Source of the DNA: Hexactinellida sp. DTS-2022
Lineage: Eukaryota; Porifera; Hexactinellida
DNA: 64,000 nucleotides
Direction of reading: 5' to 3'
NCBI GenBank assembly: GCA_028753945.1
Contig: JAPNXP010000002.1
Coordinates: forward strand, 7,068,001-7,132,000
Below, one piece after another: positions 1-64,000 of the stretch. Both the position numbers and the translations under genes were made by a program. The notes below the pieces were generated by a model. The model was not told where the DNA came from, made no database searches, and saw only the letters and a list, made by a program, of their open reading frames with translations. The stretch's first letter is position 1. The number at the start of each line of letters is the position of its first letter.

Positions 1-148
1 ACATTTTCTTAATATCCCAACGAATGTCGGATTAGGCAGGTTCAAATGTATTTTGTTTGTCTGTTTGTCTATACAGTGGTCTGTTTGTCTATACCTAATA
101 GCAATATTTATGCTCTATTTGCGGTTACTTTCAGTCCCCAGCCTAGTA

Positions 149-388
149 CCGTATTACCTCGAATAATCACCTACCTCGATTAATCGCCCCCCAAAGTAGC
201 AAATAAAATTTATTACCGCTGCTTGGAGTAAACACTTTTATCTAATATAAGTCTCAATACGATTATCAACCGATTATAATAAATAAATTGTAATAAAATG
301 TGATATTCTCGAAAATTCTTGAAAACTTTTGGTCCCAATATGGCGAAAAAAACAATAATCGCCTAGGCTACTATTCGAGGTAATACCG
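149..388. mobile_element. TA-flanked MITE, 240 bp
   Basis: The ends are imperfect inverted repeats of about 23 bp. The left starts CCGTATTACCTCGAATA and the right is its complement with few mismatches. TA lies on both sides (147-148 and 389-390), as expected for a Tc1/mariner-type target duplication. There is no coding capacity. The superfamily is inferred from the TA flanks only. Confidence 0.6.
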
Positions 389-570
389 TATGTAATTTTA
401 ATTAATTAATAATTATAATTATATAATTAATATAATTATCCCTATCTAGGTGGCCCCAGGAAACTGAAACTGAAACTGAAAGTTAATTCAGTTTCAATTT
501 AAAGTGAAAATGAAAATGGGGTATTTTCTATTTATACCTTAGACCCCAAGTTATCCTCGTTAATTAAATA

Positions 571-625
571 CGAGCCCTTCGGTCTCGGTCGCTTTGCGAC
601 GGTGCTTAAAGTAATCATTATAATT
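571..625 (-). mobile_element. Helitron-like 3' terminus (minus strand)
   Basis: A GC-rich patch in AT-rich DNA. Read on the minus strand it has a short hairpin (GTCGC/GCGAC) and a 3' end ...GGGCTCG followed by T. Nearly the same patch recurs at 3270-3305, and related ends lie at 21326, 26352 and 23657. Hairpin plus CTNG|T is Helitron-like, though not the strict CTRR. The 5' end was not found. Confidence 0.4.
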
Positions 626-1597
626 ATTTAATATCTCTATATTTCTCTATTAATAAGAATGTTACACAATGTAATTTGTTTGGGAAATTCAAATTCTCAT
701 CTTAATAGCTCAATAAATTTCAGCTGCACCATAAGAGTAGCTTATGGTCATATTAATATCTAAAAGAAATTCATGCAGAAGTTCTGTAATCCTTCTCCCC
801 TTCGAAGCGTTACGTGACGTTCGAAGGCTCCATACACAGTTTGATTATAATATGGGAAATTATATAGCTGGCCGCTATCCTATGTACAAATGATCGTTGT
901 GTATAGAGTGACATTTAGCAGATTCTACTGTACAGCATATTTGTAGCAGAGGAGGCAATCGCAAACTCTTTCAGTTGCGGCTCCTAATCATTAAATTTAT
1001 ATCCGAGGACCCCAGCTTAGGTTGTTATAAGGACAAGGCAAATTATTTAGAAAATACTTACCCTTTACGCGCCGAAATATTTAAATTACACAGACAATTT
1101 TATAGATAAGTTTAACGAACATTAAGGAACTGTACAACTCCTTGGACCCAGGTGGGAAACAGTTATTGTATTGATTAATATTAATTGGGTATCAAATAGA
1201 CACAATGGAATGTTAGAAATGTATGGCGAGACAGACGGAACACAAATAACTGATTGGATGCATGAAATGCTCTCGACAAATTCAAAAAGTCTCAGTTAGG
1301 CATTGTATAACGCACACTTAACAATTGATAGAGATACAAAAATCTATTTATGCTGATTGGATGCTAGCTGCTAATCCATACTGGGACAACCGACGAATTT
1401 AATAGGCGAAAAGTTTTGTTACCATTTGGGAGGGAATATATAAATATTTTCTTAGATATTAGAAATTGTTTCTAGGTAGAGTACTACCCAGCTCCCTGCT
1501 AATTTTAAATCTGTAACTCTTAACAGTTCCTCAATCAATTCTGAACAAAAGCTCATCACCCTTTCTACCATGAAAATGGTGGAAAGGTACGTTATAT
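626..1597. other. No gene recognised
   Basis: AT-rich non-coding DNA without open frames of note, inverted repeats or recognisable element ends that I could see. Confidence 0.5.
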
Positions 1598-1602
1598 ACA
1601 TC

Positions 1603-1890
1603 CAGGGTGTGATACAGAGGGGGGGGGGCTGGGATTTCCCCCCCCCCCAAGAAAAGTTCCCCCCTCCAGGAAAGATGCCCCCATCCAGTATTTGTCTAAC
1701 TTTGCCTCATAATTATCAAATAAAGGATAATTAATTGCTAATATAAACAGGATTAAAGCATAGAATGATTATGCTAACTAAATACATTAATTTTGGCCTA
1801 TACATGTATATGCTGCTCCTTTATCCAAGGGAACTGTCTGCTTCTAGGAAAGTTTCTCCCCCCCAGGAAAAATTTCTGTATCAATCCCTG
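1603..1890. mobile_element. hAT-like MITE with 5-bp TSD
   Basis: The termini CAGGG..GATACAG and CTGTATCA..CCCTG are inverted. A perfect 5-bp duplication ACATC flanks them (1598-1602 and 1891-1895). Just inside lie opposing G and C tracts (1618-1680 and 1858-1865). It is 288 bp and non-coding. CAGGG ends with a 5-bp duplication fit the hAT5-type group. A second element with the same style of ends is at 28251-28408. Confidence 0.7.
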
Positions 1891-2040
1891 ACATCACTTT
1901 ATAAGATTTCCCTATTTAACTTGTTTTTCATATTCTAAATTTATAAATGCGAAATTCGTGTTCAGCATACTTGTTTACCTATAATACCTGTTGAAAGCTA
2001 ACTTGTCGGTTCATTTTGAATTTTGATTGATTTGTTACCT

Positions 2041-2096
2041 ATTTTGTGTAAACAACAACAATAAATAAATATTTATTGTTGTTGTTTACACAAAAT
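2041..2096. repeat. Perfect 56-bp palindrome
   Basis: Two 27-bp arms (2041-2067 and 2070-2096) are exact reverse complements with a 2-nt centre. The arms contain AACAACAACA and its complement. It sits just left of a pogo-like MITE but outside its TIR. It may be a tiny foldback insertion or a cruciform-forming site. Confidence 0.75.
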
Positions 2097-2112
2097 TTAT
2101 AAATTTATAATA

Positions 2113-2625
2113 CAGTCTACTCCGCTTAATCGGGACACGTTTGTTCCAGGCCTCTTGTCCCAATTAAGCGGAGATCCCAATTAACCGAAAAATTTGGTAA
2201 AGTAGTGATTTACCTGCGATTTACACAAATTTTGGTTTTAAACCTGTTACAACAATTCCTCCAATGCGTGCGGACCCTTAATTCTTCTCAAAAACCCATG
2301 GAATGAGCCGTAATATTCTTTGGATCGTTTGATATATCCCTGAAATACAAAGTCATAATTTGTGTCAAATTTAGATATTACTGAAATCAATAAGAAATTG
2401 ACAATATTTACATATTTTGTATTGCCTTCATCATTATTAACAAAGTTTATTAGAATTTGTTCTGATCAAAGGAATTTTCTATTGAGCGACACGAATTTTG
2501 AACCAAAATTGTTTAGTTTGTCCCGATTAAGCGGAGTTTGTCGCGATTAACCGAAAATTTTGTAATGGCTTCTAGTGAAAGGATTCTGTTCTGGTGGCGT
2601 TGTCCCAATTAAGCGGAGTACACTG
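2113..2625. mobile_element. pogo/Tigger-like MITE, 513 bp
   Basis: TIR CAGTCTACTCCGCTTAATCG at the left, complemented at the right (CGGAGTACACTG), flanked by TA on both sides. Extra internal copies of the 'attaagcggag' motif lie near 2160 and 2525. The short open frame inside (2362-2550) has no recognisable domain. The same end type recurs at 60789-60953 and 61287-61366. Confidence 0.75.
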
Positions 2626-2752
2626 TATTAATATTAATATTATAAATTTATAAATGCGAAATTCGAAATCAGCATACTTGTTTACCTAATAATATCCATG
2701 AAAGATAACTTGTAGGTTCTTTTTGAATTTTCATTAATTTGTTTACCTATTA

Positions 2753-3134
2753 GGCCACTGTTTGTTGGAATCTTGTTTCAGCTCCACCGCCCGCGTTAGA
2801 TTTCACTTCCGCATGAATATTGGCATTATTGTCATTATTTCCATTATTACACCTACATTTCAAGTAAGGCCACTGTTCGTTGCCAATTTTATTGTAGGAC
2901 ACACTCTAAAATAGCCATAGTATTAGCTAGTAACAAAATCAGAACCTATAACAAGCATTATTACCCAATGATTGCATATTTTATCAATAAGCACTCAGAA
3001 ATTTGAATATTTGCTCAGATAATTATTAACTATGTCGTCATCAAATAATGAGATAATGATAATGAGATGCCGCCCGCCCGCATCCTCTGATAGACTTCGT
3101 GTGGAGCTGAAACAACATTGTCATTAACAGTGGC
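2753..3134. mobile_element. TA-flanked MITE with GGCCACTGTT ends
   Basis: The left end starts GGCCACTGTTTGTTGG and the right end is the complement (AACAGTGGCC), with TA outside both. About 30 bp further in, both arms share the motif TTTCAGCTCCAC. An internal third copy of GGCCACTGTT near 2866 suggests a composite or internally duplicated element. It is 382 bp and non-coding. Confidence 0.65.
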
Positions 3135-3219
3135 CTAATACATATAACATTTGGAAGTTAGTTTATATCTCATATAGAAGTGCGGTATCTATTGCCCCAT
3201 CACTTTAATACAATCCGAA

Positions 3220-3420
3220 CAAACAAACAAACACACACACAAACACACAACAATCGAGATTTAATAATACGAGCCCTTCGGTCTCGGTCGCTTCGCGACG
3301 GATCACTCTCTCACAAAAGTCGCTTCGCAACTTTTGTTCGTTCGTGTTTAGCACTACGCGATGCAATTAACGGCCGCTTCGCGGCCTTTCCTTCCCCAAA
3401 AGCAATAACATTACTAATGA
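3220..3420 (-). mobile_element. Helitron-like fragment, 3' end at 3270 (minus)
   Basis: The CGAGCCCTTCGGTCTCGG block matches the one at 571 and is the minus-strand 3' end. To its right, GC-rich hairpin motifs (CGCTTCGCG, GGCCGCTTCGCGGCC) follow. The TTTGTTTGTTTG-type stretch at 3205-3250 resembles the one at 24440-24475 in reverse. The 92-aa frame across this region is chance coding in repeat DNA. Confidence 0.35.
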
Positions 3421-3630
3421 GTTCACTTGTGGATAGTGAATTACACACTATTACTTAATAACCCACCTAAATTCATTTGGGTTGTGATTAGTTACTGTAA
3501 TTTGTTTGAGAAATTATGTTATTTAAGTTATTCTCATTACTCAATAGTTATTAATTATAAGTTAATTAATAGCTTCATAATTCTTAAGGGTAACTCGTTA
3601 TGCTATATTAGAGGGTTAGTTTGTTAGCTC

Positions 3631-3925
3631 AAAAAAATCCAAAATTGCAGGCTGTGCCGACTCATGTTCCTTTGGTGGCACTATATTTTGTTGGTCGTTT
3701 ATTGATATTGCCTCCAAAGGAACATGCTGTCGGCGCAGGCTGCAATTTGGGATTTTTTTTCGCCAAGTCATCAACGCCCAAGGTGTGAAGAAGCATTTGT
3801 TAATTGGTCCGAGTCACAAGGAACGGTAGATAAATTTGAAGTTTGTTTCTATCATAAACCATCTAGAGTTTATTGCCATTCATTCATTATGTATTGATAA
3901 TAAATTATATTATTAGTTATTTATT
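3631..3925. repeat. Dispersed repeat copy 1 with long hairpin
   Basis: 3631-3760 folds into a hairpin with ~45-bp arms (AATCCAAAATTGCAG ... CTGCAATTTGGGATT) and a ~35-nt loop. It is followed by ~160 bp shared with the copy at 4499-4800. The arms differ between copies by a few bases, including a G:U-tolerated change. It is probably a small foldback MITE in a duplicated segment. Confidence 0.7.
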
Positions 3926-4498
3926 TTAGCAATGTTATCCACGGTTGAGTAGAATTAAGTCAACAAATTCCTTATTTAATTTAATTTGTTTTAATTCATT
4001 TAATAGTGATACTACAATTAAATAGAAGCCAGCTGCAATTTATAAGTTAAATCAATTTAATTATCGCAAGTTGAAACAATAGAGTAGGATTTAACAAGTT
4101 AAATCAATATAATTATTACAAGTTGAAACAATGGAATTAGATTCAATATAATTATTACAAGTTGAAACAATAGAATTAGATTTAAAAGTTTTACTGAATC
4201 TGAAGTGTGAGGAAACACAGGAGATTGGTACCCCAATTATGGCACAAACCTAGGCCAAATTGAACATTTGTGATTTGCCAAAAGGTGTAGAATTTAATTC
4301 TCTATCCGTACATGTAAAATATATCAAGCTCAATATTAATTATTTAATGTTATGAGCCATAATTAGTTTAAATAGGTGTTAAAATATTTTGATCAAAATT
4401 CGTAACCCCAGGTGCAAATTAGAAGGGCACCCGCATCTACATGCCTAGTTTCAGCCCTCAATGTATACAGGTGTGGCCAGGGCACCTGCTACGGAGAA
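3926..4498. other. No gene; short AT-rich tandem motifs
   Basis: 4040-4195 holds an irregular repeat of 'caagttgaaacaatagaattagattta', three to four copies. Otherwise nothing recognisable. Confidence 0.45.
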
Positions 4499-4800
4499 AT
4501 AAAATCCAAAATTGCAGACTGTGCCGACGCATGTTCCTTTGGTAACACTATATTTTGGTGGTTGTTTATTGATGGTGCCTCCAAAGGAAAATGCTGTCGG
4601 CACAGGCTGCAATTTTGGATTTTTTTTTCTCCTAGTCGTCAACGCCATAGGGGTCAAGAACAATTTGTTAATTGGTCCGAGTCTCAAGGAACGGTAGTTA
4701 AATTTGAAGTTTGTTTCTATCATAAACCATCTTGAGTTTAATGCCATTCATTCATTATGTATTGATAATAAATTATATTATTAGTTATTTATTTTTAGCA
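4499..4800. repeat. Dispersed repeat copy 2 with long hairpin
   Basis: The second copy of the 3631-3925 repeat: hairpin 4499-4628, then the same ~160-bp tail. Overlapping 107- and 98-aa open frames on the two strands mirror the hairpin and have no domain. The copies are in direct orientation ~870 bp apart. Confidence 0.7.
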
Positions 4801-5272
4801 ATTAATCCCTTTTTATTAGACCTATTTTTCTCTATCTCTAGTTACAATTGGAACACAATTGAAACACTTGTCGGATTTTACTATGTTTCATTTTATACTA
4901 TATTTACTATGTTTTATTTGATACATTTAACTATGTTTCATATTTATCTATGTTTTGAATATATGTTCATTCATAGCTTACTCTATATAGAGTAGGCTAT
5001 GGTTCATTCTATATGATAATTTGTAGAGAGTGTATGTGAATATATTACTCATATGATTTACAGTCAACGGACAAAAGTATTCGACCACATCAATTTAATA
5101 CTATCCATTGGCCATATAATATATGTTACCAGTATATTTATCTTCTTCAAAATGTCCAAATCTCTGAATAACAAGTTTGGTATACATACAGTCAATCGAA
5201 AAGTTGAATATTTTATGATTTCCCATTTTTGGTAGTAATTTTCTAATTATCGAGTTAATGAGCTCATTTAAT

Positions 5273-5605
5273 CTGACACCTAAATTATCAGTAAATTCTA
5301 CCAGTTACACTAATTTTGACAATTTATTGAATTCTAGGTCCAAAATTGTAATAGAATACAAGTTTGGCATTAAAATATTCGTAGTAAACCTCTGTAATAT
5401 TATATAGATCTGTTCATGGATTATTATTGAGACATGTTTCCAATGCAACTTTGCGATGTAGTTCATGTTGCTACAAGTGGTATGGGCACAATAAATTCGA
5501 TACCCCTTGAACAATCAATCTGAAATTATAATTCAAGAGTAATTTGGTGCATAGAATTCAAATTAGTGTAACTAGTACAGTTTTGCTGTTCATTGGGGTG
5601 TCAGA
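5273..5605. mobile_element. MITE with CTGACACC ends, 333 bp
   Basis: CTGACACC at the left and GGTGTCAG at the right, with a second inverted block just inside (ccagttacactaattt / aattagtgtaact). I could not see a clear target-site duplication. Non-coding. Confidence 0.5.
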
Positions 5606-5686
5606 GATAATTATTTCATTATCTAGATAAAGAGGGAAATTACCAGAAAATGACAAAGCATTATTAAGAACTGAAATTTAGCTTTA

Positions 5687-6584
5687 ACGGTGTCCGGATA
5701 GGGATTCAGACAAATTACAATGGTAAATTTGTATTGCTTCTTCATAACTACTTGTGATTCATAACAAGTATCTTCGAAGGCATTTCTAAGAATAACTGCA
5801 CTTTTAAAAATTCAAATTTCAAAATGTAGGAAATTATAAATAGAATTTCTAAAAATGGCTTCTAATTGACCGTAACATAGTCTAATAGTCTATAATCTTT
5901 TGTAGAAGCACTTCCCAACTTCTAACTAGTTGTTGTATAAGAAATTGAGTTTCTTAGAAACCTATCGAACTAGCGATAACAATGAATTTAATTTTTTCTA
6001 CTCGATTTTTTTACAGTTTTCGATTCAAAGTCCACATTTCTTCAATTTATTGGGAAATTTCACACATTCTGTTCCTATATTCAATCCCAAATCATAAATT
6101 ACTCATTCTACTTCCTATTTTTTTTCGATATAGTTATGTTATTGACAATGCAGTTGAGTTTGTAAAGATAACTCAATCCATTTCATCAAAACTAAGCTTT
6201 CTAAATCAATTTTATTATTCTTTGAAACAAGCATTTGAAAATTAAGTGTTTATTTGTTCTAATTTCTCAATATAGTCACTTACTAACATTTCATTTTGAT
6301 TCTAAAGTGTCTTAGTATTCCCCCCCAATATATTACTTCTAGAAAAAACAAGATAATGTCTACTATTACTCATACTCTACTGTAAAATTTCAATGATATC
6401 GGCAAAATTTGTAATCTTTACCATATATGGAGGTGTTGCAACGTCATATTGTGACACTTATGAATGACAAAATCAAAATTAAGATTGGAGGACAAATATT
6501 TATGTCATTGAGTGTATATTTATTAAAAAACAAAATTCCGGTGGAATAAAAGAATTTCTGTAATTAGCCCTGTCCGGACACCGT
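5687..6584. mobile_element. mariner-like non-autonomous element
   Basis: The ends ACGGTGTCCGGA and TCCGGACACCGT are perfect complements, with TA on both sides (5685-5686 and 6585-6586). It is 898 bp. The 87-aa frame at 5982-6245 shows no DD34D/E signature and no domain I recognise. GGTGTCC-type motifs also occur at both edges of the satellite array (11208 and 18275). Confidence 0.75.
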
Positions 6585-6800
6585 TAAGATCCCCAAACTA
6601 GAGATGTAGAAATTTGCAATCAATTATTGCATGTAAAGGGTGAGATAAATCCGAATTTAGCCCAAACTATTGTAAATATAATGGAATGGTTGAATAAACT
6701 TTCCATTGACTGTATAAGTGATGTTTAAGTGATTTCCATCAAATTCAGTCGACTTTGCTTACTCGGGGCTTAAATTCATGAACCATTATTATTCTGTTAA

Positions 6801-7680
6801 GGCTCGACCCAAACCCTCAGGACGGAAGCCCAGAATAATGATTAAATGTATATTATTGCATATTCCGCATCCTCTATAGATGGGGTATATTCACAGAAAT
6901 TTTCATCCGGAAATTCCAAATACTTCACCTCCTCGCGCCACTTTGCGCCACTGACTTAATACAAAATTTGGTGGGGATTTCGTCACAATTTATAGCGGTA
7001 TTATCTAATTTTTATTGCTTAATACTACATAACATAAGATTAAACCATTGCATAATACTTAGTTAACATTGTTATATAACCACTATATAAGATTCCTACT
7101 GAATGAAGTGTATATATATAGGAAAATAGTATTACAATATAAATAAACAGATATTCATCAAGAAAGTACAAACCCAGCCCAACATGCGCCGTCAAAAAAA
7201 AAAAACCAGATAAGTTTAAGTGTTGATTATTCCTTGTTTATTCAATACATATACATAGCTATTCTGTATAGTAAAATTAGACGATTATGATTCATTTTCA
7301 AATTGTTGTAATTCTTTGAATCAGAAAAATGCAATAATCATCATTCAAATAGCTTGTTTTGACTTTGACGCTTTGAAAAATATTAGTAAGCTTATGAAAC
7401 GATATAATTTTACTATACAGAATAGCTATGTATATGTATTGAATAAACAAGGAATAATTAACACTTAAACCTACGCGAATTTTTTTTTAGACCGGCGCAC
7501 ATATTTTAGGTCCGGTATAGGAATTTAATATTACGTAATATGGAACTATACACAATCATTCGAGCGAATATTATTCGAATTCAATTTTGATTGCGGATTA
7601 ATTATTAGTATAGATAAGGCTAAATCTGATATAAGTTTGGATTTGATTGGGACATAATTAGTGAAGGTTTGGGTCGAGCC
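6801..7680. mobile_element. TTAA-flanked MITE, 880 bp
   Basis: TTAA at 6797-6800 and 7681-7684 flanks perfect 15-bp inverted ends (GGCTCGACCCAAACC / GGTTTGGGTCGAGCC). A TTAA duplication points to a piggyBac- or Kolobok-type transposase. Non-coding. It contains a second inverted-repeat element (7184-7500). Other TTAA elements here start with GG too (25369, 28234, 50249). Confidence 0.75.
7184..7500. mobile_element. Nested MITE in the TTAA element
   Basis: Inverted arms of ~70 bp (7210-7280 and 7405-7472) share 'attccttgtttattcaatac' in opposite orientation. Outer ends are TGCGCCG-type (left 7184, right near 7500) with A-rich and T-rich tracts just inside. Target duplication not clear. Confidence 0.55.
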
Positions 7681-7733
7681 TTAACGTTACTAGATTAGCT
7701 GATGGCATTATTATAGTATTTTTCTAAAGCAGC

Positions 7734-7870
7734 GATTCCCAACCTTTTTCAGCTGTGCGCCCTCCATAGAAAAACTAAACATTCTGTGGACCCTCTCCCA
7801 TTGACCGTATTACAAATTTGTGGATCCCCTACTGCCATCCGTAAGGGTTTCCGTGGGAGTGGAATTTCCC
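7734..7870. mobile_element. Orphan hAT-type left terminus
   Basis: CAGCGATTCCCAACC starts here and resembles the CAGTGGTTCCCAAC end of the hAT at 18484. No matching right end is visible, so this is probably a truncated relic lying against the P-element relic. Confidence 0.4.
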
Positions 7871-7978
7871 ATCCAATTCCCACATAATTTCTGTGGGTAC
7901 AACGTAACTAATACGTTGTTTAATACAATTACTTATTACTATTTTATTGCGTAAATTAGCGAATTATCTCTACTTGTC

Positions 7979-10450
7979 ATGGGAAGAAAGTGTTCAGTTT
8001 ACAATTTCCGTTCTGGGTATAAGTGGAATCCGTCTAAATTTAATGGTATAATCTATGGATTTCCCAAGGACAAAAGTAAAAAGGAGTTGTGGGAGAGAGC
8101 CCTTCCAAATGCGTCGATTGCGAATAATAACATAACGGACAATATGGGGATATGTGAACTTCACTGGCCCCCTAAGTACTGAACCAGGATTTCTGGTAGA
8201 TATCTGGTCCCTGCAGTTGCTCCATCGATATTTATCAGAGTACCGCAATCGTGTTGTAGACAAACTGGCCCTAAAAAGTTGCGAAAAGTCAATACCCGTC
8301 GGATTTCTTCAGAAATTCGCAAAGAATTAACTGAAAAACGTGTGGAGCAGGCCAATCAACAAAAAGATAAGATAAAATCATGGGATGATTACATATCTTA
8401 TTGTGATTCATTGGATCTTGTTAAAGACAAACATGAATCATCTCTAACTATTTTCAAATTCAATTACCAAGACAATCAACCACCAACGATTTCATTTTCT
8501 ATAACTATTACATATAATTTAAAAGTTACATGCTTCAGAGAACAAATAAAAGTACCTATTAGGCAATTCTTTGGATTTAATTCAATACTTGAAAGTTATT
8601 CGCAGTTGAGAGAAATCAGCAGTTTTGTTTGCGATTATGAACCGGAATTAAGAGCAAGGTTGGCCTATACTTCTGAAATGGTTAAAAAAATAGTCAGGAA
8701 ATACTTAATAATGAACAGAGAGAAAGAGTTGAGTTCTTAGCGAGACAGTTGGAATTATGTTCATTCAGCGAACATGGTCGAAGGTACTCTGCGTTTGATT
8801 TTAAAAATGCTATAGGCCTCTTCCTACGAAGTCGAAACTTCTAGTCAGCATTGAGAGAATTTCAAATTTTACCCCACCCACGTCAGATAAAATCTTTATT
8901 CGGAACACTTTCCGATCCTGGATCAGTTCAAGAATGTACACAGGTAGTAAAAAACGTTTTTATGAAACTTGAGGGGCCCAAAAGTATTGTAAGATTATAG
9001 TGGATGAAGTTTACATCAAACCATCTATTCGATACCAGGGTAATCATATCATTGGATTTGCTACTGACACTGCTAAACCAGCAAGAACGATGTTGGCGTT
9101 AATGGTGTGCCCCATGTTCGGGGCTCCAGCATTTGTGGCCAGGTTAATTTCTATTTATTCATTATCTGCAGAGTTAATTTATACTCAAGTTATAGCTCTA
9201 GTAAAGATTATTCACGAGTCATCAGGCTATGAGTATTTAGTAATGAACGATAATCTTGCGAGCGAATATTAAATTCTTTCGAAAGCTTCACGAGAAATTT
9301 GTCAGTGTAAATAACTACAGTATCCAACATCCAGTTCCTAACGATGTTTTCAGATTATTGTTCACGCTGTACGATACAATTCATCTTTTTAAAAACATCA
9401 AAAATAATTGGACTACTGAAAAAATGAAGAAATTACGTTATTGCGATCCGTTAACGCATGAAGAAATGAATGCAGATTTTGGACATGTAATTGCAATTTA
9501 TCAAAGAGAAAAAAATTATATTATTAAACAAACCAAGTTAGCGTTTTTCCACGGTATTTCCAAATAATTTTGATAAACAAAAAGTAGACTTGATGTTGAA
9601 TCTTTTTAACGAGAAAACTGTGGCGGTTTTGCGAACAGATGGTAACCATGGGACTGCAACATTTGTACGTCATGTCACTAGGTTATTTCACATGCTAAAT
9701 GTGAAAAATTTGTACTCTGGGCAAGCTTACAACGATCCAGATCGTGAAGCATATCATTCCATTGATGACCCAAGGTTCGATTACATTATGAATATGGCAC
9801 TTACCTTCAAGAAGATGGATACGAGTTTAACACCATACTCAACAAGAGTCATGTGTTTGACCAAACAAACAAGCAATGCTCTTTCTTTGACTCTTAATGG
9901 AATGGTAGTTCTAATTCAAACACTTTTGTCCAAACCGGGAATTCACTACGTCCTGTCAGGTACGATGCAAAGCGATCGATTAGAGGCAGAGTTTGGAATA
10001 TACAGACAACTTAATGGAGGAAACTTTTACATGTCGAGTGAGCAAATAAAAAATAGTCTCAAACTCCAAAGAATTAAATTTTTTGACCGACTTGATATTT
10101 ACGAAACCGTTGTTCATTATGATAGAGAGTGTTGTTCCGCTGATTTGAAATAGGAAGAGGTTGAACTATTGGATACCTTTTTTTCTGATACTATTCATCT
10201 CAGTGAATTTGACAAATCCACTGTGTATTATATTTCAGGATTTGTCGCCAAAAAGGAGAATATTGGATCACACTCAACAATTGAAGATTGTCCCCAATCA
10301 CAATTTACTGAGCTGGTTTCCCGTGGCTCTATGTCATCCACCAATTGATTTATACGAGTTAGGCTTAGTTCTATTTTCTTATTATAACTCTCTCCCAGAC
10401 AAAAACATGCACAACAAGAGTATCGAAAGCCTTCAGAGAAATTTATGAAA
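7979..10450 (+). pseudogene. P-element transposase (THAP9-like), degraded
   Basis: This encoded a P-superfamily DNA transposase. The N-terminus (from ATG 7979) is a THAP zinc finger: Cys5, then Phe10 where the second Cys is expected, then Cys59/His62 in a CELHWPP motif. A stop at 8180 follows, then the same frame continues (8279-8740; linker and coiled region). Further fragments give the catalytic core: DEVYIKP near 9002, then a NDN motif near 9250 with a frameshift just after. The C-terminal part (9590-10153) has GTMQSDRLEAEFG and NGGNFYMSSEQI, very typical of this family. Residual frame continues after stop 10151. At least three frameshifts and two stops make it inactive. I found no TIRs or 8-bp duplication. 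The two foldback elements with CATGGC ends (34316, 51438) are candidate relatives. Confidence 0.85.
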
Positions 10451-11228
10451 CATCCCAGTGTTCATTTGAAAATGAAAAATCGGTTTTGAAAAGATTTTTG
10501 AATACATTCAGCAAAGGTTTTTCCAAAATGTGCTCCCGAAAAGGTAATAATTGATAAAAAGAAATCTATCAAGAAACAAAGAATGAACTACTAGCATTGT
10601 TATTCCACCATTTACTATGATTTTCTTATTGAATCTAATTTCTATATTTTCTTATCCATTTTGTGAAGTAATTTCTACATTCATTTACATTTTCTTGAAT
10701 TACATTTGGAAAAATTGAGTTTAGTAGCAAGTCTGGATATTGGACTTACAGTTCGGAAATCTATTACTTTCATTGTTGGAATAATATTAATTTGGTATCG
10801 ATTTTTCGATTTCTTCTGTATGAAAAATTATATAAAGGACACCAAACTCAGGTTTTGTGCCTTTTTTAGTATATTTTTGTGGTTTACAAGACTCAGATAC
10901 ATTATCTACGATGTCCAGGAACTCGAAAAAAGTGAATATATGAAATGCGCATCCAAGAAACACATTATAAGCGTGTACACAATCTGTGCAAAATCGGCGA
11001 ATTTTGAATATTTTCATCGTATCTACAAGAATGACCATTAGTGAAGTAGAATAATCTCAAACTAGAAATTGAATAGCATATATAAATTCTTCCAAAGATT
11101 TCCTTGCATTTAGAGACAGAAACTATGCAAAAATTCAAAGTAGAACAGGAGTTATGGTCGACCGAATTAGGCCCATCAAAATTTACAGTGGTTGAGAGTG
11201 TGACTTCCGTATATATAGGTGTCCGTGA
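10451..11228. other. No gene recognised
   Basis: AT-rich. Overlapping frames of 111 aa (+) and 83 aa (-) at 10706-11041 have no domain and mutually mirror each other, so I do not call them. Confidence 0.45.
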
Positions 11229-11497
11229 ACTATCATAACGAGTTACTAAACGGATTCAATTCATTGATGTATCAAAGATTTCAAACATTTGACAAAGGAA
11301 CAGATAACTTTAGGAAAAAGTGCAGATTATTAAACTAGTGGAACAATCAGACAATTCACAATAAACCTTCGGATAAATAGAACAACAATGACTACAAGTG
11401 TTATAACGAGTCACAACCGGAATACAGGTTATAAATGTATCAAAGAATTCAAATATCTCAAAAAGTAACAGATAACTTCAGAGAAAAATGTGGTTAA
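11229..11497 (-). repeat. Satellite monomers in inverted orientation
   Basis: About 1.6 monomers of the following array in reverse complement, for example ATAACGAGTTACTAAACGG for the array's CCGTTTAGTAACTCG. They join the forward array head-to-head at ~11498, giving a foldback junction at the array's left edge. Confidence 0.8.
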
Positions 11498-14400
11498 CTG
11501 TTACTTTTTGATATCTTTGAACTCTTTGAAACATCTATAAACTGTATTCCGGTAGTGAATCGTTGTAACACTTGTAGTAATTGATGTCTATTTATCCGGA
11601 AGTCTATTGTGAATTGCCTGATTGTTCTACAAGTTTCATATTCTGGACTTTTCCCGGAAGTTATCTGTCCCTCTGTCAAATGTTTGAACTCTTTGATACA
11701 TCAATAAATTGAAACCCGTTTAGTAATTCGGTTTACAAGTTATTGAAATTGTTGTTCATGTTATACGAAAATATATTGTGAATTGTCAAGACGTTTTACT
11801 TGTTACACAGTCCACAGTTTTTTCTTAAGTAATCTGTTACTTTTTGACTTCTTTTAACTCTTTGATACTTCTATAAACTGTATTCCGGTAGTAACTCGTT
11901 GAAACACTTGTAGTAATTATTGTCTATTATCCGGAAGTCTGTCGTGAATTGTCTCATTGTTCTACAAGTTTCATATTCTGGACTTTTCCCCGAAGTTATC
12001 TGTTCCTTTATCAAATGTTTGAACTCTTTGATACATCAATAAATTGAAATCCGTTTAGTAACTCGGTTTACAAGTTATTGTTATTCTTGTTCTAGTTTTC
12101 CGAAAATATATTGTGAATTGTCTAGTCGGTCTATTTGTTACACAGTCCACAGTTTATTCTGAAGATATTTGTTACTTTTTGAGATCTTTGAACTCTTTGA
12201 TACATCTATAAACTGAATTCCGGTAGTGACTCGTTGTAACACTTGTAGTAATTGATGTCTATTTATCCGGAAGTCTATTGTGAATTGCCTGATTGTTCTA
12301 CAAGTTTCATATTCTGCACTTTTCCCGAAAGGTATCTGTTCCTTTGTCAAATGTTTGAACTCTTTGATACATCAATAAACTGAAACCCGTTTAGTAATTC
12401 GGTTTACAATTTATTGTTATTGTTGTTCATGTTATACGAAAATATATTGTGAATTGTCTAGTCGGTCTACTTGTTACAGAGTCCACATTTTTTTCTGAAG
12501 TTATCTGTTAACTTTTTGACATCTTTGAACTCGTTGATACATCTATAAACTGTATTCCGGGGGTGACTCGTTGTAACACTTGTAGTAATTGTTGTCTATT
12601 TCCCCGGAAGTCTGTTGTGAATTGTCTGATTGTTCTACAAGTTTCATAATATGCACTTTTCCCCGAATTTATGTGTTCCTTTCTCAAATGTTTGAACTCT
12701 TTGATACATCAATAAATTGAAATCCGTTTAGTAACGCGGTTTACAAGTTATTGTTATTGTTGTTCAAGTTTTCCGAAAATATATTGTGAATTGTCTAGTC
12801 GGTCTATTTGTTACACAGTCCACAGTTTTTTCTGAAGTTATCTGTTACTTTTTGAGATCTTTGAACTCTTTGAGACATCTATAAACTGTATTCCGGTAGT
12901 GACTCGTTGAAACACTTGTAGTAATTGATGTCTATTTATACGGAAGTCCATTGTGAATTGCCTGATTGTTCTACAAGTTTCATATTCTGGACTTTCCCGG
13001 AAGTTATCTGTTCCTTTGTCAAATGTTTGAACGCTTTGATTCTTCAATAAATTGAAACCCGTTAAGTAATTCGGTTTACAAGTTATTGTTATTGTTGTTC
13101 ATGTTATACGAAAATATATTGTGAATTGTCAAGTCCTTTCTACTTGTTACAAAGCCCACAGTTTTTTCTAAAGTTATCTGTTACTTTTTGACATCTTTGA
13201 ACTCTTTGATACATCTATAAACTGTATTCCCGTAGTGACTCGTTATAAGACTTGTAGTAATTGTTGTCTATTTCCCCGGAAGTCTGTTGTGAATTGTCTG
13301 ATTGTTCTACAAGTTTCATAATCTGCACTTTTCCCCGAAGTTATGTGTTCCTTTGTCAAATGTTTGAACTCTTTGATACATCAATAAATTGAAATCCGTT
13401 TAGTAACTCGGTTTACAAGTTATTGTTATTGTTGTTCTAGTTTTCCGAAAATATATTGTGAATTGTCTAGTCGGTCTATTTGTTACACAGTCCACAGTTT
13501 ATTCTGAAGATATTTGTTACTTTTTGTGATCTTTGAACTCTTTGATACATCTATAAACTGTATTCCTTTAGTGACTCGTTGTAAACTTGTAGTAATTGAT
13601 GTCTATTTATCCGGAAGTCTATTGTGAATTGCCTGATTGTTCTACAAGTTTCATAATCTCCACTTTTCCCCGAAGATATGTGTTCCTTTGTTAAATGTTT
13701 GAATTCTTTGATACATCAATAAATTAAATTCCGTTTAGTCACTCGGTTTCTAGTTATTGTAATTGTTGTTCTAGTTATACGAAAATATAATGTGAATTGT
13801 CTAGTCGGTCTATTTGTTACACAGTCCACAGTTTATTCTGAAGTTATCGGTTACTTTTTGAGATCTTTGAACTCTTTGACACATCAATAAACTGTATTCC
13901 GGTAGTGACTCGTTGTAACGCTTGTAGTAATTGTTGTCTATTTATCCTGAAGTCTATTGTGAATTGCATGATTGTTCTACAAGTTTGATAATCTGACTTT
14001 TCCCGGAAGTTATCTGTTCCTTTGTCAAATGTTTGAACTCTTTGATACATCAATAAATTGAAACCCGTTTAGTAACTCGGTTTACAAGTTATTGTAATTG
14101 TTGTTCTAGTTATACGAAAATATATTGTGAATTGTCTAGTCGGTCTATTTGTTACACAGTCCACAGTTTATTCTGAAGTTATCTGTAACTTTTTGAGATC
14201 TTTGAACTCTAAGATACATCTATAAACTGTATTCCGGCATTGACTTGTTATAACACTTGTAGTAATTGTTGTCTATTTATCCGCAAATCTATTGTGAATT
14301 GTATGATTCTTCTACAAGTTACTTATTCCGCACTTTCCCTGAAGTTATCTGTTCCTTTATCAAATGTTTGAACTTTTTGATAAAACAATACATTGAAACC

Positions 14401-17400
14401 CGTTTTGTAATTCGGTTTACCAGTTATTGGAATTCTTGTTCAAGTTATACGAAAGTATATTATGAATTTTCTAGTCGGTCTACGTGTTACACAGTCCACA
14501 GTTTGTTCTGAAGATATTTGTTACTTTTTAAGAACTTTATACTCTTTGATACATCTATAAACTGTATTCCGGTAGTGACTCGTTATAACACTTGTAGTAA
14601 TTGTTGTCTATTTATCCGGAAGTCTATTGTGAATTGCCTGATTGTTCTACAAGTTACTTATTCTGCACTTTACCTCGAAGTTATCTGTTCCTTTATCAAA
14701 TGTTTGAACTCTTTGATACATCTATAAATTGAAATCCGTTTAGTAACTCGGTTTACCAGTTATTGTAATTCTTGTTCTAGTTATACGAAAATATATCATG
14801 AATTGTCTAGTCGGTCTACGTGTTACACATTCCACAGTTTTTCTGAAGATATTTGTTACTTTTTAATAACTTTAAACTCTTTAATACATCTATAAACTGT
14901 ATTCCGGTAGTGACTCGTTATATCACGTTTAGTAATTGTTGTCTATTTATCCGGTAGTCTATTGTAAATTGCCTGATTGTTCTACAAGTTTGGTAATCTG
15001 GACTTTTCCCTGAAGTTATCTGTTCCTTTGTCAAATGTTTGAACTCTTTGATACATCAATAAATTGAAACCCGTTTAGTAACTCGGTTTACTAGCTATTG
15101 TAATTGTTGTTCTAGTTATACGAAATATATTGTGATTTGTCTAGTCGGTCTACTTATTTCACAGTTCAAAGTTTTTCTGAAGTTATCCGTTACTTTTTGA
15201 CATCTTTGAACTCTTTGATACATCTATAAACTGTATTCCGGTAGTGACTCGTTGTAACACTTGTAGTAATTGTTGTCTATTTATCCGGAAGTCTATTGTG
15301 AATTGCCTGATTGTTCTACAAGTTTGATTATCTGGACTTTTCCCGGAAGTTATCTGTTCCTTTGTCGAATGTTTGAACTCTTTGATACATCAATAAATTG
15401 AAACCAGTTTAGTAACTCGGTTTACAAGTTATTGTAATTGTTGTTCTAGTTATGCGAAAATATATTGTGAATTGTCTAGTCGGTCTATTTGTTGCACAGT
15501 CCACAGTTTTTTCAGTAGTTATCTGTTACTTTTTAAAAGCTTTGAACTCTTTGATACATCTATAAACTGTATTCCGGTAGTGACTCGTTATAACACTTGT
15601 AGTAATTGTTGTTCTATTGATCCGGAAGTCTATTGTGAATTGTCTGATTGCTCTACTAGTTTCATAATCTGCACTTTTCCCTGAAGATATCTGTTCCTTT
15701 GTCAAATGTTTGAAATCTTTGATTCATGAATATATTGAAACCCGTTTAGTAATTCGGTTTGCAAGTTATTGTGATTGTTGTTCATGTTATACGAAAATAT
15801 ATTATGAATTGTCTAGTTGGTTTACTTGTTACACAGTCCCCAGTTTTTTATGAAGTTATCTGTTCCTTTATCAAATGTTTGAACTTTTTGATACATCAAT
15901 ACATTGAAACCCGTTTAGTAATTCGGTTTACAAGTTCTTGTAATTGTTGTTCTTGGTATACGAAAATATATTATGAATTGTCTAGTAGGTCTACTTGTTA
16001 CACAGTCTACAGTTTTTTCTGAAGTTATCTGTTCCTTTATCGAATGTTTGAACTTTTTGATACATCAATATATTGAAACCAGTTTAGTCACTCGGTTTCT
16101 AGTTATTGTAATTGTTGTTCTAGTTATACGAAAATATATTGAGAATTGTCTAGTCGGTCTATTTGTTACACAGTCCACAGTTTATTCTGAAGTTATCTGT
16201 AACTTTTTGAGATCTTTGAACTCTTTGACACATCAATAAACTGTATTCCGGTAGTGACTCGTTGTAACACTTGTAGTAATTGTTGTCTATATATCCTGAA
16301 GTCTATTGTGAATTGCCTGATTGTTCTACAAGTTTGATAATATGGACTTTTCCCGGAAGTTATCTGTTCCTTTGTCAAATGTTTGAACTCTTTGATACAT
16401 CAATAAATTGAAACCCGTTTAGTAACTAGGTTTACAAGTTATTGTAATTGTTGTTCTAGTTATGCGAAAATATATTGTGAATTGTCTAGTCGGTCTATTT
16501 GTTACACAGTCCACAGTTCATTCTGAAGTTATCTGTAACTTTTTGAGATCTTTGAACTCTTTGACACATCAATAAACTGTATTCTGGTAGTGACTCGTTG
16601 TAACACTTGTAGTAATTGTTGTATATTTACCCGGAAGTCTATTGTGAATTGCCTGATTGTTCTACAAGTTACTTATTCTGCACTTTACCTCGAAGTTATC
16701 TGTTCCTTTGTCAAATGTTTGAAATCTTTGATACATGAATATATTGAAACCCGTTTAGTAATTCGGTTTGCAAGTTATTGTGATTGTTGTTCATGTTATA
16801 CGAAAATATATTATGAATTCTCTTGTTGGTTTACTTGCTACACAGTCCCCAGTTTTTTCTGAAGTTATCTGTTCCTTTATCAAATGTTTGAACTTTTTGA
16901 TACATCAATAAATTGAAACCCGTTTAGTAACTAGGTTTACAAGTTATTGTAATTGTTGTTCTAGTTATGCGAAAATATATTGTGAATTGTCTAGTCGGTC
17001 TATTTGTTACACAGTCCACAGTTCATTCTGAAGTTATCTGTAACTTTTTGAGATCTTTGAACTCTTTGACACATCAATAAACTGTATTCTGGTAGTGACT
17101 CGTTGTAACACTTGTAGTAATTGTTGTATATTTACCCGGAAGTCTATTGTGAATTGCCTGATTGTTCTACAAGTTACTTATTCTGCACTTTACCTCGAAG
17201 TTATCTGTTCCTTTGTCAAATGTTTGAAATCTTTGATACATGAATATATTGAAACCCGTTTAGTAATTCGGTTTGCAAGTTATTGTGATTGTTGTTCATG
17301 TTATACGAAAATATATTATGAATTCTCTTGTTGGTTTACTTGCTACACAGTCCCCAGTTTTTTCTGAAGTTATCTGTTCCTTTATCAAATGTTTGAACTT

Positions 17401-18165
17401 TTTGATACATCAATACATTGAAACCCGTTTAGTAATTCGGTTTACAAGTTATTGTAATTGTTGTTCTTGGTATACGAAAATATATGATGAATTGTCTAGT
17501 AGGTCTACTTGTTACACAGTCTACAGTTTTTTCTGAAGTTATCTGTTCCTTTATCGAATGTTTGAACTTTTTGATACATCAATATATTGAAACCAGTTTA
17601 GTAATTCGGTTTACAAGTTATTGTATTTGTTGTTCTAGTTATACGAAATTATATTGTGAATTGTCTAGTCGGTCTAATTGTTACATAGTCCACAGTTTTT
17701 TCTGAAGTTATCTGTTACTTTTTGAGATCTTTGAACTCTTTTATACATCTATAAACTGTATTCCGGTAGTGACTCGTTGTAACACGTGTAGTAATTGTTG
17801 CTCTATTACCCGGAAGTCTATTGTGAATTGGCTGATACTTCTGCAAGTTTCATATTCTGGACTTTTCCCTGAAGTTATCTGTTCCTTTGTCAAATGTTTG
17901 AACTCTTTGATACATCAATAAATTGTAATCCGTTTAGTAACTCGGTTTACAAGTTATTGTATTTGTTGTTCTAGTTATACGAAAATATATTGTGAATTGT
18001 CTAGTCGGTCTACGTGTTACACAGTCCACAGTTTTTTCTAAAGTTATCTGTTACTTTTTGAGATCTTTGAACTCTTTGATACATCTATAAACTGTTTATC
18101 CGATAGTGACTCTTTATAACACTTGTAGTAATTGTTGTTCTATTTATCCGGGAGTCTTTTGTGAA
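11498..18165 (+). repeat. Satellite array, ~168-bp monomers in ~335-bp dimers
   Basis: About 40 related monomers in head-to-tail order. Two types, A (with GAAACCCGTTTAGTAA and ..ACGAAAATATATTGTG) and B (with TGTATTCCGGTAGTGACTCG), alternate. TTCC of the B type recurs at 12891, 13228, 13563, 13898, 14232 and 14568, so the dimer is 334-337 bp. From 15.7 to 17.6 kb the alternation breaks into runs with consecutive A monomers. The many 60-90-aa frames in the array are by-products of the repeat and recur with it. The monomer length is near nucleosomal, as in many centromeric or pericentromeric satellites, but 7 kb alone does not show a centromere. GGTGTCC-like motifs at both edges (11208, 18275) hint that it may have grown inside a mariner-like element; weak. 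Confidence 0.9.
16397..17406 (+). repeat. Tandem 505-bp duplication (three monomers)
   Basis: Two consecutive copies, about 16397-16901 and 16902-17406, look nearly identical, including two identical 90-aa frames exactly 505 bp apart. Neighbouring monomers differ much more. This is a recent amplification of a trimer unit inside a mostly dimeric array, as produced by unequal exchange. Confidence 0.85.
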
Positions 18166-18475
18166 TTGTCTTAACATACTTCAAAGTTCTCATTTTTCGC
18201 AGTTGCTTCTATTCTAACATTTGGGGTAATCTTTGCGCAAATTTATAGTGCAAAGTTATATTATAAATCTCTATGCGTGGACACCGTTTATAAATATAAT
18301 TTAAAATTAATGTTTTAATTGTGAAGACTTTAAATATTTGTGTTCGAACAAACCGGAAATGTGTAGTTCACAATGAATAGTTATTTGTTGAAAGTAATGT
18401 TGCGAAGCGTCCAAGGTCTCGTTAGCGTTAACTAAATGCAACTTAGTAATATTATATTATTTTAACGCAATATTT
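18166..18475. other. No gene recognised
   Basis: Flank between the satellite and the hAT element. Contains a GGACACCG motif at 18275, similar to the mariner-like TIR at 5687. Confidence 0.4.
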
Positions 18476-18483
18476 ATCTATAC

Positions 18484-20815
18484 CAGTGGTTCCCAACGGG
18501 GGCAATATCGCCCCCCTGGGGGCGATTATCGCTTTTAAAGGGGCGAAAATTCGGCACATACTTGAAGGGGGGCGATGTAGTTCTCTCAGGGGCGATGCTA
18601 TTTACACACTATTTTAACAATGTCTATTCCAAATTGTTATCTTTAGGGGAATAATTAAAATTCTGAGATTCGGAATTTTGTCAAATAGTAAACAAATTAT
18701 GAACAGATTAAATCTCGTGTTCTCTTTATATTTCAAGCCATATCAATTGTGATTCAAATAGTGATTTTCGTCAACATATAGCTTATAATGATTCATGTAT
18801 AAAATTGTATATTATTTTGTTGTATTAAACAAATTGACATAATATCCTGATTATAATTTCTAAGTTAATAAATAATGATATCAAAGAGGAAATGTCGTCA
18901 GTATTCTGTTGATTATTTGACATACGGATTTATCCCGGCTCCACATAATGAACAGTTTCCAATGTGTCTTCTTTGCTTCCAGACATTCTCTAATGAAGCT
19001 ATGAAACCTTCAAGGATGCAGGATCATCTTCACAGGAAGCACCTTGATAAAAAAAGATGCCCCATTGACATACTTTAAAGGTTTGCGCGATAAATTTCAA
19101 GGTAGAAACACGCTTAACAGTGCCTTTGAGAAGAGTCAATCAATAGTGGATGATGGGTTGATTGCTTCTTACAACATTTCCAAAATAATTGCACAAACAC
19201 TACAGCCACATACCATAGGTGAGGCACTGATTATCCCTGTACTAAAGAAAGTTATTTCAACGGTTATGCATGAAACTCCCAGTAAATTTATTCAAAACAT
19301 TCCAATAAGTAATAACACAGTCAAGCGAAGAATTGATGAAATGGGCCAAGATGTTGAGCTACAACTAATAAGATTGATTCAGGTAACAGAATTTGCATTA
19401 CAACTCGATGAATCTACGCTTCCTGACAACCAAGCCCTTCTGATGGCATATGTAAGATTTATGAATTCTGTAGTTACACATGAGGAAATGCTTTTTGCAA
19501 AAACCCTTAAAACAGACACCAAGGGGGAGACTATTTTCAATATGGTAACATCGTATATGGAAGAGAAAGCTATCCCTTTGGAAAATATTATTGCTGTAGC
19601 AACTGATGGGGCACCAGCAATGACAGGCCGTTATCGAGGCTTCATTGCTTTTATGAAGAAAGCTGTTCCTGGAATTTTTACCATCCATTGTATTGTTCTT
19701 CGTCAACATCTTGTTGCCAAGAACTTAAGTGGTAATCTTCATACATCACTTAACATTGTTATCAAGGTTATCAACAAGATCAAGAGCCGCTCATTGAATG
19801 ATCGAATGTTCCGAGAGCTATGTCATGAAAATGGTGAGGAATTCGAGCGTTTATTACTACATACAGAAGTGAGATGGCTATCAAAAGGAAATTGTCTGAA
19901 GCGTGTTTCTGAGCTCTTTGATACAATTGTAGAGTTTTTAGAGGAACAAGACGGTGATCTAAGTACCAAGCTCAAAGCAATTGAACAGGACACTTTCTAT
20001 TTGACTGATATTTTCGAGAAGCTCAATAGGGTCAATCTACAATTACAGGGAGCAAAAACTAATCTTATACAATGTAAGAGTGTTATCATGTCCTTCATTG
20101 ACAAACTATCACTGTACAAGCAAAACCTTAGTCGACGTGAATTCAGTCAGTTTCCCACACTGAAGAAAAGAGCAGACAGCATTACTGATGATACCCTGTT
20201 AGTATATTCAGAACACTTGCAATCTCTGCATCAGGATATGCTCAAACGCTTCGGGGATTTGAAAGAATTACATATCCAACCGTGGATTTTAGATCCATTC
20301 TCAATTGATTCAAGTTCTGTAGACATAGATATTCAAGAGGAATTTTCTGATATTAAGCACGACATGGATGCGACAAGGAGATTCGAAAAAGGTGGTTATA
20401 ATGCTTTATGGAATGATGCAGATATTTTGACAAAATACCCATTGTTGTGGCAGAGGGTGAAATTACTGATGATTGCTTTCCCAACGTCTTACCTAGTTGA
20501 AATGGGTTTCAGTAAGGTCAACAGCCTATTGACAAATAAAAGAAATAAGCTTAACGTAACATCTGGTGGTGATCTACGTTTAGCTTTGACAAAATTTAAG
20601 CCAGATGTGGAAAACTTATGTAGGCAACATCAAGCACAGCCATCTCATTGACTGCGGAGACTTTATATTATGACTGAATTATCCTAGCATATTAATTTAA
20701 TAATGTTACAATATAGTATTAAACCAGTATAAGTGTCTCAATTAGAACTAAGGGGGCGATTTGTAAACTAATTTGGTAAAATTGGGCGAATGACGAAAAA
20801 GGTTGGGAACCACTG
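18484..20815 (+). mobile_element. hAT transposon, near-complete
   Basis: TIR CAGTGGTTCCCAAC at the left and GTTGGGAACCACTG at the right, with a perfect 8-bp duplication ATCTATAC (18476-18483 and 20816-20823). Total 2,332 bp. Subterminal GGGGCGAT repeats near both ends are typical of BED-type hATs. The single coding gene occupies 18875-20651. The insertion split the 5' terminus of a Helitron-like element. Confidence 0.95.
18875..20651 (+). CDS. hAT transposase (ZBED5/FAM200-like), one frameshift
   Basis: This protein catalyses cut-and-paste transposition of the hAT at 18484-20815. 18875-19078 encodes a BED-type zinc finger (C-x2-C ... H-x4-H). The frame then shifts within an A7 run near 19050 and continues as a 535-aa segment to 20651. 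Catalytic features are the first Asp in LQLDEST (~residue 122 of the long segment), the second in VATDGAPAM (~188), an IHC motif (~215) and TEVRWLSKG. The C-terminal hAT dimerisation region has MGFSKVNSLLTNKRN, where the catalytic Glu is expected in VEMGFS. The reading frame is otherwise uninterrupted, so the shift may be a recent mutation or a homopolymer sequencing error. It is the least damaged transposase in the window. Confidence 0.9.
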
Positions 20816-20823
20816 ATCTATAC

Positions 20824-21326
20824 TATTAAAACACAAGGGTGGGTGTATATACGTATATGTGTATATGTTTGTTTGTATGTTACGAGTTGATTGAAGAAAG
20901 TGGACGGTTTCCAAAGGTGATTTTTGGCATATAGGGGTACCTTTTGGCACCCGCCAACAAGTTGAGGTTTCCACTCAAAATTTCACACACCTCGATAAGT
21001 TATGACGTCATTGTCACATTTCGAGAACTATGAAAATTCACTTAATCGCACATAATTCGCGCCCTCTAAGAGTAAAAAATCCGAAAATTTAATAGAACAT
21101 GCACATTAATGATGCGGACACGTTGGTCACACCAGATCGTCAATATGCTTACTCATTATCGCATGATGACGTAATCACTAAATTTCACATTGTTAAATTT
21201 GACTATTTAGGCCTATTTGCGCTTTATAATCAATGCTAGAGGTGTGTAAACCACACATCAACCGCGAAGCGGTTGGTGTGTGGTTGTGTTCCGTTGCGAA
21301 GCGACCTAGCAAGCGAAGCGCGCTAG
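20824..21326 (+). mobile_element. Helitron-like element (5' tip at 18477, split by hAT)
   Basis: The restored 5' end TCTATAC|TATTAAAACACAAGG starts with TC and is cut by the hAT, which duplicated its first bases. The 3' end is ...AAGCGAAGCGCGCTAG at 21326 with a hairpin upstream, followed by T, so insertion was between A and T. TC...CTAG with A/T flanks fits Helitrons. Non-coding. The 68-aa minus frame is not a gene. Confidence 0.6.
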
Positions 21327-21653
21327 TATAAAATAATATGTTTTGTATTCATATTGTTATCAGGCAACACTAGAATTGAGTTAAAGAACAACCTTAATGT
21401 TTAGAAATAATTTAAATATTGAAGGTATAATTTGTTATAATAACTGACATTTGTGGTTACTTAACAAATCTTGGTCATTTCTGAACCATGGATCCAATGA
21501 CAAACCAGTATTTTTGAGTGATCTTAAACAATTCCATGGAACTTCCAATACTTATGCACACCCGCAGTAAAAATACTTCAGATTGAATGCTCTCATGTCT
21601 AAAAATCGTAATTAAGAGAAAACAAACTTTTTCCAAAATCAATCCCAAGTAAA

Positions 21654-22345
21654 CAAGTATCCCCTGGAAATCTAAAGTATACTTGGGCACGTTAGTCTGT
21701 CTCATAATTCCCCTTCCAATTATCTATTGTTTAAGACAAAGTTTGACTCTCTAGCTTATATACTTCCCGAGATACAGCAAGGTATGTGGATATGGAACTA
21801 AAAGACAAATGATTGACCACAACATTAATTGAAATTTTTCTATAAACAGAGTCAGATCTGAAATTTGGGTAGTTATCAATGCGATGTTAGTGCCTATATA
21901 GTTAGTACTAACTACTAGCACGGGGGCGACAGAGAGCTTTAAGCAATTACGTGATTGATTAAAAATATTTCTCGAGTGACTAATCATAATTTTCAGAATG
22001 ATGAAACATTCCAGAAAATTATGATTAGTCACTCGAGAAATATTTTTAATCAATCACGTAATTGCTTAAAGCTCTCTGTCGCCCCCGTGCTAGTAGTTAG
22101 TACTAACTATATAGGCACTAACATCGCATTGATAACTACCCAAATTTCAGATCTGACTCTGTTTATAGAAAAATTTCAATTAATGTTGTGGTCAATCATT
22201 TGTCTTTTAGTTCCATATCCACATACCTTGCTGTATCTCGGGAAGTATATAAGCTAGAGAGTCAAACTTTGTCTTAAACAATAGATAATTGGAAGGGGTA
22301 TTATGAGACAGACCAAGTATACTTTAGATTTCCAGGGGATACTTG
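21654..22345. mobile_element. Near-perfect palindromic foldback element
   Basis: Arms of ~340 bp (21654-21992 and 22013-22345) are almost exact complements around a ~20-nt centre. The ends are CAAGTATCCCC / GGGGATACTTG. A ~9-bp indel near 21690 is the main arm difference. Mirrored 100-aa frames are by-products. No clear target duplication was seen. Confidence 0.75.
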
Positions 22346-23606
22346 GCCTTAGTAAACAATGTCCCATCCAAATCCTTAAACTACTAATTTATCAATTTGG
22401 GAGTTTTTTGACAGTTATTTTTCCTTAAAATGGTTGATGATGTTTTTATCTCTTAAGACCTTAAATGGTTTTAAATGAACGAAGAAGCTTTGTTTGGCAC
22501 TTTCGGAACATTTTAAACGAAAGATAATTTTTATAACAGATGAAACAGCTGGCCATGTCCTTAAACTATCAATTTATCAATTTGGGAGTTTTTTGTCAGT
22601 TATTTTCCTTAAAATGGTTTTTGATGTTTTTAATCACTTAAATGGTTTTAAATAAACGAATTAAAATTTGTTTTGCACTTTCGGCGCATTTTAAAACAGA
22701 GATAATTTTTATAACAAAGGAAACAGCTGGCAACGTCCTTAAACTACTAATTTATCAATTTGGGAGTTTTTTGACAGTTATTTTTCCTTAAAATGGTTTA
22801 TGATGTTTTTAATCTCTTAAGGATGCTTAGGGTGAAATCTTAGGGTTTTTTGTTACAAAATTGAAATGTGAGTTTATATTGTGAAATGAAGCTAATGTAT
22901 AATAAAATTATGTGAGAAGTGAAATTTTTAAAAAAATATTCTCACAGTCTTCAAAATGTCAATTTGGTGACGTCATCATTGATGATGTAGTTTTTATTAT
23001 TATTTCAATTGACATTCCTTCGAAGTATCATTTGTCATTATTGGGGTTCAGAGTGTTGTAAAAATGAAACTTGAAATTTACGTACTTCCTGACTTGACAG
23101 TACCCAGAATTGTGCAGGAGAAATTAATCTGTCCTGTATAGTTAGATTAGTTGTAAGCTGTGAATTCCAGTTGGTTAGTATGTTGTTATGTTTCCCTCTG
23201 TATTATGTCATGGAGTCCTAAAGCTGGCATGTATTAATATCACGGGGACCATAGGAATGAGACTATTAACAACTCAATGCAAGCTGAAATTTTATTGGTT
23301 AAATCATCTCAGCAATAGCAAGGGACATTTAATTGTTGTTTTCTTTCATACACAGTTGACCCATTGAATTATAGACCAACAAAACTCGAGTCAGAATAAA
23401 GTGAAAACTCTGCAATCTGATAGCTCAAGGGCGGTTCCCATTGAAATGAATGGGAAGGTGCCAAAAGATCATATATTTCGAGTTAACTCCACGAGAAATG
23501 TAGGTATCTCTTAGAAACTCCTTATTCAGGGTGGTTGGATAACCACTAAGTGACATACAAAATTTGGTTCAGATCTGTTGAGAACTCTCAGATGAGATGT
23601 GAGGAT

Positions 23607-23639
23607 CCACACACGCACACACACACACACACACACACA
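23607..23639. repeat. (CA)n microsatellite
   Basis: About 16 CA units with one CG interruption. Confidence 0.9.
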
Positions 23640-23656
23640 GACAACTTAATATATAC

Positions 23657-23720
23657 ACAAGCTGCTCGTCCGCGCTACGCGCGTTCTTACAACTTGCACC
23701 CGGGCTGGCAGCCGTCGCTT
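23657..23720 (-). mobile_element. Helitron-like 3' end (minus)
   Basis: On the minus strand a CGCGCGTAGCGCG hairpin precedes ...GCAGCTTG followed by T, like the ends at 21326 and 26352. The TTTGTTTGTTTG tract near 24450 may mark related sequence. The 5' end is not resolved. Confidence 0.35.
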
Positions 23721-23949
23721 GTATTCATGGCAAAAGACCTTTTCAAATGTTATGCCGACTGTATATAAATGCTGTGGAATGTAACGGAAATTTAACGAAA
23801 ATTATACACCCCTTTCCTTACTTCAAGTTTTTGCCATTTTGGAATAAAAAGTACGATTTGTAACATTCGTATTCGTAATACATTTTTCAGAAAATGAATA
23901 CAAAGTAAGTAAATGCTGAGATATTATTGCAATGATTTATTTATCAAAA

Positions 23950-24215
23950 TCAGGGAATTATCTAGGTTCCTGGCCGGCACTTTAGGTGCCAACCAGGTTT
24001 CGGTTGAGGTGCAAAGGTGCTGGATTTGGCTTTGAGATTCCGTTTGGATGCCGGGTTGGCACTAAATTTGCTGCCATGTCTCTGGCAAGATTTTTTGGTT
24101 ATATAATTTCCTGGATTAATCACTGTTTTGAAACCATACAAATTTATCTCTTTTAATGGTGCCTCATCATTGACTTATACTGGAATGTATTATAGCTGAC
24201 ACCCTTAGGGTGCCA
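23950..24215. repeat. Dispersed repeat (copy of 53490-53760)
   Basis: Both stretches share, in order, a 'ctaggt.cctgg' start, 'gttgaggt', 'gccgggttggcact', 'aatggtgcctcat' and a closing 'AGGGTGCC'. Opposing GGCACC/GGTGCC motifs near the ends suggest a MITE. Diverged, non-coding. Confidence 0.55.
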
Positions 24216-24970
24216 TAAAACTCAACGTATCTTAAACAAGTGCCAGTCTAGAAATTACAAGATAAATCCTGATCTGAATAACAAAACATAAAGGCTATTC
24301 TAAGGGATTTTAAAACGTCTTCAAAAGGCAATATTATGTTTATGTAATGGTATATGTAAGAAGTTTCCCACCACCATGCAGAAAGTCGATGATATTGCAA
24401 TTTGGAATTACATCGTTCACACATCAAAAATCTCGATTGTAGTGTGTTTGTGTGTTTGTTTGTTTGTTCACCCTGATTGTATTAAAGTATTATTATAATA
24501 TTATTAAATTATATATAATAAATATAAACAAATAAATGATTAAATTATCTATCGTTTCAAATGCTCCGTAGATCCCAACAAATTTACTTCGTTCATTTTA
24601 AACCATTTGAAAGATTAAAAACATCATAAAGCATTTTAAGGAAAAATAACTGTCAAAAAAATCCCAAATTGATAAATTAGTTGTTTAAGGACGTTGCCAG
24701 CTGTTTCCTTTGTTATAAAAATTATCTACGGTTTCAAATGCTCCGAAAGTGCCAAACAAGGTTTTCTTCGTTCATTTAAAAACATTTAAGAAATTTAAAC
24801 ATCATAAACCATTTTAAGGAAAAATAACTGTCAAAAAACTCCCAAATTGATAAATTGGTAGTTTAAGGACGTTGCCAGCTGTTTCATCTGTTATATAAAT
24901 TATCTCTCGTTTAAAATGCTCCGTAGTTCCCAACAAATTTAATTCGTTCATTTAAAAACATTTAACATCT

Positions 24971-25364
24971 TTGTATCAACAAATCGGAAGTTATATAATG
25001 CATTATTGTATATTTGAGGGCCTTGAGGTGTGAAAATATGACAAAAAAGACAAAACCGTAGTCATAAATTGGTCATAACTCATGATATATTATTGGAAAA
25101 GTGTTGAAACAAAATGTTACACATAGATAAGAAGCTTACACATTAATATCAAGAATAGCAGGATTATTCAGATGTCCAATGTCCCACAGTAATATTAGAT
25201 CACCGGGTACTGCCATAGCCTTCTTCATCTTATATGCTCCTAATATCCTAAGCTTTGACATATTCCTAAATTTTTTGACGAAAACCTAATTTTTTGACCT
25301 GTAGAGTCCGAATTTCTCGATTTTGGGACGCAATATATGACAGTAATGAATTTTATCACCTCAT
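24971..25364. other. No gene recognised
   Basis: Unique-looking AT-rich sequence left of the TTAA element. Confidence 0.4.
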
Positions 25365-25621
25365 TTAAGGTTAAATTACGGCAGATTCACCCAAAAAAAC
25401 ACATGAATTTAGTTTTGAAGGTGGGAGTTTGAATTTCACATATATAATGGAAGACATTATAGCTATATCGAAACTGAAAACGAAATCTAATTATCTTCTA
25501 TAAATTCGAAATTATTGGGCTTGCAGTATTATGCTAATACAAAAGTCCCATAGGGGGATTTTTTCAGACTCCACCTGATAAGTGTGTGGTTTGCAAGATC
25601 ATTATTTGCTAAAGACCTGTA

Positions 25622-26522
25622 CAGGGACGTCGCCAGGATTTTTCATCTAGGGGGGGCGGAAAAATTACCAGGGGGGGCATGCCCCCCCTCCCCCCCCACC
25701 TCACAAAATTCGTATCAACGAGAGTCGATTATAATATGAAATTATCAAGTTTATATCTTATATATTAAATCTAAATGGTTTGTTTTTTTGTTTGTTGTTT
25801 GTTTGTTCGGAATTGATTGAGAAACTGGGTAAGAGCTGCAAACTTGAAATTTGGCAGGGAGGTGGGTAACTACGTATCTAGAAACAAGTTCTATTATCTA
25901 AGAAAAATATTCACATCTTCAATCTCAAAAGGTACAAAAACTTTAACCAATTAAATTCGATCGTGGCACTGTATGGATTAGCAGCTAGCATTTCAATTAG
26001 TATAAATTGATTTAGTGTCTCTAACATTTGTTAAGCGTGCATTATAGAATGCCAATCTGAAAATGCAATTTAATTGGGCGAGAGAAAAATAATAAATCCA
26101 ATCAATTATTTGTAATTTACATGTTTTAAAGGGTCGTGGCCGCTTACTTCCTACGACTATATATGGAGTAATTAACTAAGCTGATTCCAAATATGATGTT
26201 GTTAACAACCCATGTGTATATATTTGTTGTTTAGATGTAGACGTTATAAGAAATTTACAAACGTTACTTCTGTTATTTGTTGGTTGGGATATATGAGGCA
26301 CCAGAAGGGTGCTTTCTGCAGCCGCGCAGCGAAAGCAAGCGAAGCGGGCTTGTATACATAATAATAATAATAATACACATACAACGTTATTTGGCTATAT
26401 AATTTAGCAGGGGGGTATGTCCCGGGGCACGAAATTTTACCAGGGGGGGCATTGCCCCGGGGCGAGGATTTCTACCAGGGGGGGCATTGCCCCCCTATGC
26501 CCCCCCCGTGGCGACGTCCCTG
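25622..26522. mobile_element. hAT-type MITE nested in TTAA-MITE
   Basis: The ends CAGGGACGTCGCCA / TGGCGACGTCCCTG are perfect complements with an 8-bp duplication GACCTGTA (25614-25621 and 26523-26530). Opposing G- and C-tracts lie inside each end. About 304 bp once the Helitron-like insertion is removed. The uninterrupted reverse copy near 28870 supplies the empty site. Confidence 0.9.
25756..26352 (+). mobile_element. Helitron-like element nested in the hAT MITE
   Basis: Starts TCTTATATATTAAAT followed by a TTTGTTTG-rich stretch, and ends in GCAAGCGAAGCGGGCTTG|T, with A before and T after. The style equals the Helitron-like element ending at 21326. Non-coding, ~597 bp. The terminal CTTG departs from the CTRR rule, so this is moderate. 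Confidence 0.5.
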
Positions 26523-27001
26523 GACCTGTACTGTGTGATCTATCAGATAGATCATCGTTATGGGCGGTTGGTGAGTGGTTTAGAATTTTGATAAGATGTA
26601 AATAATAAATATTGCGACGATTTAAAACCAAAAAATGAATAAAAAGGTCATCTTTTTATGCGAAATTTGATTAAATGCTTGATAAAAATTATTCCAAGTC
26701 ATAATTTAAAAATGTAAACCGTCTACCAACTCCTTACGCTTATAATCTTTAAATATTGATTCTGATAACAAACATTGATGGCCGCATTGCCAAATTACCG
26801 CATAATATCTACCACCACTTTTGGAAATCGCCCTATGGGAGATTTGTATTAGCCAAATTTTGAAACCGACAAAAAATAAAAAGTATAATAGATAGGGACA
26901 TTTTCTTTTTGGTTTATTGATTTGTATCGTATGGGTATATATTTCTCACAATTACAGATTAATACAAGAACTTTCATTCACGTGGGGTAATTTAACCTTA
27001 A

Positions 27002-28233
27002 TCCTGAAATTCGGAGAAATTCATAGGACGCAGCCTTAGAATGCTTACAACACCAAGAATAAGAATCTTAAAGTGACAAAAATTTCTCAGGGGTTACATA
27101 TGATCCATCATCAGACCCTTGAGTAAGATTTGAAAATTTTTCATCCAAAATAAATATTCCTACTAAAAACAAAAATCGAGTGCACTAGCTAGCGTTAGTT
27201 CGATTCTAAGTACTCTATACCTCAACAATGATATGATTGGTAGTGTCATTCCTCTATCCAAGCAATAACTGACGAAAATAATCAACAATTGATAAAAAAA
27301 AAATATTAAAAAGTAAAATCTGAACCTTTATGGCCTATAATCTCATTCGAGGTTACGTTTTCTGCTCCATTTTTTTTCTCAAACACCCGAGGTGCTATAA
27401 ACAAAAATTACGTCTCAAAATACTCGCAATACCCGACTTCCTATCCGTCAATAATACATTTCGTGACCGTAACACGTACAGTTTTCAAAATGATCCATAT
27501 ATGGGCATGTAATGTGCCCATTTTTAATGACGCAGCAAATTTCCTCTCCTAATGTATTTACTCTAGAGCTTAGCTTTAACCATCTAATCACTTCAATATC
27601 CCACTACAAACTCATTGGAACAAAAAATGAGACCAATATTCAAATGGCGACAATTCCATAAATTCACATACCCATATATGGTGGTATCATTTCAGTGATG
27701 TGACCATAATCCTTGAATCTAATTTATTTGCGATAGGCTTAGCTCTAACTTCCTAGACAGATCAACTATCCATTTCTTGTTTGAATAAAAAATATTTCCA
27801 TATGATTTCAATCGCTCAGTACCCATTTTCTAGGATTATTTGGATTGACCAGATGCCGGGGTAAATGCCCGACTTTTTTGAGAAAGATACAAGAGATTAA
27901 GACTCAAAAAAATTTAAGCCCAATAGTTGATACTTACTTTAAAACTAGTAAGACCATTTAACCTAACTCTGCTGAATTTTGTGAGATAATGAGACCACTG
28001 TGTTCAGATTGTGGAAAATTGAGGAAAATAGTAACCTTTTCGGTCTCCGGTCCCTTCAATAATATAAATTGGCACTCAGTAGAAAAATATCACAATTCTG
28101 CGTCGTTACACATTTAAAATAGATACAGTAGAAGCACTGTAGTGAATTAGAACATTCTAGAACAAGTTTTAGCTAGTTATAAATTTTTTCTAAACACTGT
28201 TATAAAGGATAGACGAAATAATTCTATTTTTAC
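27002..28233. other. Spacer between inverted TTAA-MITEs; dispersed repeat
   Basis: No gene. It carries CCATATATGG at 27495 and 27672 and phrases such as 'gcttagctctaac' that recur at 58350-58640, so part of it is a second copy of the repeat found in the Harbinger intron region. The 60-aa frame at 27330 is not convincing. Confidence 0.45.
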
Positions 28234-29105
28234 GGTTAAATTACCCCACGCAGGGTTCTATCTAGGATATTAAATTTGGGGGGGAAGCTTCCCCCCCAGT
28301 ATATAGAACCCTGGTCATTAATAGTACATTTTATGAGATTTTTGGGGGGGAAGCTGAAGTGTTTGGAGGGGAAGCTTCCCCCCCACCCCCCCAGTAGATA
28401 GAACCCTGCCACGTGAATGAAAGTTCTTGTATTAATCTGTAATTGTGAGAAATATATACCTATACGATACAAATCAATAAACCAAAAAGAAAATGTCCCT
28501 ATCTATTATACTTTTTATTTTTTGTCGGTTTCAAAATTTGGTTAATACAAATCTCCCATAGGGCGATTTCTAAAAGTGGTGGTAGATATTATGCGGTAAT
28601 TTGGCAATGCGGCCATCAATGTTTGTTATCAGAATCAATATTCAAAGATTATAAGCGTAAGGAGTTGGTAGACGGTTTACATTTTTGAATTATGACTTGG
28701 AATTTTTTTTATCAAGCATTTTATCAAATTTCGCATGAAAAGATGACCTTTTTATTCATTTTTTGGTTTCAAAAGGTCGCAATATTTTTTATTTAGATCT
28801 TATCAAAATTCTAAACCGCCCACCAACCGCCCATAACGATGATCTATCTCATAGATCACACAGTACAGGCCTTTAGCAAATAAGCCACACACTTATCAGG
28901 TGGAGTCTGAAAAAATCCCCCTATGGGACTTTTGTATCAGCATAATACTGCAAGCCCAATAATTTCGAATTTATAGAAGATAATTAGATTTCGTTTTCAG
29001 TTTCCATATAGCTATAATGTCTTCCATCATATATGTGAAATTCAAACTCCCACCTTCAAAACTAAATTCATGTGATTTTTTGGGTGAATCTGCCCTAATT
29101 TAACC
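28234..29105. mobile_element. TTAA-MITE, right copy (inverted)
   Basis: Reverse-oriented copy of 25369-26997: GGTTAAATTAC at the left, CTAATTTAACC at the right, TTAA at 29106-29109. The left flank is TTAC instead of TTAA. About 710 bp without its own nested insertion. Arms of the two copies could pair over ~700 bp. Confidence 0.8.
28251..28408. mobile_element. Small hAT-like MITE, 5-bp TSD
   Basis: The ends CAGGGTTCTATCTA / TAGATAGAACCCTG are complements, flanked by CCACG (28246-28250 and 28409-28413). The other TTAA-MITE copy (near 26980) shows the empty site without the second CCACG, proving the 5-bp duplication. It is built mostly of G- and C-tracts around GGGGAAGCTTCCCC. A 78-aa minus frame spans it by chance. 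Confidence 0.85.
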
Positions 29106-29184
29106 TTAAAATAATGTGTCTTATCAGAAATAATTACTTTCACAATGAAATTACAATATTTCTAAATTATAATTTAAATCTATG

Positions 29185-29217
29185 TCCGCAATTCGTTATA
29201 ACGGGAGTTCACTGTAC
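29185..29217. mobile_element. Orphan pogo-like right end
   Basis: GTTATAACGGGAGTTCACTG followed by TA matches the pogo-like ends at 33901-34046. No left end is seen. A similar orphan (ATCCGAATTGGAGTTCACTG) ends at 30552. Confidence 0.4.
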
Positions 29218-29589
29218 TTAATATTATACGATGTACCAATTTACATCGTCAATGGTGGACTTACTAAATAGAAACTAATTAATTACTTAGTATAAAGTAT
29301 ATTAGTAGATAATTAAAAATGTTAACTCACTTGATTCCACAGATAATTTACCTACATACTAGTCGTCAGTCTTTTGCATCCTAGATCGTAGATAACAGCT
29401 CGTCTTTCGCCACTGGGGATGTGCCGTTGCAGGTCACGTTTCCATAATCTGGGCTCACCATGATTGGGATTGCGTTGCCTGAATAACCTCGAGCAGAGGT
29501 CCCCACAAAGTTCGATGTACCTTGCCTTTGAGCGCTTTCGATAGAGTGTTGTGAGCTGTTATTCAATCGTTTGGACATCATCTGAAATA

Positions 29590-30238
29590 GTTCCATATGT
29601 CTTGTAATTCGTGATCAGCATTGATACGACAGGTTGATAGTGGTCGAAGTAGTTTTGGATATAAAGGATGGCTGTAGGATTATCTGTGGCTCTGTGTAAA
29701 CTCCAACGCACCTAGCGAATTAATGAGTCTTTCGGTGTGTAGAAGTTATTGGCAATGTATACATCGGCATCAAGAATAGCAGAAGCAGCATAAATTTCCA
29801 CATCTGTTCCCCAAATGGATTCACGATTCATAAGTCTTTGTGTGCTAAGGTATTCACACGGTGTAGTTCGTTTGGTTTTAAAATACCATCCTGTTTCCTT
29901 GTTCCTTCATTGGCGATAAAGCGAGAGATGATGGAACGAAGATGTAGGTGGCTGTTTTCACTCCCAGTAATTAATTTGGATATGCATCGAAATAAACAAT
30001 TACCATCTCCTTCGATATGTTCCGCATCGCAAGGTTCAGAATCGCTAAGTAACTTCCCAACGCTATTAAATGGTTGTCTACAAACTGATTCAAATGATAT
30101 CTCCAACATATCGCATATACTTCGCTGCCAATTTTCATCTATTACTGTGATCCCTGGGTCCATCGGTGTGTCGTATGGATTACGAAGCGGAAGTGCGTCG
30201 TGAAATGATTCCCATAGCATTGTGTTTAGATACTGCAT
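29590..30238 (-). pseudogene. OTU-domain cysteine protease, degraded
   Basis: OTU proteases are deubiquitinase-type enzymes. The minus-strand frame from ATG 30238 shows EGDGNCLFRCIS with the catalytic Asp78 and Cys81 pair. The frame breaks near 29830. In another frame the conserved WGTDVEIYAAS follows, then, past a TAG, a YIQNYFDHYQPVV segment that carries the expected C-terminal His. So all catalytic blocks can be seen but are split by one frameshift and one stop. The type, preceded by a ~70-aa leader with QPFNSVGKLL, is the one found with animal DNA transposons rather than housekeeping deubiquitinases (inference). No element ends could be assigned. A second OTU relic lies at 43980-44490. 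Confidence 0.75.
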
Positions 30239-30623
30239 TCCCTAAAATATTAATTTGTTTACCATTTAACTGTGTCCACGCAAGTAATATTTACATTCCT
30301 ATGGCTATCTTCTATTGAGTATATATTTAGCACTCCTACTCCTGTGGTCTGACATTTAATATTTGTAGACACCTAATTTGTTATAAGCAGATTAAAATTA
30401 ATTACTCAGAAATTTATGGGGTAAGAAATATCTTCGTTAAAAAGAGATTACATATATAAATTTATTTGATTATAGTATAGTCAAATATAAGGATGTACGG
30501 ACCATTGAACTTTGTTATAAGCCGATTTATATCCGAATTGGAGTTCACTGTAATAGTGTTTAATTTCAGAGTTTGAGTAATTTACTGTAACTTAACCTAT
30601 TTTCCTTTGAGAGTTTTTTTTGT

Positions 30624-30748
30624 ACACGGGAACCGCATTATCAGGGCGCATCAATGCGATGCTCATTCTGTTACACACATACGAACGAAGGCTAATTAAC
30701 TTAAAAATTGGGGCCGATTGAATGGATATAGCTATGCGGTTTCCACTG
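30624..30748. mobile_element. pogo-like MITE, 125 bp
   Basis: CACGGGAACCGCATTAT at the left pairs with ATGCGGTTTCCACTG at the right, both next to TA. Confidence 0.5.
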
Positions 30749-31089
30749 TATGAATGGAGAGGATAGGGCGGCTGTGTGGGGAAAAAGGAGGAGGCCCCAA
30801 AGATAATAATTGGTTAATAAAATCAAAACTGATTGAAAAAATAGTTTACATTTTACTGATCTTATAAATATATGTATATCTCTTTCTAGACATTCTCCAA
30901 GTTTTAAGTATGATACATTTGAAATAAGTTAATCGTTGTGATTATTTCTTTTAGCTATTATATTGGTAGGCTAGTAACCATAAGTTGTCAGAAATCTAGG
31001 ATATATTATAGAAATTCAGGCGAAATAAAAAGGTTTAGACATTTTTAAAAAATCTTTTATTTCGTAACAACAAAGTTTGTTAGAAATAT
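30749..31089. other. No gene recognised
   Basis: AT-rich, no element ends or frames of note. Confidence 0.4.
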
Positions 31090-32530
31090 TTTGTTTGTAT
31101 TATTTTGTTAATCGTAATCAGATAAGGTAAGTGCTGGCAATTGACGTAATTGACACTGTGTATTATAATTTCGTTTGTGGGCAATAGAAAGTTTACTTTA
31201 ATTAAGTAATAGGTAACAAACTTACTTAACTTGACAACAAATTTGGCTTAAAATATTTTGTTAGTATTATTTTGTTAATGTAATCAGATAAGGTATGCCA
31301 CAGTGGGCAAAAACAGGTACATCAGCGGTCATAGGTATTTAGGTGCAAGATAGAGGTATAAAAGGTGTTAGTTCCCTATGGGTTATCACCTAAAACAAAT
31401 TGATTGGGACCAAACAAAATTTGGTATGGCTTCTATTTTTTAAGTTGTGATGACTTAGCAAAAATGAGATAAATCTAATTCCGCAAATATTTTGATAATT
31501 ATCATCGATCTAGTTGGACTATTCATACTAGTCGTATATGTCGATATGTAGAATACAAATGAGCATCTTACATGTTATTTTCCGCTTTATAACTGATTAA
31601 AATCATGTCCTATGTGAGAAACAACAAATTAATAATTACAACAGAATTCAGAAAATATTAATTATTCTGTTTTGGGATTTGAAATTAAGATACTATCTGT
31701 TCGGATACTTCACTGGTAATATCGATGCGTGTTTCTAATACAATAAATGCACCAATACTAATTACATTATTCATTTTACATTGATTTAACGAATAAATTC
31801 AATAAACACATTAGATATTACATATTTTACATTTTATACTTAACCACAAGTATTTGAATATTTAATAAACAACTCAATTTTTTGAAATTTTAGTCCGATG
31901 GACAGTTTAATAATGTATGTAACATTTTTGGGTCAAATGATGTCAATTAGTGACTGGTTACATCTTAAAGAGAATTTTCTGTAGTTTAAGATAGCATAGG
32001 TGTAATAATTGACCATATCTTACCATATAAGGTCGGGCACAAAATATACAAATAGGATAATCGAAAACGAAATAAAATAAATGATACTGAATTCGGAAAC
32101 CATAAGAGATGTACTAAGTATAGACACTTTTCTGGAAACTAGAAGAAAAACTGATACTAGTATGCTTCAAATGCTCTAGAAAGCTTATTTTATGTTATAA
32201 ATTTAGCACTTGAAACTTGATACTATTTGAAAACTCGAGTTTTATCTTGGAAACCATAGTTTATGATCGTAATTCAAATTATAATATCTTGACTTCCAGA
32301 TGGAATTTGATAAAATAAATTATATTTCTATGGTCCTTGTCTATCCTAGCAACACATATTTAAGAAACTGAGCATAAACACAGACCTCAAAATTTGAGCT
32401 ATGACCGCTGATTTGCCCACTGTGGTATGTGTTGACAATTGAAGTAATTGACACTGTCTAGAATTTCGTAGGTTGGCTGTGAAAATTTAATAACTATAAG
32501 TAATAGCTAACAAAGCTACATAATTTAAAT
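31090..32530. repeat. Tandem ~150-bp duplication split by a MITE
   Basis: 31090-31240 ('ttgttaatcgtaatcagataaggta...gacgtaattgacactg') is repeated as 31263-31297 plus 32426-32530. The second copy is interrupted by the 31298-32425 element, so the first copy acts as an empty-site reference. Confidence 0.75.
31298..32425. mobile_element. MITE with TATG duplication, 1,128 bp
   Basis: The ends CCACAGTGGGCAAA / TTTGCCCACTGTGG are complements, continuing into a shared CAGCGGTCATAG block further in. TATG flanks both sides. Comparison with the uninterrupted repeat copy confirms a 4-bp duplication, as in Chapaev/CMC- or Sola-type elements. Non-coding. Confidence 0.8.
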
Positions 32531-33180
32531 GTTACTATTATATTTATTATTATTCTATATAAGGGTGTCCTTAATTAAGATCCAATGAAAATATTTGAAA
32601 TCTGATGGCAGATTTGAATTCCACATGGTTAAATTACTCTGAGTGCATAATTTCAAATCAATCATAATATTTTCTACTGTGATACATCCACATTTCCCTT
32701 TGTGCCACTTATGCCACAAGTGGCACGTGGCAGAAACACCTATGCTACTTCAAGTATAATTGCTAAATTGAATTGAAATCACATTATTTTGTAATGTATA
32801 TCTATAATAAGATATTTATAGTCATTTCAGAGTAGTTTAGACAGCCGTTAATAAGTTACGAGACTAGTATTGTGCTGCATTAAAATCACTAATATTCAAA
32901 TACTTTTGGCTGGTTAGTGTAGTTCGGGAGGATGTTTATAACTTTTTTTCTGACGCATCGTCTAATGGTATATGCTGGGAATAGACTTGAAGTAATCCAT
33001 GGTGATGTAAAATTCTTACCATGAATAGGCTATAGTTACGTAGGCTGTGGTTGATGGATATTATATATATTGCCAACATTTTTGCCAATTTGAATGAATG
33101 GATGCAAATTTCAAGATATGAAAGATTCAGCCTTCAATTGGGAAACTTTTTCAAGGGGGTTGGATCGGGAAGGGCGGCTA
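32531..33180. other. No gene recognised
   Basis: AT-rich. A nested dyad of TGCCACTT/AAGTGGCA motifs sits at 32700-32725. Confidence 0.4.
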
Positions 33181-33196
33181 CATAATAAATAAAACA

Positions 33197-33360
33197 TGTC
33201 AAACGAGTCAAACTTCGATGTTCAAATTTCAATGCGTTTGATTCATTCGCTGGCCACTTTCAACATATTTTATCAGTATTTTTCGAATCACCAATTCCCG
33301 ATGTGGAACAAGGAAGTCTTCTACCTGCGCCAACATCATCTCAAACATTTATTCTAGAAT
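33197..33360 (+). pseudogene. Mutator-like transposase N-terminal fragment
   Basis: From ATG 33197 the sequence (MSNESNFDVQI...) parallels the start at 46708 (MSSESSFDGQI...), and both reach a LPAPT / LPTPAPT motif ~50 codons later, via frameshifts. This is therefore a stray first-exon copy of the same family as the gene at 46708-51412. The rest is missing. Confidence 0.5.
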
Positions 33361-33508
33361 AAATGTTTGAAAATAAATGTTCCACTATACACCAATTCCC
33401 ATAGAATATATTATCTGATGGTACGTGTAATTTACTCATGTTTGCAAGACAAGATTTTGGAGAAACTTATTTCTGAATTTAAAATTTGTAATACTTACAT
33501 ACATTATA

Positions 33509-33806
33509 CAGTACACCCTCGCTAGTCCGAACAGGAGACCCCACATAATTTTTCGTATAAAACTGGGAAAAAGAGAAAAAATATTTGTATTTTAGATTGG
33601 AATTATACAAAAATAAGTCTCAGATAAGTATTTTAGGTAGTATAATACGGTATATGTTTTGTTTGAATTAAGAAGGTTTGGACAAGTTTGGTTCAAGTTA
33701 TCGGGGTGTCATTTTATAGAGGCCAATAGAAACGAATTATTTACTAATCGGAACAGATTTTCTTTTGAAACGGAACACTTCTGTTTGGATTAGCGAGGGT
33801 ATACTG
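33509..33806. mobile_element. pogo-like MITE, 298 bp
   Basis: CAGTACACCCTCGCTAGTCC at the left and its near-complement GGATTAGCGAGGGTATACTG at the right; TA at the left flank. Confidence 0.65.
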
Positions 33807-33839
33807 TTGTACTTTTCACTAATTTGTTTATCTATTTTG

Positions 33840-33857
33840 TAAAAAAAAAAAAAAAAA
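33840..33857. repeat. A-homopolymer, ~18 nt
   Basis: An uninterrupted A run. No retroposon body precedes it that I could identify. Confidence 0.8.
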
Positions 33858-33900
33858 TTCATATTTGGAATTTTTATAAGGAGATTCCAATTTATACATA

Positions 33901-34046
33901 CAGTAACTCCCGTTATGATATAGTTGTATATAACGAAAATCGCCTAATAGCAAAGTAGAAAATGCTAAATGCATTTATTTTCCTCTACTTGTATTGAATT
34001 TACAACGAAGAAGCCCCTATCACTTCGTTATAATGGGTGTTCACTG
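33901..34046. mobile_element. pogo-like MITE, 146 bp
   Basis: CAGTAACTCCCGTTATGATA at the left pairs with TTATAATGGGTGTTCACTG at the right. Confidence 0.6.
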
Positions 34047-34315
34047 CTTGTTTACCTATATTAGCATTTGGAAGTTAGTCTCTGTGTTAATTTTGAATTT
34101 CTCGAGTTTGTTACTTATTTTGTTATCAACAACAAATATTAATTTTGCTAAATTGCTAAATTAGTGTATTTGCACTTCAAGTATGAACTAATGGGTATTT
34201 ACCTTTTCTTGCAAATGCTATTTTATTGACTCTGCCCTTAAAGTATTCGAGAAATGATGTATTCACACTGTTGTGATTATAACTCTCTCAGCGTACTATA
34301 GTATATACAGTAGAC

Positions 34316-35101
34316 CATGGCTTACTATATATACGGCTGTGTATGTTCCCGACTTGGCCTTCAAAGAAGAAGGCCTGTTTTTAATTTCATTCAAAGCTAA
34401 ACCATGCCTTATATTGTGGTTTATTGGATTGGATATGGGGTAATCATCCATTGTGAATCCATTGGAACCACTTTTGAGAATCTCAGATTTGTGGTTAAGC
34501 TATTTAGGCGCCATTTAATGATGAATGTAACATTTTTTGGTAAATGAAAAAAAAATTCAAATATCATAAATTTCAGTTACTTCCTACTTTATAATAATTT
34601 TATAATAGGAATACTAAAATAGGGATATATTTCATACCCCAAAGGCTACTAAATCACAAAATGGCGACATTCTAATTTTTTTTAAAATTATTAAGCAACC
34701 ACATGCTAAAATACAAGTATTATCCGAATTACAATTCACTATTTTCGTCCATAAAATGTATTTAATTGCTGGTTTATATTTATTCATTCTCATTATATAT
34801 TCGGAAAATGTATTCTAAGTATATTAGCAAATTATTTTCATTTTATTGTAGTTCTTTAGACTCGAATTGTATATTTTTGTATATTTGTGGTGTCATCATT
34901 AAATGGCGCCTAAATAGCCTAACCACAAATCTGTGATTCTCAAAAGTGGTTCCAATGGATTCACAATGGATGATTACCCCATATCCAATCCAATAAACCA
35001 CAATATAAGGCATGGTTTAGCTTTGAATGAAATTTAAAAATGGCATTCTTCTTTGAAGGCCAAGTCGGGAACATACACAGCCGTATATATAGTAAGCCAT
35101 G
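34316..35101. mobile_element. Foldback element, CATGGC ends, 7-bp TSD
   Basis: The ends CATGGCTTACTATATATACG and complement are flanked by a perfect 7-bp duplication AGTAGAC (34309-34315 and 35102-35108). Arms of ~200 bp pair closely around a ~330-bp middle. The element at 51438-52509 has the same terminal 20 bp and also a 7-bp duplication. CA-starting ends with 7-8-bp duplications fit the P superfamily (inference). Confidence 0.85.
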
Positions 35102-35170
35102 AGTAGACCCAGGATAATCCTAGATTTTTTCTTATCCCAATGGTTTTGGACTAGACAGGTCTACTTTAGG

Positions 35171-37112
35171 AATCCCGGAAGTTTCGTCCTGGAAGTTTCG
35201 TCCCTGGAGATTTCGTCCCCGGGAATTTTCGTCTCCGCGAATTTTTAATTTGTTTAGAGAGTTAGATATGGTTTAATTAATGAAATAATTATATGAGGAA
35301 TAATACAGTATCAAAACTCAAAATTATATGCGATTCCCCAAAGATAAGTTGTTATATCCCGGTTCCCATAAAATCCCACTGTATGCGCTCATTTCGTTCA
35401 ATAGACTTTATGCTATGTGCCATCGTACTACCAGACTCCCACTTTATCAGTTTGGCTTCTTGTAGTGATTGTTCTCGTAGCAAGAATTTGAAAAGCTTTG
35501 ACACGCTTGGGTGCGAACAACCAACACTAGAATTAAATGCATTGTGCCATCCCTCAACAACATTATTAGTTCGAGGTAGTTGTTCACGTACCCTTTCATA
35601 CATGTTCCAGATTCTAATAGGAAAGGGTGGGGTCCTTCTACTGTTATTAGGAAGTCTTTTACCAATATACGTATCTTCAAAATAAGTAGCAACATGTAGA
35701 GCAGATTCTGGAAAATCTGCCATCAGAATAATGAAACAGTCCACAACATCATGTTCTGGCACAAAAGCAAGGCAGGAAAGCATCTTTAACTTCAGGAGGA
35801 ATTCTCTATCTCTTGATAGATTGTTGTTAACCCCTCTGATTTTATTTTTCTGTATATATATTTTGGGAGAGATGAAAGAAACAACCCGAAATTACAGCAA
35901 CAAATTTGTCCTCAAATGCATTTATTGCTGCTGTTTCGAAATCATTCATTATCGTGGAAGGGTTCAATTGTGGTTGTATTTCGAGGAGTTTAGTGAGAAG
36001 TCTATTGTAAGTAGAACCAGCTTTATCAGGTAGTAATGCATATACGCAAGGGTAGACGAATCCATCCTTCTCTGAATGAATGGTATACAACTGAAAGAAA
36101 TATTCTGGTAAACTTTGAAGGTTCCATCAGAATACCAAGTTTCAGATTCTGTAAGAAGAGAGATAAACTTGGGGTTTGCAAAGATAATCATCCGATTGAC
36201 GTCGCCAAAACCAGAATTGAATTTAAAAATGGTTCTTCCTTAAGCGTCACTTAGTATTTTCCGCTATGATTATTTCAGCAGAACAAGTAGGATTACCACA
36301 CTTTTTTTCTGATTTGCTTTTGTGCGTACGGATTGTTCTCTTAACAGATTCCAATTTAGGGAGTTGTGCAATACTTGAAGATCCCATTTGCCCAATACAA
36401 TGTGATAGAATGACCCTTGTACTTTCTTCAGCATCTATGAACGTTCTTTACTTTATTATAACCATGGTCATGACTAGAGTAGATGTCGTTTATCACTGTC
36501 GGTTTGGTAATTTCATCTCCTCTCGTATGCATACGAGCTTTACACGTCCCCAGCATTTCACATACCCGCTGTTGCACGTCCAATGAGGACTTGGTCATTT
36601 ATACACGAACCCTTGGAAAGTAGGTTATCTTTAGCCCTTTACTTTTAACCAATTCGATTTTGAGAGGAGCAGCGGCCATCACAATGTTAAGTTTACGAGA
36701 AGATAATTCGTGGACTCTGATTGAAATTACTGAAACACCATCTTATTCTAAATATATGCATCCTTATATACTACGTGAAGTACTCACGAGAAATTTATTT
36801 TTGGCTAGACAGTGGTCAGGAAGTTTACCTTTCACACCCACAATATGACTAGTGTAAATAAAATACATCTATTATATTATTTGCAAGACTAGTTTAGTTT
36901 CACTAAGTATAAAGGGTTTTTTAGTGGTATCATACTATTGTATTATTCCTCTTACCTATTTCATTAATTAAACCATATCTACTCTCTAAATAAATTAAAA
37001 ATTCGCGGAGGTGAAAATTCCGGGGACGAAAATTCTGCTGACGAAAATTCCCGGGGACGAAATCTCCGGGACGCTATCTCCGGGGACGAAACTTCCGGGT
37101 ACGAAACTTTCG
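35171..37112 (-). mobile_element. FLYWCH-type Mutator-like element (MULE)
   Basis: TIRs of ~145-170 bp. The innermost part (GAATTTTTAATTT.TTTAGAGAGT..AGATATGG) is highly similar. The outer part is a tandem ~17-bp motif (GGAGATTTCGTCCCCGG and variants), about four units at the left and six or seven at the right. Possible diverged 10-bp duplication CTACTTTAGG / CTACTATAGA. It contains one broken transposase gene on the minus strand. Confidence 0.8.
35352..36688 (-). pseudogene. MULE transposase with FLYWCH finger, degraded
   Basis: Start ATG near 36688. A FLYWCH-like zinc finger follows (LKITYFPR..., C and C, then HDHGYN), with an in-frame stop and Arg for the usual Trp next to the first Cys. 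The DDE core then appears in pieces: TWYSDGTFK (first Asp, ~36115), IMNDFETAA (second, ~35925), GCFFHLSQNIY, and near the end RTNNVVEGWHNAF, all hallmarks of animal MULE transposases. Several frameshifts separate the pieces. The frame ends at 35352. The plus-strand frames over the same DNA are shadows. Confidence 0.85.
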
Positions 37113-37153
37113 TTACCCCTACTATAGATATGGATATACAGTAGTATATAGTA

Positions 37154-38973
37154 CAGTAATACCTCGTTTTACGCGGTTTTCTTTTACGCGTTTTCCTTTT
37201 ACGCGGGACAATTTTTTATGACCAAAACTTTTTTTACGCGATCCTCAACTCGTTTTACGCGGTTTATCTATTAATTTCATACAATTAATTCTCTTTTTTA
37301 TGGAGATTTAGATCATATATAATATTTAGTTGTAACAAAGCGGTTCTACATTTCCAAAAAAAAGAAAAATGATGATTTATGGATAGTAGATAGTTAGGGA
37401 TATGTATTTGTCATATAGTAAGTTCATCCGTGACCTTCGATATATAAGGCCTGAGTGCTAAGCGAAAATTTGTGTACCATGGATTACTTAAAGTGCATTG
37501 AAAAATGGAGAATTGTTCTTTATCCCAATAATTAGCAATGAGAGCTGAAAAGTGTATTATAACTATATAGGAATATGGTACCCAGGTATACATAGCACTC
37601 TCCAGAATTGTGATATGTCATCATCTGATGACGTAATGGTTATTTTGGTTGCGAATTATCTTGTTTTTCTAGCATACTTTTAACATAGTTAAACGCGTTA
37701 TAAATGTTCAAAATTGGAACATGGTTATACCCATAACTAGTTGAAAAAAATATATCGAAATTATAAATGGAATGTTGACACATTCCTCGGTTGCCATGGA
37801 AATGTATATTCCCTAAAATGTGTCATAACTCAAAAACTATGAATGTTATGTAAACTAGGCTGGTACTGATCTGTCCGGAATAGGTAACTTCCTATTCATT
37901 GATAATACATTTTATATGCCTAACTTCAATCATCTTTGAGATAGTGAGTCATTACCTAATAATGAATTAAGTGTTAATTATGTCATGATCTCAAAAGTTA
38001 TTGAAGTTAGGCATATAAAATGTATTATCAATGAATAGGAAGTTACCTATTCCGGACAGATCAGTACCAGCCTAGTTTACATAACATTCATAGTTTTTGA
38101 GTTATGACACATTTTAGGAAATATACATTTTCCATGGCAACCGAATAATGTTTCAACATTCCATTTATAATTTCGATATATTTTTTTCAACTAGTTATGG
38201 GTATAACCATGTTCCAATTTTGAACATTTATAACGTGTTTAACTATGTTAAAAGTATGCTAGAAAAACAAGATAATTCGCAACCAAAATAACCATTACGT
38301 CATCAGATGATGACATATCACAATTCTGGAGAGTGCTATGTATACCTGGGTACCATATTCCTATATAGTTATAATACACTTTTCAGCTCTATCATTGCTA
38401 ATTATTGGGATAAAGAACAATTCTCCATTTTTCAATGCACTTTGAGTAATCCATGGTTCAAACCAGCACTCAGGCCTTATATATCGAAGGTCACGGTTCA
38501 TCCAAATATATTATTGGTCAAATGAATACATATTTGCTTCACTAAACACACTAAAGATACCCGTTGTGGGAGGTATCCGAAGGTGTAGGGCTGCGGTGTG
38601 AAGGGAATTTTAATTCCCTTCACAACACAATACCCTTTCTATGGGAATTCCCAAGTATTCTCACAAGTTGGTTTATATCAGGATTCCCATAGGTTTAAAT
38701 AATTTCCATTCCAATCCCATATTGGAAATCTCATGGGAATTCCCATGGGATTAACATATACACGGAAACCACGGTTATCTGAGAGGTCCGGATGTTGGAG
38801 GTTCCAGTGTTTAAACACTAGGTATTTAAAATATTATTCTATGTTTATAATATTTGGAAACGCATCTATTGGTTTAATATGTGTTACTATGAGAATAGAC
38901 CGTTTTTTACGCGATTTCGTTTTACGCGGGCTTTTCAAGGAACGCATCTATCGCGTAAAAAGAGGGATACCTG
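37154..38973. mobile_element. pogo-like element split by a foldback
   Basis: CAGTAATACCTCGTTTTACG at the left and CGTAAAAAGAGGGATACCTG at the right, flanked by TA. Internal 'ttttacgcg' repeats lie inside each end (37160-37265 and 38905-38940). Most of the length is the palindromic insertion 37399-38533 and another repeat at 38540-38760. Confidence 0.7.
37399..38533. mobile_element. Palindromic foldback, core shared with 51438
   Basis: Long arms meet near 37965. From 'aactatataggaa' through 'tcatctgatgacgtaat', 'gttgacacattcctcggttgcc' and 'ggtaacttcctattcattgataatac' they match the arms of 51438-52509 in order. The outer ~100 bp differ completely (no CATGGC end). The ORFs within (60 and 72 aa) mirror each other. 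Confidence 0.75.
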
Positions 38974-39309
38974 TATATACGTGCATTATTTTCTCTAATA
39001 CTCCATCTGTGGGCAAATGGCCCGAAGTGGGCAAGCATATTAGTGGATTATGAGAGAAGTGTGAATGAATAGAACAGAGTGGTATATATGTGTACTTCTA
39101 TCCAGAATTATTATACATACGTCGTAAAAGATTTTGATTACTCTATGATAGTAAGACGACATCCACAGTATTTTGTACAATTATCGATTTATATTAATTT
39201 ATTCTTTCGTCCTAACAAAGATAGGATTAGAAATAACTGGTTTTGAATTCTTATCTCGGTATGAAGGTCTCCAGCCTACCAGATTTATGGATTGTTTCTG
39301 AGTCATATG

Positions 39310-39383
39310 CCGTAAATCCCTAAATATACGCCCGGTCGCTTTTTCTATTATGAGAAACCCCGGTGCTTATCAAAGCATTACGG
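39310..39383. mobile_element. Tiny MITE beside the 7.1-kb element
   Basis: CCGTAA...CCGG / CCGGTGCTTATCAAAGCATTACGG inverted ends, 74 bp. A diverged copy of the same end lies at 46612-46654. Confidence 0.4.
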
Positions 39384-39398
39384 TAGTTGAACCCAGTT

Positions 39399-40094
39399 AC
39401 GAATGTGAAGTTGGCTTAGTATTCGACCAGGGTCACTTCAGTCACATGTTTGACTCACTTTAGTGATCAGATTTGAATAAATTTACTATAATTGGAGAGA
39501 GGAGATACGGAGGTTTACTGTAATATGATTTATTATTAAAAATAATAGTTTTTAGTTAGTTATTTTTATCATACAATTCAGGGTTGGAATTTCATAAAAG
39601 ATCACTGTCTCAAAATTTGTTTACAATTCTGAAAATTTGTAATCATACTTTGGCGAAATGGAGGTTTATGTGATTTAATTTTGATTTAAAATTTCCCAAA
39701 GATTTTGGAGTTATAAACATTCAAACTTTAATTTTGGAAAATGAGTGGAAGTATAATTTTGGAAAGTACATCGAGTAGGGTTAGTTCAAAGTGTCAATTC
39801 CTATCCAATATCAAACTGAATCTATTTTATTTTGGTATCACTCGTTGGAGGAGACACGGAGGTTTACCTCAATGCCATTAGATTCTCGAATATTCACTTT
39901 ATAACAGACAAATAAGTATTTTTTAAATGGTATAAATCTCTGTTTTTATCGTTTTCTCTTTTCAAACTTTGAGCTCAATTTTCCGAGATAAAATATAATC
40001 AGAATCGATTCAAACTTTACAAGCACTTTCTCTGATATATTATTATTCAATTCCCCGAAAAAAAACAGGGGTCGCTAGTCATTTCTTTCAGAAT
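39399..40094 (+). repeat. Left terminal inverted repeat, 7.1-kb element
   Basis: Pairs with 45836-46533. Motif GGAGGTTTAC/T recurs at about 39513, 39662 and 39853, two of them after a GGAGA(C/T)ACGGA-like lead. These are likely transposase-binding subrepeats. Similarity stops sharply after 'ctttcagaat'. Confidence 0.9.
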
Positions 40095-40483
40095 TTCTTT
40101 TTCGTTGAAAACATTAATAAATTTAATTTTCATACTACAAGTTGTATGCTGCGAGCTCATAATAACTATACAACCTCATATACTTAAACAGTAATTTCTC
40201 ATAAGTCGAATTTGCGTCACACAATCGTTAGTTCCACTTACACATTTTAAAAGGAATTTAGTTGTTGCGCCTATAGGCTATTCTTAGAATATATCAGTTT
40301 TTCCTAAGAATGGAAATAGATTTCCAACTTTACACTATTATGTTTTCATTATTTTTTAAATCTTTATCAATCTTTTCACTTTTCACTTTTCTTCTTCTAC
40401 TTCTATTTCTTCATCCCCTATTTCTTGAATTTTAGTTCTCTTCTACAATTCTTTCTTGATTAATTTCTTATTGTTCTCCGTCA

Positions 40484-40651
40484 ATGATTTCTATTGAATT
40501 GTGGCGTGCTCGCATCGGTTTACATTGTAGCCGCAAATGCAATAACCATAATCAATCAACAACAGACCAAATTGATTCATCTGTTTCACTGATCTCGGCT
40601 CTTATTGCTTGTATAATAGCAATTCTACTCGTCATTGGCGGCTCGTCATGA
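40484..40651 (+). CDS. Small ORF, 55 aa, one predicted membrane helix
   Basis: Starts MISIELWRARIG, contains three Cys in the N-terminal half and ends with a hydrophobic stretch LISALIACIIAILLVIGG that looks like a membrane span. Its stop overlaps the ATG of the next frame (TCATGA). I do not recognise it. It could be a leader exon of the transposase gene rather than a separate protein. Confidence 0.35.
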   Translation: MISIELWRARIGLHCSRKCNNHNQSTTDQIDSSVSLISALIACIIAILLVIGGSS

Positions 40652-43600
40652 ACCCTGGGGCTATCACCCCAACTAAAGATACTCGTCACAAACAAGGTAA
40701 TTTGATTGATATACGTTATGAATAAGGATAGCCTTTATTGTTACTTTTTAGAACTACTACCAGCAGAGATAAACTCTATTATCGACGCACTCCTCTCCAC
40801 AACACTAACATTTGATCAATTGATCCAGTTCCTGTCTGTCAGCTACAGTTCGCCTAGTTCCATTTGGGGTTCGATCTGTAAGAAGGTTTACTCGTGTAAC
40901 AAGCCTGTCAAGAGACACAACTTGTATTTGAAATGGAGAAACAACTCTCATAACATAAGAACCCTGGTGAGGGATGCTTTGAGCGAAGTTAAACCATTAG
41001 TAAGTCTCCCTAGTTCGGAGGAACAATTTCACGTGAGTTGTAACCTTACGAACTTAACTATTCAGAGGAGAGCATCATTGGTAACTTCCACTATTCTTAA
41101 GGAAGTAAGTTTAAGTGTAGCTGCGTGTTCTGATTTATTTTCGCCACTCGATAACTTAGATTTAAGAAAACTTGAATTTGATTTAGTTGACGATAAACTT
41201 CTTATTGTGTGGGCATCTTCTGCGTCCGACCAAGCTATGTATGACCGGTTGAAAAGAGATTCTCAGACTGCAAATATTAGTTCACTAAATAGTGATGGTC
41301 ACGATGTGTATTACATGTTCAATACAACTGAATGTCAGCTATGGGTAGACGGTGCTATGTTTTATGGATTAACTTGTCCACAAAATCTTTCTGGTTTTTT
41401 GCAATTCGAGGAAACTTGCTATTTTGATGAGTGTTTTGATTTTATTCCCACGATAGTAAGTACTTATTGTAAAGTTTTGTGGAATGTACTCCTTTATTGG
41501 TTTTGTGGTTGTCTGAAGTACAGCTTGAATGTAGTTTCTTGTATCAAATGTTTGATAAGAAATATGTGTTTTTAAGTGGAGATGACTTGAGTCTTTTTAT
41601 TACTTGGGTAAATGTGTTAAGAGATGTGTACAATGCTGATGGTGTTAAGTGCTTAGAAAGTAAATGTACTGATTTTTGTGTTAGAGTTGTAAGTGAACTT
41701 CCACTTCCTCGTTCTCACGATGTGCCTAATATTAAATCTGACAACTTTGAAACAGAAATGGTGATAGAGAGTTCCGAGATTGAAGTTCTAACTAATTTGA
41801 GTGGTAACTGTGGGGAGTTTTATCTCGAACTGAGTGAGTGGGATAATATTTGTATTACAAATTCTACTGGTATAACTTCATTGGTTAGTAATTGGACTAA
41901 TGTTTTTGCTGAAAAATTTAAAGATTTAGCCCCAATGTGTGTTTTAAAGTTTGTAAATTATTGGTTGAAGAAACCTGATAGTCGTAAGGTTAATAGTCCT
42001 TTCTTCAGAGCTAGAGCGTCTTGTAAGTTTGAAAATTGTCGATCTTATATCTTTTATATTGATGATGCACTAAATTTGGTAGATAATGACATACTTGTCA
42101 AAATTTACTCAGAAGGATATTTGTCACTTCAACATACAGATGGGCAGAGTGCATTTAGTCGCCATCTATCTTGCAGTGAGCGTAGTAAAATGGGAGAATT
42201 ATTAGTTAATAATTCGGTTAGTAAATTTATAATAAACAGTTTAATAATTCAAGTAATCCTTGTCTCTGTTATGGTAATTTTACTTCTCTTAAATCACAAG
42301 ATTGTTTGCGGAAAGTTAAAGCTGAATTGAAATCTAAGGAGCGATTTTCTAATTTATATATGGAAGATATAACATCAACCCAGCAGTATTTCCGTAATTT
42401 ACTCCCTGAATCCCTCCTACCAGGCTATGTTCAGTATTTCGTACAGGATCCTTTCATTATTCATATGTATTCTTATAAGCAGCTGGAAATTCTAAAACTG
42501 ATGAAAAGTAAAGATATTGTCTTGAATTTAGATGCGACTGGTTCTCTTATTTCTAAACCCCCTTCCTGTTCTAAGAAAATTTATTACTATGCCCTTACAA
42601 TACAACACCCGGAGTTTTCCACTAGCATCCCATTAGCTGAGATGATAAGTAGCGATCATAGCACCGCTGAAATCTCACACTTCCTAAATAAATGGTGTTT
42701 GAGTGTAAAATTATTTAACACAATGGAGTTAAAAATTAAAAAAGTTGAGATAGATTTAGTTGGGCTATGATACACAGTACATGTTTAGCGTTTGACAAAT
42801 TTACTATTTTTCATTATCTCCAATATTGTTGGGAATTTATAGCTAATAATGAGAATTTAGGTGATAATATTATAACAGTCCTCCATCTCTGCTCGGCTCA
42901 TATCATGCACAGAATTAGTTATAATTTAAATAGGAAATTCAAATTAGAAAAGGCTTTAAAAAGAATAATATTGCATGTATTTGGTCGTTGGTTAATTGTA
43001 GACAAATGAATGAAATTAATCAACTTTTCGGGTTACTTTGTTATATTTTGTGTAGTAAGAAGCAAACTATGTTTATTGCACTAAATTAAACCAACTAGAA
43101 GAATGTATTAAGGCGGAGATTAATGTTAGTAATGATGCCCCCAATGAATTCGAGGATGAGACTGAAGTTTAGAGTAATGCTGTAACTTACAGAGATAAAT
43201 CCCCCTTTGGCAGACATTTTGAAATGATTTATCGTAATACCTTAGTCTCAATAAGCGAATTCGACAATAATTCGCAACTTGATCCTAGTGTATCTTATAA
43301 CCCCCAAATAGTTGAATTTCTTCTCACGTATTATATGCCATTGTTACCGTTGTGGAGTGGGATAATTTTATGTAAGGTTAATTCGTCAGAGAATGCAACA
43401 GACAGTAATGCGATTGTTGAGAATTGGTTCAGAATTGTTAAACACAGCATATTTAATTCAGAGACCGGGATACGAGCTGCTGATTTCATCAGAACAGTTT
43501 ATAATAATATTGTCTATAGGATCGCGGAGTTTAAATTTGCTTTCACTCCACTGGCTCTTAAAGTGTCTAAAGTTAAGAAGAGATTACGCGTGGAGAATGA

Positions 43601-44490
43601 GGAGGAGTGCAAAGAGGAGTAGTCTAGAAGTAAGAAGAGTAAATTTAGTTATACTATACCAACTGTTGATAAAGTTAGTACGATATTTAAAAATTTCAAG
43701 TCAAAAAGTTTAAGTAGTAAAAATAAAAGTTTTAGTGTAGAAAGTATAAGTAAACGTTCAACAGACAGAAAGGAAGCTACTATTTGTGAAGAAAATCCAG
43801 TAGATGTTGCTACAGTTATTAATGATATGGTGCGTGCAAGTGTAGTTGAAATAATTGGTGATTTAGATTTAGTAGAAATGGCTACCATGGAATATAAGTT
43901 ACCGGCATTCCAACCACTTACATATCGGGGACAGAAGAAGTTGTGTGAAGATTTACATTTACAGTTGTTGGATTCTACAATTCCATAAGAGATAATATCC
44001 CAGGCAATTCTAATTTAAAAGAATATGTTCCTTCGAAGTGTTTGCGAATTCCTGGAGATTGAAATTGTTTATTCGCATCATTGTCGTACTGGTTGACAAG
44101 AAATATTGATGGTTTTAATTTAGTACGGTTGAAAGTTGTAGAGAATATGGTTGGTAAGCTGAAGGATGCATGCAATAAGTTTATTGCCAATAAATTTCCC
44201 AGGAGTGTAATTAACTATCGTAACGTGGCGGACTATGTAGTGAAAACTAATATGAAGAGGAATTCTACGTGGGGTACTGATGTGGAGTTATTTGCATACT
44301 ACAGACGGATATTTGGGTATTTAGTTCAGACATGGGTAACAAGTGGATGGTATTCTCAGGTAGAGGGGCTAAACTAATTGATACTTTGGAGTCTCCTCCA
44401 GGAAATAATGCAGGCTCTATCTATATTAATCATAATGGAGTACATTATGAACCAATATTACGGGTGGATTTAATATCTACGGGCAATTAA
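40648..44490 (+). pseudogene. DDE transposase fused to OTU protease, degraded
   Basis: Reads as one former gene. Exon 1 (ATG 40648-40696) joins a 55-bp GT..AG intron (40697-40751) and continues in frame to 41450. A likely second intron or break lies after 41455. 41540-42240: domain with ASCKFENCRSY and SRHLSCSER. 42280-42770: catalytic start with LNLDATGSLI and YYYALTIQHPE..IPLAEMISSDHS. 42750-43009: FSWAMIH and CSAHIMH. 43170-43622: YYMPLLPLWSG and DSNAIVENWF. 44030-44490: OTU domain, where GD*NCLF has a TGA in place of the Gly codon, then WGTDVELFAYY and, after a shift, IYINHNGVHYEPI. Frameshifts near 42240, 42750 and 44315, and stops at 43172, 43620 and 44060, make it inactive. The order of motifs matches a MULE-like/NOF-type DDE transposase as I remember it. 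Confidence 0.75.
40697..40751 (+). other. Predicted 55-bp intron
   Basis: Donor CAAG|GTAATT and acceptor TACTTTTTAG|AA. Splicing joins HKQ to ELLPAEIN in frame. Short introns of this size occur in compact invertebrate genes. Confidence 0.5.
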
Positions 44491-44756
44491 TGAATTCTCT
44501 GATACCTCGTAGTCGTAGATATTAATTAATTAAAACTATATACGTAATTAGAAAACCAAAGGATTCCCTTTATTAGTTAATGATTAATTGTCTTATGCGG
44601 AATGTTATCCAGGTTTAGAAGTGATCCTATTAATTACATCAATAGAAACAAAGAAGAATAAAATTATTTCGGGGTCTTATAGCGCAATAATTGCGATTCT
44701 CATGTCTACAGCCACCTTCTCTACTTAAATAGTAAAGATTTTCAACAACTTTTATG

Positions 44757-45075
44757 TTGGACAGTGTGACATAGCGCTGTGTGATCCGCGAGAGCTTATG
44801 GTCAGTCACTCCCAGGAGGACTAGGTGCTGCTGGAGCTGTGTAGACAGCGAGAGAGAGCAGGCCTAGGTGTGTCGCGACGATGGAAGAAGACCATCTGGA
44901 CGAGGTCTGACACTGCGGTCTTAGTGAGCGTACCGAGGGTAGAGGACTGGACCGTCCTCCTGATGAGGCCTATGGAGGGCCGAAACCCTAGAGTGGTGGC
45001 GACACCACTTGGACCACTTGAGCTGTCAATGGTGGCAGCTTGATACAGAAAGGTCCCAAAGCTTCTCATGACAAC
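44757..45075 (+). mobile_element. GC-rich insert carrying a hammerhead
   Basis: A ~300-bp GC-rich island in AT-rich DNA, placed between the OTU end and the right TIR. Base composition differs sharply from both sides. It contains the hammerhead and a second hairpin (AGTGGTG-GCGA-CACCACT, 44991-45008). Loosely similar flanks (caacaactttta / caacagttataa) might be a decayed target duplication. The 72- and 82-aa frames here have no domain. It is a candidate retrozyme, SINE or Penelope-derived unit (inference). Confidence 0.5.
44936..44989 (+). ncRNA. Type III hammerhead ribozyme
   Basis: Self-cleaving RNA motif with all core elements in order. Stem III 5' strand AGGGT (44936-44940), cleavage-site A at 44941 (GUA), stem I GAGGAC/GTCCTC (44942-44947 and 44954-44959) with loop TGGACC, core CTGATGA (44960-44966), stem II GGCC/GGCC (44967-44970 and 44978-44981) with loop TATGGAG, core GAAA (44982-44985), stem III 3' strand CCCT (44986-44989). 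Every paired position is Watson-Crick. CC in loop I and GG in loop II could make the usual loop-loop contact. Cleavage is expected 3' of 44941. Stem III is short (5 bp counting the A-U pair), typical of hammerheads that act in tandem or dimeric transcripts. Confidence 0.85.
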
Positions 45076-45217
45076 AGTTATAAAGTGGTAAGTTATATTC
45101 TTAAATGTACATGTGGATGATTTATAAATATTTGTGTAAAGATTATCCTATAGTTCTTTATAAGAAGGCAAATACAAAAAGGAATTGATCTATCCCAAAG
45201 CAGTCGGAATTGATATA

Positions 45218-45409
45218 CAGTAGTCCACCAAAGCGGACACTCCGAGGAGCGGACAACACATTTAAAACGGACAAATCTCCTGGAACGGAATGAATTTACC
45301 ATGCATGTAATTAATACTTCAGCCGTCTCCGAGAAGTGGACATCTCCAGAGTTCAAAGAACAAACAAAGGCCATGTCCCCAACGTGTCCGTTATTCGGAG
45401 ACTCCACGG
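45218..45409. mobile_element. pogo-like MITE in the 7.1-kb element
   Basis: CAGTAGTCCACC..GCGGACAC at the left pairs imperfectly with GTGTCCG..GGAGACTCCACGG at the right; TA on both sides; 192 bp. Confidence 0.6.
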
Positions 45410-45835
45410 TAAACACACATTATTTTAATGAGATACCTGGATGCCATTCTCTCTTCTTGGAATTGGATAAGTAAGATCAATCCAAAAAGCAGTGGGAATT
45501 GATACAAGCACACATTGTGGATGCCATTCTTCTTGCATTGGTTAATACTAATTATATAGTTATCACTACCATTATTACAACCAGAATAATTCATTGTTTA
45601 CTGATTCTGTTTGCATTCCAATCATCTGATGTCTTAATTATATAGTTGAAATTACAATTTGCTATTATTAGTTGAAACTCAATACTACAATGGGAACTAA
45701 GAGAAGCTGAATGAATTGTGTTACATTAAGCAGATAGTATAAATGATATCACTAATATTGATGTTATGATGAAATAAAGATAGGCTTAGCTAAAATAATG
45801 AGATCGAAATTGAAATATTTTGGAGAAATTAAAAG

Positions 45836-46533
45836 ATTCTGAAAGAAATGACTAGCGACCCATGTTTTTTTTTCGGGGAATTGAATAATAATATATCAGA
45901 GAAAGTACTTGTAAAGTTTGAATCGATTCTGATTATATTTTATCTCGGAAAATTGAGCTCAAAGTTTGAAAAGAGAATACGATAAAAACAGAGATTTATT
46001 CCATTTAAAAAATACTTATTTGTCTGTTATAAAGTGAATATTCGAGAATCTAATGGCATTGAGGTAAACCTCCATGTCTCCTCTAACGAGTGATACCAAA
46101 ATAAAATAGATTCAGTTTGATATTAGATAGGAATTGACACTTTGAACTAACCCTACTCGATGTACTTTCCAAAATTATACTTCCACTCATTTTCCAAAAT
46201 TAAAGTTTGAATGTTTATAACTCCAAAATATTTGGGAAATTTTAAATCAAAATTAAATCACATAAACCTCCATTTCTCCAAAGTATGATTACAAATTTTC
46301 AGAATTGTAAACAAATTTTTAGATAATGATTTTTTATGAAATACCAACCCTGAATTGTATGATAAAAATAACTAACTGAAAACAATTTTTTTAAATAATA
46401 AATCATATTACAGTAAACCTCCGTAACTCCTCTCTCCAATTATAGTAAATCTATTCAAATATGATCACTAAAAGTGAGTCAAACATGTGACTGAAGTGAC
46501 CCTGGTCGAATACTAAGCCAACTTCACACTCGT
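45836..46533 (-). repeat. Right terminal inverted repeat, 7.1-kb element
   Basis: Reverse complement of 39399-40094, with scattered substitutions and short indels. GGAGGTTTAC motifs appear as TAAACCTCC at about 46070, 46265 and 46416. Confidence 0.9.
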
Positions 46534-48201
46534 AACCCAGTTACTGTGTTCAGAAATATCTAAACCAATCATATCCTCACTCAATAGGTTGACAAATAAT
46601 ACATAACATCCCGGCGCATTTCAATTCACGGTGCTTTTTCAGAGTATTACCGTACTTCATTCTATATAATTATTATTATATTTTCTTAAATATTAGCTTT
46701 ACTAATAATGTCGAGCGAGTCAAGCTTCGATGGACAGATTTTCAATGAGCCTGATGATTTTATTCCCCAAATCTATTTCAACAGATCGGGACAGCTTTCC
46801 TTCAGAAACCGAGCTCCCCGTTGCTACCATCGCTTCACAAGCACTTCCTACACCTGCGCCAACATAATCCAAAACATCTATACCTCCATCAATACCGGGG
46901 ATTTCGGAGTCCTTTTTTCACTTGACATAGCATCTCAGGCCACAGACAGCTTTCGAAACCGGAGACGTGGGGATCGCCCTCGCAAGCGAATCGACGCCAG
47001 AAGACACATTGTTGGCAATCCTGATACCAAAGAATTCCATCATTCAAGATTGCAGACCCAATTTCCCAGATAAGCAAACCGAAGAAACACAAATTCTTCA
47101 AATCCCACCTGATTCGAGGATATGCCTCTAAATTCCGAGTTCCGCCATATACCCATTCTCGACCAGTCGAATTTAAAACATCTCTGGATAGTTCTTTAAG
47201 GACCGCTTCTAAACCAACTGGAATGAGGATCCTTGATGTAGGCATTTTAGCTGAGGTATTCTCTACCTTTCAATGCAACAAATGCAATGGTCCTCTCGTC
47301 TTGCACGAAGAAAGATGCAGCACGGCTGGCAGACATTCTTTAGAGTCAAGTGCCAGACGTGCCATTCAGAACACGCAACTTTCCCTTCCTCACGTTCTCT
47401 GGACATGCCCAACCACCATAATGAGCTTACAATGAGGTCTGCACTGGTCACACATTCAACTGGTTTGTCATGGCGCGATTTACATAAAATTGCTACAATA
47501 ATTGATATGCCAGCACCAGTTCAATCAATACCATCTCGATATGCCATTCGTCTTGAAGGTGTTACAAAAAAAGCGGTTAATCTTTCGATGTCTGAAGCTG
47601 TTATCAACTACACCAGTAGGTAGATTTAGAACCATCTCCCGAGCCTAATGCTATCAACGTAACAATTAGTTTCGACAGCTCCTGGAAGACCAGGGGTTTC
47701 TACTCCAATTTAGGTTTCGGTGCTGCCATATCTACCTCCACCGAGAAAGTATTGGACTACGAGATCTTGAGTCGACTATGCGAGAATTGCTCTATTTGGA
47801 CAGAAGAGAAACAGAAAGACAAACCATCCGAGTTCGAGAAATGGATAGAGCGTCATACTCCGAACTGCAACAGAAACTACACAGGTTCTTCTCCAGCAAT
47901 GGAACCTGAAGCTGCCGAGAGGATCTGGGGGGGGGGGGCTTGGAGAAGAACCGCCTGGTGTATTCCGTGTTTGTTGGTGACGGAGACTCTAAGGCAGGGG
48001 TGGACAAACTTTTTGCTTCGCGGGCCGTATTCTAATTCCAAATTTTTATGCGGGCCGTATTCACCTACGAGGCTACGACTACGTTCCATGTGGTAATTTA
48101 TTAGAGAAACTTACTAGCTAATTGTAAATAAAAAATAATCATAAATAATAATTTTTCCAATAGTGTTTAATGAGAGCAATGCAGTTGATTCTGCATTTTT
48201 A

Positions 48202-49969
48202 TTAGTTTGTCAAAATTTGGATCTTTTGGTGATATAGCAATTCGTATAAGCTGATCAAGGTGTCATCTGTCATTACAGATCTTGATTTATCCTTGATGAA
48301 TTTCATCCTGGAGAAAGCCTGCTCACATACATATGTTGAACCAAAGAGAACAAGGATACTACGAGCCAGAGATTTTAAACGTGGAAATGTGGCATCATTC
48401 AGGGATGCATAAAAACCTGAGAGTGACATCTCCCGAAAATTATCCTTGAGTAAGTTGTCAATTTGCAAATCCATTTGCAGATGAGTGGGTATTACCTCCA
48501 CTTCAACTGAAAAAGGCCTGGAAACAATGGACATATCTACATTTACAAGATCGAAATCTCAGAATCTTTTCTGAAAATTCCCTGTGCAGATCTTGAAGCT
48601 TTGACGCGTAGTATCCCAGCTTGTCACCACAAACTGATGTCTGCTTGAGTGTAGGCATATGGTCGCAGTTGCCTTTGTTCATTCCTGCATAAATGAGCTG
48701 CAATTTGGCTTTGAAGGCCGCCACCTTTGCATGCATATTGTGAGCCAACATATCCTGACCTTGCAGGTGGGTATTTAGCTCGTTCATGTACTCCATTATG
48801 TCAACTGCAAATGCGAAGTCAGACAACCACTCGCTATCATTTAGCTCAGGGAAGTCTGAAGCCTTATCTTTCATGGTCAGGAAGAGGTTTATTTCTTCCC
48901 TCAACTCCCAAACTCTTTTGAATACTTTTCCCAGACTCAACCATCTTACTTTCGTAGGATAGGGGACATCAGCATATGGTGCTTCCATGTCTCGCAGAAA
49001 AGCTTTAAACTGCCTATGAGTTAGCCCTCGAGCTTTGATGTAATTGACAACCTTTGTCACTACATCAGAAACATTCGTCAAATCAAGAGCACCCTTGCAT
49101 AAGGCATGCTGGTGGATAATACAATGCAAGAATATTATATTTTGGACCGGATTCTCAATGTGGAGTTGATCCTGAAGCTTTTTCAGTAATCCAATATGTT
49201 TCCTTTTAGGTTGGGGCTACCATCAGTTGTGACGCTCACTAGCTTATCCGACGAAATTCCCAGTTTCCCGATGCACTCATTAACTCCCTTTAACAAATCT
49301 GTACCAGTAGTTGTACTTTTCAATGGCTCCATTGACGCGAGCTCTTCCGATATTTTCAAGTTAAAGTCAATTGTACGAATATATATTAGCAACTGGGCCG
49401 TGTCCTTTATATCAGTGCTCTCATCAAGGGCCAAAGAGAAGCAGATACAGTCTCTACATTCATCCTTAACTTGATCATGTAAATCTGCTGAGATTTCTTC
49501 TACTCTGCGGGTAATTGTTCTTCTGGAAAGACTGACACAGTCAAATGTGTTCGTCTCTTTAGGACAGAGAATCAGAGCATGCCAGCAGACAGTCCTTCAC
49601 GAACTCTCCTTCACTGAAGGATTTACTCTCCTGAGCAATTTTATAAGCTACTACAAAACTAGCTCTGGTTCCTGCCTCATTGAAAGGTGTCTGAGGTGTG
49701 AACACTTGTTGTTCCTTAAGCAAAGAATGTGTTTGTTTCTCAGCTAATGCTTTCTTCTCTAACTCTGACATATTTCTGTGAGCTCTCGCATGTTGTGTGT
49801 CATAGTGACGTCTGACATTGTACTCTTTGTATACTGCCAGACTCTCATTACAAAGCAAATAAACACATCGGCCATTCACTTCTGTAAAGAAATATTTTCC
49901 TCGCCACTCTTCATTGAAAACACGACATTCCTTATCTACCTTTCTTTTCTTTGAAATTTTCGAAGCCAT
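48202..49969 (-). pseudogene. hAT transposase (BED finger, ZBED5/GTF2IRD2-like)
   Basis: ATG at 49969. The N-terminus has a BED-type finger (GKYFFTEVNGRCVYLLC... with HYDTQHA), then SFVVAYKIAQESKSFSEGEFVKDCLL. First catalytic Asp in MALDESTDIKD (49434), second in VSVTTDGSPNLKG (~49215). Then CIIHQHALC and TKVRWLSLGKVFKRV. The C-terminal hATC region (48534-48202) has YVCEQAFSRMKFIKDKSRS. Frames break near 49560, 49195 and 48555. One of those pieces spells a plausible 208-aa block. Intact termini with a damaged gene suggest a fairly recent but already dead copy. Confidence 0.85.
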
Positions 49970-50248
49970 ACCAAGATAAAGTACTATTAATAAAAACTAA
50001 AAACGAATTCATTAATAGGTCAGGAAAGAATCTCGGAATCTCGCCCACAGAATTACCGTAATTTGAAATTTTGTCCGAGAAAATTTCGTCCCAAACAGAA
50101 TAAAAACTGAATGTCAATTACATATACACTAGCTTAATGTAATTTATAAAGAACATAAAAAATTGACTCAAGAGAAAATCAAGTTCTCTTACAAATTCGA
50201 GAAAGACGTTCACTTTGGGTCAATTTATACCTATCCTAGATCACTTAA

Positions 50249-51123
50249 GGTTCAGGTATACTCTAGAGCACTTCTACCAAAACTATTTACCCGAATTAAT
50301 TAAATTTTTTACAGCGGATTTACTTCATCTTCTAACCGGCAAAAATGCGATAATATTCGAACTAGGTAACTCAGTGAAAAATATTTTTTCTAGAAAATCG
50401 TATTTTGCGGAACGGATAGGTTTTTTCCTGCTAATGATTAGGAGTAGATTGTTGCTGCATTGCATTAAGAAACTCCTAAACTATCATATGAGTGCAAGAA
50501 TTCTTTTAATCACGTATGAGTCAAATTTTTCATCAATAAATGTGGACATCACTTTTTTCATCATCAATAAATTAAATAAAAATAAAAATAAAAGTTACAA
50601 ATGAAATCGCTACACTCATATGATGGAACTAATTGAGATCTGTCCAAAACCGTTGAGATTTTGTTTCTAGGTGGTATATGAGTCATAACATGACTTCCGC
50701 AATGGCAATAATTGTGTTTGGAGATAGCGAGGTTTGAAAAAAAGTGTCCCCTATGGCAGTGGCTTAGGTAGAGGACACTAAAAAGTCTGTATCATTGAGA
50801 GTTTTCAATATTCTTCCATAATATTTGAAATTAAGATGCGATATATGCTGTTCTATCCAAATATAAGATAAAACCTATATGTGGCAATGTCCCGAAATTA
50901 TCAAGTTTCCATGGTATACTGCAACCGGCAACCAAAACAAGAACCCCAATATTTCTTTCAAAACTCGAAGTGAGTCAAACTGGAGAAATAATTGGAATTT
51001 TTCTTTGAAATTTCGTCAAAGTCCACATGGGTATCCACACAATCCGAAAATGCAATAAAAACGAGATTTACCATAGTTTGGGGTTTATCGAAATTTTGGG
51101 ATTTTGTAGAGTATACCTGAACC
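50249..51123. mobile_element. TTAA-MITE nested in the hAT
   Basis: The ends GGTTCAGGTATACTCTA / TAGAGTATACCTGAACC are exact complements, with TTAA at 50245-50248 and 51124-51127. 875 bp. The 129-aa plus frame from 50215 starts outside the element and has no domain. Confidence 0.85.
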
Positions 51124-51437
51124 TTAATCAAATTTTCCATGGGACGTTATCTCCGAAAACGTAAATGTAATAAAGTGTAAGACAGATATCATATAATTGG
51201 ATCACTCAAATCTCAAATAACTTAAGCAAGGCGGGCCGGTTCAAAATCACAAGCGGGCCGTAGTTTGCCCACCCCTGCTCTAAGGCCTTTCAGCACTTTA
51301 CAACACTTGATCCTTACCCTCTTGTCAAAGTGCGAAAAGAAGAATGTCTGACACATGTTGGCAAGCGTCTGAGGAAGAACCTAAAGAAAATCAAGCCTAA
51401 TACGAAGACATAAGCTTATATACAACATAAGTTGCCC

Positions 51438-52509
51438 CATGGCCTACTATATATACGACTACACATGCTGCCGAATCATAGTAGGAAATAAGAGTCCATT
51501 GATAAATAGGTTATTTATATTTATCTCCATAACTAGTAATGATAGACGTCATAAATGTACTATAACTATATAGGAACTTGGTATCAAGGTATACATAGCA
51601 TCCTTCAGAATTGTGCTATGTCATCATATGATGACGTAATCGATATTTTGGGTGCGAAATATCGTGTTTTTATAACCTGCTTTTACCATAGTCAAACTCG
51701 TTATAAATGTCCGAGATTGGAATATGATGATGCCCATAACGAGTAGAATAAAATATATCGAATTTATAAATGGAATGTTGACACATTCCTCGGTTGCCAG
51801 GGAAATGTATATTTCCTAAAATGAGTCATAACTCAAAAACTATCGATTTTATGTAAACTGGACTAGTTCTGATCTATCCGGAATAGATAACTTCCTATTC
51901 ATTGATAATACATAAATTATGCTTAACTTCATTAACTTTTGAGATAATGAGATAATTAGCTTAGATAAATTATTTGCTTTTTCTAAGCTAATTATCTCAT
52001 TATCTCAAAAGTTAATGAAGTTAAGCATAATTTATGTATTATTAATGAATAGGAAGTTATCTATTCCGGATAGATCAGAACTAGTCCAGTTTACATAAAA
52101 TCGATAGTTTTTGAGTTATGACTCATTTTAGGAAATATACATTTCCCTGGCAACCGAGGAATGTGTCAACATTCCATTTATAAATTCGATATATTTTATT
52201 CTACTCGTTATGGGCATCATCATATTCCAATCTTGGACATTTATAACGAGTTTGACTATGGTAAAAGCAGGTTATAAAAATACGATATTTCGCACCCAAA
52301 ATATCGATTACGTCATCATATGATGACATAGCACAATTCTGAAGGATGCTATGTATACCTTGATACCAAGTTCCTATATAGTTATAGTACATTTATGACG
52401 TCTATCATTACTAGTTATGGAGATAAATATAAATAACCTATTTATCAATGGACTCTTATTTCCTAATATGATTCGGCAGCATGTGTAGCCGTATATATAG
52501 TAGGCCATG
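51438..52509. mobile_element. Foldback element, CATGGC ends, 7-bp TSD
   Basis: Arms of ~525 bp, almost perfect, centre near 51975. The ends CATGGCCTACTATATATACG match the element at 34316. 7-bp duplication GTTGCCC / GCTGCCC (51431-51437 and 52510-52516; one difference). Two mirrored 63-aa frames are by-products. It inserted just past the end of the Mutator-like gene. Confidence 0.85.
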
Positions 52510-52516
52510 GCTGCCC

Positions 52517-53001
52517 TAATGGAAAGCAGACTATATAGTGCAGCCGATTAGCAAAATAAATGTGCATTGTATGGTACAAACATGAAATTTTCCACAATGA
52601 TTCTAGGGGCCATAAAGTTCATCTTAAGATCGGGACCCATCTTGAAGGTCACCTGTATTGACCATGGCGCTAGTTTTGGTTTCTCACCTTTCCATATATG
52701 GTAATGTTGTAAATAACTCCTATTATGTTCTAGTTAGACATGAAAATGTATTATTGTCGACTAGGAAGTTATATATAGGAGGAGTCGATTGATTCTAATG
52801 AATTTACTTAAATATGTCTTGACATTGCTTTTGCGGTTTCACACGTGTCCATATATGGTAATGTTATGAATAACTCGTATTTAATTAAGATTACACTTGA
52901 CAAATTAGTGCACTAGATAAATCACATATAAATGGTATTGTACTGAGTGCATCCTATGGAACAAGTATGAAATTTTGATCAATGGTCATAAGCTCATGTG
53001 C
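52517..53001. repeat. Diverged ~160-bp repeat with CCATATATGG
   Basis: Two related stretches (52670-52750 and 52830-52920) share 'ccatatatggtaatgtt' and 'aataactc'. No gene. Confidence 0.5.
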
Positions 53002-53508
53002 CTAGTCCTGACAATTTCCTGAACACGCACATAGTGAAGTACATTTTAACATTGCTTTAACGCATTTGCATTGCCCACTACATCCCTTCTTACAACCACA
53101 GTGTATCAGTTTATAGCAAGACTTTGATGCTTGTGGGAGAGTGGTCCAGAGCGGCAGCCATTCAGTTAAGACCTTGGTCCATCCCCAGTCAGAAGGATTT
53201 GGCAACTGTGGATCGGATGACAGACACATATTCCAGCAGTGGCACTGGTAACGGGCACGCTTTATGTGCTGTTCTAATGCACCCCGAGTTGGTGGAATGT
53301 TCTCCAGACTACGAGATGTCTGGAAAAACAGTTGTTTCCTGGCATCATTAATCCTATTGAGGTCACTTGTTCTGCTATACATTAGGATAACAATGCGTTC
53401 TATAATTCCTATCGACGTGTTGCTAATAGCATCTGCCATGTCCATCAGCTCTTCAAATGCTTCAGTGACCTCGGGGTACACAATCAGGGGTTTATCTAGG
53501 TGCCTGGT
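53002..53508 (-). CDS. CXC-domain (tesmin/TSO1-like) protein fragment
   Basis: A 159-aa frame from ATG 53481 to stop 53002. The first ~60 residues are helical (EAFEELMDMADAISN). The middle has KQLFFQTSRSLENIPPTRGALEQHIKRA and ends PSDWGWTK, a combination common in multicopy animal proteins of unknown role. The C-terminus is a cysteine-rich CGCKKGCSGQCKC...C.ACSGNC block, the CXC DNA-binding motif. The open frame extends a few codons upstream and meets a dispersed repeat at ~53490, so the N-terminus has probably been cut off by that insertion. Likely a transposon-associated or retained multicopy gene. Function unknown. Confidence 0.6.
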   Translation of the reverse strand, partial: TRHLDKPLIVYPEVTEAFEELMDMADAISNTSIGIIERIVILMYSRTSDLNRINDARKQLFFQTSRSLENIPPTRGALEQHIKRARYQCHCWNMCLSSDPQLPNPSDWGWTKVLTEWLPLWTTLPQASKSCYKLIHCGCKKGCSGQCKCVKAMLKCTSLCACSGNCQD

Positions 53509-53770
53509 CGGGACTTTTAGGGAGGGGGCTAGGCATCAGTTGAGGTCAAAAAGTGCGTAATTTTCGATTTGACTTAGGTGCCGGGTTGGCACTTAATTAG
53601 GTGCCGGGTGTATGTCCAGATTTTCTGGTCCAGAAATGATTGGATAAAAAACTGTTAGTGCACCGTAGCAGTTTACCTCCTTAAAATAGTGCCGCATCAT
53701 TTTATTATGTTAATTTTGTATTATGGCTAGTACCTCTAGGGTGCCGGAAATTTGCTACTTCCATAATAAG
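53490..53770. repeat. Dispersed repeat (copy of 23950-24215)
   Basis: Shares 'ctaggtgcctggtcgg', 'gttgaggtc', 'gccgggttggcactta' and 'tctAGGGTGCCG' in the same order as the copy at 23950. Confidence 0.55.
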
Positions 53771-53818
53771 GTTCAAGCCACGAAAATCCTAGAAAAATCC
53801 TAGATAAGATCTAAAAGA

Positions 53819-53998
53819 GCTATTACTCGAAAAATTGAGCAGCACGATGGAGAATTTAACCAGATATACAAAATGATCAATGAAAAAGAACAAAAACTTG
53901 ATTCACAAGAAATTGAAATCCAGAATCTGCTTACATAAGTGGACTCTCTCCAAAGGAAAATGAGAAAAGTGGACAATGCCACCAAGAATATAACATAA
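53819..53998 (+). pseudogene. Coiled-coil coding remnant
   Basis: One frame reads RKIEQHDGEFNQIYKMINEK, then QKLDSQEIEIQNLL, a TAA, then VDSLQRKMRKVDNATKNIT. The heptad-like Ile/Leu spacing and charged residues indicate a coiled coil, as in LINE ORF1 proteins or transposon accessory proteins. One in-frame stop. No start is visible. Tentative. Confidence 0.35.
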
Positions 53999-55080
53999 AT
54001 TTCGAAAAATCTTTCTAGATTAATATTTATTATATAAAGCGAATTATATTCTAAAGTATCTTAATTTCGTCACACTCTGTGACATTAGCCCCTACACCAG
54101 CATTTATATTATATTGAGAAAGACTCCATAAAGAACCCCCACAAGTTTAAATTTACAAAGTGTTATTCGATAACTATACCACTGCAAAGTGGATTAAAAT
54201 GCCTATGAGTATGGAATAGGCATTTCTGTATTATTTATCCCTATAAATATATTATTTGCTAATAGATTATTGATAACTATAAATTGATTTTTGCGTTCAG
54301 ATTTCGCATCTGACTTCAATCTGTCAAATTATGACACCATCATTATGTGACAAAAAATATTATATCAAGTCTAATCACTTTATCTTGGCATGATAAGTTA
54401 ACGGTATCGCCGAAAATACGAAAATGGTGATTTTCAGTGGAAATAATATCTCGATGGATTTATTTTTTTCTTGCTAATTTATTCTTAGGAATGTCTTGTT
54501 TCATGCTAGGTGGTAAAAAACATTTTTGGTCAATAGGAATGCACTTATGCGTCATAATATTGCTCCATATTTGTTCAATTTTCGAAATAACTCGATATAT
54601 TTGAAACTTTGGTATCACAATGCCCTGACATAGATCTTTGTTTTTATGATGAAAAAACTATCAATATTTATAAATGACTGATTTTATCATCTCCACATTG
54701 GAATTTTGACTCTATATCATTTCCATGGTTACCATTGCCATATATTGTAATGTTTGACAATATTCAAAAGTGTAATGTGTAATGTGAATGTAGTATTGTT
54801 GTAATTAGCATATATTGAAACCTGATATACTATAGTGTAACTATCCAACTGAAATCTGATACTTCATTTATTGTTTCAGATGTCACAATATCTTATTATA
54901 GAAATCATATTCGTTTCAAATAACTTTATGTAATAATAGTATGTGAAATATGCAACCATTCATTGCATGGTGTTATGTGGATGCCTATGGTTATGTGGCT
55001 GACCATAATAATGTGGCAGAAATAGATATGTGGTTGACCAAAGTCATGTAGTTGATTTAGTTATTGCTATAAATAGTAGA
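53999..55080. other. No gene recognised
   Basis: AT-rich. Some phrases at 54960-55030 ('atgtggctgacca') repeat loosely. Confidence 0.4.
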
Positions 55081-55088
55081 TCAAATAT

Positions 55089-56335
55089 AAATGGGGCAGG
55101 GAATGGGCCTGGAATGGGCAGGGGAATGGGCTGCGTGGTGCCGAGAATGGGCCTGGTAGAGCCGGGTAAAGCCGGGAATGGGGCAGGTAGAGCCTGAAAT
55201 GGGTCGCGTGGAGCCGGGAAGGGTTCAGCTAGAGCCGAAAATGGGTCGGGTAGAGCGGAATGGGGCAGGTAAAGCCGGGATTGGGCCGCGTGGAGCCGTG
55301 AATGACCCGGGTAGAGTGTGATTGGGGCAGGTAGATCCGGGAATGGGGCAGGTAGAGCCGGGATTGGGCAGGATAGAGCCGGGAATGGGCCGGAATGAGC
55401 CGGGAATGGGCCGCGTGGAGCCGGGAATGGTTCGGCTAGAGCCGAAAATGGGCCTGGTAGAGCGGAATGGGGCAGGTAGAGCCGGGAATGGGCCGGATAG
55501 AATGGGAATGGGGCAGGTAGATCATGGAAATGGGCCGCGTGGAGCCGGGAATGGGGCAGGTAGAGCCGGGAATGGGCCGGATAGAGCCGGGAATGGGCCG
55601 GAAAGAGCCGGGAATGGGCCAGGAATGGGCAGCGTGGAGCCGGGAATGGTTCGGCTATAGCCGAAAATGGGCCGGGTAGAGCGGAATTGGACAGGTAGAG
55701 CCGGAATTGGGCCGGGTAGAGTGGGAATGGGTCAGGTAGATCTGAGAATGGGCCGCGTGGAGCCGGGAATGGGGCAGGTAGAGCCGGGAATGGGCAGGAT
55801 AGAGCCAGGAATGGGCCGGAAAGAGCCGGGAATGGGCCAGGAATGGGCCGCGTGGAGCCGGGAATGGTTCGGCTAGAGCCGAAAATGGGCAGGTAGAGCA
55901 GGAAATGGGCCGTGGGAGCCGGGAATGGGCCGGGTAGAGCCTGGAATGTGCGCGTGTAGCCGGGAATGTGCCGGGTAGAGCCGGGAATGAAGCGGAACAG
56001 CCGGTAATGGGCCTCGTGGAGCAGGAAATGGGCCTCGTGAAGCCGGGAATGGTCCTCGTCGAGCCGGGAATGGGCTTCGTGGAGCCCGGAATGGGCCGGC
56101 TAGATCCTGGAATGTGCCTCGTTGAGCCTGGAATGGGCCGGGTTGAGCCTGGAATGGGCCGGATTGAGCCAGGAATGGGCCGCGTGGAGCCGGGAATGTG
56201 CCGGGTAGAGCCGGGAATGGGGCAGGTAGGGCCGGGAATGGGCCGAGAAGAGCCGGGAATGGGGCTAGAGCATGGATGAGCCGAGTAGAGCAGTGAATTG
56301 GCCGGGTAAAACAGGAATGGGCCACGTAGACCCGC
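55089..56335. repeat. GC-rich minisatellite, unit ~21-22 bp
   Basis: Over 50 degenerate copies of a GGGAATGGGCCGGGTAGAGCC-like unit, with variant blocks (GGGCAGGTAGAGCC, GCGTGGAGCC). No stops occur for long distances, so all strands give repetitive frames (up to 229 aa, minus). Repeating PGMGRVE- or IPGSTRP-type peptides follow from the unit. Composition is far from its surroundings. I do not call a protein: there is no unique start or domain, and frames shift between blocks. Confidence 0.9.
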
Positions 56336-56399
56336 TGGATCCAACTCCTACGGAGACATCCCAGGTCCAATATTAATCGTGATTATTCATAAGAGGTTG

Positions 56400-57380
56400 G
56401 ATAATAGCACTAGTAAGTATTTATCCCTTGATCAATGACTTATGCGGATAAAAATCCCAATGTATTTCCTGTGCTGAGATGTATAAATTTTGAATGCGTT
56501 TCTCTCAGAATATTGTATTTGCCCTGAATACATATCCCCACATACTAGAAGTACTATACATTATATATGTAATCAAGTTAGTACCTATACCTACTACCTA
56601 GAATAAAAAAGTACCGTAGTAATACTCGAATAGCTCAATATATTGGCCAACATCTTAAATATCCTATGATTATGAAACTTAAATCCCAATAAGTGAAGCA
56701 ATTGGAAGATTTAGCGTGGAATATGGGATATTTAAATGCAATTATAATTAAAATGCTCAACATGTACATACTTCCAAGCACGGACAGAGTAAGACTAGAG
56801 TAAATAAATGATGAAATACATGTCGACTTACTATTTGCAGTTGGCTGTACTCCACCGCAATTGGTCGTCATATATATTTAAGTCTAAAGAAAGAATACGA
56901 TGAGCAATATTAAATTGAGTGTACTCCTAATCGGTATAATAATTGATTTCAATGATATTTATTTAAACTTAGTTATTGCTTAGTTTTACTGTAAAAACTT
57001 AGCAAAAGTTAAGTCCAGTCCGAAGCAGACTTAACTTAATTATTCGCTCCTTTTTGATATGATGGCATCAATAAATATAATTTTAGAGCTTTGTAGCAAT
57101 TCGTACTATCTCCCAACATAGTACACACTTAAAATAAGAATATAATGAAGTGACTTCCTCATAAATATTTTAAAATCATGGTTGGACTAGGATTATTAAT
57201 AATACATGCATAATTGCGTGGATATTGGGATAGTATTGTTTTGCAATCAATCGCAATACTTCGTCAGGATGACAAGATTTGAATCCTGAAATGGAAAATC
57301 TATAACTAATTAATTTTCGATGCTAAAGAGTAAATAATTTTATCCCAACTTACAATAATTGTTGCATTCTGTCACTTCCG
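56400..57380. other. No gene; possible 5' flank of Harbinger element
   Basis: AT-rich. A hairpin AGTTAAGTC/GACTTAACT at 57008-57040 is the only notable structure. I could not identify Harbinger TIRs. Confidence 0.4.
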
Positions 57381-59597
57381 ATGTCTTTGACAATTCGTGC
57401 CAAGAATTTTTCAGCCGAGGAGATAGCATTACTAATTGACTTAGTTCAAGAGAATAAGCCAAATCTATTCGGTGCTTTAAGTTCTTCTCTCACCAGTGAA
57501 GAGAAAGTTAACATCTGGGAAGATATCGCCCAAAAGCTTACACAGCTCATGGAACAGTTAGAACCAAAGATGATGTATCTAATAAGTGGTCTAACATCTT
57601 GGCAAAACACAAGCCGATTATTAGCGACAAGTTGTCCTCCATCCGTAAAACAGGAGGTGGGTCCCCTGAAGGAAATTTATCTGAAATGGAGCTTAACGCT
57701 ACCTACGACCTCCCATGACTGTGACGTAATGGGTAAAATCAATACCTTTTACCATGTCAATTCAATTAGTATATCAGTTCCTTTACCTTACTGTATAATA
57801 TATGAAAAATAACTAACATCATTGATTTAATTCTTAAACTTGCCTATATTCAATGAAAACATATATAGGGTTGCTATGTAATATAAGCCATATATATATC
57901 TAGTAGAAAAACATGATTACATGAAACACTTTGTTTTTACTTCATAACTCGTCAAATAAATATGCATTCAACTTGCGTATACGAGAAAATCACCAATGTT
58001 ATGTAAATTTAATTTATTTATTATGAATTCAAAAATTTAGCTCAATCTTTCGATGGAATTTCCCATATTAATGAGAAATGTGGCCATACAACTTTGCGAA
58101 ATTAGAAAAAAGTATGGAAACGCTCTGAAAGTTATTTAGATATTTATATAAACTACATCTCCCCGAAATTTCAAGTTGATACTATAAATAATCACGGAGT
58201 TCTCTAGCTTTTTCCACAGCCGGTATTAGAAAATATTTATGTGGAGAAGAGGGTTTAGAAGGACACAATAGTGGCACAAACCTTCAATACTTCTTACAGA
58301 TAATGGTTTGAAGATAATTGAAACAGTTCATATTCCTCGAAAACGATTACTGATAGTGTTAGCAAGTTAGAGCTAAGCTCTTGCACAACTCTGATTTTCA
58401 TGATCGATGGTTTGTGATGGTCACATGACACCTCCATATATGGGCATGGGCTTCTTAAAATGGTGACTATTTGGAAAATACTCCAATTTGTTATTCCAAT
58501 GATATATGCATGATATATTGATGTGAATAATCGATTAGAGCTAAGCTCTGCTTTCTCTAGTTTATGAGATACAAAATTGCTGAATCATCAAAATGTGGCA
58601 CATATCCATGCCCATATATGGTCATTTGAAAAAACGGGGCTTCTGAGGGTCACAAAATGTATTTTAGACGCATAGGAAGTCGTGTATTGCGAGCCTTTTT
58701 CATTAGTACATTTTAATTATAGGTGCACGGGAGTCTGAAAAATGTATTAAGAGGGGGTGTGTCAGAAATTGGACCCCAAAGATAGATAATGTGCCCTAAC
58801 TTTGCGAATTTTCTCTTTCTATATGATTTTTTTATCAATTTTGGTGTTTTTACCTAAGACTATCTAATGGGCCAGGTATATTCAAGGAAAATCACAAAAA
58901 ATCACTTCAGTTACAGCAAACAATCCTTCTGAAAGTGCTGAACCACTGAAAAAGTACACTCAGCACCCCAAATATCGTACCTATAGAGGTCAAATTAGTC
59001 GAGATATTGTACGTTTGACCTTTGCATATCTTTGGGGGCTTAATTCAAGCGTCTATAGATGAAATATAATTTTTTTGTAATTTTGTAGCCATTGGCAAAA
59101 TAGTACTCGTAGATAGCGTTAATAACAAAAGTATTAGGGGTAAGGAACTTTTCGAAGGTGTTGCATCAGGGATTGATCTTTCCCTTTTATCGCCAATCAG
59201 TCCATTGAGTGAATCTGAGATGTCCATCGGCAGTGCAACAGATAGAGACATCAAACCACGTCGAAAAAGAAAATTCTTCGACGATGATGTTGCTTTAGCT
59301 CACTCGGTAAATAATGTTATTTTGCAAAGTGAACAGGAGAAGCTGGTTGTATTGAAAAGTATAGATAGCAAGTTGGATCGAGTGGTGGATCTCTTAGAAG
59401 CTGTAGTATATAATCAAAATAGGATTCTCTCCAACAATTTTAGCCAAATACAGCCTACTTCACAGCCTACTTTACTACCTTTTCAAACTGCTCCTTCTAC
59501 ACTACCACCTCCCCTAATCCTCACGGGTATTTTCACTCCTTCGTTCCTCCGCAGCCTCCGTACCCTCATCATTTTCAAACTAATGATTAATTTATAA
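57381..59597 (+). pseudogene. Harbinger Myb/SANT-like protein, split
   Basis: The DNA-binding partner protein of PIF/Harbinger transposons. 57381-~57550: NFSAEEIALLIDLVQENKP and KVNIWEDIAQKLT, the first helices of a Myb/SANT-like fold. A one-base shift near 57545 leads to RTKDDVSNKWSNILAKHK, the third helix, then RKTGGGSPEG to ~57710. The gene is then interrupted by ~1.4 kb of AT-rich repeat DNA. From ~59085 it resumes (GKELFEGVASGIDLSLLSP), with a basic patch KPRRKRK and a C-terminal helix EKLVVLKSIDSKLDRVVDLLE to 59597. The gap could be an intron enlarged by a repeat, or an insertion. It converges with the nuclease gene. Confidence 0.7.
57813..59080. repeat. AT-rich repeat DNA splitting the Myb gene
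   Basis: No coding. Holds CCATATATGG at 58434 and 58612 and phrases ('gagctaagctct') shared with 27500-27800. Boundaries could not be set. Confidence 0.45.
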
Positions 59598-59668
59598 TCT
59601 TAATGTTTATACTATACAGAATGTATATCAATAATTATTGAACGTTTATACTTTATAAAACTTAATAA

Positions 59669-60733
59669 TTAATCAAAATAATCTGTAATGACTGACTGGC
59701 GAACAATACTTCCATTAGTTGTTGATGTATCACCCGGATAACTATCTTCTACAATAGTATCTTATACAATAGGATCTTCTTGCTAGTTTGTATCTATCTG
59801 CCATTGTAGCCTATGATCGATGCAAAAATTATGCAGCACCATTGTAGCTACTACTAATAGACAAAATCTCTCCGGAGTGTAACAGAGAGTCCCTCCAGTT
59901 TTGTCCATAGAACGCCATCTACTCTTCCAAACCCCAAAGCGCATTCAATAGTTGTTCGAGATTTCAGAAAAGCTCTACTAAAGCGCCTCTCCCCTGGCGT
60001 GTTTGGAGAAATTATTGGTGTAAGGAGGTTTCGTCTTTAGTGGATACTCACTATCGCCGAGAAACCATCCTTTGACAGTGGGTATATCTCCACTAGCAAC
60101 CCTTCGATTGATACCAGACTTCCTCCAAATAAAGGCATCATGAGTGCACCCAGGCCATTTGGCGACAATATCAATAAATTTTAAATCGGTATCGCATATT
60201 GCTTGGACATTGATGGAAATAAAGTTTTTCCAGTTGGCAAATAGATCTTCGTTACAGGGAGGTGCTAAAATAGGTACATGTGTGCCGTCAATACATCCGA
60301 GTACAAGTGGAAAGCCATTTAATTCCAAGAATTTTTGCTGTATTCGTAATTGAACTATTTGATTTGGGAAAACTATATAATCTCGGGCAAAAAAACATAG
60401 TGCATCTGTCACTGTACGGATACATCGGGAAACAGAAGGCTGGGATATCCCATGTGAAGTTGCGACAACCGTTTGAAATGAACCGGTGGCGAGAAATTGT
60501 AATGTGACAGCTAATTGTGTGGGAGCTGGAATGGAATGTGATCGAATAGTTGATCGATGAAGGAACGTTACAACTTTTTCTTGCAGCTGAACGAATATAT
60601 ATTTAGTAAATCTGTAACGCGCGATAAATTCTGTATCATTATAAACATCAATTGGGTTGAGTCTATCACGAAATACTCTCTGTCGTGACAAACTTTGTGA
60701 AAGATCGAGATCAAGTAGAAAACCGAGTGCCAT
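59669..60733 (-). pseudogene. PIF/Harbinger nuclease (HARBI1-like)
   Basis: The transposase nuclease that works with the Myb-like protein. ATG at 60733. 251 uninterrupted codons cover the N-terminal helix-turn-helix-like region (TQLAVTLQFLATGSFQ, ISQPSVSRCI), the first catalytic Asp in VLGCIDGTHVPI (~149) and the second in WPGCTHDAFIWRKS (~199). A frameshift near 59985 and another near 59940 follow. The third acidic residue is in TTIECAFGVWKSRW, then MVLHNFC. A stop or two lie in the tail before the end at ~59669. Length and motif spacing fit the family (~350 aa). Lightly damaged. Confidence 0.85.
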
Positions 60734-60788
60734 AAAAGAAACAATTGATGGTTGTTTATTGTATGTTGATAGATGTAGTTTATATATA

Positions 60789-60953
60789 CAGTGGAAGCCG
60801 CTTAATCGGGACGCCTCGGGAGTAGGAATTTAGTCCCGTTTATCCGGTTCTCCCGATTAACCGATATACTATTGATACGAATTGGTTTCCAAAGCCTCGT
60901 CCCGAATAACCGAATTTCCCGATTACCATCTCCCGATTAAGCGACTTCCACTG
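60789..60953. mobile_element. pogo-like MITE, 165 bp
   Basis: CAGTGGAAGCCGCTTAATCG at the left and CGATTAAGCGACTTCCACTG-like complement at the right; TA on both sides. It sits ~55 bp upstream of the Harbinger nuclease start. Confidence 0.8.
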
Positions 60954-61286
60954 TATATACTTGTTTCCAAATTTCAGTTAAAGAGATAGTATGTGTCATC
61001 ACTTTTTGTCGAAATCCTCAAGTAAATTTTTTATAAAATTCTAGTATATTGATATATTAATGTGCTCTTGTTGTATTTCAAATTAATAGGTTCTAAATAT
61101 TAAATACAAAGAACTACAGTGTATGCTATTTTTCTGATAATCACTCCGGCAGTGTACGGTTAATGCGATGCACTTCTTGTGTAGACTATTTGTCTATAGA
61201 AACCCCTATATACGTACTTTCATTTGCACCAAGCTTCATCTATTCCTAGCCATTCTTGCTATCCAAAATGCCATCACATTAATATA

Positions 61287-61366
61287 CAGTCAACTCCGCT
61301 TAATAGAGCCCCCTCGGGACCAGTTTGACCCGATTAACCGGTGGCACTATTAAGCGGAGTTCACTG
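61287..61366. mobile_element. pogo-like MITE, 80 bp
   Basis: CAGTCAACTCCGCTTAATAG at the left and TTAAGCGGAGTTCACTG at the right; TA flanks. Almost only TIRs remain. Confidence 0.75.
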
Positions 61367-62435
61367 TATTGTTGATTTAATTAACTTAGAACCTACGTAC
61401 GCAAATTTATTGAATTATAGAAAACCCATAATTAAAATAAATTAAAATAAAAAATCATACCATATTCCAAGATCATATTTAACATTTGTGGTTATTTAAA
61501 AATGATTATGGGTCATGAACCATGGATATATAAACACACTTTATTTTGTGGTATCTTCTAAACAAAGCACTAACCTGGCAATATATGTAGACTTTTGAGA
61601 AAATATCACTTAAAATTTATTGTTATTGTGTTGATCAATAATAATAATTAGTTAGAGCATTTTCCGAAAATTAGATTTTGTAACCAATTGTTTATAATTT
61701 CTGAGCCTCTATTTCCTTAATTCCGATTAATTGAGACAACTCCCCAAGAAACAATATTGTCCATAGAAGCTAATACTAAAATTATGTTAATCGGAGCAAA
61801 CTCAACAAATTGGGTTGGAAATTGATGCTCACTAGAAGGAGAATTCATATTGATCGGAACAACTTCTAGTAATCTAGACCAATTCTGATAAAGGTGAATA
61901 AAATATCTAAATAGGGTCTATTGTGGTTTTCCTATATCGAAATTTACCGAGGATTGTCACCTTGTGGTTCATGGATAATTCCATCAAAGTGAATTTATTA
62001 GACTTTGAATTGTGGATTATCTATTTTTGCAAATATGGGAAGTGTCTCGTTCGAAAATACACAAAGAAAACAATAACAAGGTGATCCGGACAAAAGGTGG
62101 CAGAAAATTGAGACTTAGAAGTTTCAAACGCATACAGTGAATTTTGAGCAGTTGCATCAGACAGTAAACATTATTTCTATGAATTTTCAACCCTTTCTAA
62201 TTAATACTGTACTCAGGAAAAATAGTAACGTGCTGTATTACACTATTTAAGAAGATAAAATTTGATATTTCAAAAATTTCGTGTCTAAAAACATGAAAAA
62301 TTTCAGGAACAATGCATAGAATTCTCTTCATATATATGCAGGGTTGTTTTTGAAGTATCTAAACTATCGCATGATAAACTAAGGCTCTACAGAAATCACT
62401 GCGTACTGAATTACAATTTACTAAGTGCCCTATCG
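61367..62435. other. No gene recognised
   Basis: AT-rich, no clear repeats or frames. Confidence 0.45.
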
Positions 62436-62960
62436 TTAATTATGCATATTTCTCTAATATAGACCCACACTTCAATAGGCCCTAACGGCCAGGTGGAGAG
62501 GGAGACTCTCTCCCACGTATTGTTTGTAAGGGTCCACTTTGGTTAAGTAACTTAAGTTTAATTATGCATATTTCTCTAATATAGACCCACACTTCAATAG
62601 ACCCTAACGGCCAGGTGGAGAGGGTGACTCTATCCCATGTATTTGTTTGTGAGGGTCCACTTTGGTTGACTTTAATTATTCATATTTCTTTAATATAGAT
62701 CCAAACTTCAACTGGCCCTAACGGCCAGGGGGAGAGGGAGACTCTCTCCCATGTATTTGTTTGTGAGGGTCCACTTTGGTTGACTTTAATTATCCTTATT
62801 TCTCTAATAGAGACCGACACTTCAACAGGCGCTATAGGTCAGGGGGAGGAGGAGACAGTCCACTTAGTATATTGTTTGTCCTATACCACTTCGGTTTTAC
62901 TCTAATTATGCTTATTTCTCTAATATATACCCAAACTTCAACAAGCCCTAATGGCCAGGG
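62436..62960 (+). repeat. Tandem repeat, ~115-bp unit, about 4.5 copies
   Basis: 'taattatgcatatttctctaa' or a variant recurs at 62436, 62557, 62671, 62785 and 62902, each time followed by 'acttcaa...gccctaacggccagg' and a GGAGAGGGAGACTCTCTCCC-like dyad. Copies become more diverged to the right. Confidence 0.85.
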
Positions 62961-62961
62961 G

Positions 62962-63115
62962 GCAGTGGCGTAGCCAGACCTTGAGGCCAACCTGGGCACA
63001 CTTGGGGCACTCACCCACCGCGTGGCCCGAAGAAAATCAAGGGTGTCAAAGGTAAGTTCTGCGAGCGTAGTGAGCGATCTAAAGGGGGCTAGGGGGTGTA
63101 ATCCCACAGAATTTT
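62962..63115. mobile_element. hAT-type terminus, CAGTGGCGTAGCCAG
   Basis: This start is a common hAT MITE end. No matching right end was seen, so it is a truncated copy. The 91-aa minus frame across it is not a gene. Confidence 0.4.
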
Positions 63116-63279
63116 CACATCCCTTTCACAGAGTGTATGTGAAAAATCAGAGTATTATTGTTCTTGCTTGAACTAGTCATAACATCATTCATATTAATAA
63201 TAATAATAGGGGATAGGGCATCCCATACAATAAGTAATTTTAGCTATAATAATAATATTATATAATACTACCGTAACAC

Positions 63280-63345
63280 GCTTTCTCGGTCGCTTCGACA
63301 CCTGTAATATCCACAGAACAACCGCTTCGCAGTTGTTGTGTGGTA
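63280..63345. mobile_element. Helitron-like GC-rich remnant
   Basis: TCGGTCGCTTCG and AACCGCTTCGCAGTTGTT hairpin motifs resemble those at 3290-3380. No ends defined. Confidence 0.3.
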
Positions 63346-63890
63346 CTAATCCAAACAACTCTCGTAATTTGTGTGCAGTTGTTCCAGATACAATAATTAC
63401 CTTCCATTATTAAGAACAATCTCTTTCAGGCTCGTAGCAAGCCAATTCATATTGGTACGGCGAAGTGACGTAGAGTCTTTGAATCTCAGTGTGAATTAAA
63501 ATGGTACCCGAATATTGATGCGGCTAGCTAAATATTGTCGCGGTCAAGGCCGCACCTGCCGCCAAGGGCGTATTTGATTGGGGCTCCAGGGGCTCCATGG
63601 ATCCACAGTCGGTGCTCCACTCTATCTCGTCGGAGGAAATGGAGTAAGAAGGAAGGAAAATAATAGTTAAGTTCAGGAGGCAAAGTTAGAAAGGGTGGAA
63701 AAAGTTAGAATGATCGATTTGATCTTTTTGATAAATAGTCTAAACATTGCAATTCTGAATATTGAACGGAATATTATTGAATTCATTATTGAAATCGAAT
63801 AGATGACCTCATCAACTCATTTTCGCATCATAAAAACCGTGAAAATATGTTAATGTATTAATTAAACATTTATCTCATTTGAATGTGTTA
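63346..63890. other. No gene recognised
   Basis: Moderately AT-rich, without recognisable features. Confidence 0.4.
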
Positions 63891-63894
63891 AGTA

Positions 63895-64000
63895 CAGTGC
63901 AACCCTATAAGTGGGGGATCTTGGAAGGGCAAAGTTTTAATTGCCCCCCTTTCCCCAGTTATAATTTAAAATGGATAGACACTACACATGGTCATATTAT
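63895..64000. mobile_element. pogo-like left end, runs off the window
   Basis: CAGTGCAACCCTATAAGTGG preceded by TA, with the same architecture as the other pogo-like MITEs. The right end is outside the window. Confidence 0.4.

Follow-up and report, generated by a model that had tools for sequence, protein, structure and literature searches.

A type III hammerhead ribozyme in a nested solo LTR: a probable LTR retrozyme in a hexactinellid sponge

The window analysed here (64,000 nucleotides, positions 7,068,001 to 7,132,000 of contig JAPNXP010000002.1 in assembly GCA_028753945.1 of Hexactinellida sp. DTS-2022) contained a type III hammerhead ribozyme (HHR) with a complete core and three stems, of which stem III is the open one (Table 1). 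The first-pass annotation had proposed this ribozyme from the letters, and it was present base for base in a direct reading, in agreement with the Rfam type III model, the predicted fold and a strict descriptor. A match to model RF00008 (Hammerhead_3) at positions 44934–44991 of the plus strand scored 36.2 bits, its E-value being 3.1e-6 when 501 bases were scanned and 3.9e-4 for the full window. The covariance search suggested as a check thus gave a type III match, but one that falls short of Rfam's curated gathering score (48.5) and is visible only in a scan by E-value; a default Rfam scan of the window gave nothing. The strict descriptor matched a single site in the window and had no match in 100 sequences simulated from the window with a first-order Markov model, and minimum free energy folding returned the three stems with an energy that was not unusual (z = −1.5). 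Drawn with 4 bp, stem III is short but indeed free of mismatches, as had been described for the stems; several relatives carry one of 6 bp. No HHR was found on the opposite strand in the Rfam scan of the whole window.

As had been described, the HHR lay inside a Mutator-like DNA transposon, a 7.1-kb element with terminal inverted repeats (TIRs) of about 670 bp, a 9-bp target site duplication (AACCCAGTT) and a weak OTU-like match. Mutator-like elements have long TIRs and a target duplication of 9–11 bp. Because Pfam gave only the weak OTU-like fragment and no transposase match in the open reading frames at 40706–44374, the label ‘Mutator-like’ rests on the anatomy, that is, on the TIRs and the 9-bp duplication. 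Introns may interrupt the transposase domain of the element, or its sequence may have diverged. Just to the right of this transposon, a second Mutator transposase fragment was detected at 47620–48093 (PF20700, E = 4.3e-16), followed on the minus strand by the remains of a hAT-like element at 48205–49996 (hAT dimerisation domain PF05699 and Spin-doc zinc finger PF18658). Myb_DNA-bind_5 and DDE_Tnp_4 domains were present at 57327–57809 (+) and 59981–60829 (−), respectively, as in PIF/Harbinger transposons. Long overlapping frames at 55047–56382 were built from a short tandem repeat, and a match to Rfam MIR2606 at 21932–22076 (E = 2e-10, well under its gathering score) was perhaps a transposon inverted repeat.

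Table 1. Features of the host transposon, the nested LTR and the hammerhead ribozyme (window coordinates)
Feature	Position	Strand	Basis
Left 9-bp target site duplication, AACCCAGTT	39390–39398	.	same 9 bases at 46534–46542
Mutator-like host transposon, 7.1 kb	39399–46533		TIRs and 9-bp duplication
Left TIR, ~670 bp, 97–98% complementary to right	39399–40065	+	arms 39459–40065/45866–46472 and 39396–39461/46471–46536
OTU-like fragment, weak	44063–44374	+	PF02338, E = 0.02, 15.8 bits (cut-off 23.3)
Left 4-bp target site duplication, ACAG	44761–44764	.	sequence; duplication test
Solo LTR, 309 bp, TGTGAC...TGACA, non-autonomous LTR retrozyme (probable), family A	44765–45073	+	ends from copies outside the transposon and from the duplication
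Type III HHR	44936–44989	+	direct sequence read
AGGG	44936–44939	+	direct sequence read
GUA cleavage triplet, predicted cut after 44941	44939–44941	+	sequence and Rfam alignment; cut predicted from HHR consensus
Stem-loop I	44942–44959	+	direct sequence read
CUGAUGA	44960–44966	+	direct sequence read
Stem-loop II	44967–44981	+	direct sequence read
GAAA	44982–44985	+	direct sequence read
CCCU	44986–44989	+	direct sequence read
Right 4-bp target site duplication, ACAG	45074–45077	.	sequence; duplication test
Right TIR	45866–46533	−	inverted-repeat arms
Right 9-bp target site duplication, AACCCAGTT	46534–46542	.	matches left 9 bases

A search of the genome for further copies, also proposed at the outset, yielded 41 matches to the hammerhead region (a count by DNA similarity and hence a lower bound). 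In 15 of these, the match runs on into transposon sequence at either end; in the other 26 it does not. One copy outside the transposon (L016) matched exactly the interval listed in Table 1 as a solo LTR. The same ACAG flanks were shared by all 15 transposon-borne copies, indicating a single LTR insertion that was amplified along with the transposon; the LTR was therefore inserted into an ancestor of the Mutator-like element and then copied with it. With the OTU-like fragment on one side and the right TIR on the other, the HHR sits on the coding strand, and the 15 copies that belong to this transposon lineage (each recovered by the HHR query) retain the insert, as might be expected if the ribozyme were a working part of the transposon that, for example, cuts the 3′ end of its mRNA. 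We consider such a role very unlikely, since 26 of the 41 copies lie elsewhere and the TG...CA ends with the ACAG duplication mark an insertion; moreover, stem III is damaged in some transposon-borne copies (five of the L005 type, and L008). The earlier attribution of the HHR to the transposon itself thus gave way to its assignment to a separate, nested LTR. Its location in a DNA transposon stood, and the actual surprise is the kind of retroelement found in an animal host.

Across the genome, 68 places were scored with the Rfam type III model, 64 of them over the gathering score, and the exact 18-base HHR core pattern with a variable loop occurred at 301 places (reversed control, 0). Among the matches listed, copies were found on at least 17 of the 18 contigs, with none listed on contig C7, and the HHRs thus do not stem from one contaminant contig. 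The core-pattern places listed (100 of the 301) comprised 91 on contig C1 and then 9 on C2; C1 thus holds 91 of the 301 places but only 17.6 of the 112.4 Mb, a possible enrichment on one chromosome. Domain searches detected nuclear-receptor zinc fingers at 2 places and TGF-beta ligands at 4, both to our knowledge metazoan-specific families, and these matches mark the host as an animal. No Wnt match was found in the genome, but as the control genome also gave none, this negative does not show absence.

The HHR-bearing LTRs formed three families, A, including the window copy, B, defined by 30 of the Rfam-scored places fetched as loci, and C, with the ends TGTAGT...TACTACA. LTRs of the families measured 231–325 bp and the units about 345–486 nt. 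Paired LTRs elsewhere in the genome enclosed 73–161 bp of non-coding DNA, and the interiors (73 bp in L021, 111 bp in L067 and 161 bp in L079) are too short for protein-coding capacity. The best pair was in L079, where two direct LTRs lie 486 apart and both HHRs score 57 bits, while the direct LTRs of L021 lie 375 apart (HHRs of 35.0 and 39.8 bits) and the two direct, HHR-bearing LTRs of L020 lie 397 apart. Weaker pairs were found in L067, whose first LTR is cut off within stem I of the HHR, and in L082, whose first LTR differs in its 3′ part. L020, L021 and L022 each contained two copies of the insert around a short linker, the second copy of L022 breaking off and folding back.

The linkers of L021, L020 and L022 open with TGGTGCATTGGCCGGGAA, or a near form of it, and close with a purine run before the second TG. 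The 18-mer TGGTGCATTGGCCGGGAA complements the 3′ end, CCA included, of tRNA-Gly(GCC) as encoded by a gene of this same genome. It occurred exactly at 7 places in the whole 112-Mb assembly (reversed control, 0), and all 7 were directly behind the 3′ end of an LTR, one in family A and six in family C. Five of these LTRs carried a complete HHR core, and the HHRs of the other two (C6:4551193 and C12:4313311, both on the minus strand) were broken by fold-back or deletion. With up to 2 mismatches, 13 places were found, 10 of which lay behind a retrozyme LTR (the hammerhead of one, L077, is also damaged); at L075, L076 and L078, no resembling LTR was found beside the site. With up to 3 mismatches, 42 places matched, compared with 8 for the reversed pattern. 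A purine-rich tract preceded the second LTR in all eight loci read (L020, L021, L022, L067, L069, L077, L079 and L082), with 10–12 purines among the last 12 bases. In family B, no recognisable tRNA 3′-end primer site was found behind the LTR, and the interior instead opens with a strong hairpin (L079, 449–492; also L018 and L054). A search with the family B interior recovered it complete only in the L079 array, and elsewhere as partial matches of 44–72 bases.

Target site duplications were examined on 107 LTR pieces, from which 24 insertions outside multi-LTR loci had both ends called, pieces with an end not found being left out and the 15 transposon copies being counted as one event. An exact 4-bp duplication with TG...CA ends was present in 13 of these 24 single insertions, 5 of which are not full-length LTRs, and in 12 of the 19 full-length ones. 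Cross-paired flanks of different insertions were identical over 4 bp in only 5 of 552 cases. Among multi-LTR insertions, 7 of the 10 examined had an exact 4-bp duplication (L021 and L079, CTAT; L022, CAGG; L054, CGTA; L080, ATAT; L081, CTCC; L082, CTAC); L020 matched at 3 of 4 bases, and L040 and L073 had none. Loci truncated in their outer LTR, among them L067, L069–L072, L077 and the palindrome in L018, did not enter this count. The exact duplication was thus absent from 11 of the 24 single and 3 of the 10 multi-LTR insertions.

Several multi-LTR insertions were inverted. In L079 (C1:7627600–7629950), a single CTAT duplication encloses five LTRs that are almost identical, two of them in forward and three in reverse orientation; the array folds back at a 15-bp inverted repeat on the border between LTR and interior. 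Near-identical arrays of this sort suggest recent activity. Tail-to-tail palindromes were also found in L054, L080 and L022, each in a single 4-bp duplication, and in L018, L040 and L073 with no called duplication, that of L040 joining two different subfamilies. L081 (C1:4510850–4511550) comprised two direct HHR-bearing LTRs with no interior between them, inside a CTCC duplication. Among the 100 of 301 core-pattern places listed, 10 pairs of neighbouring HHRs were less than 700 bp apart, 6 direct and 4 inverted, and in all 4 inverted pairs the 3′ sides face each other. Palindromes of this kind would result if, as we infer, the growing cDNA folds back close to the primer site during reverse transcription. 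Target duplications around a palindrome are not what one would expect of a fold-back artefact of the assembly. Inverted multimers are, for their part, unlike the outcome expected of ordinary LTR retrotransposition, which counts against the LTR retrozyme reading.

On this anatomy, the window sequence is most probably (with a probability of roughly 0.87) the solo LTR of a non-autonomous LTR retrotransposon with a type III HHR in each LTR, that is, of an LTR retrozyme in an animal. A more conventional account would see in these loci ordinary terminal-repeat retrotransposons in miniature (TRIMs) that acquired an HHR no longer of importance. Animal TRIMs with 4-bp duplications are known (PMC10886601), cleavage in the sponge elements is a prediction, and some full elements have a damaged HHR, all of which would suit this account. 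It is nevertheless improbable in view of what is conserved. Reference LTRs of families A, B and C aligned over at most 32–56 bp, all at the HHR, whereas alignments within families covered most of the length (A1–A2, 79%; B1–B2, 72%); the window LTR had no match to family B or C at an E-value of 0.01 or better, and the related L021 matched B. The HHR is therefore the sole sequence aligned among the families, it shows compensatory stem changes, and its exact 18-base core is kept at 301 places. Stem positions III3, III4, I5 and II2 paired in 98–100% of 53 HHRs, compared with 49–76% when partners were shuffled, and changes on both sides occurred in stems I, II and III (e.g., from G-C to U-A). The 53 were distinct HHRs with an intact CUGAUGA and stem I, of which 47 passed a filter on stems II and III and 6 that failed or were misparsed were added back; these pair statistics are flattered, given that an intact core and stem I were required for entry and that kinship within families inflates them. 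Pair III5 had no support over shuffles (53% versus 47%), and the other positions hardly varied. Cross-family alignment confined to the HHR and two-sided stem changes argue that the ribozyme is under selection in these probable LTR retrozymes.

Plant LTR retrozymes carry type III HHRs in LTRs of roughly 350 bp and have 4-bp duplications, a tRNA-Met primer site and a purine tract (PMC4918200, PMC7761336). The sponge elements share with those of Cervera, Urbina and de la Pena (2016; PMC4918200) the type III HHR in the LTRs, the primer site and purine tract, an interior that codes for no protein, duplications of 4 bp and a high GC content, as well as the occurrence of solo LTRs and of multimers. 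They differ in having an animal host, a tRNA-Gly(GCC) primer site in families A and C instead of tRNA-Met, and LTRs of 231–325 bp and units of about 345–486 nt against about 600–800 in plants (PMC4918200). Further differences are the tail-to-tail palindromic insertions and, in family B, the hairpin that stands at the start of the interior where a tRNA site would be expected. In its anatomy the sponge element is an LTR retrozyme, and it would work like one; what sets it apart from those of plants is its host, its primer tRNA, the size of its units and the palindromes among its products.

Animal retrozymes have been classed as non-LTR elements with type I HHRs (PMC7229834), a picture repeated in a 2024 review (PMC11722881), and the same group reported no primer site or purine tract in animals (PMC4918200), with the exception of a full tRNA sequence in schistosome repeats. 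Could the sponge sequences be such non-LTR retrozymes, or an HHR satellite repeat, mobilised by Penelope-like elements? They resemble those of Cervera and de la Pena (2020; PMC7229834) as short non-coding HHR repeats of similar RNA size, the units of about 345–486 nt being near the reported 170–400 nt, and some copies are multimeric. The animal retrozymes carry type I HHRs and are reported to be without LTR, primer site, purine tract or 4-bp duplications (PMC7229834), whereas the HHR here is of type III and paired LTRs with the tRNA-Gly site contradict the idea, which we regard as extremely unlikely. A genome search for type I HHRs found nothing, but as its control genome was likewise empty, this does not show absence. 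Miniature LTR elements with 4-bp duplications do exist in animals, such as the TRIM Helenus, whose LTRs bear a tRNA-like sequence and not a ribozyme (PMC10886601).

Type III HHRs in animals have been described in delta-like RNAs, termites and flies (PMC7936874), which raises the idea that a retrotransposon captured a viroid-like or delta-like RNA and that the sponge loci are its DNA copies. The presence of such HHRs in toad and termite delta-like RNAs and in insect genomes (PMC7936874) would fit, as would the highly self-paired unit RNA (the 486-nt unit of L079 is far more self-paired than its shuffles, z = −6.7). Nevertheless, the loci have LTR ends, a purine tract and a primer site of the LTR retrotransposon type, and the opposite strand of the window is without an HHR, leaving this origin with hardly any likelihood. 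The dipteran, termite and delta-like HHRs are alike in being type III in animals and unlike in their atypical long helices I and II, with no LTR context given in the excerpts of PMC7936874.

For the LTR retrozyme, the following cycle may be proposed. The element would be transcribed, and the HHRs in both LTRs would cut the transcript at the observed spacing, releasing an RNA of about 345–486 nt made up of one LTR plus the interior, which may then be ligated into a circle. In families A and C, tRNA-Gly(GCC) would anneal behind the LTR, where the complementary site lies, and the reverse transcriptase of an autonomous LTR retrotransposon would copy the RNA. The cDNA products would be solo-LTR, LTR-internal-LTR and multimeric or folded-back forms, and all three types are present as insertions. 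Solo LTRs can also arise by recombination. An integrase of the LTR-retrotransposon type would insert the cDNA with the 4-bp duplication seen at the insertions. The window solo LTR would have landed in this way in the Mutator-like transposon, to be carried to at least 14 other places.

With regard to the enzymes, 150 Gypsy/BEL-type integrase zinc domains scored over the cut-off in the genome, many in long open frames, and elements of this type could supply them. An LTR retrozyme would be expected to share its LTR ends and primer boxes with a Ty3-gypsy element. The genome primer-site search found no autonomous partner that carries this 18-nt site among the 13 places with up to 2 mismatches and, of the 29 with 3 mismatches, at the one that was read, the tRNA-Gly gene. 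For family B, the hairpin makes self-priming possible. A tentative extension, which we hold to be a minority possibility, is that an animal lineage of LTR retrozymes uses reverse transcription templated by ribozyme-made RNA circles, with family B primed by its own hairpin at the border between LTR and interior and fold-back cDNA giving the palindromes with single duplications. If true, this would be a hairpin-primed, fold-back route of retrotransposition absent from the retrozyme literature consulted.

Retrozymes have been thought to be split by kingdom, into LTR elements with type III HHRs in plants and non-LTR elements with type I HHRs in animals (PMC7761336, PMC7229834 and PMC11722881), and no report of an LTR retrozyme in an animal was found in the open-licence PMC literature. 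A well-formed animal LTR retrozyme breaks this division. That the primer tRNA is a different one suggests either that ribozyme module and LTR machinery came together on more than one occasion or that they have long been apart. The origin of plant retrozymes and of hammerhead viroids becomes testable by comparing animal with plant LTR retrozymes. Two pattern scans of viral contigs gave no match, and a similarity search of phage records aligned the window HHR with 48 bp of Caulobacter phage S2B (MN857473, 44988–45035) at 87.5% identity, at a place where no feature is annotated; the rest of the LTR was unmatched.
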